From a candidate division FCPU426 bacterium (GTDB taxonomy: Bacteria > Oederibacteriota > Muellerivitia > Muellerivitales > Muellerivitaceae): a DNA stretch of 44,087 nt. How positions within the stretch are numbered: position 1 is the first letter of the stretch; the number at the start of each line of letters is the position of its first letter. The notes beneath the pieces were generated by a model. The model did no database searches. It had not been told where the DNA came from and saw nothing but the letters and a program-made list of their open reading frames with translations. The DNA is taken from assembly GCA_003152075.1 (NCBI GenBank), contig PLZG01000031.1:1-44087 (forward strand), given 5' to 3'. Shown piece after piece: positions 1 through 44,087 of this stretch. Both the position numbers and the translations under genes were made by a program.

Positions 1-1
1 G

Positions 2-109
2 GATGTCACGGGAATAGCCAGCGGTCTTTACTTCGTGGTGGTGGACTTGACCACCTCCCAGGGCGGCAACGCGGGACATCAAGTCACTCAAATCGTCATA
101 CAGCACTAA
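2..109 (+). CDS. C-terminal fragment of a secreted protein with a sorting-type beta domain
   Basis: The open frame enters the window from the left and ends at the TAA at 107-109, leaving 35 residues. The segment GIASGLYFVVV and the basic, Val/Ile-rich end resemble the last strands of FlgD-Ig or type IX-like C-terminal domains, which usually read 'DGxYxxxV ... K.xVxR'. The large secreted protein at 38221-41379 ends in the same style ([10 protein letters not shown] ... LIVLR). From the resemblance I infer an exported, surface-associated protein. Its main domains lie outside the window, so no function can be given. Confidence 0.6.
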   Translation, partial: DVTGIASGLYFVVVDLTTSQGGNAGHQVTQIVIQH

Positions 110-208
110 AACCAATCCATAAATTTTTACTGATTTCTTGAAGATTTACCATTGGGGTGATGTTTGGTATTCTCCTTTGACTAAAACTTTTGGAGAAATC
201 GTTCTTTA

Positions 209-781
209 ATGAAATGTCTTCGGATTCTTTTTTTAATAATATTAATAATGAGATTAATTTCTTCACCGGCTTTTGCCCAGAATGTTTCTGGACAGACGGG
301 CATCGTCGAGCATAAGTTAAAACCCATTGAGATTTCCTATACAACTCTGACCGGGTTATTTTATTCCTTGGACCACGAAATTCTTAGGGATGATAAAGAT
401 TTTGAGAGCTTAATATTTCCATTAAATGATTATGAATCCATCCGTTTATTGAAACGGTCGGAGAACTCGGCGTCAACAGGAAAAGTATTAAGGTATATCG
501 GGCTGGCTGGACTGTTGACGGGATTAACAGGAATATTAGCGGTGCCTTCAAACCAGCAAACGCCTTTTTGGCTTACCGCTATCGGGGGAGGACTTTCCAT
601 CGACATTAGCGGGTTTTTCCAAACGGAGGCCCAAACCACTAAGTTCAACTGTGTTCAGCGCTATAACCGTTTTGCCCGGGGCGAGGAACAGGTTCTGCCG
701 AAAGCCACGGAAGACGAAAAATCGCTGCTTGATTTTGATAAAACCGGTAACTCGTCCGATAAAAAACCGGTAACTAAATAA
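209..781 (+). CDS. Secreted or membrane-anchored hypothetical protein
   Basis: A 190-residue protein I do not recognise. It starts at ATG 209 with GGAGAAA about 10 bases upstream. Residues 1-23 are a signal peptide ending in AFA before Gln24. Two hydrophobic stretches at about 96-112 and 119-137 could be a membrane hairpin. After them comes a motif around Tyr152-Asn153 (QRYNRFARGEE), a type of end often seen in small FCB-type envelope proteins of unknown role. The tail is polar and Lys/Asp-rich. A GC-rich stem-loop (782-801) follows the stop directly. It stands alone between an exported-protein tail and the b561/YceI operon. Confidence 0.7.
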   Translation: MKCLRILFLIILIMRLISSPAFAQNVSGQTGIVEHKLKPIEISYTTLTGLFYSLDHEILRDDKDFESLIFPLNDYESIRLLKRSENSASTGKVLRYIGLAGLLTGLTGILAVPSNQQTPFWLTAIGGGLSIDISGFFQTEAQTTKFNCVQRYNRFARGEEQVLPKATEDEKSLLDFDKTGNSSDKKPVTK

Positions 782-801
782 GGGGGCTTGTTCCGGCCCC
801 C
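782..801 (+). other. GC stem-loop after the stop codon
   Basis: GGGGGC (782-787) pairs perfectly with GCCCCC (796-801) across an 8-base loop, directly after the stop of the upstream gene. No T-tract follows, so it does not qualify as an intrinsic terminator. It may act as an mRNA 3' stabiliser or a weak pause. Confidence 0.35.
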
Positions 802-831
802 CTGCGGTTCGTAAAAATGAACTTTCTGGGA

Positions 832-860
832 TTGAAGTCAAAATGAAAATCGGCGATATT
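832..860 (+). promoter_or_regulatory. Candidate sigma-70 promoter for the b561/YceI/diiron operon
   Basis: TTGAAG (832-837), a 17-base spacer, then GATATT (855-860). Each hexamer matches the consensus at 4 of 6 positions. The position, about 50 bases before the first start codon, is right, but the match alone is modest. Confidence 0.35.
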
Positions 861-911
861 GCCTGATGATCTAATAAGATTTGGTGAATGCTAAACGAGG
901 TTAATTGCGAC

Positions 912-1565
912 ATGCGGCTTCATAACAGGATAATGGTTTTTCTTTTAACGCTCATTTTGATTGTGGTTGGCCCAATGGGGTCTTTCGCCGCTTCGCCCGA
1001 TAAACCCTCTGGACCGGCCAAAAAGAAAATCAAACTGGACACTGCTGTTACCGCGTCCCCTGATAAAAGGGAAGGCCTTTCCGCAGAGGATTTAGGTTTT
1101 TCCCAATCCGATATCAAAAGCGACCCCCAGTTTCAAAAAGACCTGGAAGCCCGTTCGGATATGCTTAGGATTCATCAGACCCTGGGGTTGATCACGGCTG
1201 TCCCCATGACCACGGAGTATGTCCTGGGCTTGGTCACCGCAGGTAATGTCGCCAATGGAAGTTCGGACACGAACCTACACGCGACATTGGGCATCGCCAC
1301 GACGGGGCTCTATATCACCACCGCCATGTTCGCTATCTTGGCGCCCAAGCCAAAAGGCTTAAAAGCTACGGGAGCGTCGGAGTTCCACCAAGTTTTATCC
1401 TGGATTCACATGCCCTTGATGATCTTGACGCCTCTGGTGGGTGATATGGCCAATGACCGAATCGCCAATCACCAGCCTGTGGGTGACCTGGGAACTATCC
1501 ATTTTGTCATGGCGACGACCCTCCTAGCTTCCTACCTTACTTCCATCACGGTCATGACTTTTTGA
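912..1565 (+). CDS. Four-helix membrane protein with cytochrome b561-like histidine layout
   Basis: Starting at ATG 912 gives 217 residues with an N-terminal export signal (about 1-27). An in-frame ATG at 888 would add eight polar residues before the signal and is less likely. A polar linker leads to four predicted membrane helices at about 86-108, 122-144, 157-178 and 194-214. Histidines sit in or at the ends of these helices: H88, H123, H159, H166, H187, H197. Four helices with paired histidines is the arrangement of b561-type di-heme electron carriers, so heme binding is a reasonable inference, not a proof. The gene is followed 22 bases later by a YceI-like gene, a pairing also known for b561 proteins elsewhere. 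The third gene encodes a diiron protein that would need electrons. Confidence 0.6.
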   Translation: MRLHNRIMVFLLTLILIVVGPMGSFAASPDKPSGPAKKKIKLDTAVTASPDKREGLSAEDLGFSQSDIKSDPQFQKDLEARSDMLRIHQTLGLITAVPMTTEYVLGLVTAGNVANGSSDTNLHATLGIATTGLYITTAMFAILAPKPKGLKATGASEFHQVLSWIHMPLMILTPLVGDMANDRIANHQPVGDLGTIHFVMATTLLASYLTSITVMTF

Positions 1566-1587
1566 TCTTTAAGTGAAAAGGACATCC

Positions 1588-2160
1588 ATGAAAACGACTC
1601 TTGTCTTTTTGTTTGCTTTGGCTTGCCCAGCCCTGGCATTTTCAGCCGATTTAAAGGGGCATTGGGAGCTCGAAAAGTCCGAAATTAGCTATACGGTCAC
1701 CCATCCCCTGCATGTGGTCCATGGAAAGAGTTTATCGGCAAGGGGAAAAGGTGTATGCTATAGCGGTCATTGTAAGTTTTTGGTTGCCGTGTTGGTCAAT
1801 TCCTTTGATTCCGGGGACCATAACCGGGACACCCACATGTGGGAAGTCACCCGGGCGGGCCTTTATCCCTTGATCCAGGTTTGGGTCAAAATAGGGGACA
1901 CCGGTGGGAAAACCCCTCACCAGGTCTTGGCGGACTTGGAAATTGAGTTTAACGGCCATAAGGCCAAGTATCCCAGGGTTCCCTTGGGTGTTGAATGGAA
2001 AGCGGATGAAGTCCACGTGACCGGCACGATTCCCCTGACCTTGAAGGATTTTGAGATACAACCACCCAGCCTTTTAACCATGCCTATTCGGAACGAAGTT
2101 CCGGTGAAATTGGACACGGTTTGGAAGCGCGGGGGTTCAAAAGAAACGAAGAAAAATTAG
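1588..2160 (+). CDS. YceI-like periplasmic lipocalin-fold protein
   Basis: ATG 1588 has AAGGA six bases upstream and begins a clean signal peptide (cleaved near residue 20). The GTG at 1573 would put charged residues in front of it and is rejected. The 190-residue product has YceI-family features: an early strand 'WELEKSEISYTVTHPLH' and a central 'SFDSGDHNRDTHMWE' segment matching the family's 'DSGNxxRDxHL' signature. YceI proteins are beta-barrels that bind isoprenoid-type lipids in the periplasm. C57 and C62 (CYSGHC) could form a disulfide. The gene sits between a b561-like membrane protein and a diiron protein (17-base gap to the latter), suggesting redox chemistry on a hydrophobic substrate. 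That link is inference. Confidence 0.75.
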   Translation: MKTTLVFLFALACPALAFSADLKGHWELEKSEISYTVTHPLHVVHGKSLSARGKGVCYSGHCKFLVAVLVNSFDSGDHNRDTHMWEVTRAGLYPLIQVWVKIGDTGGKTPHQVLADLEIEFNGHKAKYPRVPLGVEWKADEVHVTGTIPLTLKDFEIQPPSLLTMPIRNEVPVKLDTVWKRGGSKETKKN

Positions 2161-2177
2161 AGAGAGGTTAAGATTTT

Positions 2178-3011
2178 ATGGCACAGACGATGGAAGCGAC
2201 ACTTAAAAATGAGACGTTGAAGCACGAAATCCTTGAAAAGCCTAATGCGAAGACATGGGACGGACTTTCCCGAATGGCTTTCGCCGCCAATTGGGACCCG
2301 GAAGGGGCCATCAACTGGAACCAGCCCATTGAGTTGGGGGGTATTAAGGAAGGCTGGATCAACATCCTTCACTATTTTTATGAGGGGGAGTGGCAGGGGT
2401 TGGAAATCATCCAACGCCTCATGAACAAAGCCGCCCATATGTTCAAGATCAACGAGATGGTTACCTATTACTCCACCCAGTGTTGTGATGAAGCCAAACA
2501 CCTGTTCGTTTTCCGAAAATACCTCTACAAGCTCAATTCGCCTCCGGCTAAGCAAAAGGCCTACGATCCTCTCGTTTGGCTAGCCACCAGCGGGCCTATG
2601 CCGGTGGAACGCTGGATATTGGCGACTTACTTCACCGAAACGATGGCGGGTGCCATTTTCCAGAAGTCCCTTGAATTGGACGCGATTGACGTTCTTGGCA
2701 AGGAGATGATTCGCTTGATGTTAAAGGACGAATCCCGCCATATCGCCGGAACCAAATTAGGCGTCCAGACCTTGTTGGATCATACGGGTCCTTTCAAGAC
2801 CTGGATCCTGAAAATGTGGTGGAAACTCTTCACCCGATTGGCCGTCAAGGAAGTGCGAAGCTTGAAGCCTTACGGGGATCAAGTTGGAATCGATCCCGAA
2901 TACATCCTCCAGAAGTTTTACGCGAAGATGGCCGAGATGGAAGAGTTCTCCCAGAAGTTTTTGAGCGATGAGTTTTCAAAAAAATTTTTGAACCCGAAAG
3001 CGGCCGCGTAA
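2178..3011 (+). CDS. Ferritin-like diiron-carboxylate protein (RNR R2/R2lox/AurF-like)
   Basis: A 277-residue helical protein with a full set of candidate diiron ligands in the four-helix order: E71 (or E76), E105-x2-H108 (DEAKH), E154 (TETMAG) and E185-x2-H188 (DESRH). This is the ligand scheme of ribonucleotide reductase R2-like oxidases and related oxygenases. The N-terminal 'NWNQPIEL' also recalls the R2-type 'WxPxxIDLS' entry segment. No signal peptide is visible, so it should be cytoplasmic. It closes the operon begun at 912. The substrate is unknown; N-oxygenase, fatty-acid or lipid oxidase, and R2lox-type activities are all possible. The family level is well supported, the exact subfamily is not. 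Confidence 0.75.
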   Translation: MAQTMEATLKNETLKHEILEKPNAKTWDGLSRMAFAANWDPEGAINWNQPIELGGIKEGWINILHYFYEGEWQGLEIIQRLMNKAAHMFKINEMVTYYSTQCCDEAKHLFVFRKYLYKLNSPPAKQKAYDPLVWLATSGPMPVERWILATYFTETMAGAIFQKSLELDAIDVLGKEMIRLMLKDESRHIAGTKLGVQTLLDHTGPFKTWILKMWWKLFTRLAVKEVRSLKPYGDQVGIDPEYILQKFYAKMAEMEEFSQKFLSDEFSKKFLNPKAAA

Positions 3012-3060
3012 TCGTTTAAAACTAGGTTCGTTTTCGCAATTAGCAGTGACAAGGAGAGGT

Positions 3061-3558
3061 ATGGGTAAGCGATTATACGTCGGAAGCCTGCCGTTCGAGA
3101 CGACAGACCTGCAGTTGCAGGAGCTTTTCGCTCCCTGTGGTAAGGTCGATAGCGCGAAAGTAATCATGGACAAGATGTCCGGCCGGTCCAAGGGCTTTGG
3201 GTTCGTGGAAATGGGAACCGATGAGGAGGCCAAGGCAGCCATCCTGAAAATGAACGGGGCTACCGTTGGGTCGAGGCAAATTGTGGTTAATGAAGCCCGC
3301 CCTATGGAAGATCGTAAAGGTGGTGCAGGTGGTGGAGGATTCAATCGTGGCGGTGGTAACCGCGGTGGTGGTGGAGGTTTCGGCGGTGGCGGCGGATTCG
3401 GTGGCGGGCGCCGGGAGGGCAGTGGCGGGGGTGGTCGTGAGGGTGGCTTCGGCGGCGACGGTGGTTTTGGTGGTGGCAAAGACAGCAGGCCTCGCCGGGA
3501 TAACCGCGGAGGCGGGCGTAAGAGTTCCGATGGTGGTGGGTTTGGTAACCGCTGGTAA
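3061..3558 (+). CDS. RRM RNA-binding protein with Gly/Arg-rich tail
   Basis: ATG 3061 follows AAGGAG directly upstream, which decides it over the in-frame GTG at 3046. The 165-residue product has one RNA-recognition motif (about residues 4-81) with RNP2 LYVGSL (5-10) and RNP1 KGFGFVEM (44-51). An RGG-type tail of repeated GGG/RGG/FGG units follows from residue 87 to the end. This is the layout of cyanobacterial and other bacterial Rbp proteins, often cold-inducible and thought to bind single-stranded RNA. A strong terminator lies just downstream and RNase J follows it, so two RNA-metabolism genes are neighbours. The Gly-rich tail creates long open antisense frames that are not genes. Confidence 0.92.
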   Translation: MGKRLYVGSLPFETTDLQLQELFAPCGKVDSAKVIMDKMSGRSKGFGFVEMGTDEEAKAAILKMNGATVGSRQIVVNEARPMEDRKGGAGGGGFNRGGGNRGGGGGFGGGGGFGGGRREGSGGGGREGGFGGDGGFGGGKDSRPRRDNRGGGRKSSDGGGFGNRW

Positions 3559-3577
3559 ATGAAGCAATATCTCACTT

Positions 3578-3616
3578 AAAGCCTTCTCTGAAAAACGGGG
3601 AAGGCTTTGTTTTTTA
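3578..3616 (+). terminator. Intrinsic terminator after the RRM gene
   Basis: AAAGCCTTC (3578-3586) pairs perfectly with GAAGGCTTT (3600-3608) over a 13-base loop, followed by GTTTTTT. It separates the RNA-binding protein gene from RNase J, so the latter probably has its own promoter or relies on read-through. Confidence 0.85.
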
Positions 3617-3646
3617 CGGCAATAATTAATTAAAAGGAACCATTCT

Positions 3647-5299
3647 TTGGGACAACTTTCCTTCATTCCCTTGGGCGGCTTGGGCGAAATCGGCAAAAAC
3701 ATGGCTTTGTTGGATTATGACGGGAGCGCCGTCATGATCGACGCGGGTTTGATGTTTCCTGACGAGATGCACCCGGGCGTGGATTATATCATTCCCGATT
3801 TCAACTTCATTGCCGAGCGGCCGGGGTGGCTCAAGGCCATCCTTTTGACCCATGGCCACGAGGACCACATTGGCGCCATCCCATATATTCTTCAAAAACT
3901 CAATGTCCCCGTTTACGGCACCAAACTCACCTTAGGATTTGTGAAAGCCAAATTGGAGGAATTTAAACTTCCTGAATCACCCACCTTTATCGAAGTAGAT
4001 CCCAAGAAGACCTTCGAAGTAGGGCCCTTTCATATCGAGTTTATCCGGGTTACCCACAGTATCGTGGACGGTTGCGGGATCGCCTTAACCACTCCCGCCG
4101 GGGTGGTGATCCACACCGGGGACTTCAAAATTGACCCTACCCCCGTGGACGGGATTCCCACGGACCTGAACCGTTTCGCCGATTATGGCTCGAAGGGTGT
4201 TTTGATGCTCATGTCCGATTCCACCAACGTGGAGCGGGAAGGCTACACCCTCTCGGAAAAGGTGGTGGGCGAGGAATTTGAGCGGATATTTCCCAAGGCC
4301 AAGCGCCGCATCATCGTGGCTTGCTTTGCAAGCAACATCCACCGGGTCCAGCAGGTTATAGAAGCCGCTAAGAAAGTGGGCCGTAAGGTCTGCATTATGG
4401 GCCGAAGCATGGTAAGAAACACACAAGTCGCAAGGGACCTTGGGTTTATGCATATCCCGGCCAATCTCCTGGTTCAGCCGGATAACTTGAAGGGTATGGA
4501 CCCCAAAGAAATAGTCATCGTCACCACCGGGAGCCAAGGCGAGCCTATGAGCAGTGTTTCCCGCATGGCCATGGGTGACCACAAGCAAATATCCCTCCAA
4601 CCGGATGACATGGTGCTTTTGTCCGCCCGGACCATTCCCGGAAACGAGCGGGCCATTTCCAACATCATCAACTTACTTTATCGCAGGGGCGCGGAAGTCC
4701 TCTATGAGGCGGTTTCAGAGATACATGTCTCGGGACACGCCTGCCGGGAAGAACAGAAAATCATGATCGCTCTTACCAAACCCAAGTATTTTATCCCCGT
4801 GCACGGGGAATACCGCCATTTGGTCCTGCACGCCCGCCTGGCCGAGGAAATGGGCATATCGCCTCAGAACACCATTATCCTGGAGAATGGCGAGAAGTTT
4901 GTGATCGATGGCGAGGAAGTGCGAATCGAGAAGGAATTCTCGGGAGGCACTATCCTGGTGGATGGTAAGCATATCTCCGACGTGGGTGAAGTGGTGTTGC
5001 GGGACCGCCTGCACCTATCCCAGGACGGCGTGGTGGTGGCTTTGGTCACCGTGGACGTCGCCAAGGGCAAGATCGTCGGGGGGCCGGACCTGGTGACCCG
5101 TGGTTTTTCCGAAAGCCTGTCGGATGAGCTGATGAACGACGCCAAGGAAATGATACGGAAGACCTTGGAAGAAGAGATTCACGACAAGGTGACGGACTGG
5201 GCCACAGTGAAAGAAACCATGCGCAAGTCCCTCCAGAAGTTTTTTTCCCAGAAGTCCAACCGCCGGCCGATGGTCATGCCGGTCATTATGGAAATATAG
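3647..5299 (+). CDS. rnj: Ribonuclease J
   Basis: A 550-residue metallo-beta-lactamase/beta-CASP ribonuclease, the usual length for RNase J, which degrades and matures RNA by 5' exonuclease and endonuclease activity in the cytoplasm. The zinc motif T-H69-G-H71-E-D73-H74 and the start 'SFIPLGGLGEIGKN' are diagnostic. The downstream beta-CASP and C-terminal dimerisation regions are intact, with conserved 'SGHA' and 'PVHGEYRH' segments. The start is a TTG at 3647 with AAGGA eight bases upstream; no ATG fits the conserved N-terminus. A terminator at 3578-3616 isolates it from the RRM gene. Confidence 0.95.
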   Translation: MGQLSFIPLGGLGEIGKNMALLDYDGSAVMIDAGLMFPDEMHPGVDYIIPDFNFIAERPGWLKAILLTHGHEDHIGAIPYILQKLNVPVYGTKLTLGFVKAKLEEFKLPESPTFIEVDPKKTFEVGPFHIEFIRVTHSIVDGCGIALTTPAGVVIHTGDFKIDPTPVDGIPTDLNRFADYGSKGVLMLMSDSTNVEREGYTLSEKVVGEEFERIFPKAKRRIIVACFASNIHRVQQVIEAAKKVGRKVCIMGRSMVRNTQVARDLGFMHIPANLLVQPDNLKGMDPKEIVIVTTGSQGEPMSSVSRMAMGDHKQISLQPDDMVLLSARTIPGNERAISNIINLLYRRGAEVLYEAVSEIHVSGHACREEQKIMIALTKPKYFIPVHGEYRHLVLHARLAEEMGISPQNTIILENGEKFVIDGEEVRIEKEFSGGTILVDGKHISDVGEVVLRDRLHLSQDGVVVALVTVDVAKGKIVGGPDLVTRGFSESLSDELMNDAKEMIRKTLEEEIHDKVTDWATVKETMRKSLQKFFSQKSNRRPMVMPVIMEI

Positions 5300-5354
5300 T
5301 CGTTTATGGTCTGCCGATAAACCAACCTGGATGTGGAAAAGGAGAAGTGCTTTT

Positions 5355-7514
5355 ATGTTCAAATCACTTGCTTTCTTTGCTTTAATTCTGGGTATGTCCT
5401 CTTCTTCTCTCGCGGCTACCATCACATCCGTTACCGATAACGGGCCGGTGGGAAAATATGAAAAGTTAGAAGTCGTTTACGACCTGGGAAAAATTTACAA
5501 GAACCCCTTTGACTCCGCCCAAATTGATGTGACCGTCGAATTTAAATCTCCAACCGGGGTACTTCATTCCGTAAAGGGTTTCATTTATCAGGATTATGAG
5601 AGAACTGGCGATTTCAGCCAGCAAACCCTGACGCCCAAAGGGGGACTGGTTTGGAAAGCTAGGTTTACATCCAATGAGGAAGGGGCTTGGTCCTATGTCA
5701 TCAAGGCAAAGGATGCTTCTGGAACCTCTTCGGCCCCGACAAAATCATTTGTCGTCAACCCCTCGGCGAACAAGGGATTCGTCCGAGTTTCCACCAATGA
5801 CCCCGAATATTTTGCTTTCGACAACGGTGACGCCTATTTCCCTTTGGGTGAGAACATGGGCTGGTCCTCGGGCGGCCGGACCTTCCAATATGACAAGTGG
5901 GTAGGGACACTCTCCGAAAACGGAGGCAATTTCATCCGGGTTTGGCAGGCCGGGTGGCACACCGAATATGAATGGGCTTATTCCTATCCCGCCACAACCC
6001 TTTTGCCGGGCAATTACATGGACCGCCTCAAGGAAGCCTGGGAACTGGACTATATCCTGGACCTCTGCGCCAAGAAAAATGTCCATGTCATGCTCTGCCT
6101 CCTCAACCACGGAAAGTTCTCCAGCACCACCAACCCCAATTGGAAGGACAACCCTTACAACAAGCAAGCCAACCCCAAGGGTGGCTTCATGAACAAACCC
6201 GAGGAGTTGTGGACCAGCGAGAAGGCGAAGATGTATATCCAGCGCAACTGGCGGTACTTGGTGGCCCGTTACGCCCATAATACCTCCCTTCAATCCTGGG
6301 AGTTGTTCAATGAGATGGAATGGATCGACAATTATTCCGCCTCAGTGACCGAATCGGCCAAGTTTCACCAGGAGATGGGGGATTACCTCAAGGCCACTGA
6401 CCCCTACAAGCATTTGGTGACCACCAGCTACGCCCACGCCCTCAAGTGGCCGGCAGACGTGTGGAATTCGGGTATGCAATTCACTCAGGAACATAATTAC
6501 GGCGGCTTGGACATGGCCCAAGTAGCGGCGGGCCTGGTGGAGGGGATGCGTTCCAAATGCCCAGGCAAGCCGGCTTTCGTGGGGGAAATGGGTATCGGGG
6601 ACGGGGGCGAGAACAAACTGGACCCCACGGGAATTTTTATTCACGGGACCAACTGGGGTTCCCTAACCGCCAAGGCGGCTGGAGGAGGGTTTCCCTGGTG
6701 GTGGGATAGTTATGTGGAACCCTTAAACCTTTATTACCGGTGGAAGGGGATCGCGGCCTTCGTGGCGGGAGAGGACTTGGACCGCCGGGGCTACAAACCG
6801 GTGGCTTTTACCGTTTTCACGCCGCAAATGACAGACTTGAGTTTTTCCCCCGGCAACAGCGCCTGGGGGGTCAAAGCCGCCGAAAACCAATTCAACCTTT
6901 CTCCGGATGGTTCCATTACCCCCTCCGAATCAAACCTGACGGGTTTTGTTTATAGCAAGGCCAAGGCTGAATTCCGGAATCCGCCGACCTTCCACGTCGA
7001 AATGCCCAAGGCTGGGAAGTTCCAGGTCAAGCTCAATACGGTTTCCTCCTGGGGCACCAACAACCTGACTATCCTGGTTGACGGCAAGTTCACGGCTGTT
7101 AATAACTCGCTGGCCAAGGCCAATGGAGTTTATGTTGCGGAAGTTCCGGCGGGCCCCCATGACATTTCAGTGGATAGTACGGGTCAGGATTGGGTCCAGG
7201 TCGCGGCCTATTCCATCAGCAACTATGTTGGGGCCCTCAGTTGCGAGGTTCTGAATGGAAAAGACCGGGTCCTTGGGAGGGTGCAGTCGAGGGCTTTCAC
7301 CTATGGAAATCCAAAATTGACCCCTGTCAGCGGAGCCACCTTGAAATTGGGTGGCTTGAGTAAGAACGGTGCCTGGATGATCGAGTGGTGGGACACGGAA
7401 AAAGGTCTGAAAACTGGAATTGGAAAATTAAAGGCCAATCTAGGCGGGGCGAGCATCACCCTTCCCGCCGTTACAACGGACCTTGCTTTTAAAATATACC
7501 CCGCGGAAAACTGA
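5355..7514 (+). CDS. Secreted DUF5060/GH5-like glycoside hydrolase
   Basis: ATG 5355 has GGAG ten bases upstream and opens a signal peptide (to about residue 20); the in-frame ATG at 5331 is disfavoured. The 719-residue product has an N-terminal DUF5060-like immunoglobulin-type domain (about 22-135). A TIM-barrel cellulase-like domain (about 145-475) follows, where N319-E320 in 'WELFNEME' fits the acid/base and E411 in 'FVGEMG' fits the nucleophile of clan GH-A. The C-terminal third is beta-rich and may bind carbohydrate. Export and domain order suggest hydrolysis of an external polysaccharide; the substrate cannot be read. It lies 55 bases after RNase J, and a small zinc-ribbon gene starts three bases after its stop. 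Confidence 0.85.
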   Translation: MFKSLAFFALILGMSSSSLAATITSVTDNGPVGKYEKLEVVYDLGKIYKNPFDSAQIDVTVEFKSPTGVLHSVKGFIYQDYERTGDFSQQTLTPKGGLVWKARFTSNEEGAWSYVIKAKDASGTSSAPTKSFVVNPSANKGFVRVSTNDPEYFAFDNGDAYFPLGENMGWSSGGRTFQYDKWVGTLSENGGNFIRVWQAGWHTEYEWAYSYPATTLLPGNYMDRLKEAWELDYILDLCAKKNVHVMLCLLNHGKFSSTTNPNWKDNPYNKQANPKGGFMNKPEELWTSEKAKMYIQRNWRYLVARYAHNTSLQSWELFNEMEWIDNYSASVTESAKFHQEMGDYLKATDPYKHLVTTSYAHALKWPADVWNSGMQFTQEHNYGGLDMAQVAAGLVEGMRSKCPGKPAFVGEMGIGDGGENKLDPTGIFIHGTNWGSLTAKAAGGGFPWWWDSYVEPLNLYYRWKGIAAFVAGEDLDRRGYKPVAFTVFTPQMTDLSFSPGNSAWGVKAAENQFNLSPDGSITPSESNLTGFVYSKAKAEFRNPPTFHVEMPKAGKFQVKLNTVSSWGTNNLTILVDGKFTAVNNSLAKANGVYVAEVPAGPHDISVDSTGQDWVQVAAYSISNYVGALSCEVLNGKDRVLGRVQSRAFTYGNPKLTPVSGATLKLGGLSKNGAWMIEWWDTEKGLKTGIGKLKANLGGASITLPAVTTDLAFKIYPAEN

Positions 7515-7517
7515 GCC

Positions 7518-7805
7518 TTGAAGAAATGCCATGCCTGTCAACAACCTTGGGAGGGTTTCCCGGGCATTCAGCCTGGGCGCAACGAGACTTGTTCCCAATG
7601 CGGAGCGGACCTGCATTGCTGCCTGAATTGCCGACTTTACGATCTCTCCGCTTCCAACCAATGCCAAAGTCGCACCACCGAAAAGGTGGGAAGTAAGGAC
7701 AAACGAAATTTCTGCGATGAATTTGATTTTAGCGGAAAGGATGTCCCCGGGAAAGCTCTTGGAAGTGATATGGATAAGAAATGGAAGGATGTATTTAAGG
7801 ACTAA
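7518..7805 (+). CDS. Small Cys-rich zinc-ribbon-like protein
   Basis: A 95-residue protein whose cysteines form metal-site pairs: C4-x2-C7, C25-x2-C28, C34/C35-x2-C38, then C49 and C66. The layout 'HxC ... GR..TCxxCGxDLHxCxNC' belongs to a widespread family of unknown function in environmental bacteria. No signal peptide is seen. The only fitting start is TTG 7518, three bases after the glycosidase stop. No strong ribosome site is visible, so translation is probably coupled to the upstream gene. Function unknown; zinc binding is inferred from the cysteines. Confidence 0.7.
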   Translation: MKKCHACQQPWEGFPGIQPGRNETCSQCGADLHCCLNCRLYDLSASNQCQSRTTEKVGSKDKRNFCDEFDFSGKDVPGKALGSDMDKKWKDVFKD

Positions 7806-7812
7806 CCTCTGA

Positions 7813-8184
7813 TTACTTTTTGGGGGAAGATTCGTCCAGAAAAGCGCTAAGGGCTTCCAGATCCTCGTGCTTGATCATCATAAAGTGGAGGCCAGCCCCC
7901 GAATCCTTCGACCAAACAACTTCGCCAAAGGCGGTGAGACGCCTCTCTCTTCCGGGAAGGGTAATGTCCAGGTGCAGTATGCTCCCGATCCCCAAGGGTT
8001 GATCCGAGACGATGTACATGCCCCCGAGACTAATGTCCAAGGACTCGGTGTGTGCCTCGGTTTTTCTCATCTCGATGATCGATTGAATACCGGCCATATC
8101 CTCCACCACCCTGTATTTAACGGGGATTTTTATAGAGACCCTTGGATGGGCCCGCTTCTCGACAAATAAATTTCCTTCTAGCAT
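7813..8184 (-). CDS. PilZ-domain protein (paralogue 1)
   Basis: A 123-residue single-domain PilZ protein, a cytoplasmic cyclic-di-GMP receptor type. It has R11-x3-R15 (KRAHPR) and D50-x-S52-x-G54-G55 (LDISLGG), the two c-di-GMP binding motifs. AAGGAG lies eight bases before the start at 8184. It is the same length as, and about 53% identical to, the PilZ protein at 22708-23079, with all motifs collinear, so the two are paralogues. Here it is a single gene, convergent with the zinc-ribbon gene at 7518 (7-base gap). Its partner is unknown. Confidence 0.9.
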   Translation of the reverse strand: MLEGNLFVEKRAHPRVSIKIPVKYRVVEDMAGIQSIIEMRKTEAHTESLDISLGGMYIVSDQPLGIGSILHLDITLPGRERRLTAFGEVVWSKDSGAGLHFMMIKHEDLEALSAFLDESSPKK

Positions 8185-8412
8185 GACGACAACTCCTTGA
8201 GCCCTATATTACGAAAATTTCCAAAAAATTGTTAACTCGATAAATCATTGGCAAATTAGGGTTAAATCAGCCTCCTCCGCTTAGTCTTATCAAAGACCTT
8301 GGATTTTTAGTCTTTTAGGAGGATGATACCTATCCGGCAACTGCCGGACCATGCGTCTTTTCCTTACCCCTTTTACCAACCTCAAACGACCCAAATTTTC
8401 AGGAGCAGTGTC

Positions 8413-8724
8413 ATGAAGCCTATTAAATACCCCGAAACTATCTTCTGCGCCGAGTGCCAGGAGCACGTAAAGATGACGAATTGCAGGCTTTTGCCCCAAA
8501 CCGCCAAGTCCAAGGTCCAAGTGGAGTTCGATTATGCTTGCGTCACCTGCGGCCATCGGAACTCCGCTGTCCGAGACTTGGAATTCCTGCATTTTAGCGA
8601 GAGGGAATTCTGCCAGAAAAACGGTATTGTTGAGTTCAAGCCCGGGTCTAAAAAGATGGGCGGGATTTATGAAAAACGGCCCTTGGGAAAAACGGGTAAA
8701 ATGCCTGCCGGGAAATACGGCTGA
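8413..8724 (+). CDS. Small zinc-ribbon protein
   Basis: ATG 8413 has AGGAG (8401-8405) seven bases upstream, giving 103 residues. Cysteine pairs C12-x2-C15 and C43-x2-C46, plus C24, suggest a zinc ribbon. The C-terminal half is basic. An in-frame ATG at 8323 would add 30 residues unlike the rest, and an AGGAGG directly abutting it leaves no spacing, so I prefer 8413. I do not recognise the family. It could bind nucleic acid or protein; nothing nearby fixes the role. Confidence 0.65.
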   Translation: MKPIKYPETIFCAECQEHVKMTNCRLLPQTAKSKVQVEFDYACVTCGHRNSAVRDLEFLHFSEREFCQKNGIVEFKPGSKKMGGIYEKRPLGKTGKMPAGKYG

Positions 8725-8803
8725 TCCCTCCGATTTTAAAACCATTTTTCTATTTAATTTTCATCCTAAAATCCAGTAATTATTTTTACACCGGGTAGGA
8801 AAC

Positions 8804-8849
8804 ACCCCTTAAAATTTAAGCCGTTCATTCGGCTTAAATTTTAAGGGGT
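8804..8849 (+). promoter_or_regulatory. Perfect 20-bp hairpin covering the ribosome site of the next gene
   Basis: The arm at 8804-8823 is the exact reverse complement of the arm at 8830-8849, with a 6-base loop (TTCATT). The 3' arm contains AAGGGG (8843-8848), the only good ribosome site for the ATG at 8853, so folding would hide it. No T-tract follows, which argues against a terminator. Regulation of translation is inferred; a mobile palindromic repeat that happened to land here is the alternative. Confidence 0.7.
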
Positions 8850-8852
8850 TAC

Positions 8853-9341
8853 ATGAAAAAAACTCTCATCGTTTTGGCTTTGATCGCGATCCTGGGCGAA
8901 GGTTATTGCGTTTGGTCCCATCGCGAGGGAAGCAAATCGAACCTGAAGTATTATTTCGGAATGGTCCCGGATGCTTATTCCCCCAGGGAGTTTAACAACG
9001 AGGATGTCCAGTCCTTGTCCTATTGGGTCAAAATCAATTATCCGGCGGAGAGCGTGATCCGTTATTACGACGAAAGCCTGAAGGCAAAGGGATGGACGTC
9101 TCTGGAGGTAAATGGGTCTGGAACTCAACGGAAGTGGAATTCAGGTATCAAGGTCGATCCCGGTTCCGCCGTCCCAGCCTGTGGGTTTACTTATTTTGCT
9201 GCCTGGGTGAACGCGGCTAAAAACCGCTTGACCCAATTGACCATCGTTTATTACGATCCCGCGCCTAACAAGATATGTCCTCCGGCCCCGCAAAACAATG
9301 AGTGTTTGGTAACCATGCAGGAAATTCCCTACGGCCCCTAA
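8853..9341 (+). CDS. Small exported hypothetical protein
   Basis: A 162-residue protein with an N-terminal hydrophobic segment (about 4-20) that is a signal peptide or a single anchor. Cys19 lies near its end but without a proper lipobox. The rest is a compact mixed fold rich in Tyr and Trp, with 'YPAESVIRYYDESLKAKGW', a pattern seen in small envelope proteins that compare to no enzyme I know. Its ribosome site sits inside the strong hairpin at 8804-8849. It is convergent with trxB. Confidence 0.7.
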   Translation: MKKTLIVLALIAILGEGYCVWSHREGSKSNLKYYFGMVPDAYSPREFNNEDVQSLSYWVKINYPAESVIRYYDESLKAKGWTSLEVNGSGTQRKWNSGIKVDPGSAVPACGFTYFAAWVNAAKNRLTQLTIVYYDPAPNKICPPAPQNNECLVTMQEIPYGP

Positions 9342-9369
9342 TTTTTCCCAGGAGAAGCGAGCCTTAGTT

Positions 9370-10296
9370 TCATTTACCCTGTTCGGATAGCCAACGTTCT
9401 GCCTCGATGGCCGCCATACAGCCCATCCCCGCAGCCGATATGGCCTGACGGTAATAATGGTCGGCCACATCACCTGCCGCGAAAACACCTTCAATATTGG
9501 TAACTGTCTTTGGAGGTTGTGGAAGCTTTAAGTAACCCACTTCATCCATGTTGAGCTGACCTTTAAAAATAGAAGTGTTGGGCGTGTGGCCGATGGCGAA
9601 GAATAGGCCGGTGAAGGGATAGGATTTTACCGCGTTGCTCTTCAGGTCTTTTACCTTTAAACCGGTTAATTCCTTTTCCCCCTCAAGTTCCGTGATGGCC
9701 GAGTTAAGCATCCATTTAATTTTGGGATTGGCCTTGGCCCTTTCCAACATTATTTTTGAAGCGCGGAATTCCTCGCGCCTGTGGATGATGGTGACGCTCT
9801 TGCCGAATTTGGTGAGGAAGTTGGCTTCTTCCATCGCCGAATCCCCGCCACCCACCACGGCTATTTCCTGGTTCTTGAAAAAAAAGCCGTCGCAAGTGGC
9901 GCAGGCGGATACCCCGTGACCCACCATTTCCATTTCCCGGGGAACACCGCCATATTTGGCCGAGGCGCCCGTCGAGATGATGACCGCCTCAGTTTCCAAT
10001 TCTTCTTTTTCGTCCACCCACAACTTGAAAGGGCGTTTGGAGAAATCCACTTTGGTCACAAACCCGGTTTTGTAACGGGTTCCAAAACTGGCGGCTTGTT
10101 TCTTCATGTTTTCCATCAGCTCCGGTCCCTGGATGCCCTCTGGAAAACCGGGGAAATTCTCCACGAGCGTGGTAGTGGTCAATTGGCCGCCCGGTTGGGG
10201 GCCGTCAATCAAGAGAGGGTTCAGGTTCGCACGGGAAGCGTAAAGGGCGGCTGTGTAGCCGGCCGGGCCGGAGCCGATAATGATGACTTTTTCCAT
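9370..10296 (-). CDS. trxB: Thioredoxin reductase
   Basis: A 308-residue FAD flavoprotein of normal TrxB length that reduces thioredoxin with NADPH in the cytoplasm. The FAD motif GSGPAG lies near residue 8, the redox pair is C132-A-T-C135 (CATCDG), the NADPH site is GGGDSAMEE near 149 with HRREEFRAS following, and 'FAAGDV' lies near the C-terminus. AGGAG lies seven bases before the start. It follows glpD on the same strand with an 86-base gap containing a possible promoter (10345-10373). Confidence 0.95.
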   Translation of the reverse strand: MEKVIIIGSGPAGYTAALYASRANLNPLLIDGPQPGGQLTTTTLVENFPGFPEGIQGPELMENMKKQAASFGTRYKTGFVTKVDFSKRPFKLWVDEKEELETEAVIISTGASAKYGGVPREMEMVGHGVSACATCDGFFFKNQEIAVVGGGDSAMEEANFLTKFGKSVTIIHRREEFRASKIMLERAKANPKIKWMLNSAITELEGEKELTGLKVKDLKSNAVKSYPFTGLFFAIGHTPNTSIFKGQLNMDEVGYLKLPQPPKTVTNIEGVFAAGDVADHYYRQAISAAGMGCMAAIEAERWLSEQGK

Positions 10297-10344
10297 TTGA
10301 AACTCCTGTTGGTGCGACTTTTTTGTGGAAACGGACGATATGCT

Positions 10345-10373
10345 AACCTACGAGTATATTCAAAACAAGTCAA
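10345..10373 (-). promoter_or_regulatory. Candidate promoter for trxB
   Basis: On the minus strand TTGACT (10373-10368), a 17-base spacer, then TAGGTT (10350-10345). The -35 matches 5 of 6 and the -10 only 3 of 6, so this is tentative. It would let trxB be expressed independently of glpD. Confidence 0.3.
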
Positions 10374-10382
10374 GACAGTGGG

Positions 10383-11960
10383 TTAGGGCAGAGGGTGCAA
10401 CAGTTGCTTGTAACGCTCCAATTCTTTTTGTCGGACATTCTCGTCCCATCCCAATAGTTCGGCCATGAGCTTAGAAACTTTGTCAGACGCCGAACCCCAT
10501 CGCTGAGGGCTATAGCCGATTTCCATCCTTCGAAGCATGACGTCCTCCAGGTGCAAGGCTAATTCATTCTTTACGGCAAAGAAAACTTGGGCCAATATTT
10601 CAGGTCTCTCAGGATGAAGGGGTTCCCGAAGGCTTGGGTCCTGTTCTAACAGTTCGAAAATTTCGGAGGTTCTTTGCCCATAAAGTCCGACTAGGTGGGC
10701 GGCTTGCGTTTCGGTGACGCCGTGCCGGGCGGCCAATCGGGAGGACTCCTTCTTTAAAAACAGATCCCAGGGAACCGGTGGCGTCCCCGGCAAGGGTTGG
10801 AAGGATTTTGGGCCCGTGTTTTTCCCAAGTATATTCAACACCTTTCCCAGAGCCTTTCCGGCCATGGCATGGTAAGTGGTGAGCTTGCCTCCAACGATGG
10901 TTAACATGTTGCCGGAGCGCAATATCCTGTCCTCCCTGGATACGGAGGAAGCGTGGCCCCCATCGGACCAGGCGAGGGGGCGAAGCCCGGCGAAGGCCGA
11001 TAAAACCCCACTTCTTTTCCACGAACTACCAGGAAACACCCGGGCGGCTTCGGTGAGAAGGTATTGGACCTCCTCTTCCGTGGGCTTAACCCTGTCCGGG
11101 TTTTCAGGGTCATCCAGGTCGGTGGTGCCCACCAGGCTGTAACCGCGCCAGGGGATGATAAAAATGATCCGGTTATCTTTTTGGGTTGTGACCAAGACCG
11201 CGTGGGTTGGGAGCACCTGGTTCACCACGATATGGGTTCCACGGGTGGGGCGGACCAGTTTCAAGGCATCGCCGGAGAGCAACTTGGCCGTCTCGTTGGC
11301 CCAAGGGCCCGAGGCGTTGACCAGGCAGGAAGCCGTGACCACCCCGCCCTCGTTGGACCGGTCGTCGTGGAAAAAGACCCGGACCTGGGAAGCATCCTTG
11401 TCAATTTGGACCACCCGGCAGTAATTAAAACAATGGGCCCCGGCTTTTTCGGCGGCCAGGATATTTTCCAGGACCAGCCTGGCATCGTTGACCTGCGCGT
11501 CGTAATAAAGACCGCATCCCGTTAACCCCTCGGCCTTCAGGTTGGGGGCGATTTTGAGTGCCTCAGCGGGGGAAAACCACCGGTGCTTCGCGATATTTTG
11601 AGTCCCAGCCAAAAAATCATAAAGCCATAATCCGATTCTCAACATCCATCCGGGACGCTTGTCGCCTTGGTAGCTGGGAAGGAGAAAGGGAATAGGGTGT
11701 GCCAGATGGGGGGCCAGCTCAATCAGCCGACGCCGCTCGTGAAGTGCCTCGAAAACCAACGAAAAGCGGGCCTGTTCGAGGTACCGAATTCCCCCATGGA
11801 TGAGTTTGGTGGATTTGCTGGAAGTGCCTGAAGCGTAGTCACCCTTCTCAAAAAGGGCGACTGAAAGACCTGCCTGGGCGGCTTGTGCGGCCAAGCCAGC
11901 GCCGTTGATTCCGCCACCGATAATGGCGAGATCAACCTGGGAAATCTCGGAGGGTTTCAC
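10383..11960 (-). CDS. glpD: FAD-dependent glycerol-3-phosphate dehydrogenase
   Basis: A 525-residue GlpA/GlpD-family flavoprotein that oxidises glycerol-3-phosphate to dihydroxyacetone phosphate at the membrane and passes electrons to quinone. The FAD motif GGGINGAG lies near residue 15, followed by the family segment 'SSKSTKLIHGGIRYLEQ'. The C-terminal alpha-helical domain is present. The start is a GTG at 11960, fitting the family N-terminus; the ribosome site is weak. It is the first gene of a minus-strand pair with trxB and is divergent from the tRNA-Leu/tig region. Confidence 0.93.
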   Translation of the reverse strand: MKPSEISQVDLAIIGGGINGAGLAAQAAQAGLSVALFEKGDYASGTSSKSTKLIHGGIRYLEQARFSLVFEALHERRRLIELAPHLAHPIPFLLPSYQGDKRPGWMLRIGLWLYDFLAGTQNIAKHRWFSPAEALKIAPNLKAEGLTGCGLYYDAQVNDARLVLENILAAEKAGAHCFNYCRVVQIDKDASQVRVFFHDDRSNEGGVVTASCLVNASGPWANETAKLLSGDALKLVRPTRGTHIVVNQVLPTHAVLVTTQKDNRIIFIIPWRGYSLVGTTDLDDPENPDRVKPTEEEVQYLLTEAARVFPGSSWKRSGVLSAFAGLRPLAWSDGGHASSVSREDRILRSGNMLTIVGGKLTTYHAMAGKALGKVLNILGKNTGPKSFQPLPGTPPVPWDLFLKKESSRLAARHGVTETQAAHLVGLYGQRTSEIFELLEQDPSLREPLHPERPEILAQVFFAVKNELALHLEDVMLRRMEIGYSPQRWGSASDKVSKLMAELLGWDENVRQKELERYKQLLHPLP

Positions 11961-12055
11961 CCGATCAATTTAACGGAAATCGGATTTATTCTCTATTGGC
12001 GAGTGTTTAAAGCCTTATTTATCAGCGTTTAGGATTAAAAATTGATGAAGGCAAA

Positions 12056-12084
12056 TTGACGTAGGTATAGGGCCTCGTTAATAT
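12056..12084 (+). promoter_or_regulatory. Sigma-70 promoter upstream of tRNA-Leu
   Basis: TTGACG (12056-12061), a 17-base spacer, then TAATAT (12079-12084), a good sigma-70 match. The next recognisable product is tRNA-Leu, nearly 200 bases on, so either a long leader is processed away or a small RNA starts here. Confidence 0.6.
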
Positions 12085-12170
12085 GGGGCCTGTTTTGAGG
12101 GAAAAAGCCGTTTTGCTCGCCATTCCGGGAAGCTAAAATCGGGAAGATCACATCATTAAAATTGTCTTTC

Positions 12171-12270
12171 TGCGAGGGTGGCGCACCCAATTCGGCAAAT
12201 TGAAATAGATAAAAGGAAATGGGTACGTGCCACCCACCTTTGTAGTTGTGGCGAAATTGATTTCGCCACT
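12171..12270 (+). repeat. Two hairpins upstream of tRNA-Leu
   Basis: First hairpin: GGGTGGC (12176-12182) pairs with GCCACCC (12229-12235), and inside it ACCCA (12185-12189) pairs with TGGGT (12220-12224). Second hairpin: TGGCGAAAT (12249-12257) pairs with ATTTCGCCA (12260-12268). Both contain GTGGCG, the sequence found in the tRNA-Leu acceptor/D-arm and in the downstream repeats at 12409 and 12485. The 318 bases from 11961 to 12278 otherwise hold only the promoter at 12056. Confidence 0.5.
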
Positions 12271-12278
12271 CGTTTAAT

Positions 12279-12363
12279 GTGAGGGTGGCGAAACTGGCAG
12301 ACGCACCAGATTTAGGTTCTGGCGGGGCAACCCGTGGGGGTTCAACTCCCCCCCCTCGCACCA
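12279..12363 (+). tRNA. tRNA-Leu(UAG)
   Basis: A complete class II tRNA with encoded CCA. The acceptor stem is 12279-12285 with 12353-12359, discriminator A12360, CCA 12361-12363. The anticodon stem CCAGA/TCTGG (12306-12310, 12318-12322) encloses a 7-base loop with anticodon TAG at 12313-12315. A long variable arm and a T-arm with GTTCAAC follow. The long variable arm and anticodon identify leucine, reading CUN codons. Confidence 0.95.
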
Positions 12364-12408
12364 CTTTCTTAATGAAGCTTGGCAACCTCCGTTCACCAAA
12401 TGTTTGAT

Positions 12409-12530
12409 GAGAGTGGCGCGGAACCAATTTTCAAAGGGCGAAAATTGGTACGCACCCCTAAACGGGGTTTGCCACAGGTCTTTTGAGAGTGGAGCGGAAC
12501 GCGGTTTCAAATGAAAAATGCGTACGCACC
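12409..12530 (+). repeat. Two tRNA-Leu-like hairpin repeats before tig
   Basis: Copy 1 (12409-12456) and copy 2 (12485-12530) share the left flank GAGAGTGGCGCGGAAC (15 of 16 bases) and the right flank TACGCACC (8 of 8), but their middles differ. Copy 1 has a perfect 9-bp stem (12424-12432 with 12440-12448); copy 2 has TTTCA/TGAAA inside CGC/GCG. The flanks resemble the 5' half of tRNA-Leu ('GAGGGTGGCG ... ACGCACC') with the D-loop replaced by a hairpin. They lie in the leader of tig. Function unknown. Confidence 0.6.
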
Positions 12531-12562
12531 AAACATCTTATCCATTACATAAGGAGCTTATT

Positions 12563-13846
12563 GTGAAAGTCAGTGTCAACGATGTCTCCAGTTGTACCAA
12601 GGAAGTCCATGTCGAGGTTCCGGCCGAGACGGTCCAAACCAAGGTGGATGAACTTTATAAACGTATTCTCAGCGAAGCCAAGTTACCGGGTTTTCGCAAA
12701 GGGAAGGCTCCCCTCAATGCCATCAAGAAGCAATACAAGTCCAATGTCCGGGACGAAATGGTCCAGCACGAATTGCCCGAGTTTTTCAGGACCGTTTTAA
12801 TCGACCAAAAAATCGATCCCGTGACCAGGCCCCAAATCACCCACCTCCAATTTGAGGAGGGTTCCCCCATGAAATTCGTGGCGACGGTGGAAATCAAACC
12901 CGAGTTTAAAATGAAGGATTACAAGGGCCTCAAAATCAAGAAGGAGTCCACCAAGGTGACCGATGCGGAAGTGGATAAGGCCTTGGATGGCTTGAAGGAC
13001 CAGTTAGCCGAATTTAACCTGGTGACCGACCGAGCCGCGAAGGAAGACGACCTAGTGGTCGTTGATTTTGAAGGGAAAATCGACAATAAAACCTTTGATG
13101 GGGGAAGGGCCAACCGTTATCCCATACTGTTGGGGGGTCTGGGTCTCTTGAAAGATTTCGAGACGAATCTTATAGGTATGAAACAAGGCGAGACTAAAAC
13201 CTTCAAAATGACCTTCCCGAAAGACTATGGGAAAAAGGATGTGGCGGGCAAGGAAGCGGAATTCACAGTGACCCTTCATGAGGTTAAGGAGAAGAAAGTC
13301 CCGATGGTGGACAATGATTTCGCCAAAAAAGTAGGCCAGGTTGAGACCGTGAAGGAACTGCGGGAAAAACTGGAAACCCAGATAAAGTCCCACAAGGAAG
13401 TGGAACAAAGATCGAAGATGGTGGAGCAAATCGGCGAAAAGCTAATCGTCGACCACCCCTTTGACGTTCCGAGCTCCCTGATCAACATGGAGCAACAGCG
13501 GTTGGTGCAGCAGGGTGTGGACCGCTTAAAACAACAGGGGATTGACGCCAATAAATTATCTCCTGAACAGCAGAAGGAATTCGTGGAGAAGTTGAGGCCT
13601 GTAGCGCAAAAGAACGTGCACATGGCCTTGATCGTGGAAAAGATATCCGAGGCCGAGAAAATCCAATGCGAGGACAAGGATTTCGAGGATTATGTCGGCA
13701 AAATCGCACAGAATGTTAACCAGCCGGCCGACACGGTGAAAAAGTATCTGCACCAGCAGGGAAACTTGGCCTCCATCAAAGAATGGATCCAGTACGAGAA
13801 GACTTTGGATTTTTTGATCGCTCAGGCGAAGGTTGAAGCCGCTTAA
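12563..13846 (+). CDS. tig: Trigger factor
   Basis: A 427-residue ribosome-bound chaperone and prolyl isomerase. The ribosome-docking signature GFRKGKAP is at residues 43-50, the FKBP-type domain is at about 150-245, and the C-terminal helical chaperone arms follow. The start is GTG 12563 with AAGGAG six bases upstream; an in-frame ATG at 12518 lies inside a hairpin repeat and is rejected. clpP and clpX follow in the classic order. The leader holds two tRNA-Leu-like repeats. Confidence 0.95.
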   Translation: MKVSVNDVSSCTKEVHVEVPAETVQTKVDELYKRILSEAKLPGFRKGKAPLNAIKKQYKSNVRDEMVQHELPEFFRTVLIDQKIDPVTRPQITHLQFEEGSPMKFVATVEIKPEFKMKDYKGLKIKKESTKVTDAEVDKALDGLKDQLAEFNLVTDRAAKEDDLVVVDFEGKIDNKTFDGGRANRYPILLGGLGLLKDFETNLIGMKQGETKTFKMTFPKDYGKKDVAGKEAEFTVTLHEVKEKKVPMVDNDFAKKVGQVETVKELREKLETQIKSHKEVEQRSKMVEQIGEKLIVDHPFDVPSSLINMEQQRLVQQGVDRLKQQGIDANKLSPEQQKEFVEKLRPVAQKNVHMALIVEKISEAEKIQCEDKDFEDYVGKIAQNVNQPADTVKKYLHQQGNLASIKEWIQYEKTLDFLIAQAKVEAA

Positions 13847-13874
13847 CTAACTTTAGAACCTTTCGGAGGAATTT

Positions 13875-14474
13875 ATGGCATTGATACCTATAGTGGTTGA
13901 ACAGACGAACCGCGGGGAAAGATCCTACGATATTTATTCCCGTCTCTTGAAGGACCGCATTGTCATCTTGGGCACTCCGGTGAATGACGACGTCGCCAAC
14001 GCCATCATCGCCCAGCTGTTGTTTTTGGAGTCGGATGATCCGGACAAGGATATCAACCTTTACGTTAACAGCCCCGGGGGGGTAGTTACCTCCGGCTTAG
14101 CCATTTATGATACCATCCAATTTATGAGGGCTCCTGTTTCGACGATCTGCGTGGGTCAGGCTGCCAGCATGGGCGCCTTGCTTTTAACCGCAGGGGCTAA
14201 GGGGAAACGCTATGCCTTGCCTAACGCCCGCATCATGATCCACCAGCCCTCGGGCGGAGCCCAGGGGCAGGCCACGGATATCGAAATCCAGGCCAGGGAA
14301 ATCCTCAAGGTCCGGGAAAAGCTGAATAAAATCCTGGTTCACCACACCGGTCAGCCCTTGAAGAAGATTGAGGAAGATGTGGAAAGGGATTATTTCATGT
14401 CGGCTGAGGAAGCGAAAGCATACGGTTTAATTGATGAGGTATTGACCAAGAGGGCAGAACCGAAAAAGAAATAA
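13875..14474 (+). CDS. clpP: ATP-dependent Clp protease proteolytic subunit
   Basis: A 199-residue serine protease subunit with catalytic S98 (GQAASMGA), H123 (MIHQP) and D172 (ERDYFM), all in the family positions. It forms the tetradecameric chamber fed by ClpX. GGAGG lies just before the start. The gap to tig is 28 bases and to clpX 12 bases, so these three are surely one operon. Confidence 0.97.
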
Positions 14475-14486
14475 GGCGGGGTTTTA

Positions 14487-15749
14487 ATGCCGAGCGATAA
14501 AGAAAAAAATTCATTTTTAAGGTGCTCTTTCTGCGGGAAAACGCAGGACGAGGTGAAGAAGCTCGTCGCGGGGCCTACGGTTTATATTTGTAACGAGTGC
14601 GTGGCCCTTTGTAACGACATTTTAAAAGAGGAAGATAAGGGGGAGGCCAGGGGCCCCTCCAAGGGCAAGCTGGTCGTCCCCAAACCCATCGATATCAAGG
14701 AAGTCCTCGACGAATACGTGATCGGCCAGGAAAAGGCCAAGCGTATTTTGTCGGTGGCGGTTCATAACCATTACAAACGCCTGGTGGTGAAGACCGGCCC
14801 GCAGGACGTTGAATTGTCTAAAAGCAATGTTCTTCTGATTGGCCCCACGGGCGTTGGGAAGACCCTGTTGGCCCAAACACTGGCCCGTATTTTGGATGTG
14901 CCCTTCGCTGTGGCTGACGCCACCACCCTGACCGAGGCTGGGTACGTGGGTGAGGATGTGGAGAATATCATCCTCAAGCTCCTGCAAAGCGCTGAGTTCG
15001 ACGTGCAAAAGGCAGAGCGGGGCATCATCTATATTGACGAAATCGATAAGATTAGCCGCAAATCCGAAAACGCCAGCATTACCCGGGATGTTTCCGGAGA
15101 AGGCGTACAGCAGGCCCTTTTGAAAATAATCGAAGGCACCGAAGTCAATGTGCCGCCACAGGGCGGTCGAAAGCATCCCCATCAGGAATATATCAAGGTG
15201 GATTCCAGCAACATCCTTTTCGTTTGCGGTGGGGCCTTCGTGGGCCTGGAAAAGATAATCGAGAGCCGATTGGGGCGCCGCTCCATTGGGTTCAAGGGCG
15301 AAACCATCAGTCGTCAGGAAAAGAAATTGGGAGAGCTGTTCGACCAGGTCCAACCTGAGGACCTCATCAAATTTGGCCTCATCCCCGAATTTATCGGGCG
15401 CCTGCCCGTCACGGCCGCCCTCCATGAACTGGACGAGCCTTCATTGGTGAGGGTACTCACCGAGCCTAAGAACGCCCTGACCAAGCAATACCAACGCTAT
15501 TTGGAGATGGAAAACGTGAAGCTTAAGTTTACCCCCGAGGCTTTAGCCGCTGTCGCAAAGGAAGCCATCAAGCGCCAATCGGGCGCCCGTGGATTAAGGG
15601 CCATCCTTGAGGAAACCATGATGAACCTGATGTTCGAGATTCCCTCTCGCAAGGACATCAAGGAAGTGGTCATCACCGAGGGCGTCCTACTCAAGAAAGA
15701 AGAGCCGATCATGGTTTATCAAAAGGGCCGTGGGGAAAATACGGCCTAA
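14487..15749 (+). CDS. clpX: ClpX unfoldase of the Clp protease
   Basis: A 420-residue AAA+ ATPase. The N-terminal zinc domain has C13-x2-C16 and C35-x2-C38. Walker A (GPTGVGKT) is near residue 115, the pore loop GYVGED follows, and Walker B is YIDEIDKI. A sensor-2 region ('SGARGLRAI') lies near the C-terminus. It unfolds substrates and passes them to ClpP. Length and motifs are typical. Confidence 0.97.
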
Positions 15750-15773
15750 TCAAACCGCCCCTGGACCACTTCA

Positions 15774-16595
15774 TTGAAATTTTTCGATTTCAACCCCGCT
15801 TCCACCAAGCCCCTTATTCACCTGGCCCATGCCAACGGTTTTCCACCACAGACTTACCAAAAAGCCCTCCACCCCCTCTTTGCTAATTACCATGTCATCT
15901 CTTTCCTCGTCCGCCCACTATTGGGCGGCACTCCGCCTGAATGGCTCAAACATTGGTCACAAATGGCCGACGACTTGCTGGAGGGCTTAAAGGAAATGGG
16001 GGCCCAAAAGGTTATCGGCATCGGGCACAGCCTAGGCGGGGTTCTCACCCTTTACGCGGCAGTCAAACAGCCGGAGCTATTCAGTCATCTCATCCTCATC
16101 GACCCCACCATGCTGTCTCCAAAACTTTTGTGGCAAGTCAGGTTAGCGAAGATCATCGGTTTTGAGGCCCGGTCTTTTCTTATCAAAGGCGCCCTGAGGC
16201 GGAAGCGAACCTGGGGAAGCGCCGGGGAAGCCTATGAGTATTTCAGGGGAAGGGGGCTTTTCAAGAATTGGTCCGATGAAATTGTGAAGTCTTACGTGAA
16301 TAGCATGACGGGGCCCTCGCCGGAAGGCGGGGTTCAACTGATCTATCCCCCCGAGTGGGAAGCCCGCATTTATAAGACTATTCCCACTGATGTTTGGAAG
16401 TTCGCGAAACAGATTCAACAACCCTCATTGGTTATCCGTGGTGAGACTTCCAATACCTTTACGGCCGACAGCGAGAAGGCCTTCCGGAAAGTGAATCCAG
16501 GGGTCTCCTTCGAAGTGGTTACGGGCGCGGGTCACCTGGTACCCCAGGAAAAGCCGGAAGAAATAGGGCGGCTGATAGCGGATTTCCTTAAATGA
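15774..16595 (+). CDS. Alpha/beta hydrolase
   Basis: A 273-residue alpha/beta-hydrolase-fold protein with nucleophile S86 in GHSLGG, an oxyanion-type 'HANGFP' near residue 20 and a candidate catalytic H254 in 'GAGHLVP'. The acid is less clear, perhaps in the 'RGETSNTF' segment. It starts at TTG 15774, 24 bases after clpX, with no strong ribosome site. The stop TGA overlaps the next gene's ATG (ATGA), so the TPR gene is probably translationally coupled. The substrate is unknown. Confidence 0.8.
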   Translation: MKFFDFNPASTKPLIHLAHANGFPPQTYQKALHPLFANYHVISFLVRPLLGGTPPEWLKHWSQMADDLLEGLKEMGAQKVIGIGHSLGGVLTLYAAVKQPELFSHLILIDPTMLSPKLLWQVRLAKIIGFEARSFLIKGALRRKRTWGSAGEAYEYFRGRGLFKNWSDEIVKSYVNSMTGPSPEGGVQLIYPPEWEARIYKTIPTDVWKFAKQIQQPSLVIRGETSNTFTADSEKAFRKVNPGVSFEVVTGAGHLVPQEKPEEIGRLIADFLK

Positions 16596-17425
16596 TTGAA
16601 AAGATAATGAATTCCCGAAACGGTTATTATTCCCTTTGGCCTTTTTTGGCCCTCCTTCTTTTCCTCGGATTGGTTCTTCCTGCAGAAGCCCAAACGGGCG
16701 ACGAAAAGACCGCCCAATATCAAAAGGCTATCAAACTGAACCCGCAAGACGCCCAGGCCTATTATGGATGGGGCGCCACGCTGGACGAACAGGGCCAATA
16801 CGATGAGGCCATCACCCGGTACCAAAAGGCCACTCAGCTGGATCCGCGGTTAGCCGCAGCCCATTACGAGTGGGGAAACGACTTAAGCCGTTTGGGGAGG
16901 TATGCGGAAGCCTGTGACCAATTCCGAAAGGCTGTGGAACTGAATCCACGGCTCACGAAGACCTATTACAACTGGAGCCTGGCCTTGATGGTCATGGGCC
17001 AATATGAGCAGGCTATTCAAAAGTGCCAAAAGGGTCTCGACATAAACCCGAAGGATCCCCAGGTTTACACCAACTGGGGGGTCATTTTGGGGCAAGAGGG
17101 GAAGAGGGCAGAAGCGATCTTAAAATTCCAGGAAGCAGTGGAGATTGACCCCCGCTTTACTACAGCTTATTTCGACTGGGGACTGACTTTGATGGATCGG
17201 GGCCGACCCGAGCAGGCCATCCCCTTATTCAAGAAAGTGGTTGAGATTAACTCCCAGGACGCTCAGGCTTATTACCAATGGGGCTTGGCCCTTGAGCAAT
17301 TAGACCGGCCGGGTGAGGCCACTCAAAAGTTCAAGGCGATTTCGAAATTGAAATCCGCTGATCCGGGTACCAGCGGGGCGGCCAGGGCGGAGATTTTCAA
17401 GATCCAAAAAAGGATTCCCAGATAA
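16592..17425 (+). CDS. Exported TPR-repeat protein
   Basis: A 277-residue protein with a signal peptide (cleaved after 'AEA', about residue 33), followed by about six tetratricopeptide repeats. Each has the pattern 'AYYxWGxxLxxxGxxxEAIxxFxKAxxLxP'. Such superhelical repeats bind partner proteins. The start ATG overlaps the stop of the hydrolase gene. A second in-frame ATG at 16607 would also keep the signal. It ends the tig-clp transcription unit and is convergent with the cNMP-binding protein. Confidence 0.8.
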   Translation: MIEKIMNSRNGYYSLWPFLALLLFLGLVLPAEAQTGDEKTAQYQKAIKLNPQDAQAYYGWGATLDEQGQYDEAITRYQKATQLDPRLAAAHYEWGNDLSRLGRYAEACDQFRKAVELNPRLTKTYYNWSLALMVMGQYEQAIQKCQKGLDINPKDPQVYTNWGVILGQEGKRAEAILKFQEAVEIDPRFTTAYFDWGLTLMDRGRPEQAIPLFKKVVEINSQDAQAYYQWGLALEQLDRPGEATQKFKAISKLKSADPGTSGAARAEIFKIQKRIPR

Positions 17426-17434
17426 ATAGGGAAC

Positions 17435-17893
17435 TTATGATTTTTTCTTGATCTCGGTCTTGTGGGCCATGTTGGCGTTTATTTCCTCGGCGATCCATAG
17501 GTTGGCCATCAATATTTCCTTAAAATCCTCTTTGCGCAAAAGAAACAGGTCACAATCGGTTTCGGCTTTAATCGTGGCCGAACGGGGGGCATCGCTGATG
17601 AGGGCGGTTTCACCGAAATAATCCTTGGCGTGGAGTTCAGTGACCAACTTATCTACCAGGCCCTTACGTACCCAGAAGGAAAGGCGGCCCTGCGAGACCA
17701 GGTAAAAAATATCGGCTTTAGCCCCTTGCTTGAAAACCGTGAGGCCCGCGGGGACGTGCTGTTTTTTCATGGCGGCCATGAGTTTTTCCAACTCGGGCAT
17801 TTTCAAGCGGTCCAGGAAGAGGGTGGCCTGAAGACATTCCCGCAAACGGTGGATGTCGTCCAAGGCTCTTTCAGAAGCGTTTTTCTCGGGCAT
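17435..17893 (-). CDS. Cyclic nucleotide-binding domain protein
   Basis: ATG 17893 is preceded by AGGAGGAA and gives 152 residues; an upstream in-frame start at 17941 has no such site. The protein is a single Crp/cNMP-binding jelly-roll with a phosphate-binding cassette: F93-G94-E95 ... R104-S105-A106. No DNA-binding helix-turn-helix follows, so it is probably a sensor or regulatory subunit and not a transcription factor by itself. It is divergent from the serine-biosynthesis pair, whose leader begins with a CRP-type palindrome. Confidence 0.85.
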   Translation of the reverse strand: MPEKNASERALDDIHRLRECLQATLFLDRLKMPELEKLMAAMKKQHVPAGLTVFKQGAKADIFYLVSQGRLSFWVRKGLVDKLVTELHAKDYFGETALISDAPRSATIKAETDCDLFLLRKEDFKEILMANLWIAEEINANMAHKTEIKKKS

Positions 17894-17986
17894 TATTCCT
17901 CCTCTTGAATCGGTCGGGGTCATTCTACCAATGACTTTCAAAATTAATCATAAAAGCCGAATTGGGCTTTTTGGCGAAAGACTTTC

Positions 17987-18014
17987 TTGACACACTTCCT
18001 CGAGTCACTATACT
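17987..18014 (+). promoter_or_regulatory. Strong sigma-70 promoter for the serine-biosynthesis pair
   Basis: TTGACA (17987-17992), a 16-base spacer, then TATACT (18009-18014). The -35 is perfect and the -10 matches 5 of 6. Transcription should start near 18021, giving a leader of about 115 bases. Confidence 0.75.
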
Positions 18015-18024
18015 AACCTCGACT

Positions 18025-18042
18025 TTGTGAAATAAATCACAA
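18025..18042 (+). promoter_or_regulatory. CRP/FNR-type palindromic operator
   Basis: TTGTGA-N6-TCACAA, a perfect 6+6 inverted repeat matching the classic CRP half-sites TGTGA/TCACA. It lies just after the predicted transcription start, a position that would normally repress. Farther down the leader are a GGGCCT/AGGCCC stem-loop (18050-18065) and a 12-base palindrome (18074-18085). Confidence 0.55.
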
Positions 18043-18134
18043 GGAAAAAGGGCCTAAAAAGGCCCATAATCGTTCGGCTAGCCGAGTCCTCCACCTTCCT
18101 AATCCTCAAACCGGCCCAAAATAACGAGGTTACA

Positions 18135-19289
18135 ATGCGCAAAAAGTACATTATGGCCCCCGGGCCTACCCCCATCCCCGCTGAAGTTTTGGCCGAAGCC
18201 GGTATGCCCATCATGCATCACCGTACCCCCCAGTTTCAGGCCATATTCAAGGCCACCCATGAGGGGTTACAGATGTTTTTCCGCACAAAACAGCCTGTCA
18301 TGACCTTTGCGTCCGTTGGGACCGGGGTCATGGAATCGGCCGTTGCCAACATGACATCTCCTGGCGAGAAGGTATTGGTCGCTTCGGCAGGGCACTTCGG
18401 AAACCGTTGGAAGGACATTTGCGCCGTATTCGGCGTGCAGGCCGAGCTTTGCGAGGCCGAATGGGGCCAGGCTATTGATCCTGAAGAAGTGAAGAAAAAA
18501 CTGAAAGCCTCGCCCGAAGTGAAGCTGGTCTTTACTACCTTAAATGAGACCTCCACGGGGGTCGTGAACGACATTCAAACACTCACCAAGGTGGTTCATG
18601 AGGCTGGGGCCTTGATCGTGGTGGACGCTATTTCTGGGCTCGGAGCCGCGCCTTGCGAGACGGAGGCCTGGGGAGTGGACCTGATCCTTTCGGGTTCACA
18701 AAAGGGCTTCATGATTCCCCCGGGGCTGGCCTTTGTCTGTGCCGCGCCTAGCGCCGTGGAAAAGACCAAGATTGCCAAGAATCCCCGTTATTACTTCAGC
18801 TACGACAAAGCTCTTAAAAAGCTGACCGAAGAAAAGATGCCGGACACCCCTTTTACGCCTGCCATTTCGCTGATTATCCAAGTGAGGAAAGCCCTGGAGT
18901 TGATTAAGGAAGAGGGTATGGAGAATGTTTGGAAAAGGCACGCCGGGCTCGCTAAGGCCACCCGGGCTGGAGTGGAAGCGATCGGTTTGAAGTTGTTCGC
19001 TCCCAAGGCCCCTTCGCCCGCCCTGACGGCGGTTATCGCGCCTGAGGGTATCGACAGCGGACTCATTAATAAGACCTTCCGGGATACCTATGGTATCAGT
19101 ATTGCCGGGGGACAGGCCAAGGTGAAGGGCAAGATTTTCAGGATCGGGCATTTGGGGTATGTGGATGGTTCGGACATTATTTTAGGTATTGCCACGCTGG
19201 AAATGGTTTTGCATAAGTTGGGCAAGAAGGTGCCTTTGGGGGTAGGGGTAAAGGCCGCGCAGGAAATATTGCTGGCGGAGAATCTTTAA
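18135..19289 (+). CDS. Class V aminotransferase (probable phosphoserine/serine aminotransferase)
   Basis: A 384-residue PLP enzyme of the alanine-glyoxylate/serine-pyruvate aminotransferase group. The Schiff-base lysine is K190 (SGSQKGF) and the cofactor aspartate D164 is in 'VVDAISG'. The start 'YIMAPGPTPIP' is typical. It lies 15 bases before serA. In organisms without classical serC, this class V type often makes phosphoserine, so a serine-biosynthesis role is well supported by context, though sequence alone cannot exclude glyoxylate use. Its upstream region has a strong promoter and a CRP-type site. Confidence 0.88.
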   Translation: MRKKYIMAPGPTPIPAEVLAEAGMPIMHHRTPQFQAIFKATHEGLQMFFRTKQPVMTFASVGTGVMESAVANMTSPGEKVLVASAGHFGNRWKDICAVFGVQAELCEAEWGQAIDPEEVKKKLKASPEVKLVFTTLNETSTGVVNDIQTLTKVVHEAGALIVVDAISGLGAAPCETEAWGVDLILSGSQKGFMIPPGLAFVCAAPSAVEKTKIAKNPRYYFSYDKALKKLTEEKMPDTPFTPAISLIIQVRKALELIKEEGMENVWKRHAGLAKATRAGVEAIGLKLFAPKAPSPALTAVIAPEGIDSGLINKTFRDTYGISIAGGQAKVKGKIFRIGHLGYVDGSDIILGIATLEMVLHKLGKKVPLGVGVKAAQEILLAENL

Positions 19290-19304
19290 TCAACAGGAAC
19301 AACC

Positions 19305-20888
19305 ATGTTTAAAGTTTTGATAACCGATAAATTGTCCGAGCAGGGCATGGAAATCTTCAAAAAAGAGAAGGATTTCCAGACCGACGAGCACATCAATAAA
19401 ACACCCGAGGAAATCAAGAAAATCGTGGGCGAATACGACGCCTGGGTCATCCGAAGCGGCACCACTGTTACAGCCGACCTGATCGCGGCCGCCCACAAGA
19501 TGAAGATCATCGGCCGGGCGGGCGTGGGCGTGGACAACGTGGATCTGGAAGCCGCCACCAAGCGCGGAATTATCGTCATGAACACCCCTGACGGGAACAC
19601 CATTTCAACCTCCGAGCACACCATTGCCATGCTGATGGCCATGGCCCGCAAGATTCCCCAGGCCCAACAATCCCTCAAGGAAAAGAAATGGGAGCGAAGC
19701 AAGTTCATTGGTTGTGAGCTCAATGAGAAAATCCTGGGCGTGGTGGGCCTGGGGCGCATTGGCACCAACGTGGCCCGGAAAGCCATCGGTCTGGGAATGC
19801 GTATTATCGCCTACGACCCCTACGTGGACCCGGCTAAGACCAAGGGCCATGAGTTTGAGATCGTGACCTTGGACGACATTTTCAAGAGGGCGGACTTTAT
19901 CACCGTCCACACCCCTCTTACCAAAGAAACCAAGGGGTTGATCGGAACGAAACAAATCGCGGCCATGAAAAACGGGGTGCGTTTAGTCAATTGCGCTCGG
20001 GGCGGCATCATCGACGAGGCGGCTCTTTATGAGGGTTTGAAAAACGGCAAGGTAGCCGGAGCGGCGCTGGATGTTTTTGAGAAGGAACCTCCCTTCGACA
20101 GCCCACTCTTGACCCAGGAGAATGTAGTTTGCGTGCCCCATTTGGGAGCGGCTACCCAGGAAGCTCAAGTGAACGTTGCTGTGGTGGTGGCGGAGCAGAT
20201 GGTGGAAGCTCTGCGGGGTGGCCGGGTGCGCGCTGCGGTGAACATGCCCTCCCTGGACCCCAAGGTTCTTGAGGAATTAAAACCCTATTTAACCCTGGTG
20301 GAAAAAATCGGTTCCTTCCATTCCCAATTGGCCGAGTCTTTCATCAAGAAAATCCAGGTGGAATACAACGGGGAAGTGACCAAGTTCGACACCAAACCAC
20401 TGACCCTAAGCCTGGTGAAGGGCCTCCTGCAGAAAAGCGTAAGCGAGGGGGTCAATTACGTAAACGCCCTGGTGATCGCCAAGGAACGGGGCTACGAGAT
20501 ATCGGAAACCGTGGATAACAGCGTGAGGGATTATTCCTCCTTGATCACCGTGACCGTTAAAAACGAAAAGGGAACCCATACCATTTCAGGGACAGTTTTC
20601 GGCAAGAAGGAGTTCCGGATCGTCAACTTAGACGGAAATACTACCGACTTTACCCCGGTGGGGAACATGATATGGATGGTTCATGAGGATAGGCCCGGAA
20701 TCGTCGGGAAGTTGGGGACTGCCCTAGGCAATAACAACGTCAATATCGCCGGGCTTTACGTGGGCCGCCAGGACGTGGGTGGGAAAGCCATCGCCATGGT
20801 GAACGTGGATAACGACGTTCCCGAGAAGGTCATGGCAGAGTTGAGGGAGATACCGCATATACAGGATTTAAAGTTCGTGAAGTTTTAA
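19305..20888 (+). CDS. serA: D-3-phosphoglycerate dehydrogenase (long form)
   Basis: A 527-residue enzyme that oxidises 3-phosphoglycerate, the first step of serine synthesis. The NAD motif GLGRIG is at 148-153. The catalytic residues R232 (NCARGG), E261 (FEKEPP) and H279 (PHLGAAT) are all present. After the catalytic part come the allosteric-substrate-binding domain and a C-terminal ACT domain ('MVHEDRPGIVGKLG'), the long SerA form that is often serine-inhibited. It forms an operon with the aminotransferase gene. Confidence 0.96.
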   Translation: MFKVLITDKLSEQGMEIFKKEKDFQTDEHINKTPEEIKKIVGEYDAWVIRSGTTVTADLIAAAHKMKIIGRAGVGVDNVDLEAATKRGIIVMNTPDGNTISTSEHTIAMLMAMARKIPQAQQSLKEKKWERSKFIGCELNEKILGVVGLGRIGTNVARKAIGLGMRIIAYDPYVDPAKTKGHEFEIVTLDDIFKRADFITVHTPLTKETKGLIGTKQIAAMKNGVRLVNCARGGIIDEAALYEGLKNGKVAGAALDVFEKEPPFDSPLLTQENVVCVPHLGAATQEAQVNVAVVVAEQMVEALRGGRVRAAVNMPSLDPKVLEELKPYLTLVEKIGSFHSQLAESFIKKIQVEYNGEVTKFDTKPLTLSLVKGLLQKSVSEGVNYVNALVIAKERGYEISETVDNSVRDYSSLITVTVKNEKGTHTISGTVFGKKEFRIVNLDGNTTDFTPVGNMIWMVHEDRPGIVGKLGTALGNNNVNIAGLYVGRQDVGGKAIAMVNVDNDVPEKVMAELREIPHIQDLKFVKF

Positions 20889-20902
20889 TCAAAAAATTTT
20901 TC

Positions 20903-20990
20903 CTCACAGAGGACACAAAGATCAACAGAGTTAGATCAAGCAATTCTTAAGAGGTTTTTTACCCTTTTTTAACCCTGTGTACTCTGTGGT
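20903..20990 (+). repeat. Imperfect inverted repeat (CTCTGTG-type)
   Basis: The arms around CACAGAGGACACAAAG (20905-20920) and CCCTGTGTACTCTGTGGT (20973-20990) are imperfect reverse complements. The sequence resembles a 'CTCTGTG...CTCTGTGGTT' repeat seen in many environmental genomes. A related piece occurs at 36591-36622. It lies between serA and the next operon; it may be a degraded palindromic element or contribute to termination. Confidence 0.5.
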
Positions 20991-21015
20991 TCAAGTCTTA
21001 ATACCCCCTGTTTCC

Positions 21016-21044
21016 TTGACAGGCCCATAGTGGAGAGATACCTT
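21016..21044 (+). promoter_or_regulatory. Candidate promoter for the DUF5683-to-MCP operon
   Basis: TTGACA (21016-21021) is a perfect -35. The best -10 at 17-base spacing is TACCTT (21039-21044), which is poor. It would place the transcription start nearly at the ATG (21052), giving a leaderless or very short-leader mRNA. No ribosome site is visible. Confidence 0.4.
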
Positions 21045-21051
21045 AATACCT

Positions 21052-21624
21052 ATGAAATTAAACGCCCTTTTTCTCCTCGCTCTCTTGGCGGCAGTACCTA
21101 CACTTCAAGCCGCACCCCAGTTCTGGAACATTAAAGACGCTACACCTACCCCGCCCTCGCCTCCCCAAGTTCAAGGGATTGAGGATCAGTCGTCAGAGTT
21201 TCAAACCGCGACTCCCACTCCCGTACTGGCCCCGCAAGTCGAGCTTCCTACCCCGACCCAAACTCCCGAACCTGGGACGTCACCTAAAAACCCGACTCAC
21301 GCGGCCCTTTTTTCCGTTGTCCTACCCGGTTCCGGCCAAGTGTACGCAGGGGATCCTTTGAAAGGTCTGGTGTTCGCCACTCTTTTTGGCATAGGCCTTT
21401 GGCAAACCATCGATAATCTTCAATTGGTGAACGACGGCAATGGGAACCTGGTCTCGAAAAACGAGACCGCCGGAAATCTTTTTGGTTTAGGAACCCTAGC
21501 CGCTTACGGTTTTGGAATCCAGGACGCCTTTAACACCGCGGCGAACTACAATAAAGAACACCATCTAACCCTCGGTTTTGGAATTTATCCCCGGCCCAAC
21601 GCCAGCCTCGCTTTTTGTTTCTAG
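21052..21624 (+). CDS. Exported DUF5683-like protein
   Basis: A 190-residue protein with a signal peptide (to about residue 20), a Pro/Thr-rich spacer (about 25-80) and a C-terminal membrane-type domain beginning 'HAALFSVVLPGSGQVYAG' near residue 83. That 'PGxGQxYxGxxxKG' signature is typical of DUF5683 envelope proteins. A further hydrophobic helix follows. The function is unknown. It is the first of four closely spaced genes (gaps of 10, 23 and 7 bases) ending in an MCP-like gene. Confidence 0.75.
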   Translation: MKLNALFLLALLAAVPTLQAAPQFWNIKDATPTPPSPPQVQGIEDQSSEFQTATPTPVLAPQVELPTPTQTPEPGTSPKNPTHAALFSVVLPGSGQVYAGDPLKGLVFATLFGIGLWQTIDNLQLVNDGNGNLVSKNETAGNLFGLGTLAAYGFGIQDAFNTAANYNKEHHLTLGFGIYPRPNASLAFCF

Positions 21625-21634
21625 TGGGTAATGG

Positions 21635-22684
21635 ATGAAAAATTACTTTGCTTTCCCCGGCTCATTTTCCCAAAGAATTTTATTATTTCTCCACGTGATC
21701 CCAACTTTGGTTTTGTTGACAGGGTTGGGCTCTACCGCCTTCTCTCTGGAACTTGATCCCTTTCCCGATTACATCTTTTCCCGCGACCCTGTTTCCTTTT
21801 CTTTTCATCGGGAGGAGAAGCCCAGCTTTTACTGGGTTAACATCGGGGTGCCCGATCCCTTTTTTAAGGGAGTCCTCCAATATGTGCTGGGGCCCCCGCC
21901 CAATCCCACCCTTTATTCCATGCGGAGTATTGAGTATGGGGCGAAAGTGGATGGCTGGTTGACGGATCAGTTGCAATTGCGGGCCGCGATACCTTTCGCG
22001 GCCAACGCCATGCTGGACGCCAATGGAAACACCCAAAACGTGGCGAAATTCGGGGACTTGGAAATAGGAGCGACTTATCTTTTGACTGGCAAAAGGGAAA
22101 GTGGAAATTTTATTGGGGTTGACGGCTGGTATCGTTTCGCCTCGGGAACCAATCCGTTTAACATGGACTTTCCACTTCTTTCCACTGGCAGGGGCGCTCC
22201 AGGGGAAGCCATCGGCTTGATCCTTGGCCAAGAACTAGGTGGATTTTCCTTTTTTCAAAGCGTACACTATGAAAAAACACAGCCAATTACAGTTGATTCC
22301 TCGAACAATTTGTTCGGCGCGGGAATTTTCCAATGGCCGGATTATTTTCATGCGACCGCCAGGATTGATTACCTTCTTTTCCACCGGGCCCAAAGGTTTG
22401 TCAGGCTTTTTTACGAGTTGCGCATGAGGGAAAGCGGCCTCATGGAGTTTAACCGTCAAGTGGTGACCTATGGTTTGAGTTCCCCTTATGGGGTTGGCCC
22501 GACGACGGCAACGACGGACATGCTTTTTTTCTCCTCGGGGGGACTTGAGATTCGGGTCGATAAGGAGTTTACGGCCCAAGGAAAGGTTACCTGGGTGCCA
22601 TTTGAGACATTTTTTACTACGCGTGAGTTTCGACCGGATTATGGATTGCTTTTCTCGTTCGACCTGACTTTTAGGCCGATTTAA
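21635..22684 (+). CDS. Predicted outer-membrane beta-barrel protein
   Basis: A 349-residue exported protein with an N-terminal hydrophobic signal (about 13-37). The rest has alternating hydrophobic/aromatic strands such as 'KVDGWLTDQLQLRAAIPF' and 'FGDLEIGATYLLTG', and the C-terminus 'YGLLFSFDLTF' ends in an aromatic beta strand. This is the texture of an outer-membrane porin-like barrel. The protein is not recognised at family level. It begins 10 bases after the DUF5683-like gene, in the same operon as PilZ and MCP-like genes. Confidence 0.6.
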   Translation: MKNYFAFPGSFSQRILLFLHVIPTLVLLTGLGSTAFSLELDPFPDYIFSRDPVSFSFHREEKPSFYWVNIGVPDPFFKGVLQYVLGPPPNPTLYSMRSIEYGAKVDGWLTDQLQLRAAIPFAANAMLDANGNTQNVAKFGDLEIGATYLLTGKRESGNFIGVDGWYRFASGTNPFNMDFPLLSTGRGAPGEAIGLILGQELGGFSFFQSVHYEKTQPITVDSSNNLFGAGIFQWPDYFHATARIDYLLFHRAQRFVRLFYELRMRESGLMEFNRQVVTYGLSSPYGVGPTTATTDMLFFSSGGLEIRVDKEFTAQGKVTWVPFETFFTTREFRPDYGLLFSFDLTFRPI

Positions 22685-22707
22685 CCTTTTATTTAAGGAG
22701 TCAACCT

Positions 22708-23079
22708 ATGCCAGAAGCCAATATGTTCGTTGAAAAACGAATTCACCCTAGGGTCTCTGTCAAGATTCCGGTGAAGTATCGGGTGATTGAGGACCAAAAG
22801 GAACTTGAGACCGTATTCGAGCGCAAGAAGAAGGAGCAAACCACCAAGACCGTGGACGTCAGCTTGGGGGGGCTTTATATCGTAGCCGAAACCGTTCTGA
22901 ACATTGGGAGCATCCTCCGTCTGGATATTTCACTCCCCGGCCGGGCTTCCATTATCTCAGCTTTTGCAGAAGTGGTTTGGGCCAACGAAACGGGAGGAGG
23001 CCTCCATTTCTTGGCGATGAAGGAAGAGGACGTGGATTTCCTGAAGAACTATTTGGGCAAAGTATCCGACGAAACATGA
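22708..23079 (+). CDS. PilZ-domain protein (paralogue 2)
   Basis: A 123-residue PilZ protein with R11-x3-R15 (KRIHPR) and D50-x-S52-x-G54-G55 (VDVSLGG). It is about 53% identical over its full length to the PilZ protein at 7813-8184. It should be a c-di-GMP receptor. AAGGAG sits before the start. It lies between a beta-barrel gene and an MCP-like gene, suggesting it links c-di-GMP to a surface or motility function (inference). Confidence 0.92.
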
Positions 23080-23086
23080 CTCCCCG

Positions 23087-24283
23087 ATGAAACTAAAGGC
23101 TACTGACTTATTCTTTTCCCATTGGGGTTGGACGGCCTTGGGGGGCGCGGCGGTTGGACTGGCAGCTTCTTTTTCTAATTATGTAGGTGCCATTTTATTG
23201 GGTGGTCTCGCGGGTTGGCTGGCGTTTTATTTATACCTCCGAAGCGCTAATAAAAAGAAAATCGAAATCATTTCCAAGCTTTCCCAGGCTACTCCCGAAT
23301 CTTCGTTGGTGAGGGGCATCCTTTCCGAGAGCGGGGTTGCTTACGAACCTGTCGAAGCAGCCTTGAGGGGCGCTGTTGGAAAGATTGTTGAGATGGAAAG
23401 TCAAACTGGACCCATCCCTCAGGCGCAGAATATCCAATGGACCGAGTTCTCGGACAACATGGAAAACATGTTTCAAGAGCAGGAGAAGATGGCTCAGACC
23501 ATCCATGCATTTCACGAGGTCATCCGGGACTGGTCTGGCAATATCGAAAAGGCCGGTCGGATCAATAAGTCCCTGCTCCAACTGAACGAGTTGATCGTCA
23601 ACGACAGCAAAAAGGTGGCTTTGGACACCGATGAGGCGGCTCATTCGGCCACCGACGGTATTAAATCCGTCGGCAAGGAAATCAAGGCCATGACCGAGAT
23701 CAAGGCCACCATTGGGTCCTCCGCGGAAGTCATCCAGCAGCTTAACCTGGCGTCGGATCAAATCGGCGACTTCCTGGTGACCATTACCTCCATCGCACGA
23801 AAAACGAACTTGCTGGCTCTGAACGCGGGTATTGAGGCGGCCCGGGCCGGAGAACATGGCCAGGGTTTTGCCGTGGTGGCCAGCGAAATCAAGATTCTCG
23901 CCGAGGCTTCCGCCAAGGCCTCGGCCGACGTGAAACATTTGGTAGATGATATCCGATCGAAGACGGCAAGCGCCATATCCCTTATTAATACCACCGGGAA
24001 AATCGAAGAAAACGTCAATGTGGTTTACAGCGCAGGGGATGTTTTCATGAACATCGTCAAGTCTATCCGCAAAGCGGGCGGCCTTTTAGGCGAAATTTCC
24101 CAGGCCCTTGACGACCAACGGAACGATAACGAGCTTCTTCTTCAATTGATCAATAAAATTTATGTTTCGGGCGATCACGTGAGGGAGAGATTTGATCTGG
24201 TCGAACAAAGCTTGGACCAGGTCCAAAAGTTCTCGCGCAAAATGAAGACCGGTGTTGAAAGTTTGAGGGGCGAGAAGCCTTAG
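23087..24283 (+). CDS. Methyl-accepting chemotaxis-like signalling protein without a sensor domain
   Basis: A 398-residue protein with two close N-terminal membrane helices (about 13-29 and 32-52) and no room for a periplasmic sensor. The cytoplasmic part is a coiled coil ending in an MCP signalling hairpin at about 234-272, with the conserved '[16 protein letters not shown]' and '[10 protein letters not shown]'. Such proteins normally control CheA/CheW; no che genes are in the window. It starts 7 bases after the PilZ gene, so both probably serve one pathway. Confidence 0.88.
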
Positions 24284-24384
24284 GGAATGAGTGATTGAAT
24301 CTAGACCCATATTGAAGGCAGCGAAAGCCAACCTTATCTTGCTGATCCCAACCGCTTTCACGTTTTCTTTCAGGTTTTCGGGGA

Positions 24385-24414
24385 TTGAAACCACTGTTTT
24401 AAAAATGGTTTCAA
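24385..24414 (+). other. Stem-loop between MCP-like and TPR genes
   Basis: TTGAAACCA (24385-24393) pairs perfectly with TGGTTTCAA (24406-24414) over a 12-base loop, 102 bases after the MCP-like stop. There is no T-tract. The gap 24284-24585 otherwise holds the promoter at 24442 and a short leader with a repeated ACCTA motif; no gene was seen in it. Confidence 0.45.
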
Positions 24415-24441
24415 ATGGAATCCCGAGTCCCAGATTCCAAG

Positions 24442-24470
24442 TTGACGGTTTTGCCTTAGCGGGGTAAAGT
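24442..24470 (+). promoter_or_regulatory. Sigma-70 promoter for the zinc-ribbon/TPR gene
   Basis: TTGACG (24442-24447), a 17-base spacer, then TAAAGT (24465-24470). The leader would be about 110 bases. Confidence 0.55.
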
Positions 24471-24585
24471 ATCCCAGCTTTTAAGGGAAGGTTTGAGGCT
24501 GCGGTAGCTCATTTCGAATTTTAGCCTTAAGTCTTTCAACTTGAACCTGGCACCTACAACCTAGCACCTAAATTAGGGGTTAAAA

Positions 24586-25548
24586 ATGATTGTCTGCCCG
24601 GCCTGTCATGCTGAAAATCCTGATGGCACGAAAATATGCGTCAAGTGCGCCACTGAGCTCCCCAAAACCGCTGCGGGCGCCGCAGCCAAGGCGAAAGCCG
24701 CAGCCGCTCCTTCTGGTAAGGGCTTCAAACTAAAAGACATGGGCCGGGACATGATTGACATGGTCTGGCTTCTTCTCATTATTCTCCTCATTGTGTTCGG
24801 GTTTATTTGGGAAGCCACTCATGGAACGATGCGTTGGACTGACACCGAAGAAGCTAAGGTCATGGAACCGCCCGTCAGGCTGGTGAAGGCAGTGGTTCGC
24901 CCCCATAAACATTCCCCGGCGGCCAAGGAATCAGCGCCTTCGGTGAAGGTTATGGGTGAGAAACCCGCGGTTGAATTGGGAAATCCGGAGACTTTTTTTC
25001 AAAAAGGCAAACACGAGTACGACACCCAGCATTACCAAACTTCCTTTAACTATCTCAAACAAGCTCTAGAGATCGATCCCACTTACGCCAAAGCCTATTT
25101 CGGGCTTGGATACCTCTATTCTCGTTTCGCAATGGATGACGCAGCGGTTCGCATGTATGAGATGGCCTTGCGGTTCGACCCCAATCACGTGGATTCCATC
25201 AACAACCTGGCCATGATGTACTATCACGCCGGGAATTTTGACGATGCCCTGGATCTGCTTCAAAAGGCTTCCACCTTGGAAAGCCAAAACGCCGATGTGG
25301 AATACAACTTAGGGAGTATTTATCTGGAGAAAAACCAGACGGACGCGGCTCTGCAGGCCTTCCAGAAGGCCGCCACCATCCGTCCGGATGACGCCACGAT
25401 TTACAATGATATGGCTCTAACCTATGAAAAAATGGGGAAGAAGCAAGAGGCCCAGGATTCCTGGCAAAAGGTGATGCAATTCTCGAAGAGTCCTGTTTTG
25501 CTTCAGCAGGCGAAAACCCACCTGGATTTCCTTCAAACCCAAAGCTGA
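24586..25548 (+). CDS. Zinc-ribbon, membrane-anchored TPR protein
   Basis: A 320-residue protein. It has an N-terminal zinc ribbon (C4-x2-C7, C18-x2-C21), an Ala/Lys-rich linker, one membrane helix (about 59-76) and four or five TPR units (about 132-300) on the far side. AGGGG precedes the start. The layout (cytoplasmic ribbon, single span, external TPRs) resembles bacterial scaffold proteins of unknown function. It is convergent with the glycosyltransferase operon. Confidence 0.8.
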   Translation: MIVCPACHAENPDGTKICVKCATELPKTAAGAAAKAKAAAAPSGKGFKLKDMGRDMIDMVWLLLIILLIVFGFIWEATHGTMRWTDTEEAKVMEPPVRLVKAVVRPHKHSPAAKESAPSVKVMGEKPAVELGNPETFFQKGKHEYDTQHYQTSFNYLKQALEIDPTYAKAYFGLGYLYSRFAMDDAAVRMYEMALRFDPNHVDSINNLAMMYYHAGNFDDALDLLQKASTLESQNADVEYNLGSIYLEKNQTDAALQAFQKAATIRPDDATIYNDMALTYEKMGKKQEAQDSWQKVMQFSKSPVLLQQAKTHLDFLQTQS

Positions 25549-25656
25549 TAACGGCGTCCGTCAAATATCTGTGATCGGTCATCAGGGTGCCTTCAAACTC
25601 AAAAACGCCAAAAGGGAAATTACACTTCGATTTTGAGGTTTGAGGGTTCAGCAGGT

Positions 25657-26364
25657 TTATTTAGGTTGGTTCTTGATCTTGTTGTAAAGCTTGAAGAGTT
25701 CCTTGAAGGCCCGAAGGATGACCTTGAGGTTGGCACCGGTTTGGGTCCCCGCCACTCGAGGATAGTGAGTCACTCCTACCTCCACAAAACGGAAGCCGGC
25801 CTTGTTGGAACGGGCTAGAAGCTCAGTTGAAACCATCGCTCCTCCGGCTGACAGGTGAACCTTATCGATCACCCTGCGCTTCATTATTTTGAAGGCGCAA
25901 TCCACGTCCCTTACCTGGAAGCCGAAAAGAAATTTAACCAAAGTGCCCCACATAAAGGCGTTTAATTTGCGCATGGCGGGGTCTCGACGGTTTTTACGGT
26001 AACCCAGGATAAGGTCTCCCTCATCGATTTTGTCAATCAATAGGGTGATTTCCCTCAAATCGAATTGAAGATCCCCATCCGTAAAAAAGACGAAGTCATA
26101 CCTCGAGGCGTTGTAGCCAGAGATAACGGCCCCGCCATACCCCTGGTTTTTCTCATGGTGAACGGGCCTGACATTTGGGTCTTCCTTGGCCAAGCGGTCA
26201 ATGATTTCTCCCGTCTTATCCTTACTGCCGTCATTTACGGGAATGATTTCCCACTTTTCGGCAACCTCGGGCAGGATCCGCTGGGAAAGCCGAACCATGT
26301 TTTCCACGTTGGCTTCCTCGTTATAAGCGGGGAAGAAAACCGAAAGGGATGAAAGCTTAGGCAT
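25657..26364 (-). CDS. Family 2 glycosyltransferase (polyprenyl-phosphate sugar type)
   Basis: A 235-residue GT2 enzyme with nucleotide-sugar motifs 'VNDGS' (43-47) and D96-G-D98 (FTDGD). It resembles dolichyl-phosphate/polyprenyl-phosphate sugar synthases without C-terminal membrane helices. It would transfer a sugar to a lipid or glycan at the inner membrane. AAGGAG lies before the start. It follows an FAD oxidoreductase and a flippase-like membrane protein in one minus-strand operon (75-base gap). Confidence 0.88.
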   Translation of the reverse strand: MPKLSSLSVFFPAYNEEANVENMVRLSQRILPEVAEKWEIIPVNDGSKDKTGEIIDRLAKEDPNVRPVHHEKNQGYGGAVISGYNASRYDFVFFTDGDLQFDLREITLLIDKIDEGDLILGYRKNRRDPAMRKLNAFMWGTLVKFLFGFQVRDVDCAFKIMKRRVIDKVHLSAGGAMVSTELLARSNKAGFRFVEVGVTHYPRVAGTQTGANLKVILRAFKELFKLYNKIKNQPK

Positions 26365-26439
26365 GGGGACTCCTTGAGGAGATAAAACGTTGAAATATTA
26401 CCATAGCGGATTGGGTTGCGGAACAAAAATGGGTTTCGT

Positions 26440-27759
26440 TCAGGTTTCCTTGAAAGCGGGGACCACTATGGCGGGATCGATGAGGCGGGCCACCTTGTTT
26501 CCCACGTCCACGGCGAAGTTGGTGCCCCGGTCTTCGGGATAAACCAAGGCCATGTTGGCCAGAAAAACATTCTCGATGGGTGTTTCGTAAGTGGGTTTCA
26601 CCTCGCTGTAATGGAGGGGAACGACGGGTTGGGCGTAAAGGTCCTGAAATAGGTAATATTCCTCAAGCCAGCTTTCATTAAATGCGGGGTTGATCTTTTG
26701 CAGGTGCGGAAGAAGCTCTGCGAAGATTTCCTCTTTTTTCATTTTGAAGTACTTATGGTCCTGGGGGAGATAATTGCCCACGTACATCAAATGCTTGCCT
26801 TGGTACCAGTCCCCGGGGGCGAAATTGGTATGCTCGATGAGGGCGAGAATAGGGATATCGGCGTCGGAGATGTTGATCCAGTACATGTCGCTGAATTTTT
26901 GCTTCATCACCAGGATCAGGCATTGGGCGCCCAAAAAGTCCAACTGGGTCACGCGCTTGACGTAATCGGTCGGGAGCTCTTTACAGGTCTTCAAGAAAAT
27001 AGGAGTGGCGGCCGCAAAGATAAGTCGGTCGTAGGTTTTGACCTGATCGGCAACTTCCAAGCCCTTAAACTTCCCCTTTTCGGTTAGGACCCGGGTAATC
27101 GGCTGGTTAAAGTGGATTTGGACCCCGGCTTTTTCAATGGCAGCTGCTAAGGCTTTATGAAAAACCTCGAATCCACCTTTGAAATAACCTAACTTTTCTT
27201 CCGAACCTTTGCGAGAGGACGCTCGAGTGTGAATGCGAGCCCAAAGCCAAGCCATGGCGACTTTGTCGTAGAATTTTCCAAATTTACCCTTGAGGAGCGG
27301 TTCCCAAATGACTCGTAGGAGAGCCGGGCTGGAATGTTTTTTCATCCATTCGTAACCCGTGATGGATTCGTACTTTTTCCAGTCGTCCACTTTGCCGAGA
27401 TAAAGGGCCAGTAGGCCGAACCGGATGCGGTCCAAAAAGGGAAGTGGGGTGAATTTGAGCAGCTGCATCGGTGTTCCGAAAGGATAAAGTTTTCCTTTAT
27501 ATGTGAACCCCATCTGACTGGTCAGCCAGTGGAGGCTGCCCCGGATTCCCAATTCGTCCACCATTTCCCGGATGCAGGTGTCGCTGGTGAAAATATGATG
27601 GTAATACTTTTCCAGGGTCGTTCCTGCCACAGGGAAACCGGCCGCCAAGCCCCCGGCGTATCCGGAAGCCTCAAATATCTCGACCTCGTGACCAGCCTTG
27701 ACTAGGCGATAAGCGGCTGTCATTCCCGCAACCCCGGCACCGACGATCCCGATTTTCAT
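26440..27759 (-). CDS. FAD-dependent amine-oxidase/desaturase-type oxidoreductase
   Basis: A 439-residue flavoprotein with an N-terminal dinucleotide site (GAGVAG, residues 7-12) and the amine-oxidase-superfamily layout: 'EASGYAGGLA' after the first strand and a long substrate domain. It resembles phytoene-desaturase, protoporphyrinogen-oxidase and mutase-like flavoproteins; the substrate is unknown. Its start codon overlaps the stop of the flippase-like gene (ATGA), so the two are coupled. Together with the GT2 gene it suggests modification of a lipid-linked glycan. Confidence 0.8.
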   Translation of the reverse strand: MKIGIVGAGVAGMTAAYRLVKAGHEVEIFEASGYAGGLAAGFPVAGTTLEKYYHHIFTSDTCIREMVDELGIRGSLHWLTSQMGFTYKGKLYPFGTPMQLLKFTPLPFLDRIRFGLLALYLGKVDDWKKYESITGYEWMKKHSSPALLRVIWEPLLKGKFGKFYDKVAMAWLWARIHTRASSRKGSEEKLGYFKGGFEVFHKALAAAIEKAGVQIHFNQPITRVLTEKGKFKGLEVADQVKTYDRLIFAAATPIFLKTCKELPTDYVKRVTQLDFLGAQCLILVMKQKFSDMYWINISDADIPILALIEHTNFAPGDWYQGKHLMYVGNYLPQDHKYFKMKKEEIFAELLPHLQKINPAFNESWLEEYYLFQDLYAQPVVPLHYSEVKPTYETPIENVFLANMALVYPEDRGTNFAVDVGNKVARLIDPAIVVPAFKET

Positions 27760-28766
27760 GCTTTTTCCTTTTTGTCCTGGTCAATCGACTTCAAGGTTAG
27801 TCCCTCGTGATGGAGGTAGTAATAACCGAGAAGGGTGATGGGAAGGAATACAAGCATGTGAACAGTAACAATGTAAGCTAAAGCAGTGTGGCTTGGGATC
27901 TGGTAAATGGAAAGCAAGGTGACGCCTATTCCCTCAAAAATCCCCAATCCACCGGGGGTGCTGGGAACCATAAGTCCTAAATTGGTAATTGCCATCAATA
28001 AGGCGGCGGAATTGTAATGAATAGGTTCAGGGGCGAGCTGGAATCCAACGGCAACCAAGAAAAAAGCAGTGAATTCACAAGTCCAGGCTGCCAGGGAAAA
28101 CACTAGAACCAAAAATGTTTCCTTAATGTTTTCAAGTATTTGGAGCCCGTCAAGAAAGGTATGGCATATTTTTTCGAGAGGGGAATGATATTTTTGGGGA
28201 GCATGGGAGATTAAATAATTAATGATTTGGATTGTTTTCTTCTTGAAAATAATCATCCCTAAAAAAACCAAAAATGCTGTCCCGAAAATGAAAGAAGCCA
28301 ATTTGGCAGGAGTTTCAATATTTTTTGAAATGGGGGTGGAAGCTGAGTGTCTTAGGAATATCGACCCACCCAAAATCAACAGCATCGCCATGCCGTCAAA
28401 AAGTCTTTCGAGGATAATAGTTCCGAGAGAAGCGCTGCGGCTAATACCCTCTTTCTTCCCGTTTAAATGGGCCCTGAAAAACTCACCTAACCTAAGCGGT
28501 GTAACGTTATTCGCCATGAACCCGATAACAAGAGTTGGGAATAAACTTTTAAAAGAACATTTTTTTATGGGGGCAAGTAATATTACCCAACGGAATCCCC
28601 GAATGACATAACCAAACATGTAGATGATGAGAGCGGGTAAGAGCCAAACAAAGTGGAAATGGGAGAAGTCGCCAGCCAGATCGGCAAATTTGATATTTCG
28701 GAACAAAAGGTAGAAGGAGCCGATGATAAGTGCCAGGGCAATCCAGGTGCGTTTTTGGGTTAACAT
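27756..28766 (-). CDS. Lysylphosphatidylglycerol synthase-like (AglD/flippase-type) membrane protein
   Basis: A 336-residue protein with about eight membrane helices and the UPF0104/LPG-synthase-TM family pattern: 'ALIIYMFGYVIRGFRW', 'FMANNVTPLRLGEFFRAH' and 'LGLMVPSTPGGLGIFEG'. Relatives include AglD and putative lipid transporters next to glycosyltransferases. AAGGAAGG precedes the start. It is the first gene of the three-gene minus operon and is divergent from the TPR gene at 28981. Confidence 0.85.
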   Translation of the reverse strand: MLTQKRTWIALALIIGSFYLLFRNIKFADLAGDFSHFHFVWLLPALIIYMFGYVIRGFRWVILLAPIKKCSFKSLFPTLVIGFMANNVTPLRLGEFFRAHLNGKKEGISRSASLGTIILERLFDGMAMLLILGGSIFLRHSASTPISKNIETPAKLASFIFGTAFLVFLGMIIFKKKTIQIINYLISHAPQKYHSPLEKICHTFLDGLQILENIKETFLVLVFSLAAWTCEFTAFFLVAVGFQLAPEPIHYNSAALLMAITNLGLMVPSTPGGLGIFEGIGVTLLSIYQIPSHTALAYIVTVHMLVFLPITLLGYYYLHHEGLTLKSIDQDKKEKA

Positions 28767-28882
28767 TTACCTTCCTTTTCCAAAAATCAGACCACATTTT
28801 GCCTGAAATTTACGACCTTTGCTACCGAATTACGAAAAGTTGCAGCCCTTTTTAAAAGTGAGGAAGCTTTGCGGAGATTCAT

Positions 28883-28912
28883 TTGGTGTCGGGGGGGGAC
28901 CCTGGCTAAAAT
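28883..28912 (+). promoter_or_regulatory. Candidate promoter for the TPR secreted protein
   Basis: TTGGTG (28883-28888), an 18-base spacer, then TAAAAT (28907-28912). The -10 is embedded in TTGGCTAAAATG-like sequence that recurs upstream of the aminopeptidase gene (30911-30922). Confidence 0.45.
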
Positions 28913-28980
28913 GAAGGTACCAAGATTTGAGAGAGCCGGAATTTTCTGGCGACCCGTAGAACTTTACCAGGAGGGGAAGT

Positions 28981-30057
28981 ATGAACAAGATTAAATTATT
29001 TTGCCTGTTTGTGGTTTTTACACTGCCGATGGCGGTTTTAGCGGACGATAAAGCTGCCCCCAAGGACACTCCAAGCAAAGCCGAGAGTACTACGGCCCAG
29101 TCTTCCACTGTTTCCTACAAAAGCTTCAAGGAAGCCTACGCGGCCGGAAACCAAGCCTTGAAGGAAAGGAATTTCGAGGGGGCTGTTTCCGCTTATGGGG
29201 AGGCCGAAAATTTATCTACCACCCCTAAGGGAAAAAGCCAGGCGGCCAACGCCCAGGGATGGGCCCTCTTGAAAGCGAAAAAATGGGAAGAGGCTAAAAA
29301 AGCCTTGGGACGCGCAGTAGAAGAGGACGCGGATAATAAGGTGGCCATGAAAAACCTTGGGGTGGCTTCTTTCCGTCGCTATGAATATGGATTCGCCGGG
29401 GTTGAGGAGCTGAAGTCGGCCGTTAAAAATTTGGAGACCAGCGGCGAAAACCAGGAATTGTTGGAGAGGGCCAAAGGCGCTTTGAGTCGCGAAGAGGCTT
29501 ATGCCCAGGCCACGGTCACTCCGGTGGCGGAAGTCAGCACTACCGGGTTGAATTTCAAAGCTCTTACGGCCTTGGGAGACAAGCTTCAAACCGAGGGAAA
29601 GTTTGACCAAGCCTTGAAGGTCTTCAGGGAGGCGGAAGCCATCGCGAAATCCCCGGCTTCCAAAGCCGCAGCCGCCAACCGTCAAGGCAAGGTTCTATTG
29701 GATGCCCGTCGGCCCCATGAGTCCGTTCCTTATTTTGAGAAAGCTGTTGAAAACCAGCCCAAGGAAAAAATTTATTTAAACAACCTGGCTTTTAGCTACT
29801 GGGTTCTTTACGATTCAGGCAAGGGTAAGACGGAAGACTTGAAAAAGGCCGTCGACGCTTTTTACAAAGCCAACGCCATTGACGCCTCTTTTCACTCGGA
29901 AAACTTGAAGATGGCTTTGGATGAGCTCAAGGAAGTTGATCCGGAGGCAGCAAAGGCTTATGGTGCGAAGAAGGAAAAAGAGGAAGCGGCTGGTGAGGAT
30001 GAAAAAGGGGAAACTAAGACCGACAAGGATAGCGGCGAAAAGGAAGATTCTAAGTAA
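28981..30057 (+). CDS. Exported TPR protein with internal duplication
   Basis: A 358-residue protein with a signal peptide (about 1-21), two similar TPR-type halves (about 40-165 and 185-325) and a highly charged Lys/Glu tail. The halves share the order 'A.GNQALKE..F..A...Y.EAE' and a 'LGRAVEEDADNK.A.KNL' segment, suggesting an internal duplication. GGAGGGG precedes ATG 28981. A strong terminator follows. It is probably periplasmic; the partner is unknown. Confidence 0.8.
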   Translation: MNKIKLFCLFVVFTLPMAVLADDKAAPKDTPSKAESTTAQSSTVSYKSFKEAYAAGNQALKERNFEGAVSAYGEAENLSTTPKGKSQAANAQGWALLKAKKWEEAKKALGRAVEEDADNKVAMKNLGVASFRRYEYGFAGVEELKSAVKNLETSGENQELLERAKGALSREEAYAQATVTPVAEVSTTGLNFKALTALGDKLQTEGKFDQALKVFREAEAIAKSPASKAAAANRQGKVLLDARRPHESVPYFEKAVENQPKEKIYLNNLAFSYWVLYDSGKGKTEDLKKAVDAFYKANAIDASFHSENLKMALDELKEVDPEAAKAYGAKKEKEEAAGEDEKGETKTDKDSGEKEDSK

Positions 30058-30084
30058 GATTCCTGATAAAAGTGAATTTTTGTA

Positions 30085-30121
30085 AAGGGGCGAATCGATT
30101 TGGTTCGCCCCTTTTTATTTT
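30085..30121 (+). terminator. Intrinsic terminator after the TPR gene
   Basis: AAGGGGCGAA (30085-30094) pairs perfectly with TTCGCCCCTT (30104-30113) over a 9-base loop, followed by a T-rich run. It rules out the earliest possible start (30100) of the next gene. Confidence 0.9.
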
Positions 30122-30171
30122 TGATAATTGATATTAAATGTGGGACTATCTCATTGTCTCCACCCCATGAA

Positions 30172-30849
30172 ATGGATATTGGAATGTCCCTCGCTAACGA
30201 CTTGAACCGACTTCACCAAAATATCAGGGAATGTTCCAAGTGTTTTCCTAAGGGGGGAAATTGCCCCGTTGCGGGCACTGGACCGGGGAAGAAAGGCGGC
30301 CTATTTCTGATTGGTCAGGCTCCGGGCATCCGGGAACCGGCGGCCCAAAAAAATTTCGCATGGACCGCGGGAAAGCGCCTGTTCCAATGGTTTCAAACGA
30401 TCGGAATGTCGGAGGAGAACCTTCGCCGGTACGCCTATATCACGGCGGTCACCAAGTGTTATCCGGGTAAGGCCAAGGGCGGGAAAGGGGACCGCCGGCC
30501 GAGTCCCCAGGAAGTGGAGAACTGCGCGCATTATCTGGATGAGGCCCTGTGTTTATTCGCCCCTTCGGTCGTGGTTTTGATCGGCAGTATGGCCATTGAG
30601 CGTGTTTTGGGCCCCTATCCCTTTTCCGAAGTCATTGGGAAAGAATTTGAAAAAGATCTCCCGGGAGGCCCCGCTTGGGTTATTCCTATCCCTCACCCTT
30701 CCGGTGCCAGTCCTTGGCCCTATTTACCGGGGAACAAGCAAAAGTTAGAACGAGCTTTTCGGCTGATAAAAAATCGGCTCCAGAAGGAAAAACTTTATCA
30801 GCAATTATCGGGAGTCAGCCGTCAGTTATCCACTCAAGTGAAACCTTAG
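30172..30849 (+). CDS. Uracil-DNA glycosylase, family 4-like (Fe-S)
   Basis: A protein of 225 residues from ATG 30172 (ATG 30184 is also possible, and neither has a strong site). It has the iron-sulfur cysteines C21, C24, C96 and C118 in the family 4 spacing, active-site motif 1 GQAPG (48-52) and motif 2 HPSGAS (175-180). Family 4 enzymes remove uracil from DNA; the GQAPG variant, in place of the usual GEAPG, is a slight departure. The C-terminal 25 residues are basic and may be an extension. Confidence 0.8.
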   Translation: MDIGMSLANDLNRLHQNIRECSKCFPKGGNCPVAGTGPGKKGGLFLIGQAPGIREPAAQKNFAWTAGKRLFQWFQTIGMSEENLRRYAYITAVTKCYPGKAKGGKGDRRPSPQEVENCAHYLDEALCLFAPSVVVLIGSMAIERVLGPYPFSEVIGKEFEKDLPGGPAWVIPIPHPSGASPWPYLPGNKQKLERAFRLIKNRLQKEKLYQQLSGVSRQLSTQVKP

Positions 30850-30892
30850 CCACAACTCCACTGAGTGCTTCAAGAGTGAATCGAATGGGCTG

Positions 30893-30921
30893 TTGTTAGT
30901 TCCTGATGCCTTGGCTAAAAT
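30893..30921 (+). promoter_or_regulatory. Promoter for the aminopeptidase gene
   Basis: TTGTTA (30893-30898), a 17-base spacer, then TAAAAT (30916-30921). The -10 shares the TTGGCTAAAATG context with the promoter at 28883. Confidence 0.55.
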
Positions 30922-30952
30922 GGTGCCTCATTAATTTTCCTTGGAGGTTCGC

Positions 30953-32428
30953 GTGATTCAATTCTCCGCTGTTTCCAGCCTTTCCCAAACACCCAAAACC
31001 TGGGTTTTTTTGGCTTGTGAAAAAGAAGACGGGTTTCTCAATTTTCCTGGAAAAGCCGGAGTCGAGATTCGGAAGGTTATCGAGGAGGAGGGGTTTTCCG
31101 GAAAGGAAGGCCAGGCAGCGGTAGCCCATCCGAAGGGGGCGATAAAAGCGGAAAAGGTTATTGTTTTAGGGGTGGGAACAAAGACGGAAGTGACGGTTGA
31201 GACCTTGCGCCGGGCGAGTGGACGCCTTGCCCGTAAAGCCCGTGAATTTCGGGTTGAAGAAGCTTTGATCGAATGGCCGAGGCAATTCAAGGGCGAGCAA
31301 ATCAAAGCCTTTGTTGAGGGCCTTATTTTAGGTTCCTACCAATACACCCGTTACAAAACCCAACTGAAAGACGCTTCCAAGGGCATCCAAAAATTTATCT
31401 TAAAGGTTCCATTGGACCAGCTTTCATCTTCCAAAGCCTCACTTAAAATCGCTGAAAGTTATTGCGAAGGGGTTTTGCTGGCCAGGGACCTCATCAATGG
31501 GGCCCCCAGCGATATTACCCCCAGGGTTTTAGCCGACACGGCCCGGAAAATGGTCAAAGGGCCGGTTCGTTTGAAGCTTTACTCGACCAAGGAACTCAAG
31601 CGCATGGGCGCGGGCGGAATACTGGGCGTCAACATCGGAAGCGCCCTGGAACCCTACCTGATCCACCTTCATTACAAACCTGCTGGGAAGCCTAAGAAAT
31701 CTATCGCCATCGTGGGCAAGGGCATAACTTTTGATTCGGGCGGATTGTCCTTGAAGCCCGCCGGCTCCATGGAAACGATGAAAATGGATATGTCGGGTGC
31801 GGCGGCAGTTTTGGGGGTGTTCAGCCAATTGGCCAAATTGAAACCCAATGTCGAAGTTCACGGCATCATTGCCACCACCGAAAACATGCCCGGTGGAAGG
31901 GCCTACAAGCCCGGCGACGTGTTGAAAGCCATGAATGGCAAGACCATGGAGGTCTTGAATACAGATGCCGAGGGAAGGCTGGTCCTATCCGATGCCTTGT
32001 CCTACGCCGTTAAACAAAAGGTAGATGGCATTGTCGATATGGCCACCTTGACCGGGGCCTGCGTTATCGCCTTGGGATCGCTTATATCGGGTGCCATGTC
32101 GAACGACCCCAAGCTGATGGATAAGGTGAAGGAAGCCACCGAAGCCGAAGGTGAATCCATCTGGGAATTGCCCTTAGTGAAGGAATACCGTGACGATATT
32201 AAAAGCAAAGTGGCCGATATTAAGAATATCGGCGGCGGCCGTGAAGCCGGGACTATCATCGGAGGGCTTTTCCTCCAGGAATTCGTGGGTGATACCCCCT
32301 GGGTGCACCTGGATATCGCAGGGCCAGCCTACTTGGAGCGGGAATACCCCGCCGTCCCCTATCTTACCTTTGGGGGAACCGGCTTGATGGTCCGAAGCCT
32401 TTTGACCCTCCTTCGAAACCAGTCATAA
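30953..32428 (+). CDS. pepA: Leucyl aminopeptidase (family M17)
   Basis: A 491-residue M17 metallopeptidase that removes N-terminal residues from peptides in the cytoplasm. The signature NTDAEGRL is present, with the other metal ligands in 'GKGITFDSGG' and 'KMDMSGAAA'. The start is GTG 30953, with GGAGG six bases upstream; the TTG at 30941 is part of that ribosome site and is rejected. It has its own promoter and a likely terminator hairpin downstream. Confidence 0.93.
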   Translation: MIQFSAVSSLSQTPKTWVFLACEKEDGFLNFPGKAGVEIRKVIEEEGFSGKEGQAAVAHPKGAIKAEKVIVLGVGTKTEVTVETLRRASGRLARKAREFRVEEALIEWPRQFKGEQIKAFVEGLILGSYQYTRYKTQLKDASKGIQKFILKVPLDQLSSSKASLKIAESYCEGVLLARDLINGAPSDITPRVLADTARKMVKGPVRLKLYSTKELKRMGAGGILGVNIGSALEPYLIHLHYKPAGKPKKSIAIVGKGITFDSGGLSLKPAGSMETMKMDMSGAAAVLGVFSQLAKLKPNVEVHGIIATTENMPGGRAYKPGDVLKAMNGKTMEVLNTDAEGRLVLSDALSYAVKQKVDGIVDMATLTGACVIALGSLISGAMSNDPKLMDKVKEATEAEGESIWELPLVKEYRDDIKSKVADIKNIGGGREAGTIIGGLFLQEFVGDTPWVHLDIAGPAYLEREYPAVPYLTFGGTGLMVRSLLTLLRNQS

Positions 32429-32453
32429 CGTAGGTTTTTCAGTTTAAAAACGT

Positions 32454-32489
32454 TAAAATGCCTGCCTCCCTGCCAGGAATGGCGTTTTA
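32454..32489 (+). terminator. Probable terminator after the aminopeptidase gene
   Basis: TAAAATGCC (32454-32462) pairs with GGCGTTTTA (32481-32489), one G-U pair, over an 18-base loop that can itself fold. The T-run is short, so termination is likely but not certain. Confidence 0.5.
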
Positions 32490-32500
32490 TATGACCTTGC

Positions 32501-32524
32501 AACTATATGGGACCATTAATCGTC
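32501..32524 (+). promoter_or_regulatory. Candidate ECF-type autoregulatory promoter
   Basis: AACT (32501-32504), a 16-base spacer, then CGTC (32521-32524), followed by TTAA. ECF sigma factors commonly read an AAC-type -35 and a CGTC-type -10 at this distance, and usually control their own gene, which starts at 32551. Short motifs, so chance is possible. Confidence 0.4.
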
Positions 32525-32550
32525 TTAAAGTTAGGTAAACCAGGTGACGA

Positions 32551-33099
32551 ATGACTGAAACTGAAGCCATCGACCGTTGCCGAAAAGGGGATATTGCCGG
32601 GCTTCAGGTGTTATATGAAATGCACCGGACAAAGGCTTATCATTTGTCCTGGAGGATGTTGGGTTCCTCTGAGGACGCTGAGGACGCCTTGCAGGAAGTT
32701 TTTCTTAAGGTCTTCGACCGGATCAAAAACTATCGGGGAGATTCGGCCTTTAGTACTTGGCTTTACCGGATGACCACGAACCATTGCCTTGATTTGCTGA
32801 GGAGGAGGAAAATCGTGGCCTTCCTGGGGTTCGAGAATGCCCCTGAGGTAGCGGATAAGAAAGACAGCGTCAAGGCCATCGATCTGGGTTTAAGCCCTTC
32901 GGTGGAAAGAGTCCTGGCGAAATTGCCGGAAAAACAAAAAGCCTGTCTTTTGCTCCGGGAAATGGATGAATTAAGTTACGAGGATATCGCGGTTGCCCTC
33001 CAGCTTTCGCTGGGGTCGGTCAAATCCAATATCCACCGGGCGAAGGCCTTCTTGAAGGAAGAACTGGAAAAAGAAGGAATGACTCAAGAAGACGTTTAG
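32551..33099 (+). CDS. ECF RNA polymerase sigma factor
   Basis: A 182-residue extracytoplasmic-function sigma factor. Sigma region 2 (about 20-90) has 'DAEDALQEVFLKVF' and 'FSTWLYRMTTNHCLDLLRR', and region 4 (about 120-170) has 'LSYEDIAVALQLSLGSVKS'. No region 3 is present, as expected. AGGTG precedes the start. A membrane protein and a CpxP-like protein follow within 23 bases each, the usual plan of an envelope-stress regulon. Confidence 0.93.
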   Translation: MTETEAIDRCRKGDIAGLQVLYEMHRTKAYHLSWRMLGSSEDAEDALQEVFLKVFDRIKNYRGDSAFSTWLYRMTTNHCLDLLRRRKIVAFLGFENAPEVADKKDSVKAIDLGLSPSVERVLAKLPEKQKACLLLREMDELSYEDIAVALQLSLGSVKSNIHRAKAFLKEELEKEGMTQEDV

Positions 33100-33122
33100 A
33101 GGGGAAGTTAAAGAGGGAAATC

Positions 33123-33551
33123 ATGAGAAAAATTTTGAAAGACGAAGACATTACCAAAATCCTAAAAAAAATGGGGAAGATTCCTGTTGATGGGATTACC
33201 TATGATCGTGTTTGGTTCAAGTTAGAAGAGCGATTGGAAAAACGCGAAAAGAGTTTCCTGGATAACGTTGTTTGGCGCCCCTGGGGTCATCCCATCCGGT
33301 GGGTTGCGGCGGCAGCCTGCCTATTGGTGACTTTTACGGGTGTTCTTTATAATCAAAAAATCGTGGAACAAGCGGACCTTGCGGCTTACGTGGAAACCGT
33401 TTCCAACCCGACGGCTAATGTCACTAAAGACCTTGGGATTGTTCATGTTTCCGCCTTGATTACGGAAGGGCCCTCTCCATCCGTTCACGAGGCTTTTTTC
33501 TCCGAGGGGGACCACACTGATTCATTGTTGAACGACGAATTGTCGCTATAA
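33123..33551 (+). CDS. Putative anti-sigma factor, single-span
   Basis: A 142-residue protein with a charged N-terminal cytoplasmic part, one membrane helix (about 58-76) and a periplasmic C-terminal part. It has no zinc-binding HxxxCxxC motif. Its place directly after an ECF sigma gene and before a CpxP-like gene supports an anti-sigma role; sequence alone does not prove it. Confidence 0.6.
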   Translation: MRKILKDEDITKILKKMGKIPVDGITYDRVWFKLEERLEKREKSFLDNVVWRPWGHPIRWVAAAACLLVTFTGVLYNQKIVEQADLAAYVETVSNPTANVTKDLGIVHVSALITEGPSPSVHEAFFSEGDHTDSLLNDELSL

Positions 33552-33572
33552 AAATTTAATTCGGGGGGATGA

Positions 33573-34031
33573 ATGAGAGTTTATTACCGATTTATTGCCT
33601 TTGTTTTTGTGGTGACTTTATTGAGCACCCGCCTCGGTTTTTCTGCGGACGCCGCGCAGCCCGCCGTTCAAGCCAAGCCCACCGAGACCACCAATCATTT
33701 GTCTGGTAGGGAACTGCTTAAAAAGCTCCAATTGACGGATGATCAGCGTAAACAGCTTCGCCAAAACAGGGGCGCATATCGTAAGGCCATGGCCGTCATT
33801 GATGGTGAGTTGAAAATTAACCAAGTGGATATGGATAACGAATTGGAAAAACCGGAACCTGACCAGGCCAAATTGGACCTTATTGTGCAGAAAATAGGGG
33901 AGTTGTACGGCAAAAAACTTTCGGAAAAGATCAAGGCAAAGCTGGAATTTGAAAAGAAAATCCTGACACCCCAGCAATTAGACCTGTTGAAAACACTTCA
34001 AGGTAAGGAAGGCCCGGAAGAGAATCTTTAA
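33573..34031 (+). CDS. CpxP/Spy-like periplasmic stress protein
   Basis: A 152-residue exported protein with a signal peptide (about 1-24). It has two LTxxQ-type motifs, 'LQLTDDQRKQLRQ' near residue 52 and 'ILTPQQLDLL' near 130, joined by amphipathic helices. This is the CpxP/Spy/ZraP plan, in which the protein senses envelope damage or metals, or acts as a chaperone. GGGGGG precedes ATG 33573. It would be the sensor or output of the ECF sigma/anti-sigma pair upstream. Confidence 0.8.
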   Translation: MRVYYRFIAFVFVVTLLSTRLGFSADAAQPAVQAKPTETTNHLSGRELLKKLQLTDDQRKQLRQNRGAYRKAMAVIDGELKINQVDMDNELEKPEPDQAKLDLIVQKIGELYGKKLSEKIKAKLEFEKKILTPQQLDLLKTLQGKEGPEENL

Positions 34032-34197
34032 AGTTTAGTTATCCACTTTTTTCTTCATTTTTGGACGTTCATTTTTTGTGCGGTTTTTTATCCACCCAAA
34101 TTTTCCCTTATAATGTGCAAATGCACACAAACGCCCAGGGTCACCAAAGTTGCTAACAAAAATTCGTTGCTTTTCACCGACTATTTCACCTTAAACT

Positions 34198-34227
34198 TTG
34201 ACATGCTTTTAGGCCCGGTGATATTAT
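34198..34227 (+). promoter_or_regulatory. Promoter predicting a leaderless mRNA
   Basis: TTGACA (34198-34203), an 18-base spacer, then TATTAT (34222-34227). The -10 ends only 8 bases before ATG 34235, so transcription would start at or next to the start codon. No ribosome site is present. The rest of 34032-34234 holds no gene. Confidence 0.65.
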
Positions 34228-34234
34228 TTAAGCC

Positions 34235-34789
34235 ATGGGTATTCTCTTCAACTTCGCATCCCCGTTTTTGAACCTACTCAAGAAACTTGTGAACGGTCTC
34301 GAGTTCCGCAAGTTTAAGGAAGCCGTTCATCGTAACCCCCAAGATCATTATCTACGCGCCCGATTCGCTAAATATTGCCTCAAAACCTATTTTCAAGGTT
34401 CCTCTTCCAAGGTTCACGTGGTCGAAGCGGTTAACCAGTTTGAGAACATCGTCCACTCGGAAGTTCTCGATCTTGAAGTCTATTATTTAATGGGCAAGTT
34501 CTATCAGGGGCAGGATAACGCCAAGGCTATCGAGATTTACCGCAAGGGGATCAAACGCTACAATGATTTTGTATCTAAGAGCATTGAATTTCGTCACGAT
34601 TATGTTGAAACAGCCTTCACGATGGCTTTGAATCTTCTAGCCTTGGAATCCAACGTGGCCGATCCGGAATTAGGCAAATTTTTTAAGAACATCCGCCGGA
34701 CTTACTTAAAGAACTTCCTCGATAGCAAGGTGGATTTTAGCCAAGAGATTCTGGGAGATCCGGGAAAGCTTCGTCCAAGCGTAAATTAA
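34235..34789 (+). CDS. TPR-like hypothetical protein
   Basis: A 184-residue helical protein with a TPR-like centre ('LDLEVYYLMGKFYQGQDNAKAIEIYRKGI') and an amphipathic, Leu-rich N-terminus that may lie on the membrane. There is no signal peptide. It appears to be translated from a leaderless mRNA. A bidirectional terminator separates it from the convergent PuuD-like gene. Function unknown. Confidence 0.7.
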   Translation: MGILFNFASPFLNLLKKLVNGLEFRKFKEAVHRNPQDHYLRARFAKYCLKTYFQGSSSKVHVVEAVNQFENIVHSEVLDLEVYYLMGKFYQGQDNAKAIEIYRKGIKRYNDFVSKSIEFRHDYVETAFTMALNLLALESNVADPELGKFFKNIRRTYLKNFLDSKVDFSQEILGDPGKLRPSVN

Positions 34790-34810
34790 ACCGATTACAG
34801 CAAAAACAAA

Positions 34811-34839
34811 AAGGCCCTGGGTTTCCAGGGCCTTTTTTT
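34811..34839. terminator. Bidirectional intrinsic terminator
   Basis: AAGGCCCTGG (34811-34820) pairs perfectly with CCAGGGCCTT (34825-34834) over a GTTT loop. A T-run follows on the plus side and an A-rich run precedes it, so it can terminate both convergent genes. Confidence 0.9.
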
Positions 34840-34859
34840 ATTTAAGTTTAAGAAAAGTA

Positions 34860-35459
34860 TTAAACTTCAGTTGTAACCTTTGCGGCGCGGGAATAAAGAC
34901 CGGAAGCGGCAAAGTATCCAATCACTAGGACTCCCACGTACCAATACCATTCGTCGTGAAGGAAATGGCCGCCGGCGGCCAGCATGCCAAAAGCCATGGG
35001 GAAGGACAAGTAAACGTTAATTTTGGAAAAGAGGGCCGCGCGGGCAACGACTTCCGGAGGGGCTGCGTTACCTGTTTTAACCCCGGTAATAATCTTGCGC
35101 TGGCAGGGCCAAATGACGAACCAAACGTTGATCCACATAATGGTCCCGAAGAGGGCGCCCAACGAAATCCAATGGCCGCGAGCGGTTGTCATGTTTTGCC
35201 AATTATTTGGAGAGTAATTGATATAAAGAAGGGCCAGTCCAAGTAAAAAGGTAATCATGGCCGCCCAGCGGAACCAGAAAAGGGCCCGAGGCATCAATTC
35301 GGGAACCACCTTCTTTTTGGTGTCCGCATCCAGTGTTTTGGCGAAGTTGGCATTAACGAAGTTAAAGAAATAAAGCAAACCTATCCACATAATCCCGAAA
35401 ACCACGTGGAACCAGCGGAAAAAGATATTTAATAGCTCAGTTAAAGTTACGTCACCCAT
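34860..35459 (-). CDS. PuuD-like (urate hydroxylase membrane-domain) protein
   Basis: ATG 35459 has GGAGGG just upstream; the in-frame ATG at 35474 contributes that ribosome site and is rejected. The 199-residue product has about five membrane helices and the family start 'FFRWFHVVFGIMWIGLLYFFNF'. Conserved histidines in the first helix and around 'GHWISLGALFG' fit a heme-binding membrane domain. Full PuuD also has a cytochrome c domain, absent here, so true urate oxidation is doubtful; a membrane redox role is inferred. Confidence 0.7.
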   Translation of the reverse strand: MGDVTLTELLNIFFRWFHVVFGIMWIGLLYFFNFVNANFAKTLDADTKKKVVPELMPRALFWFRWAAMITFLLGLALLYINYSPNNWQNMTTARGHWISLGALFGTIMWINVWFVIWPCQRKIITGVKTGNAAPPEVVARAALFSKINVYLSFPMAFGMLAAGGHFLHDEWYWYVGVLVIGYFAASGLYSRAAKVTTEV

Positions 35460-35500
35460 AAACCCTCCATCCATCGAGATTTGACCTAAAGACGGTGCTT

Positions 35501-35529
35501 ACGTTATTCGGGCGACTTGGAAAAGTCAA
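35501..35529 (-). promoter_or_regulatory. Candidate promoter for the PuuD-like gene
   Basis: On the minus strand TTGACT (35529-35524), a 17-base spacer, then TAACGT (35506-35501). Confidence 0.4.
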
Positions 35530-35668
35530 GGAGGGGGTACCCTTGGGCGCCTTAAATTAGTTGGGACTGAAAATGGTTAAAGAGTCTTTGATTTTTACTA
35601 CCATGACGCCTGAAAATCGCTATCATTTGATTGAAATCAATCTGCTTTAATTTCTTTAAGGTTTGAAC

Positions 35669-36529
35669 ATGAACGAATGTGAGCAAATTCATCCACTGCT
35701 GAGGGGTTATTTGGGCGAAATCCTTTCCGCTAGGGAACGCCGACTGGTGGCAAGACACCTGAACCTTTGCGCTTCCGCCCGCAAGGAGCTGGATCGGTTA
35801 CGCAGCGGGCCCGTGAAGGCTCCCCTCAATCCTATTGAGCCCCCGACCGAACCGTGGGATTTAAAAATATTGCGCTGGATGTACAAAACACCCAAGCCCG
35901 CTCCTAAGCAAATGGAGCAGGAGCCTAAGAAAGTAAAGCCTTCCAAATCATCCGCGCCGCCTTCACTCCAAACTCCCTCAGGAACGTTCTCCTCCAGTTC
36001 ACCATTCAGGTCCATACTCAAGATTATTCTTTTTTTTGGGGTTTTGATCCTTTTGACCCACTTCATTCAAAACGCTGGTCAAAATTCCATGGTGAAAGGC
36101 GTCAAGCGTTGGCTTTCTAAAAACCATATATTTGGCGCGACCTCCTCATTGGAATTGGTGTTGGATCTGACCAATTTGTCTCATTGGGGAGGCAACGTAG
36201 CACCGGTGGCTAGTTCGTGTCAAAGCCTCATCACTGACCCGGAGCATTTGAAGGTCTACTGGGATTTCCTTTTGCCGGGTGAACCCTTGCCCAATGTGGA
36301 CTTCACCAAAAACGCTTTAGTTTTCGTCTTTCTGGGTCCCAAAGCCACCATTGGTTTCTCGGCCAAGTTTAAACGTATGGAAAACTATACGGACAAGACA
36401 ATCCTCTGGTACGACGAAGTTCCTCCCAATTCCGGTGAAATAGCTTCGGCCGCCGCGAATCGTCCCTGGGTACTTCAACTTGTGCCCAAACCAAGCCAAG
36501 AACCAGTCTTAATTCAAAAAATCCAGTAA
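35669..36529 (+). CDS. Anti-sigma-like/PrcB-like single-span membrane protein
   Basis: A 286-residue protein from ATG 35669 (AAGG upstream). Residues 1-45 resemble the zinc-finger anti-sigma domain: C4, H30 and C34 are present, but the final cysteine of HxxxCxxC is Ala37. A Pro/Lys-rich linker and one membrane helix (about 115-133) follow. The C-terminal domain ('DFTKNALVFVFLG ... IGFSAKFKRM') resembles the PrcB C-terminal domain. No sigma gene is adjacent. The zinc finger looks degenerate, so a direct anti-sigma role is uncertain. Confidence 0.55.
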   Translation: MNECEQIHPLLRGYLGEILSARERRLVARHLNLCASARKELDRLRSGPVKAPLNPIEPPTEPWDLKILRWMYKTPKPAPKQMEQEPKKVKPSKSSAPPSLQTPSGTFSSSSPFRSILKIILFFGVLILLTHFIQNAGQNSMVKGVKRWLSKNHIFGATSSLELVLDLTNLSHWGGNVAPVASSCQSLITDPEHLKVYWDFLLPGEPLPNVDFTKNALVFVFLGPKATIGFSAKFKRMENYTDKTILWYDEVPPNSGEIASAAANRPWVLQLVPKPSQEPVLIQKIQ

Positions 36530-36590
36530 ACTTTCTCGCCCTGGGATAAGTCCTAAAGATTTTCGGAAAAAGAAAGTCTTTTGGATTAAA

Positions 36591-36622
36591 CTCTCTGTCC
36601 TTTGATACCTCTGTGGTTAAAC
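36591..36622 (+). repeat. CTCTGTG-type repeat fragment
   Basis: CTCTGTCC and CCTCTGTGGTTAA occur in direct orientation just before ychF and match the right arm of the inverted repeat at 20973-20990. Probably a remnant of the same repeat family. Confidence 0.4.
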
Positions 36623-36639
36623 TTTTTTTGGAGATTTAA

Positions 36640-37734
36640 ATGAAAATCGGAATTGTCGGCCTGCCCAACGTGGGAAAGTCCACCTTGTTTAACGCCATTA
36701 CCAAATCAAAAGCACCGGCGGAAAACTACCCCTTTTGCACCATCGACCCTAATGTGGGTGTGGTGACGGTGCCTGATGAACGCATTGGTAAACTGGCTGA
36801 AATCGAAAAGAGCGAAAAGCAAGTTCCTGCTATCGTTGAGTTTGTTGACATCGCGGGATTGGTCAAGGGCGCCAGCAAGGGAGAGGGTTTAGGCAACAAG
36901 TTTCTTTCCCATATCCGTGAGGTGGACGCTATCGCCATGGTGGTCCGTTGTTTTGAGGATTCCAATATTGTCCATGTGGAAGGGACGATTGATCCTGTTC
37001 GTGATATTGAGATTATCCTGACCGAATTATGCTTGGCTGACCTGGAAACGGTTGATAAGCGGCTGCAAAGAACCGAAAAGGGGAAGAGGGCGGGAGACAA
37101 GGAAGCCCTTGCCGAATGGGATCTTTTTAGCTTGGTGAAAAAAGCCCTGGAAGAGGGAAAGCCAGCCATGTCGGTTCCCGCCACGCCCGAACAGGAAAAG
37201 AAATTGAAAGAGTTAAGCCTGCTAACCCGCAAGCCTTTCATGTTTATCGGCAATGTCGCCGAGGGGGACTTGGTGGATGTCACTAAAAACAGGTTCTATC
37301 AGAATCTCCTTCGATACACTGAGAAACAAAAAGCCAGTTGCCTCTCCATCTCCGCAAAGATTGAGGCGGAAGTGGCCGAATTGTCAGATGAGGAAGCGGT
37401 TCAATTTTTGGCGGATTTGGGTATTAAGGAAAGAGGCCTCCACGCCATAATCCGTAAAGCCTATGAAACCCTCGGGCTTATATCCTATTTCACGGCCGGC
37501 CCCATGGAAGCCAGGGCTTGGACCATTACCCGGGGGACATTGGCCCCCCAGGCGGCAGGGAAGATCCATTCCGACATTGAGCGTGGATTCATAAGAGCCG
37601 AAGTTTATTCCTACGAGGACCTCAAATCGGCGGGTTCGGTGGTAAAGGCCCGGGAAGCGGGCAAGCTGCGCACTGAGGGCAAGGAATACTTGATGAAAGA
37701 TGGGGACGTTGTCCATTTTAGGTTCAATGTTTAA
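36640..37734 (+). CDS. ychF: Redox-regulated ATPase YchF (Obg family)
   Basis: A 364-residue P-loop protein of the normal YchF length. The P-loop GLPNVGKST is at residues 6-14 and the usual NKxD is replaced by 'GNVAEGD', as in the family, which prefers ATP. A coiled coil and the C-terminal TGS domain ('DGDVVHFRFNV') follow. YchF binds ribosomes and affects stress responses. GGAG precedes the start, and a small secreted protein gene follows after 10 bases. Confidence 0.95.
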   Translation: MKIGIVGLPNVGKSTLFNAITKSKAPAENYPFCTIDPNVGVVTVPDERIGKLAEIEKSEKQVPAIVEFVDIAGLVKGASKGEGLGNKFLSHIREVDAIAMVVRCFEDSNIVHVEGTIDPVRDIEIILTELCLADLETVDKRLQRTEKGKRAGDKEALAEWDLFSLVKKALEEGKPAMSVPATPEQEKKLKELSLLTRKPFMFIGNVAEGDLVDVTKNRFYQNLLRYTEKQKASCLSISAKIEAEVAELSDEEAVQFLADLGIKERGLHAIIRKAYETLGLISYFTAGPMEARAWTITRGTLAPQAAGKIHSDIERGFIRAEVYSYEDLKSAGSVVKAREAGKLRTEGKEYLMKDGDVVHFRFNV

Positions 37735-37744
37735 GGTGTTTCCG

Positions 37745-38215
37745 ATGAGTTTGAAAAAAACCGTGTTTATTCTGGGAATGCTTCTGGCGGTTTTTCCCGC
37801 CTTCGCGGCCAATGAGGACCTGGAAACGGTGGAGGCCCCCGCCCTGGGAGAAAGGGTAGCCACCTACCTTCAAACCATGGTGACGGCTGTCAGCCAGACT
37901 ATGGCCATTAAACCTTCCTCCAATCAAGCCCTGAACCAGGAACCCTACCGGGCCACAGTTACTTACAACTTCGGCCTTATGGCCATAGATGTGTCCCTGG
38001 TGGGTACCCAGGCCGACAAAAAGAAGGTCAAGGACATCATCGAATTCACCAAAAAGCTCCTTTTGGGTTTTAACAAGAAGCTCGATTACAATTTTGGAAT
38101 CACACTGGAAGAGCAGGATATTAATATCGAGTACCAGAACGTCCTGGAAAACCGCACCATTCTTCAATGCCAAGGCGGGTTTTTCTCCGCGCCGGATTCA
38201 AAGAAAGACCGCTGA
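37745..38215 (+). CDS. Small exported hypothetical protein
   Basis: A 156-residue protein from ATG 37745 with AAGGTG upstream and a signal peptide ending near residue 21 (AFA). Two longer in-frame starts would overlap ychF and spoil the signal. The mature part ('YRATVTYNFGLMAIDVSL', then a Lys-rich helix and 'NFGITLEEQDINIEY') looks like a small alpha/beta domain. I do not recognise it. Its stop is 5 bases from the stop of the convergent giant secreted protein. Confidence 0.75.
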   Translation: MSLKKTVFILGMLLAVFPAFAANEDLETVEAPALGERVATYLQTMVTAVSQTMAIKPSSNQALNQEPYRATVTYNFGLMAIDVSLVGTQADKKKVKDIIEFTKKLLLGFNKKLDYNFGITLEEQDINIEYQNVLENRTILQCQGGFFSAPDSKKDR

Positions 38216-38220
38216 GTCTC

Positions 38221-41200
38221 TTACCGCAAAACGATCAATTTTCCAATCGAGTGGCCCTGAGGAGTTTTTACCACGAGGTAATAGAGCCCGTCCGCCAGGG
38301 GTGTGTTCCATTTATCTTTCGTCACGAGCGACAACGTTACTGATCCTGCAGCTTGGGCTCCGTAATCAACCTCGTATACTTTTCTAAAGGCGGTGGTGAA
38401 CACTTGGACTGACACATCATTGGCCGCCTGTCCGAGGGTTAATTGGATGTGGGCCGGATTGGAATCCAAAACGGGATTGGGATAAATCACGAGTTTTCCA
38501 CCCGAGCCATGGGTGGGTGAAAAGATAGGGCTAAAAGTGGGTGTAATGGTTTGGGTGAAGGTGATTGTTGGAGGAATAGTTGAGGTCGGGCTATTGGTGG
38601 GAGTGTTCGTGGGTGTGGATGAAGGGGTCATAGTTAAGGTGTAAGTCGGGGGTGGCGGTGGAAAGGTCCAAGTAAGAGTTGGAGTATTGGTGGGCGAGTT
38701 AGTCGGGGAGGATGTGGATGATGCTGTAGGAGTCTTGGTTGGAGTTTGAGTCCTGGTTAAGGTAGGAGTTGCGGTCGGACTAGAAGTGGGGCTATTCGTG
38801 GGGGTGTTGGAGGGTGCTATTGTTCCGGTGTTTGTGGCGGAAGGAGAAGGCGTGTTTGTGGCACTTGCACTGGGTGTTCCGGTCAAGCTGTTGGTGGGCG
38901 AAAGCGTTGGAGTTGTTGTAGGAGTTCGCGTGGGAGTGGTTGTTGGGCTGGAAGTGGGACTATTAGTAGGCGTCAATGTGGAGGTTCGGGTTGGGGTTGG
39001 TGTCGGACTGTTCATTGTTGTGTTGGTAGGCGTAAGAGTTGGGGTATCAGTAGGAGTTTTGGTTGGTGAGTTTGTTGGGCTGTTGGCACCCGGAGGGGTT
39101 GAGGTTGGTGTTGAGGAAGGGGTGGCTGTTGGGGTGGAGCCGGTCACCAATTTCCAAACACTGCTTCCGAATGTGGTTAGGTAGCGGTCACCCGTGGCGG
39201 TGTCGAAAGTTACCCGGTGGGTGTTCCTAAAGGGTACGTCTGTGATCCGGTTCCAATTGATTCCCGCGTCCAAGCTTTCCCAAATACCCTGATTTTCGGT
39301 CCCAAGATAAACATCCGAGGCGTTGCTGGGATTCACGCTGGGGCAAAAGCCGTCAATGGGGTTGAGAGTTGTGGGAAAAGTCGAAATCGGGTGGGTCCAA
39401 CTGGTTCCGCCATTGGTCGAACGGTACATCCCCTTTTGCTGGGGCGAACCCCATTTCATGGAAGCGGCGTAAATGGTCGTGCCGGAAGAGTCGATATCGA
39501 AACCTTGTAGGTAATAAAGGGGAACCCCCGCACCGTCGCCATTAATTGTCAGGCAGTTCCAGCTGGTTCCGCCGTTAGTGGATTTCCAGATTCCCCCGGT
39601 GTTGGCCACATTCCAACCACCAACCGTATAAGCAGAAATCAGGCAATAGAGGTTTCCGCCATTGTCCATCTTGAGTTGGTAAGCGTGGTAGTTAGCTCCA
39701 AGACCTAATCCTGTGTTCACGGCAGCCCAGTTGGCCCCTCCATTGGTGGATTTAAAGACTCCACCGTTGGCTGCGCTGTTGCCCCAGATCGCCACGTACA
39801 TATTTCCCGCACCATCCCGAAGAATGGAGGTGGCCGGGGTGCCCGGTAAACCCGTGGATACGCTGACCCAATTGGCCCCATTGTCGGTGCTTTTCAAAAC
39901 CCCTCCCACTCCGGGCGCACGGCCTATTTGGGTGGAATGGGGGATGTCATGCTGGTTGGATGCGGCGGCATAAATAGTTTGGGTTCCTGCATCAAAGGCC
40001 ATTTCATAAATCGTGTTATGCCAGGTTACGCTAAAGGGAAGGCTGTGGTACCAGGTATTGCCGCTATCAGTGGATCGCTGGAGGCCAATGTCGCTCTGGG
40101 CGATGTAATGGGTGGTGGAAGACCAGGGACTAATGTAGTAATGCCAGGCGGTGGTGACTTCCAAACCACGGGAAGTCCATTTTTTTCCAGCGGCAATTGG
40201 GTTGGTATCGGAGAAGGTGGAATAGATTTGGTTCCAGGTCGTTCCGCCGTCGGTGGTCTGGTAACTGGTATCCAGGTCGGTGGCGGCTACCCGATTGGGG
40301 TTGGCGGGGTCCACCTTGATCTGAATCCAAGCGGCCCCTTCCTGGAATAAAATATCCCAGTCGATCCAGCCTAAGGTCACGTTGCCGCCGCCCTTCACTG
40401 GGATAAAGACATTGTTCCAGGTAGCACCATAGTCCGTGGTTTTCCAAACGCTTTCGGTGACCGCGTTGGAATTATTGAGGGCATAGGCGGTTGCCGGATA
40501 ACTTTCGGAGCATTCAACTTTATTAAAGCCGTCGGTTACCGTGCCGACTTGGGCCAGCGTCCAATTGGCAGCCCCGTTGATAGAGCGGTAAATATCGGTG
40601 CCGTTGCCGGTTCCGCCACGGGTGCTGTCATAAACCCCGTAAAGAACCACAGTGGTACCCGTGCTGGCACCCGAAAATCCGGTAAGGGCGTTACCCGGTA
40701 GACCCGTGTTGGCCGCCACGAAACCGCCCCCTGTGTTCACGTTGGTGCCTTTAAAAACGCCCCCGCCAGTTTGCGCAAAGGAATCAATGTCCGAGCCGAT
40801 ATAGACGGTCCGGTTACCGGCAGGAGAAGACTGATCAATGACCGCGTCCCACACATAGCCGTCCACACCCGTACAGACATTCCAGGATGTCCCGCCATTG
40901 ATGGAGTAATAAGCGCCTGAGTCCGCGCCGAGGACAATGAAGTTGGAATTTCCCCGGTCTAGCATGATGCGGGTTATACGGGTGTTGTTTCCCCAGGTGG
41001 GTTGGGTTGCATAGGTCCAATTGACTCCTTCGTCCGTGCTTTTTAAAAGGCTCCCACCAGTGTCATCTTTCTGCATGCCGAAGGCCCAGAGGTTGTTGAT
41101 GTTATTGGGGTCATAACCAATGGGACAGGAGCCGTTGGGGTAATCGGTCAAGGAGCCGAACTGTATGTAATCCAACATGGTGTAGTTAGTGGTGTTATTG

Positions 41201-41379
41201 GTTGAGCGGTAGATGCCGCCCATGTCGCATTGCAGAAAAACGAGGTTGGGATCAAGTGGGGAATATGACGGCGCGAATTGGGCTCCGCCTCCACCGACGC
41301 CTAGGTTTGTCCAGGCTTGGGCGTGAAGTAGGGAAGTGATGAGTAAAAAGGATAAGGTCATGCATGACCTGGTTTTCAT
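38221..41379 (-). CDS. Secreted GH74/sortilin-like beta-propeller with Thr/Pro linker and C-terminal sorting-type domain
   Basis: A 1,052-residue exported protein. It has a signal peptide (cut near 20). A propeller region (about 22-745) carries repeated Asp-box motifs such as '[11 protein letters not shown]' and '[11 protein letters not shown]'. Its start '[17 protein letters not shown] ... [10 protein letters not shown]' resembles the first blade of GH74 xyloglucanases, with D52 in the position of a catalytic Asp; VPS10/sortilin-like binding is the alternative. A Thr/Pro/Ser linker spans about 747-957. The last 95 residues ('LVIYPNPV ... [10 protein letters not shown] ... LIVLR') form a FlgD-Ig/type IX-like sorting domain. 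It is divergent from the Thr-X protein at 41632 and shares its low-complexity style. The enzyme role is likely but unproven. Confidence 0.8.
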
Positions 41380-41631
41380 AGGCTAATTTTATCTCGGATT
41401 TGTTTTCGGGGATTGGAATTCAGACAATCAATTACATGTCCTGGTACAGGGTGGATTCTAAAGTAGGGAAGCCTTAATCAGTCATAAACCCTGAATTAAT
41501 GGTGATTTTTAGTGAAAATTATTTTATTTGATGTCCACAAAAGGGCTAAAGAAAGGGTAATATTGACCGTTATTAAATCAACCAAGCAATATCTCTCGAC
41601 GCTATATATTTAAGGCCTGAAAGCTTTGTCA

Positions 41632-44087
41632 ATGCGTGTTTTAAAACTGAGTAATTCCTACCTTTCTCAAGTAACTTTGTTGCTTGTGTCATTTTTTGTT
41701 TGGGTAATTTTGTTGAGTCCAATTGGGAACGTATTTGCCCTGACTCCCACACTTAGCCCAACCAATACTCGCACTAATACGAATACGGCGACGGTTACAA
41801 ATACACCTACCAATACTGGAACGCCGACAAATACATTTACAATCACTAATACCCTTACTCCAACCAATACTCATACCCCTAGCAACACACCTACCCAGAC
41901 CTTCACCCGGACAAATACGGGTACACCAACCGACACTCGCACACCGACCAATACCTTTACCATTACTGATACTCCGACTCCGACTAACACTCGGACCAAT
42001 ACTGGTACATCTACTAATACCTTCACCATAACCAACACTCGGACCCACACCAATACACCAACTGTTACCGATACCCATACGGTTACCAACACGCCTACCC
42101 AAACCCCAACAAGGACAAATACCCGGACCCCGACCAGTACCTTTACTATTACCAACACTCGGACTCACACCAATACCCCTACGGTTACCAATACTCACAC
42201 AGTGACCAACACACCCACCAAGACCCCCACAAAGACGACTACCGGGACTTCCACGAGTACTTTTACCATTACCGATACTCGGACTCACACCAATACTCCT
42301 ACAATGACCAATACCTCTACGATTACCCCGACAAGGACGAATACTGGGACATCGACTAATACCCACACACCAAGTAACACATTTACCGTCACGAATACAC
42401 ACACCGTGACGAGAACTCCCACCGCAACCAATACACGGACCAACACGGGAACGCCGACCAATACACAAACTCGAACTAATACTTTTACCATTACCGATAC
42501 CCGGACTCCCACCAATACTCCAACGGTGACTAACACCTCGACGAATACTCATACGAGAACGAATACCGGGACCCCGACTAATACTCACACACCAACTAAT
42601 ACATTCACTGTCACGAATACTCATACCATGACGAATACCCCCACGGCAACCAACACCCGGACAAACACAGGAACCCCAACCAATACCCGTACCTCGACGA
42701 ATACCTTCACGGTAACGAATACTCACACGGTGACGGATACTCCTACCGCTACCAATACCCGAACTAACACTGGATCCCCGACTAGTACCCATACTCCTAC
42801 AAATACCTTTACGGTTACCAATACCCACACGTTGACCAACACTTCCACTTCAACTTTCACCCGGACGAATACAGGTACCTCGACGAATACACCTACTTTC
42901 ACAAATACACATACCCCAACGAATACCCCAACTCAGACCTTTACCCGGACTGATACGGGAACCCCAACCAATACTCATACTGTGACTAACACGCCAACCT
43001 CAACTTTCACACGAACAAATACGGGAACGTCAACCAATACGCCTACCGCAACCAATACTCACACGGTGACGAATACTCCTACTGCAACCAATACCAGGAC
43101 CAATACGGGCACGCCGACTAACACTCGTACATTCACTAATACTTTCACTGTAACCAATACTCCTACGGTGACTAATACCTCTACCGTAACCAATACCCGG
43201 ACAAACACGGGAACCTCAACCAATACACGTACCCAGACTAACACACCTACTTTGACCAACACCCACACCGTGACGAATACCCCTACCTCAACCAATACCA
43301 GGACTAATACGGGAACCTCAACCAATACACGCACCCCGACTAACACTCCCACTGTGACCAATACCCACACCGTGACGAATACTCCTACCTCAACCAATAC
43401 CAGGACTAATACGGGAACCTCAACCAATACACGCACCCCGACTAACACTCCCACTGTGACTAATACTCACACGGTGACGAATACCCACACCGTGACGAAT
43501 ACTCCTACCTCAACCAATACCAGGACTAATACAGGAACCTCAACCAATACACGCACCCCGACTAACACACCTACTGTGACTAACACCCACACGGTGACGA
43601 ATACCTCTACCTCAACCAATACCAGGACCAACACAGGTACACCTACTAATACCCATACCTTCACAAATACCTTTACGGTTACAAATACCCATACATTGAC
43701 CAATACGCCTACCTCGACCTTTACGCGGACAAATACCGGGACCCCCACGAATACGCCTACCCCAACAAATACCCGTACACCAACGAGTGCCTTTACTCAG
43801 ACTTTCACCAGGACCAATACGGGAACCCCCACCAATACCCATACCTTCACTAACACCTCCACTTTGACGAATACCCATACGGTGACCGACACCCCCACAC
43901 CCACCTTTACCAGAACCAATACAGGAACCCCCACAAACACCCATACCTTCACAAATACCTTTACGATTACAAATACTCGTACATCGACCAATACGCCTAC
44001 CTCGACCTTTACGCGGACAAATACCGGGACCTCAACGAATACATCCACTCCAACCAATACATGCACACCAACAAATACTCCCACTCA
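41632..44087 (+). CDS. Secreted Thr-X alternating-repeat protein (3' end outside the window)
   Basis: ATG 41632 opens a frame that has no stop before the window ends, giving at least 818 codons. Residues 1-36 are a signal peptide (hydrophobic '[15 protein letters not shown]', cut after 'VFA'). From residue 38 on, every second residue is Thr (rarely Ser) and the other is mostly Asn, Pro, Arg, His, Val, Gly, Phe, Ile or Ser. The register does not shift over about 390 dipeptides. A loose unit of about 34 residues recurs ([16 protein letters not shown]...), and three copies near 43270-43593 are almost identical in DNA. All four Thr codons are used. It is probably exported and surface-exposed; a glycosylated stalk or adhesin is plausible. 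The ribosome site is weak, with AAGG 16 bases away. The C-terminal domains are unseen. Confidence 0.75.
43270..43593 (+). repeat. 102-bp tandem repeat in the Thr-X gene
   Basis: Copies at 43270-43371, 43372-43473 and 43492-43593 are nearly identical, differing mostly at third codon positions. An 18-bp partial unit lies between copies 2 and 3 (43474-43491). Each unit encodes 34 residues. The unit length and the insertion are both multiples of 6, so the Thr register is preserved. Confidence 0.85.

Follow-up and report, generated by a model that had tools for sequence, protein, structure and literature searches.

A Putative Secreted Protein Made of a Long Thr-X-Thr-X Array, Probably without Folded Domains, in a Phylum Where Such Arrays Are Common

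The last gene of the window, i.e., of the whole stretch of 44,087 nucleotides that was analyzed, codes for a putative signal peptide that leads directly into a nearly perfect alternation of Thr with other residues. Among the strict arrays found in the genome it is the longest (98.7% Thr at the alternate positions over 780 aa), and it represents in its purest form a stalk sequence carried by dozens of the secreted proteins of the same organism. The best explanation, which we consider rather probable, is that the product is a Sec-exported, essentially stalk-only Thr-X polymer, extended, disordered and O-glycosylated.

Results

Reading Frame, Signal Peptide and Composition of the Array

The features relevant to the array gene and its divergent neighbor are as follows:

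38221..41379, minus strand: divergent neighbor coding for a signal peptide, a Sortilin/BNR propeller, a short Thr-X array and an FlgD_ig C-terminal domain.
41380..41631, no strand: intergenic region of 252 bp between the divergent genes, submitted to a simple promoter scan.
41632..44087, plus strand: 5′ part of the gene of the Thr-X-Thr-X protein, with the frame still open at the end of contig C57.
41632..41742, plus strand: signal peptide region, 36 residues and then LTP, read from the translation by eye.
41743..44087, plus strand: Thr-X-Thr-X array, 781 residues in the window, with a 34-residue higher-order period and 18 copies of RTNTGT.

The ATG start is at 41632, with an in-frame TTG at 41626, and no stop occurs up to 44087. 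This is the last base of C57, the contig of the array gene, whose 3′ part is therefore truncated. The export signal is clear by eye in the translation, residues 7–28 appear as a helix in the AlphaFold model (mean pLDDT of the models about 50), with VFA preceding the expected signal peptidase I type site. Counting from the array start, Thr occupies 386 of the 391 alternate positions in the 781 residues read, with the phase kept, which places the protein in the Thr-X-Thr-X class. The earlier note had described a signal peptide followed by at least 780 alternating-Thr residues, stricter and longer than ordinary Thr/Pro linkers, and both descriptions agree with these data, the array running as far as the contig end.

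The X positions are occupied by N (113), P (65), R (38), S (31), V, F and H (27 each), G (22), I and D (8 each) and a few others. Pro thus amounts to 17% of them. The window array is basic, as Arg makes up 10% and His 7% of its X positions, whereas the remaining arrays of the genome have 2.5% and 0.4%, respectively. Thr is encoded freely by all four of its codons (ACC 162, ACT 95, ACG 66, ACA 64). The higher-order period of 34 residues corresponds to 102 nt, with variants of 18, 36 and 120 nt.

Selection on the Thr Codons

Repeat units were compared by pairing Thr codons at fixed offsets. At 34 residues, with no filter applied, third-base differences were seen in 229 of 374 pairs and first- or second-base differences in only 9. 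The corresponding figures were 249 of 371 and 9 at offset 40, and 251 of 357 and 8 at offset 68. So, third bases are near-randomized while first and second bases are almost fixed, which indicates purifying selection on Thr at the protein level. At the aligned X positions, dN was about 0.14–0.20 against a dS of 0.87–2.0; the windows compared had been selected for 75% identity, which pulls the dN of X positions downward. A simple DNA repeat was also considered for the window array, and it is ruled out by the codon-position pattern at Thr.

Probable 3′ End of the Gene on Contig C18

A DNA-level search of the 4.1-Mb genome for RTNTGT gave 21 matches. Of these, 18 were in C57 and three in the first 230 bases of C18, with no match elsewhere in the genome and none in the reversed control. 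Its confinement to these two places makes it likely that the start of C18 is the 3′ end of the array gene. The opening block of C18 is near-identical to the last block of C57. No exact overlap bridges the two contigs, and their join is strongly inferred from these sequence matches. The array stretch of C18 holds a 42-base N run and then ends in ...TDTPTDTPTP-stop, with no C-terminal domain after the stop in any of the three forward frames. Adding the parts present on C57 and C18, with the gap left unbridged, the protein has at least about 37 + 781 + 153 residues and, given the join, is probably devoid of any folded domain. The C-terminal domain that had been expected downstream was therefore not encountered, as the probable 3′ end runs the array straight into the stop. 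The window array is the only one in the genome that runs in phase directly into a TAA or TGA stop (the pattern excluded TAG).

Arrays Elsewhere in the Genome

A census of the fetched genome regions yielded about 78 ORFs with Thr-X-Thr-X arrays of at least 30 residues, and about 22,000 array residues were counted in the genome among the longer arrays. Where arrays were interrupted, the phase was kept 133 times and shifted 19 times. The usual plan of these proteins is a signal peptide, one or more folded domains, the array and a C-terminal domain with weak similarity to FlgD_ig or Por_Secre_tail. The neighbor at 38221..41379 shows this architecture, which is missing from the window array gene. 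A simpler plan, with signal peptide, array and C-terminal domain, is found in the C41 gene of this genome and in L175 and L179 of relatives. The paralogues otherwise composed only of signal peptide and array (the C41 and C83 genes) keep the C-terminal domain. It can be said that the term "unusual", applied earlier to the window protein, is right for strictness and length, but not in the sense of an isolated array.

Concerning other sequences inspected, no sigma-70-like site was found in 41380..41631 by the simple scan. Two secreted or array-bearing products were recognized by eye: a putative secreted glycoside hydrolase without a Thr-X array at window positions 5331–7514 (plus strand), and, in L063 of contig C56, an expansin-like N-terminal region ahead of a Ser/Ala-type Thr-X array that the end of the contig truncates.

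Distribution in the Phylum

Of 45 genomes that belong to the phylum, 34 had a DNA pattern for 16 consecutive Thr-X units, versus 2 of 62 genomes from outside; in most genomes the reversed control was empty. Among the genomes sampled, families f4, f5 and f12 lacked strict arrays, which are common elsewhere in the phylum. A search of 58 relatives by the RTNTGT motif returned no counterpart of the window gene, and this gives the domainless form no support from conservation. The gene that follows the array on C18 is present in five family members in different surroundings, in no case beside an array gene.

Outside its own genome, the in-phase array-to-stop pattern (TAA or TGA) occurred in four places, one of them cut by a contig end. 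Three of the four (L239, L240 and L241), from three family members, are lipoprotein-like ORFs of 64–109 aa that consist mostly of a Thr-X tail, and no domain was found in another frame behind these short ORFs. A literature search found no published description of such arrays. Novelty with respect to known Thr/Pro-rich secreted linkers resides in the strictness, the length, the lack of folded domains and the phylum-wide spread of the class, and this phylum-wide pattern is more interesting than the single window gene.

Secretion and Glycosylation Functions Encoded in the Genome

The genome encodes a SprA/Sov relative of 1988 aa (L232:1308-7274, minus strand, contig C39), which scored 203.3 bits against an NCBIfam cut-off of 200, along with PorV-family proteins, for which at least 17 matches exceeded the cut-off. 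Together, these translocon components make a type IX-like system likely. Several reviews consider type IX secretion specific to Bacteroidetes. The C-terminal sorting domain of type IX cargo is conserved, and it is necessary and sufficient for secretion (PMC12618676). The window protein has no such domain if the C57–C18 join is correct, so export past the periplasm would not be guaranteed. Of the proposal of a surface structure, the stalk part stands and surface display is uncertain, because of the probable 3′ end without a C-terminal domain.

Six matches to the PMT family (GT39-like) exceeded the Pfam cut-off, with PMT homologues on contigs C3 and C13, and one homologue was backed by PMT_2 (E 1.5e-17). 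This homologue, the best one, also resembles ArnT, the lipid A arabinosyltransferase, so its acceptor could be lipid A, and PMT-family matches were also obtained in control genomes, E. coli included. A precedent comes from Cellulomonas fimi, where the Pro-Thr repeat linker of one enzyme carries up to 32 mannoses, the transferase being a GT39 enzyme (PMC12757957). By analogy, the Thr residues of the window array are probably O-glycosylated. O-glycosylated Pro-Thr linkers are disordered Thr-rich stretches between two folded domains, and the window array probably has no flanking domain. The idea of a glycosylated, extended stalk, put forward from the sequence, is favored by the occurrence of arrays of the same kind that join diverse secreted domains to C-terminal sorting-like domains, and by the presence of the GT39-like homologues.

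Structural Models and Domain Searches

Single-sequence AlphaFold models of two window segments had mean pLDDT values of 47.7 and 52.9, models of this kind being weak evidence either way. The model of the window array had no Foldseek match in the PDB at E ≤ 0.001, and the window protein had no Pfam hit. Neither a PF11999 domain nor a confident TxT beta-solenoid was found in it. PF11999 ice-binding domains were recognized in three array ORFs of the genome (E 6e-47 to 7e-56). PF11999 forms separate domains in them, so the array is there a stalk and not the ice-binding surface. The ORFs that combine PF11999 and a Thr-X array are in L030 (850 aa) and L079 (436 and 333 aa), within about 11 kb on contig C75.

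Discussion

According to the explanation that we prefer, a protein consisting of a signal peptide, at least about 930 Thr-X-Thr-X residues and a stop, without a folded domain, would be exported by Sec. Its array belongs to the Thr-X class common in the genome and the phylum, whose members in other proteins connect secreted domains with FlgD/type IX-like sorting domains. The array is predicted to act as an extended, disordered polymer, its evenly spaced Thr residues may be O-glycosylated in the periplasm by GT39/PMT-like enzymes, and the product could be a mucin-like, protease-resistant, basic (Arg/His-rich) coat or filler. The data show directly that the array frame is open and selected, what the array consists of, and that the probable 3′ contig has no C-terminal domain. 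A wider interpretation can be advanced tentatively, as a possibility: the type IX-type surface proteome of the phylum may stand on near-universal, periodically glycosylated, phase-strict Thr-X stalks, and this species would also make bare stalks, in the form of a giant cationic mucin-like protein. The period-2 Thr is kept while the X residues drift, which holds for some 22,000 residues of a single genome and for most of the tested species of the phylum. This periodicity predicts a physical rule, e.g., one glycan every two residues dictated by the acceptor pattern of a single enzyme. The domainless array would be a natural sample of the bare stalk, useful for asking about its role in the absence of cargo.

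Two other explanations concern the nature of the array itself. That it arose as an assembly artefact at a contig end is hardly credible: contigs do break within arrays (C57, C18, C56, C91 and C70), but the repeat units have diverged at the majority of synonymous sites while holding the frame, too far for a collapsed or duplicated assembly, and many complete, unbroken arrays exist in this and other genomes. An artefact had been named earlier as what would refute the array, and the synonymous divergence within a kept frame strongly favors a real one. The ice- or surface-binding fold, also suggested earlier, supposes that the alternating Thr residues line up their hydroxyls on one flat side of a beta structure, which would bind ice or some other ordered surface. 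Strands need such an alternation, the low-confidence models do place strands, and ice-binding domains are encoded in the genome. Nevertheless, these are separate PF11999 domains, the identical type of array links unrelated domains, Pro is at 17% of the X positions, and with a pLDDT of about 50 and no PDB match within the Foldseek threshold this fold seems very improbable.

The other two explanations concern the 3′ end. The window protein could be an ordinary one, with signal peptide, array and a type IX-type C-terminal domain, if C18 were the end of a tandem second copy. The C41 gene (signal peptide, 512-aa array, C-terminal domain) provides a precedent, its plan is shared by L175 and L179 of relatives, and the lack of exact overlap between C57 and C18 fits as well. 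This arrangement is improbable, since it requires a second RTNTGT gene of which there is no other trace in a 99.97% complete assembly. On the other hand, the gene could be in decay, derived from a stalk gene by recent loss of the C-terminal sorting domain, with a product that is functionless or stuck in the periplasm. The retention of the domain by the C41 and C83 paralogues and the lack of an orthologue in relatives point in this direction. Thr positions are strongly constrained in all the repeat units, no frameshift or stop occurs over about 930 sequenced codons, and no remnant of a C-terminal domain was seen in the three forward frames behind the stop. A very recent loss would leave the constraint visible, so the constraint is compatible with decay, an explanation that we regard as unlikely.

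Concerning known systems, the Pro-Thr linkers of the C. fimi cellulases/xylanases and of Caldicellulosiruptor CelA have alternating Thr, like the window array, and are secreted and disordered, as predicted for it, those of C. fimi being heavily O-mannosylated (PMC12757957). They comprise tens of residues, have mostly Pro at X and lie between folded domains, whereas the window array is at least 930 residues long, has Asn as its main X residue, with Arg/His, and apparently lacks domains. Fish antifreeze glycoproteins have Ala-Ala-Thr repeats with glycosylated Thr (PMC6628104). They would share with the window array the disorder and the regular spacing of Thr, but they are metazoan, with a known glycan and a period of 3 instead of 2, so this is a resemblance only. 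The PF11999 proteins are encoded in the same genome and carry Thr-X arrays, but their ice-binding fold is absent from the window protein. Closer to it are the C41 gene, L175 and L179, where the signal peptide also leads directly into a phase-strict array, the difference being that they end in an FlgD_ig/Por_Secre_tail-like domain, apparently missing from the window protein. L239, L240 and L241 have the same succession of putative export signal, Thr-X tail and stop, without a folded domain, but they are only 64–109 aa long and have a lipobox-like Cys, while the window protein is about 10-fold longer and has a predicted signal peptidase I type site.
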